Assembly (NCBI GenBank): GCA_016839345.1
Contig: JAEOUL010000290.1
Location: forward strand, 1-28,628
DNA length: 28,628 nucleotides
Reading direction: 5' to 3'
Source: Candidatus Thorarchaeota archaeon
GTDB lineage: Archaea > Asgardarchaeota > Thorarchaeia > Thorarchaeales > Thorarchaeaceae
The notes beneath the pieces were generated by a model, which saw nothing but the letters and a program-made list of their open reading frames with translations, was not told where the DNA came from and made no database searches. Positions 1 through 28,628 of this stretch are shown one piece after another; the first letter of the stretch is position 1; each line of letters starts with the position of its first letter. The position numbers were made by a program, and so were the translations under genes.

Positions 1-579
1 GAGGAAGAACTCTCTCTTGAGATAGAAGCTGCAATGAGGAAAGCTGGTGGTCAACTGCATGGAATACGTGCAGCAGTACTTTCAGGAGAAAATGCACAGC
101 TTCCATTTGTTCAACCAGGAGCTGGTCGAATCAATAGCAATGACCTTGTAGTTTTGGACATGATAGTAAGTCATTCAGGATATTTTTGTGAAGTTGCGAG
201 GACAATTCATCTTGGTCGTCCATCCAAAAAACAACGAAAGTTGTTTGATTACGTTGTGAACGCTAGAAAAGTCATGGAGAAACAAATTCGTCCTAGAACA
301 TCAGTTAAGGAAGTAGCTGAGAAGGTAATGAAGAAACTCGGAAGGAGCTTCCCATCAGACATCCTCATTCAACCATTTGGAAATTCAATTGGACTGGATT
401 TACATGAACCACCATATTTGACAGTAGATAGTCGACAATCATTGACAAATAATATGGTGTTCTCAATTCATCCTACAGCATATGTTGAAGGCGTAGGTAC
501 TGCAAAGATCGCTGACATTGTTATGATAACTCAAGATGGGTGTAGGAACTTGACAACTCTCGCTCAAGAAACGATGTGA
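1..579 (+). CDS. M24-fold (Xaa-Pro peptidase-like) protein, C-terminal part, probably catalytically inactive
   Basis: The reading frame is open from base 1, so the gene begins upstream and only about 192 C-terminal residues are visible. The order of conserved blocks is that of the M24 'pita-bread' fold: VLDMIVSHSGYFCEVARTIHLG, then FGNSIGLDLHEPP, then FSIHPTAYVEG, then a KIADIVMIT strand. In active M24 peptidases five metal ligands (Asp, Asp, His, Glu, Glu) sit in these blocks. Here the second Asp is Glu (CEVART), the GHG histidine is Asn (GNSIG), the first Glu is His (SIHP) and the last Glu is Ala (KIAD). The fold is therefore recognisable, but a dinuclear metal site is unlikely. It may be a non-peptidase binding protein, as is known for other members of this fold. 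Its stop codon directly abuts the convergent gamma-CA-like gene. Confidence 0.75.
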   Translation, partial: EEELSLEIEAAMRKAGGQLHGIRAAVLSGENAQLPFVQPGAGRINSNDLVVLDMIVSHSGYFCEVARTIHLGRPSKKQRKLFDYVVNARKVMEKQIRPRTSVKEVAEKVMKKLGRSFPSDILIQPFGNSIGLDLHEPPYLTVDSRQSLTNNMVFSIHPTAYVEGVGTAKIADIVMITQDGCRNLTTLAQETM

Positions 580-1110
580 TTACTGGTTCTGCCATCTTTT
601 TAACTTTAGAAACACCTGAGTGATTGTGTCTGCTCTGCTTGTATGCTTTTCTATCTCCTCTCTCGTCACTTCGCGAATCTGTGCAGCTGGAGCTCCTGAA
701 TTTAGTGTCCTTGGAGGGATTACAATATTCGGAGGAACAATACTTCCAGGTGCTAATGAAACACCTTCTCCTAGGGTGGCTCCATCAAACACAACAGTAC
801 CCTCACCGATGTTTACACTGTCACCCACGTACACACCATGGATAACTGAAGCTGTGGATATGATTACATTATTACCAATAATTGCTGGATTGTCTTCATT
901 GTGTGCATGTATCACAACACTATCTTGAACACACGTATTCTCACCTATACGTACTGATGTCTGATCACCCCGAATGACAGCACCTGGCCATACACTACTG
1001 CCCGGACCAATTTCTACATCGCCCACAACAGTTGCCAATGGGCTGACAAAAGCCTGGCGATCAATCTTAGGACTCTTATCACCAAAAGGTAGTATCGGCA
1101 CTTGTAGCAC
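580..1110 (-). CDS. Gamma-carbonic anhydrase-like left-handed beta-helix protein
   Basis: This 176-residue protein is built of hexapeptide repeats (for example VVGDVEIGPGSSVWPGAVIRGD and YVGDSVNIGEGTVV), the signature of a left-handed beta-helix. Its length and the C-terminal helix match the gamma-CA/YrdA/PaaY family, whose trimers bind zinc through three histidines between subunits. Histidines at positions 68/70 (VVIHAH) and 91 (VIHG) are present. The histidine of the usual IGHG motif is replaced: the segment reads ISTASVIHG, with Thr86 at that position. Carbonic anhydrase activity is therefore doubtful; an acyltransferase-like or scaffolding role is possible. The start is GTG at 1110, the only start codon between the in-frame upstream stop (about 1142) and the first repeat. 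It follows two thioredoxin genes on the same strand but has its own TATA-like box. Confidence 0.82.
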   Translation of the reverse strand: MLQVPILPFGDKSPKIDRQAFVSPLATVVGDVEIGPGSSVWPGAVIRGDQTSVRIGENTCVQDSVVIHAHNEDNPAIIGNNVIISTASVIHGVYVGDSVNIGEGTVVFDGATLGEGVSLAPGSIVPPNIVIPPRTLNSGAPAAQIREVTREEIEKHTSRADTITQVFLKLKRWQNQ

Positions 1111-1143
1111 CTCTATGTTGTATAGATTATTCCAGCTTCGCAG

Positions 1144-1154
1144 TCATATAAAAC
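1144..1154 (-). promoter_or_regulatory. TATA-like box for the gamma-CA-like gene
   Basis: On the minus strand this reads GTTTTATATGA, centred about 38 bases upstream of the GTG start at 1110. An archaeal transcript starting about 25 bases downstream would have a leader of roughly 12 bases. It lies in the 60-base gap after the thioredoxin gene at 1171-1593, so the gene may be transcribed independently. Confidence 0.45.
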
Positions 1155-1170
1155 ATAATGTGACTTCTGT

Positions 1171-1593
1171 TTATGCTTTCCTCAAAAGAGAACTGATTAC
1201 ATCTTCATAGTGCTCTAATGGTCTTAGTCCAATCAAACGATCAACAGATTGGGTATTTCCTGTTCTAGAATTATGAAGTTGATAACTAGCAGGTTTTCCA
1301 TCAAAGAACAACATAACACACGGAATGGCGTGAATATTGTAATCTATCGCAAAATTAGGATGTTCCTGCGTGTTCAATTTCAAAAATTTCACGTCGGGGT
1401 TATCAGAATATTTTTGCTCAAGCTCTTCAAGTATTGGTCCAAGTGCTTTGCAAGGTCCACACCAGGGTGCCCATGCTTCAACAAAGAGAAGCCTAGTTTC
1501 TGATATCATTCGGTCCACAATTTCAGGGGACACATTTTCGACCATGACACGAGGCCTGTTTTTGGGGGCTATATCTCTTACTAAACAAGTCAT
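1171..1593 (-). CDS. Thioredoxin-family protein
   Basis: This 140-residue thioredoxin-fold protein carries the redox motif WCGPC (Cys45, Cys48) after strand LLFVEAWAP, and the cis-proline element HAIPCVMLFFDG, both diagnostic of thioredoxins. These proteins reduce protein disulfides in the cytoplasm. The first 17 residues (MTCLVRDIAPKNRPRV) are extra compared with a minimal thioredoxin, so Met17 is an alternative start. It lies 71 bases downstream of a second thioredoxin on the same strand, suggesting co-transcription. A Cys just after the cis-Pro (IPC) is less common than Thr/Ser/Val there. The sequence does not tell which reductase or client it uses. Confidence 0.9.
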   Translation of the reverse strand: MTCLVRDIAPKNRPRVMVENVSPEIVDRMISETRLLFVEAWAPWCGPCKALGPILEELEQKYSDNPDVKFLKLNTQEHPNFAIDYNIHAIPCVMLFFDGKPASYQLHNSRTGNTQSVDRLIGLRPLEHYEDVISSLLRKA

Positions 1594-1664
1594 CCATTAT
1601 CGATTAAAAAGAAGATACCATGGCAGAAGGGAGTTCATCCCCTCTCCATGTTGAAACTACTTGA

Positions 1665-2048
1665 TTAAGTAGCTTCTTCAGCAAGAAGATTCTCGGCGAT
1701 TTGGTCATAAACTTCTGGTGGCATCACGCCAACCAGCTTGTCCATCTTTTGACCCGAACCGTCGTCAAAGATTACTCTTTTACCTTCGGAGTAAACTAAA
1801 ACGCTGGGAACTCCAGTGATCTGGTTGTTTATGCTGAATTCACGGTTCTGATCCACATCTATCTTTACTACTTTCAAACCTCTTTCTTTGTACTTCTCTT
1901 GTACTTCTTCAAGTATCGGGCTTAATGTTCGACAAGGCCCACACCAAGTGGCCCATGCATCTACGAATACTACTTTGTAATCAGAGATTATCTGTGAAAG
2001 GTCCTCTGAATTAATATCGTCAACCATATTGTCTACAACTCCCGTCAC
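1665..2048 (-). CDS. Thioredoxin
   Basis: This 127-residue thioredoxin has the active site WCGPC (Cys36, Cys39), the strand VVFVDAWATW before it and the cis-Pro segment TGVPSVLVYSEGKRV. Its length and layout are those of a classical thioredoxin. The GTG start at 2048 lies about 33-39 bases from a TATA-like element, consistent with a very short leader; ATG at codon 8 (MVDD) is an alternative. It differs enough from the neighbouring thioredoxin (C-terminus, cis-Pro context) that this is an old paralogous pair rather than a recent duplication. A perfect 7-base inverted repeat lies between the TATA box and the start, where a repressor could act. Confidence 0.93.
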   Translation of the reverse strand: MTGVVDNMVDDINSEDLSQIISDYKVVFVDAWATWCGPCRTLSPILEEVQEKYKERGLKVVKIDVDQNREFSINNQITGVPSVLVYSEGKRVIFDDGSGQKMDKLVGVMPPEVYDQIAENLLAEEAT

Positions 2049-2056
2049 CGGGTCGG

Positions 2057-2087
2057 TTGTGCAATCTCAATGCACAATCGTTATAAG
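2057..2087 (-). promoter_or_regulatory. Promoter with candidate operator (inverted repeat) upstream of thioredoxin
   Basis: The inverted repeat has arms TTGTGCA (2057-2063) and TGCACAA (2071-2077), a perfect 7-base match with a 7-base spacer. Immediately upstream for the minus-strand gene is CTTATAA (2081-2087), a TATA-like box placing the transcription start at about 2057, inside the repeat. A further TTGTGC copy lies at 2090-2095. Binding between TATA and start is a typical repressor arrangement in archaea; the regulator is unknown. The element also sits between divergent genes and could affect the helicase operon. Confidence 0.4.
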
Positions 2088-2182
2088 CCTTGTGCTATGA
2101 GCCTACAACCTTTTCAATCTTTGTCAGTGCTAAAGTTTGATAAGCGGTGGTCATTGGACTTCCTGAGTTCTTGGTGATTATC

Positions 2183-4819
2183 GTGCCTGTACTCCATTGT
2201 CCGACATGCGGTTCCCGATTGGATATTAGAAAAGGCGGGGGCATCTGGACAGTTCTCTGCAGCTCGTGTGCTGTGGAGATTTCAGTAGGTGGACCGAAGA
2301 CTGACCTTTTTGATGCCTATGAAGCATACGTATCACAGACCAAGTCAGGAATAGCTCCAAAGACTGATTATAGAAAAAGGAAATACCTTGGGTCTGGAGT
2401 TGATACACCAAGAGCGAGAAAGCGAAAGAGAGACGAGGATTCCCGCGTACAATCTGTAGAGGAGATAAAGCAATTTGTCAATGCTGGGGGTGCAGATCTT
2501 GACAATTTATCGGATTCTCTCCAGAAGCTCTTATCTCGTGGTAGGGATTATTTGGTCCAGTATAGGTTTCTCCCAGCTACAGACGCTGAATATGGGATAG
2601 ATGTCAAAAAACTCAACATTCCTACCCGGTTAAAGGACCATCTTCATGATCGCGGTATTTCTAAACTCTACAGATTTCAGGAGGAATCCTATTCTGCGAT
2701 TGAAAATGGCGAGAATGTTGTGATTGCTGCACCAACAGGACAAGGAAAGACAGAGGGCTTCATTCTGCCAATCATAAGACAACTCCTATTGGCAGTTCAA
2801 GAGTCATTCGAGAATCCAGGAGTTCGTGCATTGTTAATCTATCCTACAAAAGCATTGGCTCGGGACCAGTATGATAAGATCAAACAGATGTGTGAAACTT
2901 CCAATCTGACTGTGGCAATCTTTGATGGTGATGTATCTCAGAATGCAAGACAAAAGATGTATGAGCGTCCACCTGATATCCTTCTGACCAACCCTGATGT
3001 TCTGCATTATCACCTAGGGTGGAACCAATCCCAATTGGCTCCTATGTTGCACAGAGTACGTTTTGTGGTTCTAGATGAGATACATCTTTACACAGGTTCT
3101 ATGGGCGCTAACGTACATCACATCCTTAAACGACTAGAACTGGAGTCTGGAAGTTTTCAAAAGGTGGGGGCATCTGCAACAATCTCAAATCCGAAAGAGT
3201 TTGCAGAAATCCTCTTTGATTGCGAAGTGCAATTAGTGGAGTCAGACACAGCGAAAAGAGGTCCAGTACATTTCTTGATGTATTACCCAGGGATGCGGAG
3301 TAAATACAGTATGATTGTTGATCTTGTTGGTCAACTTCGAGCTGGTAATTTCAAGACCCTTGTTTTCGGGAACACGCATACTGAAGCTGAAGTCTTGAAC
3401 ATGCTCATCTCAGACACGGGAGTCAAATCAATGGTCCATCGAGCTGGCTTGTCAAAGAAATATCGGGGAGATGTCGAGGATAAGTTCCGATCTGGAGAAT
3501 TGCCAGTCATAGTTTCAACTCCGACCCTTGAACTAGGGATTGACATCGGTGATTTGAACAGTGTTGTAAGTATGATTGTTTCTATCACTCGTTTGACGCA
3601 GCGTGTAGGTCGTGCTGGACGAAAGGGTCAGGAGAGTGTAGCTATTCTTGCTCTTCGGGAGAATGATCCAATCTCTTCTTTCTACAGGCATCAGCCTGAC
3701 AAGTACTTCACAGATATTGATGCGGCCTATACCGAACCCGAGAATGAGATCGTAGGCTACTATCAGCTGATAGCTGCAGCACTGAGTGGGAAACTGAACA
3801 CGAACGATTTCTCACGTCACCTCGAGATCATCGAGAAACTCGAGAATGATGGACTTGTTCAAATCCAACAAGATGGAAAGGTTCGAATCATCGATTTTGA
3901 AAAAGCCCAGAAGAGCTGGCGAGGATACAGCATTAGAGGTATAGGAGATACCGTGCAGATTAAATCAGGGAATAAGTCACTCGGCGAACGCTCAATGCCA
4001 ATGGCTGCTCAGGAACTTCACCCTGGGGCCATCTATTTGCATGGCGGGAAAAACTTTCTCTCAGTCGATTTCAAATATACATCTGGATTTGGTCGAGCAA
4101 CTGTTGTCCCTTTTGCAGACCGGAGTGCTCATACTAAACCTCTCTATTCCACTATGCCCCGGATCATTGACATCGTTGAAAAAAGTAAGATTCTGGGTCT
4201 CAATGCTGTCTATTGTACATTAGAAATGACCCAGACTGTTGAAGGCTTTGTTAAGAAGGCAACACGCACTGGACGTGTTCTTGGTCGATCTAGTCTGGCA
4301 ACTCCATTAGTATACAAATATCGAACAAGAGGCTTTGCCTTTACTGCACCCGAGCCTACAAGTGCTGTCAACGACTACATATCTGGGAAACTAGGTTCAT
4401 TTAAGGGTGCAAAGATGGGGCCGGGTTTACTCTATGGTGGATCTTTTCATGCACTGGAACATGTGGTAATTGAATCGAGCGACATGCTCACTGGTGGTGG
4501 GACAAGAGAGATTGGTGGCGTATCTATGGGTGATTCTGGAATCATCTTCGTATACGACGGAAGTCCTGGAGGTAACGGCGCATCAAAGCTACTCTTCACG
4601 AAATTGGATGAAGCATTCAGAAGAGCCAAGACTATTCTCGAGAAATGTGATTGTAAGACCTTAGATGGGTGCCCACTGTGCACCTATTCATATAACTGTG
4701 GGAACAACAATAGTCCATTGTTTAAGTTAGGGGCATTAGAAAGTATCAAACGTATCCTTGACAAGGTGGAAACCACTGTTGATACTGAAGGGTATGCAGG
4801 ATTTGAACCACTTGTGTGA
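2183..4819 (+). CDS. DEAD/DEAH-box helicase with DUF1998 (MrfA/Hrq1-like)
   Basis: A superfamily 2 ATP-dependent DNA helicase of about 878 residues. It starts with a zinc-ribbon (CPTC at 6-9, CSSC at 26-29) and a basic linker. Helicase motifs follow: Walker A APTGQGKTE (Lys189), DEIH (Asp298), GASAT, TPTLELGIDIG and RVGRAGRKG (from Arg474). The C-terminal DUF1998 region carries a cysteine cluster at 822, 824, 830, 833 and 838 (CDC, CPLC, then C), as in MrfA and Hrq1 relatives, which unwind DNA 3'-5' and act in repair of crosslinked or mitomycin-damaged DNA. The GTG at 2183 is preferred because GGTGAT lies just upstream and the protein then begins at the zinc-ribbon; GTG at 2147 is also in frame. 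It is followed after 11 bases by the archaeosine genes. The DNA repair role is inferred from the family. Confidence 0.88.
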   Translation: MPVLHCPTCGSRLDIRKGGGIWTVLCSSCAVEISVGGPKTDLFDAYEAYVSQTKSGIAPKTDYRKRKYLGSGVDTPRARKRKRDEDSRVQSVEEIKQFVNAGGADLDNLSDSLQKLLSRGRDYLVQYRFLPATDAEYGIDVKKLNIPTRLKDHLHDRGISKLYRFQEESYSAIENGENVVIAAPTGQGKTEGFILPIIRQLLLAVQESFENPGVRALLIYPTKALARDQYDKIKQMCETSNLTVAIFDGDVSQNARQKMYERPPDILLTNPDVLHYHLGWNQSQLAPMLHRVRFVVLDEIHLYTGSMGANVHHILKRLELESGSFQKVGASATISNPKEFAEILFDCEVQLVESDTAKRGPVHFLMYYPGMRSKYSMIVDLVGQLRAGNFKTLVFGNTHTEAEVLNMLISDTGVKSMVHRAGLSKKYRGDVEDKFRSGELPVIVSTPTLELGIDIGDLNSVVSMIVSITRLTQRVGRAGRKGQESVAILALRENDPISSFYRHQPDKYFTDIDAAYTEPENEIVGYYQLIAAALSGKLNTNDFSRHLEIIEKLENDGLVQIQQDGKVRIIDFEKAQKSWRGYSIRGIGDTVQIKSGNKSLGERSMPMAAQELHPGAIYLHGGKNFLSVDFKYTSGFGRATVVPFADRSAHTKPLYSTMPRIIDIVEKSKILGLNAVYCTLEMTQTVEGFVKKATRTGRVLGRSSLATPLVYKYRTRGFAFTAPEPTSAVNDYISGKLGSFKGAKMGPGLLYGGSFHALEHVVIESSDMLTGGGTREIGGVSMGDSGIIFVYDGSPGGNGASKLLFTKLDEAFRRAKTILEKCDCKTLDGCPLCTYSYNCGNNNSPLFKLGALESIKRILDKVETTVDTEGYAGFEPLV

Positions 4820-4830
4820 GGTGACTAAGA

Positions 4831-6762
4831 ATGGCTGAGTTTCGTGTTGGTCGTGGACATGATGGTCCTGCTCGTGTTGGAGAGTTCCTGTTGAAGGACA
4901 CCTCGTATACAACACCGCTCTTGACATTCCATGACATTTCCACCAATTCCATTATTGGCTCGGGCACCCTTGGAAGGGATATACCTCTATCAGAACAACC
5001 AGTGATAGTTACTTTACCCTTCGTAAGTAATATAGATGAATTATCATTAGACAAAATTCGTGATTCTGACGTATTTCTGCTACCCTCTCTGTTGTCATTT
5101 GGTTCACTTACGCCCAACACCCCCGAATTAATCCTCGACTACCAATCGCAGGCTCTCATGAGTTTGAAATCATATATCGAACCACCAAGAGCAGTTTTAC
5201 GAGTCCCTCCTGAGATTTCTCCTGAGTCTTTTTCGAAAAAGATCTCTAACTTCCTGGAAACTGGTATCATTGGTGCTGCCTTTGTCTTCAATGGTCAACT
5301 AGGTCCACAAGATTCGGGTTCATTTCAGCTTAGAAGCCAACTTCCTTTATCAATGATGGCTCTTGCATTGGGTCGGATTACGCCAGGTCTGATACCCCTA
5401 CTCCACTATTTTGGATTTGATGTAATTGATGTGAACTATGCACAGGAAGCTGCATTTCAGAACATAAGATTGTGGAGAAATGGGCTGGAAACTATCGAAC
5501 CAGATAAAGAACCTCGATACTGTCCATGCCCCTCCTGTTCAAACTTGAACAAAGATGAGGAAAACTACTCGAACATCATACTAGAACACAATCTAGAAAT
5601 CTATCGATCTGTTCTCTCAGAATCTGTTCAGGCTATGCGAATTGGTCGTTTAAGATGGCTGGTTGAGAGTCTAACTCATAACTCACCAGCAATGGCATCA
5701 CTATTGCGAATCGTAGATAGGGATAACTATCAATTCATTGAGGAGTTTACTTCCTCAATTGGAAATGAAACCATTCCATTGATTGGTCCTGAATCTTACA
5801 ATTCTCCTGCTGTTCGAAGATTCAGGGAAAATGTTGTCAATCGGTATACTCCACCGCGAGGAAAACAGATTGTTATACTGCTTCCTTGTTCTGCTCGAAA
5901 ACCATATTCCGACTCTAAATCCCACCGCAGATTTACAGAAGTGATTAGTACTGCATTAGGAAGTGTTCAACCTAAAGTTGCTGAAGCAGTCTTAACATCA
6001 CCACTTGGACTTGTTCCAAGAGAGTTGGAGCGTATTTTTCCAGCTGCACAGTACGATATTCCTGTAACAGGGGACTGGGATGCAGAAGAAATTGCCATTG
6101 GCGCAAAAGCTCTTTCTTCATACTTGAGTAAGTTCGACAGCTCTGCAGTTATTGTAGCACACGTTTCAGGAGGCTATCTTGACATTGTAAGAGCATCAGA
6201 ACCTGAAATCGAACAGAGTATTATCTATACCACTCATGAAGCACGTGCAACTAGTAGAGAGTCACTTGAAAAACTGCAAGAATCCCTGATGGAGCTGAGG
6301 GATGTCCTGTCTATTCAGAACGAACCCCGAACATTACTGAGAGAGATCATTACAGCTACAGCTGATTATCAATTTGGAAAAAGAGCTGGAGGCCTCCTTG
6401 TTCCAAAAGATGCCAAGCTCAAAGGTAAACCCTACAAGCTGATACTGTGCCAGATTGATGGCGAACAGGTATGCTCATACGTAGCTGAGAGTGGAACACT
6501 CTCACTTACTCTTGAAGGCGGAAAGAAACTATCTTCTCTAGGACGATACTGGGTCCGTCTAGATGTTGAAAGTGTAAAAGGCGGATCGATATTCGCAGTC
6601 GGTGTTCAAGAGGCAGATACTGCAATACGACCTGGTGACGAAGTCATTGTTATCAACAATAATAACGATGTCATCGGTGTTGGCAGAAGCGATATGTCGG
6701 GTCGAGAGATGTGTGAATTGAACTGGGGTCGTGCTGTGACCTTGAGACACAAGGTGGAATGA
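4831..6762 (+). CDS. arcS: Archaeosine synthase ArcS
   Basis: A 643-residue member of the tRNA-guanine transglycosylase-derived ArcS family. ArcS acts after the preQ0 base has been placed at position 15 of archaeal tRNA by TGT, and in characterised archaea attaches lysine to it, giving the substrate for RaSEA. The TGT-like N-terminal half keeps a zinc site: Cys231-x-Cys233-x2-Cys236 with His253 downstream. The ArcS signature PCSARKPYS (Cys353) with S-x-SH follows, then helical segments, and a C-terminal PUA RNA-binding domain (about 565-643, ending in GDEVIVINNNNDVIGVG and the last strand GRAVTLRH). The start is preceded by GAGGTGAC. The radical SAM partner lies only 9 bases downstream, which supports the pathway. 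ATG at 4831 is the natural start. Confidence 0.92.
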   Translation: MAEFRVGRGHDGPARVGEFLLKDTSYTTPLLTFHDISTNSIIGSGTLGRDIPLSEQPVIVTLPFVSNIDELSLDKIRDSDVFLLPSLLSFGSLTPNTPELILDYQSQALMSLKSYIEPPRAVLRVPPEISPESFSKKISNFLETGIIGAAFVFNGQLGPQDSGSFQLRSQLPLSMMALALGRITPGLIPLLHYFGFDVIDVNYAQEAAFQNIRLWRNGLETIEPDKEPRYCPCPSCSNLNKDEENYSNIILEHNLEIYRSVLSESVQAMRIGRLRWLVESLTHNSPAMASLLRIVDRDNYQFIEEFTSSIGNETIPLIGPESYNSPAVRRFRENVVNRYTPPRGKQIVILLPCSARKPYSDSKSHRRFTEVISTALGSVQPKVAEAVLTSPLGLVPRELERIFPAAQYDIPVTGDWDAEEIAIGAKALSSYLSKFDSSAVIVAHVSGGYLDIVRASEPEIEQSIIYTTHEARATSRESLEKLQESLMELRDVLSIQNEPRTLLREIITATADYQFGKRAGGLLVPKDAKLKGKPYKLILCQIDGEQVCSYVAESGTLSLTLEGGKKLSSLGRYWVRLDVESVKGGSIFAVGVQEADTAIRPGDEVIVINNNNDVIGVGRSDMSGREMCELNWGRAVTLRHKVE

Positions 6763-6771
6763 GGTATTGCT

Positions 6772-7854
6772 ATGGAAGAATCACTGAATCGAATTCACGC
6801 CGCTGTGCAGCAGGCAGCATTCAATGCTCGAGGTCAATCTGTTACAAGAAGAAGAAAACGAAACCCAACAAGACCCTCAGCTAAATGGATAGCACCTGCG
6901 AGAGTTGGAAGAGAAAAAGGGACCGCACTTGCGGTAGTCCTTTCAACTATCGGTTGTGCACATGCTCGTAGTGATTCCGGTGGTTGCACCATGTGCAGTT
7001 ACCTGCTCGATGGTTCTCAGAGTATGCCCTCATCAGAACAGCTTGTTGAACAATTCAGATTTTCAATTGATGATTTAGAAGGAGTGAAAGATCCTCTATC
7101 CGTGAAGATATACACAAGTGGTAGTTTTCTAGACCCTGAAGAGATACCTGCTGATGCCCGGTCTGATATCCTCAGACTCATTGCTGCAAATGAGCGAGTC
7201 CGAGAAGTGGTTTTGGAATCCAGACCAGAATATCTGAACCATACAGTTCTATCAGAGGTCAGGAGTATACTTGGTGACCGGACAATTGAGATAGGTTTGG
7301 GGCTTGAGAGTGCTAGTGATACAGTCAGAACAGTCTGTATTAACAAAGCCTTTGATATTCAAACCTTCAAAGAGAGTCTTGACATAGCCAAGAGCCATAA
7401 TATTGGTATGCGTGCGTATGTTCTCTTGAAACCACCCCTACTAACAGAACGTGACTCCTTGCTTGATGCAATTGCGACAATCCGTGCTGCACAAAACATG
7501 GGCGTGACAACGGTCTCTCTAAACCCTGTGAATATCCAGAATGATACTCTAGTTGAGAAGCTTTGGAATCGAGGAAAATACAGACCCCCATGGCTGTGGA
7601 GTGTTTTGAAAGTTCTTCGGGAAGCCAGCAGTATGTCCGATGGCTGGATGAGAGTAGTTTGTGATCCTGTAGCAGGAGGAAAGAGAAGAGGAGCTCACAA
7701 TTGTGGCAAGTGCGATACTGAGATTGTGGAGGCGATACGTGATTTCTCATTGAACCAGAATCCCGTAGTTTTAGAGAAACCATCCTGTGGGTGCTTGAAG
7801 CAATGGGAACATGTGTTGAAACATGAAGACTCTTCTCATTTGGTTCATAGATGA
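6772..7854 (+). CDS. Radical SAM enzyme RaSEA, archaeosine formation
   Basis: A 360-residue radical SAM protein. The Fe-S cluster motif is not the usual CxxxCxxC but Cys62-x9-Cys72-x2-Cys75 (CAHARSDSGGCTMC), the spacing typical of the RaSEA/TIGR01210 family. Downstream elements include KIYTSGSFLDPEEIP, VVLESRPEYL and IEIGLGLES, which match the radical SAM TIM-barrel strands. RaSEA cleaves the lysine-derived side chain of the ArcS product to give the amidine of archaeosine. A C-terminal cysteine set (HNCGKCD and CGC) may bind a metal or a second cluster. It lies 9 bases after arcS, with GAGGT as Shine-Dalgarno. The short N-terminal part is basic (RRRKR), compatible with tRNA contact. The function is inferred from the motif and the neighbour together. 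Confidence 0.9.
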   Translation: MEESLNRIHAAVQQAAFNARGQSVTRRRKRNPTRPSAKWIAPARVGREKGTALAVVLSTIGCAHARSDSGGCTMCSYLLDGSQSMPSSEQLVEQFRFSIDDLEGVKDPLSVKIYTSGSFLDPEEIPADARSDILRLIAANERVREVVLESRPEYLNHTVLSEVRSILGDRTIEIGLGLESASDTVRTVCINKAFDIQTFKESLDIAKSHNIGMRAYVLLKPPLLTERDSLLDAIATIRAAQNMGVTTVSLNPVNIQNDTLVEKLWNRGKYRPPWLWSVLKVLREASSMSDGWMRVVCDPVAGGKRRGAHNCGKCDTEIVEAIRDFSLNQNPVVLEKPSCGCLKQWEHVLKHEDSSHLVHR

Positions 7855-7876
7855 TTTCCTGACTAATGAAAAAGGT

Positions 7877-7883
7877 CTTAAAG
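7877..7883 (+). promoter_or_regulatory. TATA-like box for the small gene at 7930
   Basis: CTTAAAG lies about 50 bases before the ATG at 7930; a start about 25 bases downstream gives a leader of about 24 bases that contains GGAG (7917-7920), 9 bases before the ATG. This combination favours 7930 over the in-frame GTG at 7900. Confidence 0.4.
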
Positions 7884-7929
7884 CAAATGAGAAGCGGTCG
7901 TGTGTTCTCGGCAGATGGAGAGAAACACA

Positions 7930-8265
7930 ATGTCTACGTACGTAACAAGAGTTAAAGTTTGGTTCAACAGCGAAGGTGCTTCACCATCTCATGTCGTGAA
8001 GAAACTCACTGAACTAGGTTTCAAGCCTGTTCGAGGGGCGTACGATTTTATTTATGAGCATGAAGAGGGAATGGCCGATTCTGACATTGGTAATGCAATA
8101 ATGGAGATATCAAATGCACTTCATAAGACTCTCTCTGGTTTCAAAGTGCTGTACAATCTCGATACTCATCAAGTAAGTGATTATATTCTTCTGAAAGATA
8201 TTGATGCAGAACTTGCAGAAACTCGTAGGGAACTTGAGCAGATAGAAAATGAAGAAAAAGAGTAA
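7930..8265 (+). CDS. Small conserved-looking protein of unknown function
   Basis: I do not recognise this 111-residue protein. The N-terminal part (MSTYVTRVKVWFNSEG, then KLTELGFKPVRGAYDFIYEHEEG) alternates strand and helix, giving an alpha-beta look, with two 'f.p..gayDf.y' type strands. Residues about 60-80 (IGNAIMEISNALHKTLSG) are helical. The last 25 residues (LAETRRELEQIENEEKE) form an acidic helix that could be a short coiled coil. There is no signal peptide or membrane segment. It is separated from the archaeosine operon by 75 bases and has its own TATA box and Shine-Dalgarno. A hairpin plus T-run follows its stop. A small regulatory or adaptor protein is possible, but nothing in the sequence decides this. 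Confidence 0.75.
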   Translation: MSTYVTRVKVWFNSEGASPSHVVKKLTELGFKPVRGAYDFIYEHEEGMADSDIGNAIMEISNALHKTLSGFKVLYNLDTHQVSDYILLKDIDAELAETRRELEQIENEEKE

Positions 8266-8274
8266 TGCTCAGGA

Positions 8275-8309
8275 ATGGGTCACATGACCCATCCCAAACA
8301 TCATTTTTT
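8275..8309 (+). terminator. Hairpin and T-run terminator between convergent genes
   Basis: ATGGGTCA (8275-8282) and TGACCCAT (8285-8292) form a perfect 8-base stem with a 2-base loop. A run of six T follows at 8304-8309, so it fits termination of the plus-strand gene ending at 8265; on the minus strand no T-run follows, though the hairpin lies just after the stop of the gene at 8313-10097. Confidence 0.6.
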
Positions 8310-8312
8310 GCA

Positions 8313-10097
8313 TTAAATTGAAGTCACTACAGGTTCGCGGCGCTCGTACTCACCCTCGCCCTGAACGGTCACCTTAATCTTTTTCTTGTCACCTGGATTC
8401 ATTCTCTGCCAGGTCCAGACCATGTAGTTTCCGCCTTCAGCGACCGGAAAAACTTCTGGCTTTTCATCCTCTGGGTCTGTTGATATGTATTCGAAGCCAG
8501 CCGGGATCCAATCTGTAACTTCTATGTTCTCAGCAGTGACCTCGCCATTGTTTGCTACAACGAGAACCACGATGTACTCGCCAACACCAGCTCCTTTGTT
8601 GATCGCCTTTTTTGTAGAGATGGCACGTTTCTTGTAAATGACTCCAAGCTTATGACCATCTTCTGGGCTCTCAGCAACTGAGGGGATTCCTGCTGGGTAT
8701 GTGTTTCCAGTGCAGGTGACCGGTGATGGGTACTCCTTCTCAGGACGATTCCTCCATGTCATGATAGCGAAATTGATCTTGACACTCTCACCTGGTTCAA
8801 GTTCACCAACTGAATCTCTCAAGTTCTCAACTCTGAATGTAATCTTGTGTGGTTTCTCTGGGTCTTGGTCTGCAGGATCAATCAAAAATTCGTATGGACC
8901 TGAGTATTCTTTGCCTTTAATCCAGACAGAAATATGCTCACTTGTGGGTGGCATGATATCATCAGGTAAATTGTCCTCTATAGATATTTCATCAAGTTTT
9001 GCTGACCCATTGTTTGTAACTTCGATAGTGACTTCAACAGGTGTCTTGTCAAAGCTAGCTACAGCTGGCGGGTCAAATTCTTTTGAATAATCAATGCTAT
9101 ATACGGGAACTTCTTGTGCAGCCTTCTTAATAGTGCCCAAAACTCTCTTGGTCAAGGCTCTCACAGGAGTGTATTCAAGCTCCTGTGTGCACTTCGGGGT
9201 GGACTTGCTACTGACCTCAAAGGAAGAACTCCATTCCTGATTAGGTTCTAGTTCAACTCCAGGTGACTCTTCTATCATCTTCTGTTTCTCTCCACCATCT
9301 TCTGGTGTGAGGAAAACTTCTGCTTTGTCAAGTCTGACTACCAAATCACTCTCATTTGAACACTCAAGGGTGCACTGCCAATTGTTTGGCTCCGTTTCAG
9401 CAGTTTCAATTCCCGTAAGAAATTCAGTCAAAGCAGATAGTTCAGGCTTGAGCCGAGACCTCTGCTGACCTTCACCCCTGTAGGTTATGACAACATCCCC
9501 TGCCTTCTTGGTTTCTATATCCTCTACAATCCCAGTTGCACTGATTACTAGTTCGGAGGACTCCTTTGGATAAATGATGAAGTCTTTCCAAACTATCTGT
9601 TTTGTACCTTCATCATACTCGGCTGTTCCTGATTTCGCTGACACGACTTGAATGTTTGAGAGTTCGGGTGGAATCGTCTTATTGAGAATTATTTGATCTA
9701 ATTCACCATCTGTTTCATTATTGATTTTGAGAGTGATCTTAACAGGATTTTCTTTTCCCATTACATATGCCCAGTGTGGTTCATCTGTTTCGATAGTTCC
9801 ACAAGTATCAAAGACTTCTGTGAAGGTGATTATAGGCGCTTTTACTGAAACACCATAATTGGCTTCCCACTTACCACCTACATCAACTTCTCCTGCAGTT
9901 AGTGTTTCCTCATCGATATCTGTCTTATCTCTACTATCTCCAAGGAGAACTTTCACATTCCAAATGCGGCTTTTATCAGACACATTATTGACGCTCAAGA
10001 CACCCGAAGTTTCAACACTATTCAGCTCATTTAGTCCACCAAGCTGTGTCTTCTCTGTTTCTTCGAGATCAATTACAACCTTTTTTCTTTCACTCAT
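8313..10097 (-). CDS. Multi-domain beta-sandwich repeat protein (DUF11-like), no signal peptide
   Basis: A 594-residue acidic protein made of Ig-like/DUF11-type beta-sandwich modules. I see two module types: A (about 33-98 and 238-312) and B (about 105-207, 333-450 and 484-588), in order A-B-A-B-B. B modules carry the DUF11-style pattern 'tNNGsa.ld.i.i.D.lP' (TNNGSAKLDEISIEDNLPDD, and ANNGEVTAENIEVTDWIPAG) and end with 'PGes.kI' elements. A modules share W...F/Y-V-S-K-A/S-P spacing. Such domains usually occur on secreted surface proteins, but this one begins MSERKKVVIDLEETEKTQ with no hydrophobic segment, and no anchor or transmembrane helix is visible at the C-terminus. It would therefore be cytoplasmic unless exported by an unrecognised route. 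The ATG at 10097 follows GGGTG. It may be co-transcribed with the gene 70 bases upstream. Confidence 0.75.
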   Translation of the reverse strand: MSERKKVVIDLEETEKTQLGGLNELNSVETSGVLSVNNVSDKSRIWNVKVLLGDSRDKTDIDEETLTAGEVDVGGKWEANYGVSVKAPIITFTEVFDTCGTIETDEPHWAYVMGKENPVKITLKINNETDGELDQIILNKTIPPELSNIQVVSAKSGTAEYDEGTKQIVWKDFIIYPKESSELVISATGIVEDIETKKAGDVVITYRGEGQQRSRLKPELSALTEFLTGIETAETEPNNWQCTLECSNESDLVVRLDKAEVFLTPEDGGEKQKMIEESPGVELEPNQEWSSSFEVSSKSTPKCTQELEYTPVRALTKRVLGTIKKAAQEVPVYSIDYSKEFDPPAVASFDKTPVEVTIEVTNNGSAKLDEISIEDNLPDDIMPPTSEHISVWIKGKEYSGPYEFLIDPADQDPEKPHKITFRVENLRDSVGELEPGESVKINFAIMTWRNRPEKEYPSPVTCTGNTYPAGIPSVAESPEDGHKLGVIYKKRAISTKKAINKGAGVGEYIVVLVVANNGEVTAENIEVTDWIPAGFEYISTDPEDEKPEVFPVAEGGNYMVWTWQRMNPGDKKKIKVTVQGEGEYERREPVVTSI

Positions 10098-10167
10098 TCA
10101 GTGCACACCCATTGTCTTGCATATTCAGGGGATTCGTCTAGTTCGATATGGTTGGAGCAGGAGAATA

Positions 10168-10881
10168 TCAGTTTAGCTCGTATCTGAACTCATTTCCTGC
10201 AGCCCAATGTACATTGAGAACCTGATTTGGTTCCATTACGACCGGGGCGATTCCTTGACCAAACTGTTGGATATATTTTGAGAACTTCTTTGGGTCTTCG
10301 TCCGAAGACCATCTCATTGGTATTCCCACTCTTGGTTTTGCATCAATACACAGACTCACCGCATCCTTTACAGGGAACACTCCATCACCACCGACTGGGG
10401 TTATGAGGATGTCCATGTCCAGATGTTCAAATGGTCCTCTTATCGTAGTATCACCAAGATATCCAACCTTCATGTCACCTATTTCGATGTACAATCCTAG
10501 ATTCTCAATGTGTCCTCCACTCTCTTGGTCTATTCTTGAGAGGGCATATGGCACAATCTTCACATCAGGAATCTCATAGGGGACCTCTGGTTTAAGCTCA
10601 TGAAGTAACCAAGGTTTGACACCCTGTTCTGTGGCTTTCTCACCTGTTTCTTTGTTTCCAAGAAACCAGGCTTTAGAATTCACCGCGATAGTTGCAGCGT
10701 TTCCAACTGCATCATCTGCGCGATTCGTAGAAATAACTACTCTGGCCATGAAATCATCTGGAACAATCTTTTCACCATCCCAAATTCCCGGATTCAAGAG
10801 AATCACAGTTTCATTGAATTCGAGTGCAAATGAAGTCTTACCAAAGTACGCAATTTTGAGCAACGAATCACTTCCCGTCAA
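10168..10881 (-). CDS. Metallo-beta-lactamase-fold protein (UPF0173-like) lacking metal ligands
   Basis: A 237-residue protein with the backbone pattern of the UPF0173/UlaG-type metallo-beta-lactamase fold: KIAYFGKTSFALEF, VILLNPG, YLGDT, DILITPVGGD, KDAVSLCIDAKPRVGIPM. In active relatives the loop after the second strand is THxHxDH; here it reads TNRADD (52-57), so the metal-binding histidines are gone. The later histidine positions are also changed (VPYALSR where AlHS is expected, and IPMRW where PmHY is expected); only the Asp of GDT remains. It should be a non-catalytic member of the fold, for example a binding or regulatory protein. A TTG start at 10881 is used here; TTG at 10863, preceded by AAGTGAT, is an alternative. 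It may form an operon with the repeat protein downstream. Confidence 0.78.
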   Translation of the reverse strand: MTGSDSLLKIAYFGKTSFALEFNETVILLNPGIWDGEKIVPDDFMARVVISTNRADDAVGNAATIAVNSKAWFLGNKETGEKATEQGVKPWLLHELKPEVPYEIPDVKIVPYALSRIDQESGGHIENLGLYIEIGDMKVGYLGDTTIRGPFEHLDMDILITPVGGDGVFPVKDAVSLCIDAKPRVGIPMRWSSDEDPKKFSKYIQQFGQGIAPVVMEPNQVLNVHWAAGNEFRYELN

Positions 10882-10937
10882 TGTACACTGGCACGGTCGA
10901 ACCAGTATGATTGCTGCAATAGTTTCGAGTGGTTGTT

Positions 10938-10945
10938 ACTTAAAA
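10938..10945. promoter_or_regulatory. Shared TATA-like element between divergent genes
   Basis: CTTAAAAG reads as CTTTTAAG on the other strand and lies about 45 bases before NurA (10986) and about 60 bases before the metallo-beta-lactamase-fold gene (10881). It is the only clear A/T-rich box in the 104-base divergent gap, so it may serve one or both directions. Confidence 0.35.
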
Positions 10946-10985
10946 GGTAATTTCGAACCTATGCTGCTTCCCCTATGAAAAAATC

Positions 10986-12410
10986 ATGCGGAGAGTCTTT
11001 CAAGCCGGAAAAGGAAAAACTCCGACTAAACGAGTGCTATCTTTTTATGACTCTGGCATGACTGAGATTCAGAGGTCCTGCAAATCACGCGGATTTGTGA
11101 AAAGCGAGTTGGATTCTATGCTTGATAAAATTCTCACTGAGAAATTCAGAAAAACATTGAGGATGGTTTTTACAGATATTAACACCCAGCAGGACCGCCG
11201 TGATGAACAGGAGTTTGCCAAAGACGAACTCCGCATCAAAGAACGACTTCTGGATACTTTCAATCCTTATAGTCCTGATGTAATTTTGGATAATGATTTC
11301 CGAGTAGCCGCAATCGATGGATCAGGTACTGACAGCTTAATGACACTTGATGATATCAGAATTCACCTTCTCAGTACGTCAACTATTGTGGTTGATACAA
11401 ACACACAGTCCGAGAAACTATTCTGTCCTTTGGATAGAGAAACTCTGGAGAATGAGTTGGGAGAACAACCTCATTTGGATATTCATTGGCATTCAGGAGT
11501 GCGAGGAGATGCTCGAGCAAAGTTGGCTGAAACTCTTGCGAACATCTATCCATTGAAAGATGTGGCTAGTTTGACTCTTCCCTTCTTCCAAGATTTTACT
11601 GAAGGGAAGATATCCTCGTTTTCTGATTTTACTGATACCGAATATGAAAAACACGTTCCTAAACTGAGAGAGATTGAATCATTGATCTCTCGAGAGCAGT
11701 TATTGACCAATCCTGTAGTCCATGAAGAGATCAGAAAAACAAGCGAGTATGCTGCTGCTCGTCAACTACTTGTGAGCGACTTACAACCAAAGTATCTTCT
11801 CTTGGATGGAGCTCTATCAGTTTTCATGCATTTTGTACGACACTATCCATCTATGCCCAGCGGCTTCATGCTTAGAGACTTGTGTGCTCTTGCACGGCAG
11901 AACGACGTTATCCTATGTGCAGTAAGTAAGAATCATACAATCCCTTTTGCGCATCGCATCGCTGGTATGGCTCGAGATGTGTTTGGAGAGAATGCAAAGT
12001 GGTTCTGCCATCTACCAAGTAAGGATGATCCAGAAGGAGGTCTGCACATTTATGATGACCGAACATATATTCCCCCGATGTTGGCTGTCCCATACCTCTA
12101 CAGCTTCTCAAGGGACAACAGACCTTCAAGGGTTGATTTTGATAGGATATGGTGGCTCAAGAACATATTTGTTCCAGGTGACCAAAGTGCGACTCGAGCG
12201 AATGAGAAGGCACTCTTTGCAGAGCTTGAATTCATGTCAAGAGACGCTAGATGGTATGGTTATCCAGTTCCGCTTGCCTTGGCTCATGAGTCATGTAAGT
12301 TGAGCTACGAAGACCTCAGACTGGCAAAGGAGGTTTGTATGGATGTTCGATTATCGATGGGTCTTGAACACCGAAAGGCTGAACCATTACGTGCTGATTA
12401 TGATTTGTAA
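10986..12410 (+). CDS. nurA: NurA-type 5'-3' nuclease
   Basis: A 474-residue NurA-domain protein, the nuclease that forms a dimer on the HerA hexamer and degrades 5' strands at DNA ends. The characteristic motif VAAIDGSG places the first catalytic Asp at 111, and the second acidic motif YLLLDGAL gives Asp274. The later conserved region 'DVILCAVSKNHTIPFAHRI' and the C-terminal VDFDRIWW strand also match the family. The N-terminal ~100 residues are helical and polar. It heads the operon, with HerA 15 bases downstream. The ATG at 10986 is used; ATG at 11058 (MTEIQRSCKSRG) would remove 24 basic residues and may be the true start, since that is where the predicted helices begin. Confidence 0.88.
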   Translation: MRRVFQAGKGKTPTKRVLSFYDSGMTEIQRSCKSRGFVKSELDSMLDKILTEKFRKTLRMVFTDINTQQDRRDEQEFAKDELRIKERLLDTFNPYSPDVILDNDFRVAAIDGSGTDSLMTLDDIRIHLLSTSTIVVDTNTQSEKLFCPLDRETLENELGEQPHLDIHWHSGVRGDARAKLAETLANIYPLKDVASLTLPFFQDFTEGKISSFSDFTDTEYEKHVPKLREIESLISREQLLTNPVVHEEIRKTSEYAAARQLLVSDLQPKYLLLDGALSVFMHFVRHYPSMPSGFMLRDLCALARQNDVILCAVSKNHTIPFAHRIAGMARDVFGENAKWFCHLPSKDDPEGGLHIYDDRTYIPPMLAVPYLYSFSRDNRPSRVDFDRIWWLKNIFVPGDQSATRANEKALFAELEFMSRDARWYGYPVPLALAHESCKLSYEDLRLAKEVCMDVRLSMGLEHRKAEPLRADYDL

Positions 12411-12425
12411 ACTGAGGAATGTAAC

Positions 12426-14195
12426 ATGAGTTTAGAAAGAGACAAACTTGGAGAACTTTTTGGTAAAGTGGGTGTTGGAAATCAGACTACACTCGGTATA
12501 ATGGGGAATAATCGTGACATAAGTGTAGGAGAGATATTCATGATATACTCTCATCGTGATGGACATGAGAGAGTGTTCTTCTTCAGAGTCCTTGATTTGG
12601 AGAACTATCTTCGACAAGTTGATGATCTGGCTCGCGTTGCAGGCACCCTTATGGTTGAGGGAGATGCATATCTTTCAGGTATAGAGCGAAACATGCTTCT
12701 TTCTGTAGGTGGACGAATGTTAGGATATGCAGAAAAAGAAGGAACCGAATGGGTCTTCAGATCACCAAGACGTCTTCCCGACCATCTGGCATCAGTGTAC
12801 CGCCCTGTTCCTGGCATAACTGATGAATTCGCCAGAATAGCGCTTAAACGACAAATTGAAGGAGAGGTCTATGTTGGCGACCTACAGGTAGGCGAGAACA
12901 CACTTGATGTTCCAATCAAAATACCCTCCAAGTTCCTACCCATGCATGTAGGCATCTTTGGATCAACAGGAGCGGGGAAAAGTAATCTAATGATGGTTCT
13001 AATCAAGTCAGTCATTGACAATAATCTGAATGCATTCAGAAACCCCAAACAAGGACTGCCACGGATATCCGCTTTCTGTATTGATCCACATGATGAGTTT
13101 GCTAAGGGTGTTGACAAGTACGGTATTCAACATGTGATTGAAGATATGAGTATCTCGACAAGATCCGAGGTCATTGGTGATTTTTACTACCTGACAACAC
13201 ACAAAGGAGCCACAACAAGGGATGTTCGAAAATACGCCCGAGAAATACGCATCCTATGGTCTGAGATTCAACCACGCGACCTATACTCAATACGAGAATT
13301 TACTGCTGAAATGACCTCGTTCATAGACTCTCAATACTCGTCGCAAGGCGAGAATTGGATAGATTCTATTCTTAATATGGATGAAAAAGACGCAGAGGCT
13401 GCAAACGTCCAGAAAGGTACGCTGAGAGCAGTGAAACGCAGACTTAGTTTTCTCAGAAGGTCTCCAATTTACATTGATAAAGGAAACTCAATTCTCAGTG
13501 ACATTTTCATAGCTATGGAAACTGGTCGCATCCTAGTTGTTAACACAAGTCTGATGAGTGACAGAGAACAATTCCTGCTAACAACCGTTGTCACTAGAAC
13601 ATTGTCTGATCTAAGACGAGCCTTGAAGAGTAGTGGGAATCTGGGTGATTTTGAGAACCAAGGTCGGATGCGACTTCCATCATCATTCTTCAATAAAATC
13701 AGAGCACATGCTAGAGCATTCTATGGTTTGGGAGGTACTGAGGACAAGACCCCTGTTCAAGACCCTAAGTTTCTTCCTGTTATCCAAGTGACAGTTGAAG
13801 AAGCGCCATCTATTCTCAATCCTGAGTTGATGCGTGGAACGTCAGTCTTCAAGGATATCTCTCGGCAGGGTAGGAAATTCAATATTGGACTACTGGTTGT
13901 AAGCCAACAAGTTAGTGTTCTTGATAATGTGATTTTAAGTCAGATGAACACTGAGATTAACCTTAGACTTGGAAATGAGCGAGAGATACGTGCCTGTATT
14001 GAGAATGCAAGTGTGAATATTACTGGGTTCGAGAATGAATTTCGGGTCATGTCCCGAGGAGAAGCAATCGTAACACAATCATATAGGGAACTCCCCTTAC
14101 CGATTAAAATCCCGTTGTTCGATGACATATATGAAAAGGACAGAGATAGATACAAGGACAAAAGTTCAAAGAAGAGTGAAGAACACATACTCTGA
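12426..14195 (+). CDS. herA: HerA hexameric DNA translocase/ATPase
   Basis: A 589-residue HerA/FtsK-superfamily ATPase that pumps DNA into NurA during end resection. The N-terminal HAS-like barrel (about 1-150) is followed by the RecA-like core. Walker A is GSTGAGKS (179-186). A Walker B strand VIQVTVEEAPSIL has the acidic pair Glu458-Glu459 where HerA normally has Asp/Glu-Glu-Ala. Downstream, the conserved RQGRKFNIGLLVVSQQ and QMNTEINLRLGNE segments match the sensor and arginine-finger region of the family. A helical insertion (about 235-330) and a lysine-rich tail (KDKSSKKSEE) are present. GAGGAATG precedes the ATG at 12426. The position between NurA and Mre11 supports the assignment. Confidence 0.92.
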   Translation: MSLERDKLGELFGKVGVGNQTTLGIMGNNRDISVGEIFMIYSHRDGHERVFFFRVLDLENYLRQVDDLARVAGTLMVEGDAYLSGIERNMLLSVGGRMLGYAEKEGTEWVFRSPRRLPDHLASVYRPVPGITDEFARIALKRQIEGEVYVGDLQVGENTLDVPIKIPSKFLPMHVGIFGSTGAGKSNLMMVLIKSVIDNNLNAFRNPKQGLPRISAFCIDPHDEFAKGVDKYGIQHVIEDMSISTRSEVIGDFYYLTTHKGATTRDVRKYAREIRILWSEIQPRDLYSIREFTAEMTSFIDSQYSSQGENWIDSILNMDEKDAEAANVQKGTLRAVKRRLSFLRRSPIYIDKGNSILSDIFIAMETGRILVVNTSLMSDREQFLLTTVVTRTLSDLRRALKSSGNLGDFENQGRMRLPSSFFNKIRAHARAFYGLGGTEDKTPVQDPKFLPVIQVTVEEAPSILNPELMRGTSVFKDISRQGRKFNIGLLVVSQQVSVLDNVILSQMNTEINLRLGNEREIRACIENASVNITGFENEFRVMSRGEAIVTQSYRELPLPIKIPLFDDIYEKDRDRYKDKSSKKSEEHIL

Positions 14196-14205
14196 GGATG
14201 TATAG

Positions 14206-15516
14206 ATGAAAGCCAGAATCGCTCACATCTCCGATACCCATCTTGGTACACGCCCAAGAAATGGAGTACGTCCCAACGTGTGGGGTGAAGAGATGCGGTC
14301 TCAGCTTCTTGAGAACGATTTCTATGAGAGGTTTCGAGAGATTTTTGAAAAAATCTCAGAAATTGACCCCCCTGTTGATTTAGTTTTACATTCTGGAGAC
14401 CTCTACAACTCACCATGGGAAGGAAATCCTTCGCAACCCCCAGTAGTTGCTCAAGAAACCGCCATTATTGTCCTACAGAATTTCATCAAGAAAACAGGTA
14501 TTCCAGTCCTCATTATTGAGGGTAACCACGGTCTCTATAGACTTCTAGAGGTTTCTCTACTTGATAGTCTGAAACTGGCTGTTCCAGGCTTGGATGTAGC
14601 TACTCAGCAAGACCTCAAACAAGCTGTGAGGGAAGGTAAGCCGCTTGCCTTTTCTTATGACAAATTGGATGTTTATTGCTTCCCATTCATGGACTCTGCA
14701 GTTCTCAAGTCCACAAACATGACTGCAAGATTTGATGATTGGATAACTTCACACCAAATTCGTGATCGATCAAAACCTTCGGTTGCAGTTGCTCATGGAA
14801 TGGAGATCGATCAAACTCTTTTCAAAAGCATATTCACAATGGACTATGATTACGTAGCCTTGGGTCATGATCATCATCAACATGCATACTCCACAGGAGC
14901 ATGGTATGCTGGATCACCTGAGCGATGGAGGTTCGATGAGATCCGTCATGAAAAAGGATTCATTGTTGTAGATGTTGAAACCGGGTCTAAACCGATGATT
15001 ACATCTCACATCCTTGATTATGACCGACCTATCCTAAACGAAAAAATGGAAATCGCTGTTGATGACACAGTTGAATCAATTTCGGACAAAGTATATGCCC
15101 TTTTTGACGAGAAAGGTATGAAAACATCTTGGAATCCTCCAACTGCCGCACGGATTCGTCTAGTGTTTGAAGGGAAAGCAACACGAGTATCCTCATTTGA
15201 CCTTGGAATGGCACTTGAATCTCTTAGAATGAAGATTCTATCAAAAGACTCCGAATATAATGTAGCACAGTTTGTCTGGCATGTTCGACAATCTGTCGAT
15301 GAGGAATTTACAGCCGCCTCATATCCTGATATTGAGTCTGAGTATCTCATTCAAGACCCAGAGGAAGATTTCCGTGAATATCTACTAACACTTGAGATTG
15401 ACAAGAGTCTGGACCCGAGCGTGCTCACCAAGATTGCAGTACGTTCACTTGAACATGCTGTGGGAAAGAGAGATGGTCAATTGAATACTGAATCAATCAT
15501 GGAGGACAAAAAATGA
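14206..15516 (+). CDS. mre11: Mre11 double-strand break nuclease
   Basis: A 436-residue member of the calcineurin-like phosphoesterase family; Mre11 nicks and trims DNA at breaks, together with the ATPase Rad50. Manganese ligands are all visible: Asp10 and His12 (HISDTHLG), Asp65 (LHSGDLYNS), Asn107-His108 (EGNHG), His197 (VAHGME), and His221 and His223 (ALGHDHH). The usual GNHD motif here ends in Gly (GNHG), which does not remove a metal ligand but is uncommon. The capping domain and C-terminal Rad50-binding region (about 290-436) follow. GAGGATG precedes the ATG, and the 3' end overlaps the start of rad50 by 4 bases (ATGA), indicating translational coupling. Confidence 0.93.
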   Translation: MKARIAHISDTHLGTRPRNGVRPNVWGEEMRSQLLENDFYERFREIFEKISEIDPPVDLVLHSGDLYNSPWEGNPSQPPVVAQETAIIVLQNFIKKTGIPVLIIEGNHGLYRLLEVSLLDSLKLAVPGLDVATQQDLKQAVREGKPLAFSYDKLDVYCFPFMDSAVLKSTNMTARFDDWITSHQIRDRSKPSVAVAHGMEIDQTLFKSIFTMDYDYVALGHDHHQHAYSTGAWYAGSPERWRFDEIRHEKGFIVVDVETGSKPMITSHILDYDRPILNEKMEIAVDDTVESISDKVYALFDEKGMKTSWNPPTAARIRLVFEGKATRVSSFDLGMALESLRMKILSKDSEYNVAQFVWHVRQSVDEEFTAASYPDIESEYLIQDPEEDFREYLLTLEIDKSLDPSVLTKIAVRSLEHAVGKRDGQLNTESIMEDKK

Positions 15517-17591
15517 AAATCCTTCAATTACAGATTCGTAATTTCAAACCATTCGTCAATCTCACATTACCCCATGGAGATGCTGAGTTACCTGATGGGC
15601 TTATTCTCATCAAGGGTCCAAATTCAACAGGTAAATCATCCCTCTTTGAAGCCATCCTCTGGGGGCTCTGGGGAGCAGATGCAGTTGGTCTTACAAATGA
15701 CGAATTAATCAATTTTAGATCAACATCCTGTAGAGTAATTCTAATCTTTCAGGTTGCAGGAACGCAATACAAGATTGATCGATCATATGACCCGGCAAAT
15801 GGAATGACTGTGGTCCTGTTCACAAATCGGGAAGGTGCTTGGAAAAGAATTGCTGACAAGAGTAGGTCAGTCAATTCTAAACTTGATGAGACTCTGAGTC
15901 TTGAACTTAAGCAGGCATTAAGCACACTCTTGGTTCGACAAGGTGAGGTTGCAGTTATTGCAAATGCTACTCCTTCTGTACTGAGAGAACTCCTTGTAAA
16001 GGTCTATGACATCGACTTGCTTCATCAGATGTCAAATCACTTGGAAAGCCTAGAGAAAGAAATAGAGTCAAAAATCAAAGCACTAGAATCCGACTATACA
16101 AGGCCTGAGGAGATTGAGAAACAAATTGGGAATTGTGAGGCTCGAATCACTCGTTTTGAATCTGTACTTGACCTTAGGAAAAATGAGATTGAATCAACAG
16201 AGAAAATGCTTCAAGAAATTCCGGATGTTGACGTCCTAAAGAAAATTCATGATCTTAGTACTTCGATTGAGAATCTTCAACGTGAGATTGAAGTTAAAAG
16301 CGAAGGGCTTGAAACAGACCTTGCCCAAGCTGGAGTCGTTGACACTAGTGCTAAGATTCTAAATGCACGACTAGACTCTCTAGAAAAAGGACGAAAACGA
16401 ATCGAGGGAGAAATGAAGACAATCAAGCGTAGAATACAGACTTTAGACCAAGAAATTGGATCAATTTCAGGCAGGAACAATGACATGAAGGATAAGATTC
16501 AAACCCTGTCTGATGCTGGAACAGAAGATATCATTGAGTGTCCCACATGCGCGAAACCACTTTCCTCAACCGAACGCAACAAACTTGTGGCTGAATACAA
16601 GACAACAATCAAGGACGGAGAGGCCAAAATAAGGGATAGCGAGTCAGAGAAAAAGCAACTCATTGCTACTTCAGATGATTTCGATGATCAACTCTCTCGA
16701 ATGTCCAAGAGTGAGGATGCCGTGAAAAGGGTGAGTCAAGGACAGAAGAGGGTTGACCAAACAAAGGAGAAAGTTTCCAAAATTGAGCAAGAGCTCGCTG
16801 GATTCCTAAAAGAAAATGGAATCAAGAACGTTAGTACATTACTCAAAAAACACAAAATGGCCAGTATCTTAGATCTTCAACAAAATGTTGTATCCCTCGA
16901 AGCGACTTTGACAGCTCTTCGCAATGAAACCTCGGAAAGCGAGGAGAACATACAGAGAGAACGAGACATGATATCAGAGCTTCAGGAAAAGCAGACGTAT
17001 ATGGAACAAATCGGTGCTGAAATTGTACAACTCCAGAATATGAGTAAACACACAAAATATGTTCGTATAAAGCTGGTCAGTGGGTTTGTAACTGACTATG
17101 TATTTCAGAAACGACTACTTGGTATCATCCGGGGCGCAACTAACCCATACGTAAGGTCATTTACAAATGGTCAATACACAGCTGTTGACCTAGAACCAAC
17201 ACCTGCTAAGGGTCGTTCGGGTCCTGGACTTATCCTCAAAATATGGGATGAACGTGATCAAGCTTGGAAAAAGACCTCTCAATTGAGCTTTGGTGACAGA
17301 ACCGCAATTAGTTTGGGTTTAAGGATGGGAATCAGCCGTACTATGAGTAGTATTCGTCCTTTAAGGGACAGTCCTGTCGTAACACCTCGTGTTCGTTCTG
17401 TTCTTCTTGATGAACCCCTTGGAGGTCTAGACAAGATTCGACGTGAGGCTGTTGTTAGAAATCTTATCAACGACCAAAGTTTCGAGCAGATTCTTCTGAT
17501 AACTCACACTGATGTCCAAGGTTGGGAGGGAATCCCTGTTATTGATGTGTCTAAAACTGGTGCCTCTAGTAATGCGATCCTCGAGATGTGA
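15513..17591 (+). CDS. rad50: Rad50 ATPase (short form)
   Basis: A 692-residue SMC-like ATPase that binds Mre11 and tethers DNA ends. N-terminal Walker A GPNSTGKSS (35-43) is followed by a helical coiled-coil arm. The zinc hook CPTC (Cys343, Cys346) lies almost exactly at the middle of the protein, a second arm follows, and then the C-terminal ATPase lobe: signature LSFGD (591-595, usually LSGGE), Walker B LLDEP (Asp633-Glu634) and a D-loop GGLD. Archaeal Rad50 proteins are often about 880 residues, so each arm here is shorter by roughly 90 residues. The ATG overlaps the mre11 stop. A TATA box for the next gene follows, so this probably ends the operon. Confidence 0.93.
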   Translation: MKILQLQIRNFKPFVNLTLPHGDAELPDGLILIKGPNSTGKSSLFEAILWGLWGADAVGLTNDELINFRSTSCRVILIFQVAGTQYKIDRSYDPANGMTVVLFTNREGAWKRIADKSRSVNSKLDETLSLELKQALSTLLVRQGEVAVIANATPSVLRELLVKVYDIDLLHQMSNHLESLEKEIESKIKALESDYTRPEEIEKQIGNCEARITRFESVLDLRKNEIESTEKMLQEIPDVDVLKKIHDLSTSIENLQREIEVKSEGLETDLAQAGVVDTSAKILNARLDSLEKGRKRIEGEMKTIKRRIQTLDQEIGSISGRNNDMKDKIQTLSDAGTEDIIECPTCAKPLSSTERNKLVAEYKTTIKDGEAKIRDSESEKKQLIATSDDFDDQLSRMSKSEDAVKRVSQGQKRVDQTKEKVSKIEQELAGFLKENGIKNVSTLLKKHKMASILDLQQNVVSLEATLTALRNETSESEENIQRERDMISELQEKQTYMEQIGAEIVQLQNMSKHTKYVRIKLVSGFVTDYVFQKRLLGIIRGATNPYVRSFTNGQYTAVDLEPTPAKGRSGPGLILKIWDERDQAWKKTSQLSFGDRTAISLGLRMGISRTMSSIRPLRDSPVVTPRVRSVLLDEPLGGLDKIRREAVVRNLINDQSFEQILLITHTDVQGWEGIPVIDVSKTGASSNAILEM

Positions 17592-17601
17592 TAATTGAGA
17601 C

Positions 17602-17610
17602 AAATATTAA
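17602..17610 (+). promoter_or_regulatory. TATA-like box for the first GT-C-like gene
   Basis: AAATATTAA lies about 30 bases before the ATG at 17637, so a transcript would start close to that ATG. It separates the membrane-protein pair from the rad50 operon. Confidence 0.45.
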
Positions 17611-17636
17611 TCAGTGAGTGAAATTGCCAAGTCGAT

Positions 17637-19871
17637 ATGTGTGCCGCTATGGATGGAAAGAGAATGATTGGTCGACTTGTTCGTACAATTGACAACTCTC
17701 TCTATCGTGCTGGCAAACGCATGACCTGTTTTCTAATTGAGAATCGAATTCTTATTTCTGTCATGTTCATTGGACTCATCGTTTGGGCCATTGTCTTTCA
17801 TACTGCAGTGATTGACTATACTAGTTCAGTAAGTTGGAATACACGTTCATCTTGGTTGGGTCCTCTTCCTGACCCTGATACCGTAGATATCTTTGGATTC
17901 ACAATAGAATATCAGATTGAGGGCTACAGTGACTATACGTTCTACTATGTCCACTGGGGATACAACTTCCTCTATGGAACCATGCCATATTCTCCAGAGT
18001 TTGGATATCTTGAGCTGAATGGAATCACTAATGAGAACGGTGCACATATGTTTCCACCTTTCACCTCCTATCTGTATGCTACAGGAATTTGGCTTGGAAA
18101 CCTATTTGGTTGGGCGAATTGGGGGATTGGACTATTCATCGCAGGATTTGGATTTCTTACAGCCCTTCCTATCTACGGTATTGCAAAGGAGCTATCATCA
18201 AACCGTCGTGTTGGAGAAGTGGCTGCACTGACATATTTACTGAATCCGTTAGTGCTCTATCACACAGACTTTCTTTGGTTCAATCCCGCACCCTTTGTAT
18301 TCTTTTTCTTCGCAGGTTTCTATATGCTCATTCGTGAAAAATGGCTCGTTGGAACTCTACTTATTGTGAGTGCTGCACTATTCAAACAGAGCGCTTGGTT
18401 CCTAGGTCTTCCCTTGATTGTATATCTCTTGGTGAAAAGACGTGATAGACCACTAACTGATGATGACAATACCAATAATGAAAGCAGCTCGAACACAGAA
18501 GTCAAGGAGAAATCGAAACCCAAACCAATCCTCCAAGCGCTGACAGATTATTTTGATCTAAGAGGATTTGCTATTGGAGTCGTTGTTGTTCTATTATTTA
18601 TAGGAGCTGTGATGTTTCCTTTCATAATTGCACAGCCTGATTTCCTAAACTATTGGATTCTAGCTTTGGGATCATTCTCATTTGAAGGAAACTTTGTTGA
18701 TGCTCCAGCGTATAATCAACCTCAGCGAATTCAAGTTCTCCTGATAATGGCTGATATGCCTGAGCAAGCAGAGCTGTTGGACACAATCATCCTTTCAGGA
18801 GGTCCAATGGTTTTCGGTGTCATTGTACTTCTCGGTGTGATGTTGCTGAAGGATCGCTATATTGGAGAAGAGAAACTCTACCTTCGTAGAATTCTATTCA
18901 TGACATTCCTGCTGATGTTGTTTGTTAACATAGTAGGAGCACGAGGTGTGTTCAAATATTATTTCGTAGCCATTGTACCCTTTTTCTCGATATTCTCCTC
19001 TGCGCGGATGATTCGTGGAACTGAAGAACATGTTCCATTCTCCACATCCATGGCTCTTCTACCAATTACATTCACACTGATGATTTTTCTTCCAGACCGC
19101 AATTTCTACATGGCATATGTGATTATCATATTCGCACTGTATTTAGTGACCCCGGTAATTGACTTTCTCTATTCTTCTGTGAAACGTGTGCTATCCAATC
19201 TGACACGTTTCAATCCACTCTCTTATGGTACACTCGCACTCGAAGCCACAATTTCTCGAACAAAGATGTCTGTTTTTGTTAATTGGTTGTCGAGAATTCT
19301 AAGCATAGCCTTTGGACTCTCACTCTTTGTTTATGGATTGTGGAATAGTTTGTTTGCAGTCGGAGCCAATCTTGTAATGGGTCTTATAGTAATACTCAGT
19401 GCAGGAATAGCAATCACTCTTGGGCTTCAGTTAGTTTCTCTCTTTCTGAGCTTCAGTGACACCCTTGACTTAAATGACAACCTGAAATCTTTTTCAATCA
19501 TAACCACTGCCGCACTCTGGATTTTTGGATTTGGATCCTACATAGGGAGCTGGTCTGTGTCACTATTCTCAGAGAGACAGCCATTGGTCTTTTCAGGGAT
19601 ATTTGTAATTTTCTGGGCATGTTCACTTCTAATTGAAATGAAATTGTATGCTCGATTTATTGCTGATATACTCCTACTTGGCGGGACCGTTCTTGGATTG
19701 AATATGTGGTTCCTGCTAGGTAACCAGATTCTCCAAGTGATTGGAATATGTTGTCTTTGTGCTGTCATAGTTCACCTCATAGTGGTTCTTGTTGCACTAG
19801 TTCGTACTCAAAGTGGTAGTATTGAAATAAGGGTGCCACTCGTTAGAGATCCTCATATACAAACATCATGA
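17637..19871 (+). CDS. GT-C-like polytopic membrane protein, long paralogue
   Basis: A 744-residue membrane protein. A hydrophobic segment at about 37-57 (ISVMFIGLIVWAIVFHTAVI) is followed by a large outward loop containing GYSDYTFYYVHWGYNF (Asp99) and PYSPEF. Repeated membrane spans follow; I count about ten in the shared part and about six more in a C-terminal extension beyond residue 530. This layout (one span, then a large extracytoplasmic loop with an Asp-Tyr motif, then a multi-span core) is that of GT-C glycosyltransferases, which use lipid-linked sugars. The shared motif LNPLVLYHTDFLWFNPAPFVFF occurs again in the downstream gene. A charged linker (about 270-300, rich in Asn, Ser and Lys) separates two cores. 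The substrate is unknown. A start at 17649 (MDGKR) is also possible. Confidence 0.7.
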   Translation: MCAAMDGKRMIGRLVRTIDNSLYRAGKRMTCFLIENRILISVMFIGLIVWAIVFHTAVIDYTSSVSWNTRSSWLGPLPDPDTVDIFGFTIEYQIEGYSDYTFYYVHWGYNFLYGTMPYSPEFGYLELNGITNENGAHMFPPFTSYLYATGIWLGNLFGWANWGIGLFIAGFGFLTALPIYGIAKELSSNRRVGEVAALTYLLNPLVLYHTDFLWFNPAPFVFFFFAGFYMLIREKWLVGTLLIVSAALFKQSAWFLGLPLIVYLLVKRRDRPLTDDDNTNNESSSNTEVKEKSKPKPILQALTDYFDLRGFAIGVVVVLLFIGAVMFPFIIAQPDFLNYWILALGSFSFEGNFVDAPAYNQPQRIQVLLIMADMPEQAELLDTIILSGGPMVFGVIVLLGVMLLKDRYIGEEKLYLRRILFMTFLLMLFVNIVGARGVFKYYFVAIVPFFSIFSSARMIRGTEEHVPFSTSMALLPITFTLMIFLPDRNFYMAYVIIIFALYLVTPVIDFLYSSVKRVLSNLTRFNPLSYGTLALEATISRTKMSVFVNWLSRILSIAFGLSLFVYGLWNSLFAVGANLVMGLIVILSAGIAITLGLQLVSLFLSFSDTLDLNDNLKSFSIITTAALWIFGFGSYIGSWSVSLFSERQPLVFSGIFVIFWACSLLIEMKLYARFIADILLLGGTVLGLNMWFLLGNQILQVIGICCLCAVIVHLIVVLVALVRTQSGSIEIRVPLVRDPHIQTS

Positions 19872-19884
19872 GGAGAAGGTCGGA

Positions 19885-21345
19885 TTGAGCGAAGAAGAAA
19901 CATTGTTCAAAGTTCGTCTGAAGAGTCTTCTTCGAGAAAACATAGTACTTCTTCTAATTCTTGTAGTGGCAGCTATTGTCTGGTCAGTCGTTTTCTCACT
20001 TGGGGCTTCTTCCTTCTTATCTAATGGTGAAGCCCCCTTGAGATCCTCATGGAATGGGGCTGGTAATTTCGACTTCTTTGGTATAACAATAAACTATGAA
20101 TTTGAAGGGTGGGCTGACTATGATTACTACTATCTGTCTTGGGCTGACCAATTTCTAAATGGAGTGACACCGTATTCAGAGAATTTTGACACCTATATCC
20201 TTAACGAAACCGAATACGATACACCTTTCTTCCTTCCCCCACTTTTCCTTTATCTCTGCTCCCTAGGCGCAGTAATGGGTCCATTGGGACCCGGATTCCT
20301 AATCTCGCTATTGGGTTTTGCGACTGCATTTCCAATCTTTGGTATCGCAAAATACCTCTCAGAGAATCAGAGAGTTGGAGAGATAGCCGCGGCTACATAT
20401 CTTCTGAACCCACTTATTCTCTATCACACAGCCTTTCAGTGGTTAAATCCTGCTCCCTTTGTATTCTTCACAGTACTCTCATTCTATCTATTGATGAAAC
20501 AGAAAAGGGTTGAAGGTACACTCGCCATGGTGACTGCAATCTTTTTCAAACAGATAGCTATTTTCATTGCTCTTCCTCTGATTGCATACTTGATTAGAAA
20601 ACCTCCCTCCAAAGACCCTTACCTTGGAGATGAATCTCCACAAGACGAGTCAAGAGACCTTCACAAAGATCCTGTCGATCTCAAAGGATTTGCCAAGTTA
20701 GCTATCATAGTATTGGTTTATGCTATTGCATTGTCTTTTCCATACATACTTAATCCAGGTAACTATCTTTACTACATGATACAAAAACCTGGCTCAACTT
20801 TGTACAATAACGTGACAACTTTTCCACAAGGAAATCATCCAATAACCTTCACCGTTCTTTTCATCCTATTTCAATCTCCAGAATGGTTGGCTGAGCTTAT
20901 CAATCAGGGTGTATATTACTCAATTTTCATCTTACCTGGGGTTCTTGGTGCACTTGGTTTATGTCTCTTTGAAGAAAAGGATGACCAAAACCTCCAGGGG
21001 TATTGGCGTAGAATCCTATTCTTCACGCTGATTCTAGTGTTCTGGGTGCATATCTTCTCACCTAGAGGAATCTACAAGTATTATTGCGTCGCCCTGATGC
21101 CTTTTATCTCAATACTCTCCTCTCATCGGATGATGTCTGATAGACCCGGAAAAATCAAGGCATCCCTTCCTATGATAATAATACCAGCCATTGTGAGTCT
21201 TGTTATTCTGATACCGAATCGTAATGTCTACATCTTACTTCTAATTTTAATAATGGTGGCCTATATCCTTCAGAAGGACTTCTCAGTTGTGTATGGTCTG
21301 ATAAGAATACGGATACTACGTCTGAAACCCGGATTTGAGCAGTGA
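19885..21345 (+). CDS. GT-C-like polytopic membrane protein, short paralogue
   Basis: A 486-residue relative of the preceding gene. It shares the first-loop motif (FGITINYEFEGWADYDYYYL with Asp78, then PYSENF), the block RVGEIAAATYLLNPLILYHT, then WLNPAPFVFF, and the later IFSPRGIYKYYCVALMPF which matches the ARGVFKYYFVAIVPF of its neighbour. It lacks the C-terminal six-span extension. Both are probably GT-C-type glycosyltransferases or close relatives, acting at the membrane on lipid-linked sugars. The start is TTG at 19885, with GGAG (19872-19875) and AAGGT as the Shine-Dalgarno. The gene begins 13 bases after its neighbour, so the two form an operon. It abuts the convergent gene at 21346. 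Confidence 0.72.
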   Translation: MSEEETLFKVRLKSLLRENIVLLLILVVAAIVWSVVFSLGASSFLSNGEAPLRSSWNGAGNFDFFGITINYEFEGWADYDYYYLSWADQFLNGVTPYSENFDTYILNETEYDTPFFLPPLFLYLCSLGAVMGPLGPGFLISLLGFATAFPIFGIAKYLSENQRVGEIAAATYLLNPLILYHTAFQWLNPAPFVFFTVLSFYLLMKQKRVEGTLAMVTAIFFKQIAIFIALPLIAYLIRKPPSKDPYLGDESPQDESRDLHKDPVDLKGFAKLAIIVLVYAIALSFPYILNPGNYLYYMIQKPGSTLYNNVTTFPQGNHPITFTVLFILFQSPEWLAELINQGVYYSIFILPGVLGALGLCLFEEKDDQNLQGYWRRILFFTLILVFWVHIFSPRGIYKYYCVALMPFISILSSHRMMSDRPGKIKASLPMIIIPAIVSLVILIPNRNVYILLLILIMVAYILQKDFSVVYGLIRIRILRLKPGFEQ

Positions 21346-22533
21346 TTATTCTGATTGTTTTAGTTCTTCCAATTCACTCTGCTTCTTGTTCATTTTTTTC
21401 TTTAAGCTCGTAGAACGAGCGTCCAACTTTTCTACTTGTTCGGCAAAGGATTCTTCAGTCATGGCTCCTGAGCTTTGTCGTTGCTCTATATGCTTACGAA
21501 GCTGCTCAACAGACTTGAATTCTTTCTTCAGTGCTTTGAGATCTCCTTCAATTGCTGTTATCTTGCTCTCATCTGCCGTCTTGAACTGCTTGGCTGGAAT
21601 CATAACTCCGAGCTGATGTTGGGTCTTCTCTGCAAAATCTTGAAACTGGTCCCTTAGCAACTCTACGTTATGATCAACATTGGACACTTGTTCCTTTACC
21701 TTAGAGATATCTTTCTGAAGATCAAATACAGCGTTTACAAGTCGTTTCAACGTCTTTTCTAGCTCGGCAGATACTGTAGGATCTGCCTCTATGACCTTCT
21801 CTTTCGTAGCTTTATCTTGTTCTGTTACAACTGAACTAGGCATTGTCATCTGGAATTCTCCACTAAGCCATCTGAAGGCGTTTACAGCAAATGCTTTGTT
21901 TCCTTTATGCTTAAGCCCACCACCTTTCCGAAAAACTTCATAGCTACCTACGCACATTATTCGACCCTTTCCCGGTTCGACAATAGCAACGACAGCTACC
22001 TTCCCTGGATCCGCAGTTTCTGATGTGACAGCAAGTGCAGTGGCGTTGTCGGTTACCTTGAGACTACACGCTGATGGTATTAGAAGATCATTAACATCTT
22101 CCATTGAGGGGTGCGAAATAATATCCGATATGATTGGCATTGTTGGTAAACCTGCATTAACGCGGTCATCCTTGACTGCCGTGTTTTCGAACGAGATTCC
22201 GAATTCAGATGTAATTTTGGACAGGTTGTTCATGAGTCCTCGGTCGCCTCCAGAGAGTGACAGAAGAATCAGACCACCACCATCTAAAACGAATTTTTTG
22301 AGAACATCAATTTCCGCTGGTCGTAACTTCGAGCTGTTGGGGCAACCAAACACCATCACATCTGCATCTTTGAGATTCTTTGCTAGAATCATAAACTCTG
22401 TATATGCTTCGATATCAAAGTCATTGTCTTTCAGTAGTCGCCCAAGTTCAGAGTATGTACTATCTAATCTACCTCTTTCATTCTGAGTCTGGTCAAAGAG
22501 GATTTTCTTTCTCCTTCCGCTCAAGCCATACAC
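21346..22533 (-). CDS. GIFT-domain (IFT52-like) protein with C-terminal coiled coil
   Basis: A 395-residue protein with two parts. Residues about 10-226 match the GIFT fold of IFT52 and GldG: ILFDQTQNERG start, KNLKDADVMVFGCP, EIDVLKKFVLDGGGLILLS, EFGISFENTAV, then GKGRIMCVGSYEVF followed by NAFRWLSGE. Eukaryotic IFT52 shows the same order (ILFn, 'GPre.ft..E.eiLkkyld.GG', 'eyGi.vnnDaV', 'GG.laVlGS..mF', 'vf.WL..g'). The fold resembles glutamine-amidotransferase-like Rossmann domains without the catalytic Cys. Residues about 255-395 are a long charged coiled coil (for example LEKTLKRLVNAVFDLQKDIS and EQLRKHIEQR). There is no membrane segment or signal peptide. The GTG at 22533 is used; TTG at 22524 is an alternative preceded by GGTG. 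Function is not known; a structural or complex-forming role is inferred. Confidence 0.7.
   Translation of the reverse strand: MYGLSGRRKKILFDQTQNERGRLDSTYSELGRLLKDNDFDIEAYTEFMILAKNLKDADVMVFGCPNSSKLRPAEIDVLKKFVLDGGGLILLSLSGGDRGLMNNLSKITSEFGISFENTAVKDDRVNAGLPTMPIISDIISHPSMEDVNDLLIPSACSLKVTDNATALAVTSETADPGKVAVVAIVEPGKGRIMCVGSYEVFRKGGGLKHKGNKAFAVNAFRWLSGEFQMTMPSSVVTEQDKATKEKVIEADPTVSAELEKTLKRLVNAVFDLQKDISKVKEQVSNVDHNVELLRDQFQDFAEKTQHQLGVMIPAKQFKTADESKITAIEGDLKALKKEFKSVEQLRKHIEQRQSSGAMTEESFAEQVEKLDARSTSLKKKMNKKQSELEELKQSE
21393..21399 (+). terminator. T-run inside the opposing gene, candidate terminator
   Basis: Seven T follow 48 bases after the stop of the short GT-C-like gene, inside the convergent coding region at 21346-22533. 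Archaeal RNA polymerase stops at such T-runs, and no intergenic space exists, so it is a reasonable terminator; no hairpin is associated. Confidence 0.3.
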
Positions 22534-22598
22534 CTTTACTACCGATTATCAAGAAAGCACTGAATTTGCGTTAATGAGACTTCCGTCGATGTGCTTCG

Positions 22599-22606
22599 AA
22601 TGTTTT
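22599..22606 (+). promoter_or_regulatory. TATA-like box for the HIT-family gene
   Basis: GTTTTATC is about 30 bases before the ATG at 22634, so the transcript would be nearly leaderless. No Shine-Dalgarno is seen before that ATG, which agrees. Confidence 0.35.
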
Positions 22607-22633
22607 ATCTCGGTGTATCCTTGATAAATCACT

Positions 22634-23062
22634 ATGAGCGATGAGAAATGCATCTTCTGTAAGATTGTTCGCGGTGAGATGCCAGCTTCAATTATTTTTG
22701 AAGATGATGTTTGTTTGGCTTTCATGGATGTATTTCCAGTGACCGAGGGACACAGTCTGCTAATTCCAAAGAAACACTATGTGAATATGTTTGATATTGA
22801 CGGAGAAGTGGTTGGGCATTTAGCAAAACGGCTTGCAGATCTGACTAGGAGAGTCAAGAAAGCTTCTGAAGAAGAGGGAGTAATCAACATTGTAGCAAAT
22901 GGAGAGGGTGCTGGACAGGAAATTCCTCATTTACACTTTCATGCTATTCCACGGAGCAAAGGGTCTCCTTTCGGATTCAAGTTTCCCCCTGATTACCGTG
23001 ATTCTATGGCGGACAGAGAGGATCTAGACCGCATGGCGCAGAAGATACGTGATTCTATTTAG
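22634..23062 (+). CDS. HIT-family nucleotide hydrolase
   Basis: A 142-residue histidine-triad protein. The triad reads PHLHFHAIP with His99, His101 and His103, the last acting as nucleophile that forms a nucleotidyl intermediate. The N-terminal CIFCKIVRGEMPAS is typical of the Hint-like branch, where the CxxC binds zinc. HIT proteins hydrolyse adenylated compounds such as AMP-amides or diadenosine polyphosphates; the exact substrate is not shown here. The ATG at 22634 has a TATA-like box about 30 bases upstream. Its TAG stop overlaps the stop codon of the convergent PPC gene. Confidence 0.92.
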   Translation: MSDEKCIFCKIVRGEMPASIIFEDDVCLAFMDVFPVTEGHSLLIPKKHYVNMFDIDGEVVGHLAKRLADLTRRVKKASEEEGVINIVANGEGAGQEIPHLHFHAIPRSKGSPFGFKFPPDYRDSMADREDLDRMAQKIRDSI

Positions 23063-23493
23063 GTGATATTGAGAAGATTGAGACCAGTCCTCTCATCTCT
23101 TGCTCTTTTCAGTTCCGTTGATATTTCAGTAATCACTAGCTCAATCGTAGCCGAAACCTTACACCCTCGCATCAAGTGACCCCCATAACATTTGCCCGCT
23201 TCATCTGCCACAATCATATGTGCATGAACCAGAGGTTTTCCATCAAGCATCGAGATATTTCCCATGCATGAAACTACCTCAACATCATCATCAACAAAGA
23301 AGTCTCTGTATTCATTGGCTTTGATGTTGAAGTAACCGAGTTTAGCTCCTGAGATTGCGCCAATCAGATGTACTTGACCTGATTTTACTCCATATTCTGC
23401 AGCAACTGTTTCAATAGTTTCAAGAACATCCTCGCCAGGCTCCATTCTTGAAAAAATTACTCGTTTTGCTTCAGTCTGAATTGAACGAACCAT
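23059..23493 (-). CDS. PPC-domain (DUF296) putative DNA-binding protein
   Basis: A 144-residue PPC-domain protein, a small trimeric fold found alone in archaea and bacteria and attached to AT-hooks in plants. Features are the N-terminal GEDVLETIETVAAEYGVKSG, VHLIGAISGAKLGYFN, a strand HAHMIVADEAG and the family element GGHLMRGCKVSATIEL with its GGH motif. The reading frame opens 26 codons earlier (23571), but ATG at 23493 is preferred: it starts at the domain boundary, and a TATA-like CATTAATG lies about 24 bases upstream, giving a leaderless transcript. The function of free-standing PPC proteins is uncertain, though a DNA-binding or metal-related role is proposed for the family. Confidence 0.85.
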   Translation of the reverse strand: MVRSIQTEAKRVIFSRMEPGEDVLETIETVAAEYGVKSGQVHLIGAISGAKLGYFNIKANEYRDFFVDDDVEVVSCMGNISMLDGKPLVHAHMIVADEAGKCYGGHLMRGCKVSATIELVITEISTELKRARDERTGLNLLNIT

Positions 23494-23513
23494 GTTTTGA
23501 GTCAAAGCACCCA

Positions 23514-23521
23514 CATTAATG
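23514..23521 (-). promoter_or_regulatory. TATA-like box for the PPC gene
   Basis: CATTAATG lies about 24 bases upstream of the ATG at 23493 on the minus strand, the spacing of a leaderless archaeal start. It falls inside the longer reading frame that begins at 23571, which argues that the extra N-terminal residues are not translated. Confidence 0.4.
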
Positions 23522-23594
23522 AAGGACTCGGATTCACAATAGGAAGTGCTTATCAGGGATAATCCGCTCATTTAATCTGTGAGTGGCATTGCCC

Positions 23595-26384
23595 ATGGAT
23601 GAGAAACCAGATGACAATGGACAATCTTCTCTTGAAGATTTCTTCACAGGTGAAGCGTCTGAAGAATATTTGAATGAGGTATTTGACGGACCTAACAAAC
23701 ATCAGGCCAATCGTGATGCTATCTCATCCAATAACAACGACTCACAAAATGATGCTTCGAGTGATGATCTCTCTGAAGAAGAGGAATTATTACCAATTCA
23801 TGTAGGCGCAGCAGAGCTTCCTGAAGACCTTCCGCCATCCTTTCTCCTGTCCGTTGATTACTCAGGTGAACATAACAAAGCTATTGCTCGTTTGTACAAA
23901 CCTGACTCAAAAGAGGTGTTTTTCTGGCTTGATAATACAGGTCACAAACCCTATTGCTACACGGATTGGCCACCTCAAGCAGTCGAGTCTGTGGGGAAAA
24001 AGCATCGTGGTTTTATTGGTACAGAATCAGTGGATCTTCACGATTTACTCCGTGATGAACCAGTTAAAATGACGAAAGTCATTGGTGACAACCCACTAGC
24101 AATTGGTGGTAGGGCTGACTCAATCAGAAATTCGTTATCAGACCCGAGCACTGGTGTCAATCATGCATGGGAGGCTGCCATCCGCTATCAGCTCTGTTAT
24201 ACTTACGACAACAATCTCGTACCTGGACTCATGTACAAGATTGAGAAAGGAAATCTCATTCCAGTTCCACCAGATGTCGATGCCAAGATTCTCAAAGAGT
24301 TTGAGAAAACCATCAAAGAGGATGAGGATCTCAAATCAATTATCGCGGAATATTCACCCATGTTCTTCACCGAAGTGCCTGATATCTGGCGAATTGCAGT
24401 AGATATTGAAGTGTATACTCCTGTAGCTAATCGCGTTCCTGATACCCGAACCGCAGAATATCCTGTGACAGCAATTGGGCTCTCAGATAATACTGGTTAC
24501 AACAAGTGTTTTCTCCTAAAGAGAGATGGTCATTCAGACGGTAAGAAAGGAAAAGACTTTCCAAAACAACTTGAACTTGTGTATTTTGAAGATGAGGCTG
24601 AGATGCTTGTTGAAGCATTCAAAGTCATTGATCAATATCCTCTTGTATTGACATTTGTTGGGGATACATTTGATCTCAAATACCTCCACAATCGAGCAAA
24701 GCGACTCCGTATAGATATGGACAAATATTGTCCTATAACACTTAGAGGAAATCAGGACCCAAGGCGAGAACGAGCATTATTGAAACGTGGAATCCATGTA
24801 GACTTTTACAAGTTCTTCACAAATCCATCAATCAAAATCTATGCATTATCAGCCGCATATCAAAGGGAGAATCTTGACTCGATAGCAGAGGGAATCTTGG
24901 GAGCCAAAAAATTAGAGCTGAGCGATGATATCTCACGACTAGGATATTTCGAGCTTGCTCATTACTGCTGGCAAGATGCTAATCTAGTGATGCAATTCAC
25001 TCAATTTGAGAGTAACCTCTTACTTCGCTTAATCGTCCTATTGATGCGTATCTCTAGAATGTCAATGGATGAGGTCACCAGATTCTACATATCCTCTTGG
25101 ATTCAGTCACTATTCAGACAGGAGCATCGATCTAATAAGCTATTGATACCCCGTCGTATCGATATTGATAGTGTGAAACAGGCTGACGCACAAATTGAAG
25201 CCACAATTGGTGGAAAAGGATTCAAGGGTGCTATAGTAATTAATCCAATTGCAGGCGTGCATTTCAATGCCACAGTGTTGGACTTTGCTAGCCTATATCC
25301 AACTATTATGAAGACGCACAATATCAGCTACGAAACCGTCGATTGTCCACATGAGGAATGCAAGACAGGAACCGATAACCAAGTGCCAGAAACTGAACAC
25401 TGGACTTGCAATCGCCGTCGAGGGATGATTAGTCAGACTATTGGTTTCTTTAGAGATACACGAGTAAAGTGGTTCAAACCAAAAAGTAAAGACAAAGCTC
25501 TCGATGAAAATACCCGGAACTGGTATTCGGTTGTAGAACGAGCACTGAAAGTATTCGTCAACGCCTCCTACGGAGTCACGGGAGCACCCCACTTTGAGCT
25601 ATTCTGCATGCCTGCTGCAGAAAGTGTGACCGCCTATGGGCGTGATGCGATTCAAAGAACCAAAACAAAAGCAGAGTCCATGGGAATTAGGGTTCTCTAC
25701 GGAGATACTGATTCGGTCTTTCTTGATAATCCTTCAAAGAAACAACAAGAGGAACTCGTGGCTTGGTCCAGTGAAGTCCTTGGAATTGACTTGGAAGTAG
25801 AGAAAACGTACAAGTATGTAGCACTATCAGATCGAAAGAAGAACTACATAGGCGTCTATAAGGATGGAAGAGTAGAGGTCAAGGGGCTGAGTGGCAAAAA
25901 GCGAAACACGCCTGATTTTGCTCAAGATGCCTTCAGAAAGATGCTAGAAGTTCTGAGTAGAGTTGATGACTCTGAAGGATTTGAAGCAGCGAAAGAGGAA
26001 ATACGGGAGATTGTGAACTGTGTCATTGATAGAATTGAAGGAAAGGCTGAAGCATACAATCCCGAAGAACTTGCTTTCAGAATCCAAATGACAAAACCAG
26101 TTCACTCCTATGATACTGATATTCCACATGTCAGAGCAGCAAAGATGCTAATTGAGGCAACGAATGATCCTACTAAGGCGCTGCCTGGTACGATAGTTTC
26201 CTACATAAAGACCAAGGGACAGGATACGGTGATTCCAGTGGAACTTGCTAAAGACATGAGCTACTGGATTGATAAGGACGCATACATTGACATACTGAAG
26301 AGTGTGTTTGAACAGGTTCTTGATTCAGTGGGTCTCGACTTTGACGAGTTTCTTGGATTTACGACTCTTGACAAGTTCTTCTGA
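23595..26384 (+). CDS. polB: Family B DNA polymerase with N-terminal PIP box
   Basis: A 929-residue family B polymerase. Proofreading exonuclease motifs: VDIEVY (Asp270, Glu272), VGDTFDLKYL and YCWQDANLV. Polymerase motifs: DFASLYPTI (Asp563), VNASYG, YGDTDS (Asp704, Asp706) and KKNYIG. A Cys-rich insertion (CPHEEC, then WTC) precedes the fingers. The first 70 residues form an acidic, disordered-looking tail that contains QSSLEDFF (10-17), an exact fit to the PCNA-binding box Q-x2-L-x2-F-F. The C-terminus ends TLDKFF, a PIP-like form lacking Gln. In a cell this enzyme would replicate or repair DNA bound to the sliding clamp. ATG at 23595 fits a CATTTAATC box at about 23569; GTG at 23583 is in frame. 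Confidence 0.9.
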   Translation: MDEKPDDNGQSSLEDFFTGEASEEYLNEVFDGPNKHQANRDAISSNNNDSQNDASSDDLSEEEELLPIHVGAAELPEDLPPSFLLSVDYSGEHNKAIARLYKPDSKEVFFWLDNTGHKPYCYTDWPPQAVESVGKKHRGFIGTESVDLHDLLRDEPVKMTKVIGDNPLAIGGRADSIRNSLSDPSTGVNHAWEAAIRYQLCYTYDNNLVPGLMYKIEKGNLIPVPPDVDAKILKEFEKTIKEDEDLKSIIAEYSPMFFTEVPDIWRIAVDIEVYTPVANRVPDTRTAEYPVTAIGLSDNTGYNKCFLLKRDGHSDGKKGKDFPKQLELVYFEDEAEMLVEAFKVIDQYPLVLTFVGDTFDLKYLHNRAKRLRIDMDKYCPITLRGNQDPRRERALLKRGIHVDFYKFFTNPSIKIYALSAAYQRENLDSIAEGILGAKKLELSDDISRLGYFELAHYCWQDANLVMQFTQFESNLLLRLIVLLMRISRMSMDEVTRFYISSWIQSLFRQEHRSNKLLIPRRIDIDSVKQADAQIEATIGGKGFKGAIVINPIAGVHFNATVLDFASLYPTIMKTHNISYETVDCPHEECKTGTDNQVPETEHWTCNRRRGMISQTIGFFRDTRVKWFKPKSKDKALDENTRNWYSVVERALKVFVNASYGVTGAPHFELFCMPAAESVTAYGRDAIQRTKTKAESMGIRVLYGDTDSVFLDNPSKKQQEELVAWSSEVLGIDLEVEKTYKYVALSDRKKNYIGVYKDGRVEVKGLSGKKRNTPDFAQDAFRKMLEVLSRVDDSEGFEAAKEEIREIVNCVIDRIEGKAEAYNPEELAFRIQMTKPVHSYDTDIPHVRAAKMLIEATNDPTKALPGTIVSYIKTKGQDTVIPVELAKDMSYWIDKDAYIDILKSVFEQVLDSVGLDFDEFLGFTTLDKFF

Positions 26385-26491
26385 TTATGGATGGATTTAA
26401 GTCGAGGGTCTGACAAAGAAATAGTTAATACCGTGACTTGATACACGCAAGAAGACCAAGAGCCCTTCTCCGACCAATCTCGACGGGGTAC

Positions 26492-27532
26492 ATGATAATG
26501 AAGCTGAATTATCGCGAATTCTTCATGCAGAAGATGCTAATTATGTTCAAACCCGAAGACATTGAGATGTCTGCAAAGGATTTCATCTCTACATATGCCT
26601 CTTACATCGAGGATGTCGGAATCGTTGGGAAGGGTCCAGATGGTTATGCTTTGTACCCAAGCAAGACCGCACCTGTCCAAGAGGAACATACTGAATTCTT
26701 TGAAGAGTGGGTTCGTTTGAATGATGCACTCGATATACACGGCGTTGTAGGAATGGACTTTTACACAGATGGTTGGTTCGCTCGTGATCCAAAGTATCAG
26801 ACCATGAATGATCAAAATGTCAAGATGGAGCATCAAATCTGCCCAAATCGAGAAGAGTTCTGGCAGTACGGGGCTGAGATTATCAAGGAGATTGGAACTT
26901 ATCCTATCAATGAGATTCTTCTTTTTGGTACTGGATTCATCCGTGATCATTTCTGCTTCTGCGAACGCTGTAGGAAAGAATTCGCTCCTATGGTCGACCA
27001 AGAACCTGATCGACTAAGCTACGTTTACATTTCTGAAAACCCAGAACATCATGAAAAGTGGCATCAATTCCGTAGTGATAAAGTCCACCAAGGTCTTCAA
27101 TATCTACAGGATGCAGCCACAGAATCAGATGAGGCCACAGGACGAGAGCAACCCCTAAGAATATCGGTGGAAGTTCTCCTTGATCCTGAAACTGGTCTCT
27201 CCGAGGGTGCAAGAAACGAATACGGATATGATTATGCCCGTATTGGTGAAATCACAAAGAATGTCCTGATCAATCTGTTTCCATGGTCACCAATCCTCCC
27301 AACTAAGGGTAGTTCAGAGTATAGTGAACTAGTAGAATCACTCTATTTCGTCAACGAATTCACTCGGCGAGGTGGAAGAGCTTCTCTATTTCGCTGGGGA
27401 GTAACAACCACTGAACAGCTACAAGAGCTAAAAGCACTTGGCAAGGATGTGGGCATTGACAGAATTGTGTCAACATTTCATTATCCTTCAGACTATTCTC
27501 TCCGACGAGAGAGTGCAATTGGTAGTTACTGA
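26492..27532 (+). CDS. Glycoside-hydrolase-like TIM-barrel protein
   Basis: A 346-residue protein that looks like a hypothetical glycoside-hydrolase TIM barrel. Supporting blocks are GVVGMDFYTDGWF, then HQICPNREEFWQYGAEIIKEI (family 'vCPn..e' element), then NEILLFGTGFIRDHF followed by FCFCERCRKEF (Cys155, Cys157, Cys160). In related proteins the 'CfC..Cr..F' segment sits after the strand carrying an acidic catalytic residue; here Asp152 precedes it. Later elements include RISVEVLLDPETG and the final strand DRIVSTFHYP. There is no signal peptide, so it would act in the cytoplasm. The substrate is unknown. ATG at 26492 is chosen, with GGGG just before it; a TTG at 26438 is in frame. It converges with the gene at 27537, with 4 bases between. 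Confidence 0.6.
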   Translation: MIMKLNYREFFMQKMLIMFKPEDIEMSAKDFISTYASYIEDVGIVGKGPDGYALYPSKTAPVQEEHTEFFEEWVRLNDALDIHGVVGMDFYTDGWFARDPKYQTMNDQNVKMEHQICPNREEFWQYGAEIIKEIGTYPINEILLFGTGFIRDHFCFCERCRKEFAPMVDQEPDRLSYVYISENPEHHEKWHQFRSDKVHQGLQYLQDAATESDEATGREQPLRISVEVLLDPETGLSEGARNEYGYDYARIGEITKNVLINLFPWSPILPTKGSSEYSELVESLYFVNEFTRRGGRASLFRWGVTTTEQLQELKALGKDVGIDRIVSTFHYPSDYSLRRESAIGSY

Positions 27533-27536
27533 CGGT

Positions 27537-28364
27537 TTATTGCCTAGCGCTACAGTATGGGCAAACCCTATTGTTTGCTTTGATACTTCTTCCGCACGAG
27601 AAGCAGAAACTATAGCCCTCATTCTCATCTCGAGCATCATCAGTGAATGGACTAAGCTCCCCCTGAGTAAATAAGGATCCAATTCCCTCTATTGATTCGT
27701 CGAGTTTACTGTTACAGACTTTACGACTCTCATCTTCTCCAAAAATCCGATTGTCTCTAGTTTGGTAATGATAGGTTTCTGAAGACAATCTTGAATCATC
27801 ATTGGTGTCACGCCATGGGTCTCCATATTGCTGACTCAACGATTGCATAGTTCTGTCAAGGGCTTCAAAGTCCTTACGATAGTCATCGCTACCATAACCT
27901 GGATCACGAGCTGGACGATTTGCTAGTCTTTCTTCGGAAGCTTGTTGTGACCAAGTTGAATCAAGATTGGATAAGCCTCGTGATGTTTCAACGAATCTAA
28001 TGTGGGCATCGCTCTTCAAACGTTCATACTCGTCTAATGTCAATCCAAGAATCTCAAGAGCTCGGTCTCTTTCAGCACATCTCTTTGATAGCGGACAGCA
28101 GTACGAGAGACTACCATGACAGAGAGATGCCATTGCTCGATCTTGACGTGATTTGAATATCGGACTTATGCGTCGATTTCCAAGGACTATCGAATCACCT
28201 TCAGCCCTAAGTTCAGTATACCCACTTTGGGCAAGTGCTTCCACTATTTCTTTGGCTGGATATGCCCTCCCCTCGATGATGATGTGTCCCTCGGTCTTGT
28301 CAAGACGTACTGGCCTTTCAGTGCTCTTGTTTCCATCATAGGTTGAATATCTCGTTTCTGCCAC
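27537..28364 (-). CDS. Zinc-ribbon protein with Cys-Cys cluster, unknown function
   Basis: I cannot name this 275-residue protein. The N-terminal part (about 22-70) looks like a small alpha-beta domain (HIIIEGRAYPAKEIVEALAQ). It is followed by Cys82-x6-Cys89-Cys90-x5-Cys96 (CHGSLSYCCPLSKRC), a spacing that could bind a metal or an Fe-S cluster, and then RDRALEILGLTLDEYERLK. Residues about 115-245 are Ser/Asp/Arg-rich and look disordered. The C-terminus is a classical zinc ribbon, Cys254-x2-Cys257-x10-Cys268-x2-Cys271. There is no membrane segment. The GTG at 28364 (preceded by AGGTG) is the only start that keeps the first domain. It diverges from the gene at 28507. Confidence 0.75.
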   Translation of the reverse strand: MAETRYSTYDGNKSTERPVRLDKTEGHIIIEGRAYPAKEIVEALAQSGYTELRAEGDSIVLGNRRISPIFKSRQDRAMASLCHGSLSYCCPLSKRCAERDRALEILGLTLDEYERLKSDAHIRFVETSRGLSNLDSTWSQQASEERLANRPARDPGYGSDDYRKDFEALDRTMQSLSQQYGDPWRDTNDDSRLSSETYHYQTRDNRIFGEDESRKVCNSKLDESIEGIGSLFTQGELSPFTDDARDENEGYSFCFSCGRSIKANNRVCPYCSARQ

Positions 28365-28448
28365 CTCACAGACTATGGTCTAACCATCATACGTCCATGC
28401 CCCCTGAGCAATACAGGTGTATGTATTACCTAGGTCTGACGCGGGATA

Positions 28449-28497
28449 GTTATATAGAAGGCATCTTACAGCAAAACGTAGAATTTCTTAAGGAGGA
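28449..28497 (+). promoter_or_regulatory. TATA-like box and strong Shine-Dalgarno for the terminal gene
   Basis: GTTATATAG (28449-28457) is a good TATA box; a start about 25 bases downstream gives a leader of about 30 bases. That leader holds AAGGAGGA (28490-28497), 9 bases before the ATG at 28507. It is the strongest Shine-Dalgarno in the window, suggesting efficient translation. Confidence 0.6.
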
Positions 28498-28506
28498 CAA
28501 TTAAGA

Positions 28507-28628
28507 ATGGGTTGTAAGGCTGAAGGTGCTGCACAGGGTTACACTGTATTGGGTGGTCTTGTTCTTTTAATATATGCAATTTTCCGAATTTATGCCGCTA
28601 TGAACAGTCCTGGTCCTGGTACTATTGA
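28507..28628 (+). CDS. Small membrane protein, 5' part only
   Basis: The gene starts with ATG after a strong AAGGAGG and runs off the window end, so only about 40 residues are visible. A short polar start (MGCKAEGAAQG) is followed by one hydrophobic helix (YTVLGGLVLLIYAIFRIYAA) and then a Pro/Gly-rich turn (MNSPGPGT). A single-span or few-span membrane protein is likely. The rest of the gene and its function cannot be judged. It diverges from the zinc-ribbon gene. Confidence 0.6.
   Translation, partial: MGCKAEGAAQGYTVLGGLVLLIYAIFRIYAAMNSPGPGTI

Follow-up and report, generated by a model that had tools for sequence, protein, structure and literature searches.

IFT52 is a core protein of the ciliary transport system, and the GIFT domain at its N-terminus has a glutamine-amidotransferase-like fold. 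A GIFT domain is also present in OST48/Wbp1, a subunit of oligosaccharyltransferase. Beyond its GIFT domain, IFT52 (PDB 5fmr, 5fms, 8bd7) continues into a further tail comprising a central (PF23352) and a C-terminal (PF21178) domain, and the PF21178 region binds IFT46. IFT-B is described in an excerpt of PMC10191852 as organised around IFT52, and sugar binding by GIFT domains was proposed by Beatson and Ponting (2004), as cited in an excerpt of PMC7226087. Prokaryotic members of the same superfamily include GldG/ABC_transp_aux (PF09822) and DUF4350 (PF14258, arCOG01314); the available portion of PMC5898192 attributes a signal peptide and a C-terminal membrane helix to arCOG01314 and already reports an archaeal GldG-like membrane family. 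In a body of literature that is thin on subscription journals and includes part of PMC7561706, our searches turned up no Asgard protein described as related to IFT52.

The window, a 28,628-nucleotide stretch of Candidatus Thorarchaeota archaeon contig JAEOUL010000290.1, contains a real open reading frame of 395 codons from a GTG at 21346..22533 on the minus strand. Because homologues start with MSGRR, translation probably begins instead at the TTG at 22524, affording a protein of 392 rather than 395 aa. As in IFT52, an N-terminal GIFT domain precedes a further tail, but here the tail is a coiled coil in which neither PF23352 nor PF21178 was detected; we refer to the protein and its family as GIFT-CC. 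Pfam IFT52_GIFT, a PDB profile search, an AlphaFold2 model and Foldseek/VIA place the GIFT domain at about residues 8-229 (21847..22512, minus strand). The model, built with 39 sequences, is confident for this domain, with pLDDT values of 77-98 per ten-residue block across residues 11-230, one block of 65 excepted. Its secondary structure assigns the C-terminal coiled coil (21352..21774, minus strand) to predicted helices at about residues 254-308, 320-354 and 360-394, with pLDDT of just 57-73 across residues 251-320. A first-pass annotation, made by eye, had described a GIFT-like domain joined to a coiled coil in an archaeon, and Pfam, the PDB search and the AlphaFold2 model bear this out for an Asgard archaeon. 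The coiled coil also resembled SMC/Rad50 models, which was put down to coiled-coil bias. The highest 19-residue hydropathy is 1.38, so by this measure the protein has no membrane helix; in contrast to arCOG01314, it lacks a comparable hydrophobic stretch.

Profile searches placed the domain nearer to IFT52 than to its prokaryotic relatives. In Pfam, IFT52_GIFT (PF23355) matched the window protein with E=2.8e-15 and 56.5 bits versus a cut-off of 27.2, whereas DUF4350 (24.0 bits versus 30.4), ABC_transp_aux of the GldG type (20.2 versus 34.7) and ThuA (17.9 versus 33.4) stayed under theirs; the 25 of 44 matches listed include no protease or amidotransferase family that clears its cut-off. A phmmer search of PDB returned Chlamydomonas IFT52 at 7.5e-10 and 1.7e-9 and mouse IFT52 at 1e-4, with no match below 0.5 beyond IFT52 chains, and the PDB profile search aligned the IFT52 GIFT domain with the window protein over both halves. 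By fold (Foldseek/VIA), OST48 was the second-best match after IFT52, and site-1 protease (8uw8), ThuA-like and class I glutamine amidotransferase folds were clearly below IFT52; the fold lists contain no GldG structure, and this comparison therefore says nothing on GldG. The first-pass annotation had named a closer match to DUF4350 or amidotransferases as grounds for giving up the link to IFT52, and neither the profile nor the fold searches produced one.

The same ranking extends to the family. All 39 members of the own-family set A1 match IFT52_GIFT at E <= 0.01, a threshold also reached by DUF4350 in 36/39 and ABC_transp_aux in 31/39, but by OST48_N in just 4/39, which distinguishes the family from the GIFT domain of OST48/Wbp1. 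Among ten Asgard GIFT proteins scanned, five are above cut-off for ABC_transp_aux and one (L079) for DUF4350; IFT52_GIFT outscores both families in all ten and in the window protein. The order is inverted in two comparison proteins, one actinobacterial and one haloarchaeal, where DUF4350 exceeds IFT52_GIFT.

The window protein has 312 homologues at E <= 1e-3; the best 120 of the 312 are 67-100% identical to it, and the organisms named among them are mostly Thorarchaeota. Of 26 loci in named genomes, 24 are from Thorarchaeota, one is from Lokiarchaeota and one from an 'archaeon'. Above its cut-off, IFT52_GIFT occurs in 178 of 195 Asgard genomes versus 0 of 14 control genomes, and these matches comprise several families: soluble GIFT domains with a tail, soluble proteins of ~306 aa, membrane-anchored proteins and secreted proteins. 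The GIFT-CC group itself is present in 129/195 Asgard genomes at E <= 1e-85 (own-family profile A2; hand count from the table). We fetched 100 regions around GIFT genes, 77 of which are GIFT-CC loci scoring at least 278 bits, with the next at 207, against a profile built from family members. The encoded proteins span 329-517 aa (median 455); not all of them have a long coiled coil, since several members of the ligase-linked clade described below are short-tailed (for example L079, 340 aa).

Thorarchaeal-type loci, assigned from organism names and shared synteny and the only type given a lineage name, follow a common order: a HerA/Mre11/Rad50-like cluster, GIFT-CC, then DNA polymerase B. In the window, the cluster comprises a HerA-like helicase (12426..14195, plus strand; PF01935, 8.1e-19), an Mre11-like phosphoesterase (14206..15516, plus; Metallophos, 1.9e-12) and a putative Rad50-like ATPase (15513..17591, plus; AAA_23, 6.8e-15), the Mre11 name being assigned because the gene adjoins the Rad50-like one. 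The gene at 10986-12410 has no Pfam match and from its position is presumably NurA. On the other side of GIFT-CC lie a divergent neighbour encoding a HIT-domain protein (22634..23062, plus; PF01230, 3.2e-24), a gene for a PCC-domain protein (23059..23571, minus; PF03479, 7.9e-33) and, three genes from GIFT-CC, the DNA polymerase B gene (23583..26384, plus; PF00136, 6.5e-51, and synteny). DNA polymerase B is within three genes of GIFT-CC in 24 of the 26 named Thorarchaeal-type loci, and the other two contigs end first. Two further window genes, one DUF11-type (8313-10097, minus) and one metallo-hydrolase-like (10168-10881, minus), apparently also lie near GIFT-CC in locus L137, as judged by eye from sequence starts.

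Beyond the window, an ATP-dependent DNA ligase adjoins GIFT-CC in 22 of the 77 loci (identified by Pfam in three), which were hand-picked from match lists and include near-identical genomes and loci already counted as named. The ligase gene is co-directional and 6-138 bp downstream of GIFT-CC in 21 loci and divergent in one; 13 of the 14 genomes checked carry a single copy. Ligase-linked loci form one clade (97/97; 13 rows in the tree) with identity down to 32%. A small protein of 187-223 aa encoded after the ligase (L077:9944-10504, L085:12764-13321, L091:6335-6895, L086:12565-13233; Pfam scans of three gave no match) occurs within four genes in 20 of these 22 loci and nowhere else among 82 loci. 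In 10/77 loci, DNA polymerase B is no more than three genes from GIFT-CC; six of these are Thorarchaeal-type and at least four repeat named loci, and outside this type it was found, one or two genes away, only in L080, L126, L132 and L137, of which L126 and L132 are near-identical. Both the ligase adjacency and the polymerase proximity (24/26 Thorarchaeal-type loci plus four elsewhere) are new. Neither gene is nearby in 45/77 loci, most of which have a nucleotidyltransferase instead, and the idea of a DNA context common to all lineages was dropped after the neighbour survey. Two other neighbours were observed: a ParA/MinD-like ATPase gene (L085:8484-9329, minus, and relatives) no further than four genes from GIFT-CC in 13 loci, every one ligase-linked, and long coiled-coil proteins encoded right after GIFT-CC at L090:11186-13696 and L172:6159-7550.

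Overall, the combination of a soluble GIFT domain and a coiled-coil tail is suggestive of an adaptor in the cytosol; the replication and repair neighbours in three GIFT-CC subgroups make a DNA-linked role our first hypothesis. We favour, with confidence that is about evenly balanced, a soluble coiled-coil adaptor whose GIFT domain acts as a non-catalytic binder, perhaps tied to DNA replication or repair. The N-terminal domain, probably non-catalytic and with IFT52 as its nearest relative of solved structure, would bind either a partner or a small ligand; the coiled coil that follows would hold the protein in a dimer or larger complex and provide a scaffold. Because the ligase adjoins GIFT-CC in one large clade and DNA polymerase B is near in two further groups, this complex might in turn serve DNA replication or repair, a step we propose more weakly than the adaptor role. 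Against the DNA link, 45/77 loci have neither gene nearby and a nucleotidyltransferase is the most frequent neighbour overall; the ligase loci belong to one clade and could thus trace to one inherited arrangement, and the polymerase linkage may likewise reflect one event; against a non-catalytic adaptor, the conserved D122 and H141 could mark an active or ligand site. The present role of GIFT-CC is probably not ciliary. The usually single-copy ligase directly downstream in 21 loci is an unexpected lead on pre-ciliary function, and GIFT-CC offers a testable non-ciliary function for an IFT52-related domain.

The nucleotidyltransferase context and the proposal that GIFT domains bind sugars led us to keep a second, possible but somewhat unlikely, hypothesis, in which the GIFT domain would bind a sugar compound and work with sugar-nucleotide or glycosylation enzymes. 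A nucleotidyltransferase is the commonest neighbour, lying within four genes of GIFT-CC in 37 of 82 loci (PF00483 in two scanned members, 4.8e-21 and 1.9e-42), but the surroundings of the 22 ligase loci lack it, and none was seen in the window. Similarly, the GTPase family ATP_bind_1, which we take to be of the 'GPN' type, is within four genes in 30/82 loci, none ligase-linked. Two membrane proteins adjoin the window gene, one an Alg6/Alg8-like glycosyltransferase (19885..21345, plus; PF03155, 1.6e-7, 31.1 bits versus a cut-off of 25) and the other DUF2079-like with a match slightly under cut-off; these glycosyltransferase-like genes, however, are convergent with GIFT-CC, not co-directional. 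A glycosyltransferase-2 gene adjoins GIFT-CC in the ligase locus L077, and the second-best fold match, OST48, is itself a GIFT-bearing glycosylation subunit.

The first-pass annotation had also suggested an ancestor-like scaffold relevant to intraflagellar transport, meaning that the IFT52 GIFT domain derives from the GIFT-CC family and that GIFT-CC already has an organising part in membrane or cytoskeletal traffic. We regard this as unlikely, and evidence for a ciliary reading consists of domain ancestry and two GTPase neighbours. Against a eukaryotic IFT52 profile of 16 rows, picked by hand from the best 120 of 595, 29 GIFT-CC rows scored singly range from 51 to 106 bits (median 68) and 24 other Asgard GIFT rows from 39 to 85 bits (median 56); all of these were retrieved by IFT52_GIFT or GIFT-CC profiles, a choice that biases scores their way. 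The remaining groups reach at most 36 bits: secreted Asgard rows (n=4) score up to 36, the actinobacterial row (n=1) 34, OST48-like rows (n=4) up to 29 and DUF4350 rows (n=3) up to 15.5. GIFT-CC thus scores nearer to the IFT52 profile than the tested OST48-like, DUF4350, secreted and single bacterial rows, and 'nearest in prokaryotes' is limited, outside Asgard, to one actinobacterial and one haloarchaeal protein. Row-by-row profile comparison with IFT52 afforded medians of 110 for GIFT-CC and 84 for other Asgard rows, the best single row being other-Asgard L105 at 139.7, with GIFT-CC L077 at 138.4. In group-versus-group profile scores, which come from alignments of unequal depth, GIFT-CC as a whole reached 211, other Asgard groups 151-174, the bacterial row 79, secreted rows 75, DUF4350 65 and OST48-like rows 63; within GIFT-CC, the ligase-linked subgroup (153) and the rest (179) contrast with the Thorarchaeal subgroup, which at 134 falls under the other Asgard groups.

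Individual residues point both ways. K69 and P176 are each present in 29/29 GIFT-CC rows and in 11/16 and 16/16 IFT52 rows, respectively, and vary in other Asgard rows, whereas opposite D122 and H141, which GIFT-CC and most other rows retain, 16/16 IFT52 rows have Arg, in a stretch where the IFT52 alignment is uncertain. Seven columns join IFT52 and GIFT-CC versus other Asgard rows and three show the opposite pattern, a weak signal. Pairwise identity between GIFT-CC and IFT52 is 22-29% (four pairs), and common descent of their GIFT domains is well supported.

The GIFT-domain tree envisaged in the first-pass annotation recovered GIFT-CC as one clade but left IFT52 alone. The 77-row tree excludes nine GIFT-CC, seven other Asgard and two OST48-like rows (near-duplicates or weak) together with the four secreted rows, and a smaller tree excludes 13 further rows whose branches were long, composition odd or position doubtful. 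Support for the GIFT-CC clade was moderate in both (88/89 and 88/97, respectively), and IFT52 rows grouped on their own at 100/100; in the smaller tree, GIFT-CC pairs with the other Asgard group at 71/68 with IFT52 outside the pair. AU tests rejected no placement of eukaryotic IFT52, whether with GIFT-CC (0.30), other Asgard (0.35), L052/L042 (0.32), OST48-like (0.50), DUF4350 (0.53) or bacterial (0.45) rows, and the tree holding IFT52 with DUF4350 beat the free tree by 1.33 log units.

The remainder of IFT52 went undetected. Neither PF23352 nor PF21178 is among the window protein's six Pfam families at E <= 0.01 or was found in the ten scanned Asgard GIFT proteins, whereas eukaryotic controls P0122 and P0225 show both with the same Pfam library; each domain is found in 0/195 Asgard genomes, and the control genomes gave no match in either search. 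We therefore do not file the protein as an IFT52. IFT46 is above cut-off in 0/195 Asgard genomes, with one match below it, making GIFT-CC unlikely as part of an IFT-B complex. With these domains undetected and IFT52 given no place in the tree, the ancestral-scaffold proposal is not borne out, but GIFT-CC, soluble and present in most sampled Asgard genomes, may be a candidate source of part of IFT52. Small GTPase genes of the Gtr1/RagA and Arf types (PF04670, 1.6e-22; PF00025, 3.3e-22), which could favour a trafficking role, are near GIFT-CC in L107 and L175 only, adjoining it in L107 (4736-5896, minus) and two genes away in L175 (6935-8479, minus).

Very unlikely, and disfavoured, is a relationship to ordinary secreted or membrane DUF4350-GldG proteins with only a common fold linking GIFT-CC to IFT52, a view consistent with the DUF4350 and ABC_transp_aux matches across set A1, the six cut-offs passed among Asgard proteins and the AU value for DUF4350, but opposed by the higher IFT52_GIFT scores throughout, the reverse order in the actinobacterial and haloarchaeal proteins and the lack of a membrane helix by hydropathy.

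Other GIFT architectures were also observed. Proteins of ~367 aa in L065, L068 and L071-L074 have, by eye, an apparent signal peptide, a GIFT-like domain and a C-terminal membrane helix; they were rejected as OST48 orthologues, as phmmer of one against PDB gave no OST48 and the likeness is one of topology only. An actinobacterial (Nonomuraea) DUF6421 protein (L075:3983-6106, plus) has an N-terminal GIFT-like region scoring 38.4 bits for DUF4350 and 20.6 for IFT52_GIFT. In an Asgard genome, L036:1-2232 (minus) encodes IFT52_GIFT (7.9e-16) with a PCMT-type methyltransferase domain after it. Finally, the Asgard protein at L038:199-3474 (minus) joins a subtilase domain (Peptidase_S8, 1.3e-55) to a following IFT52_GIFT (3.7e-14), an order that recalls eukaryotic site-1 protease, whose chain is among the fold matches.
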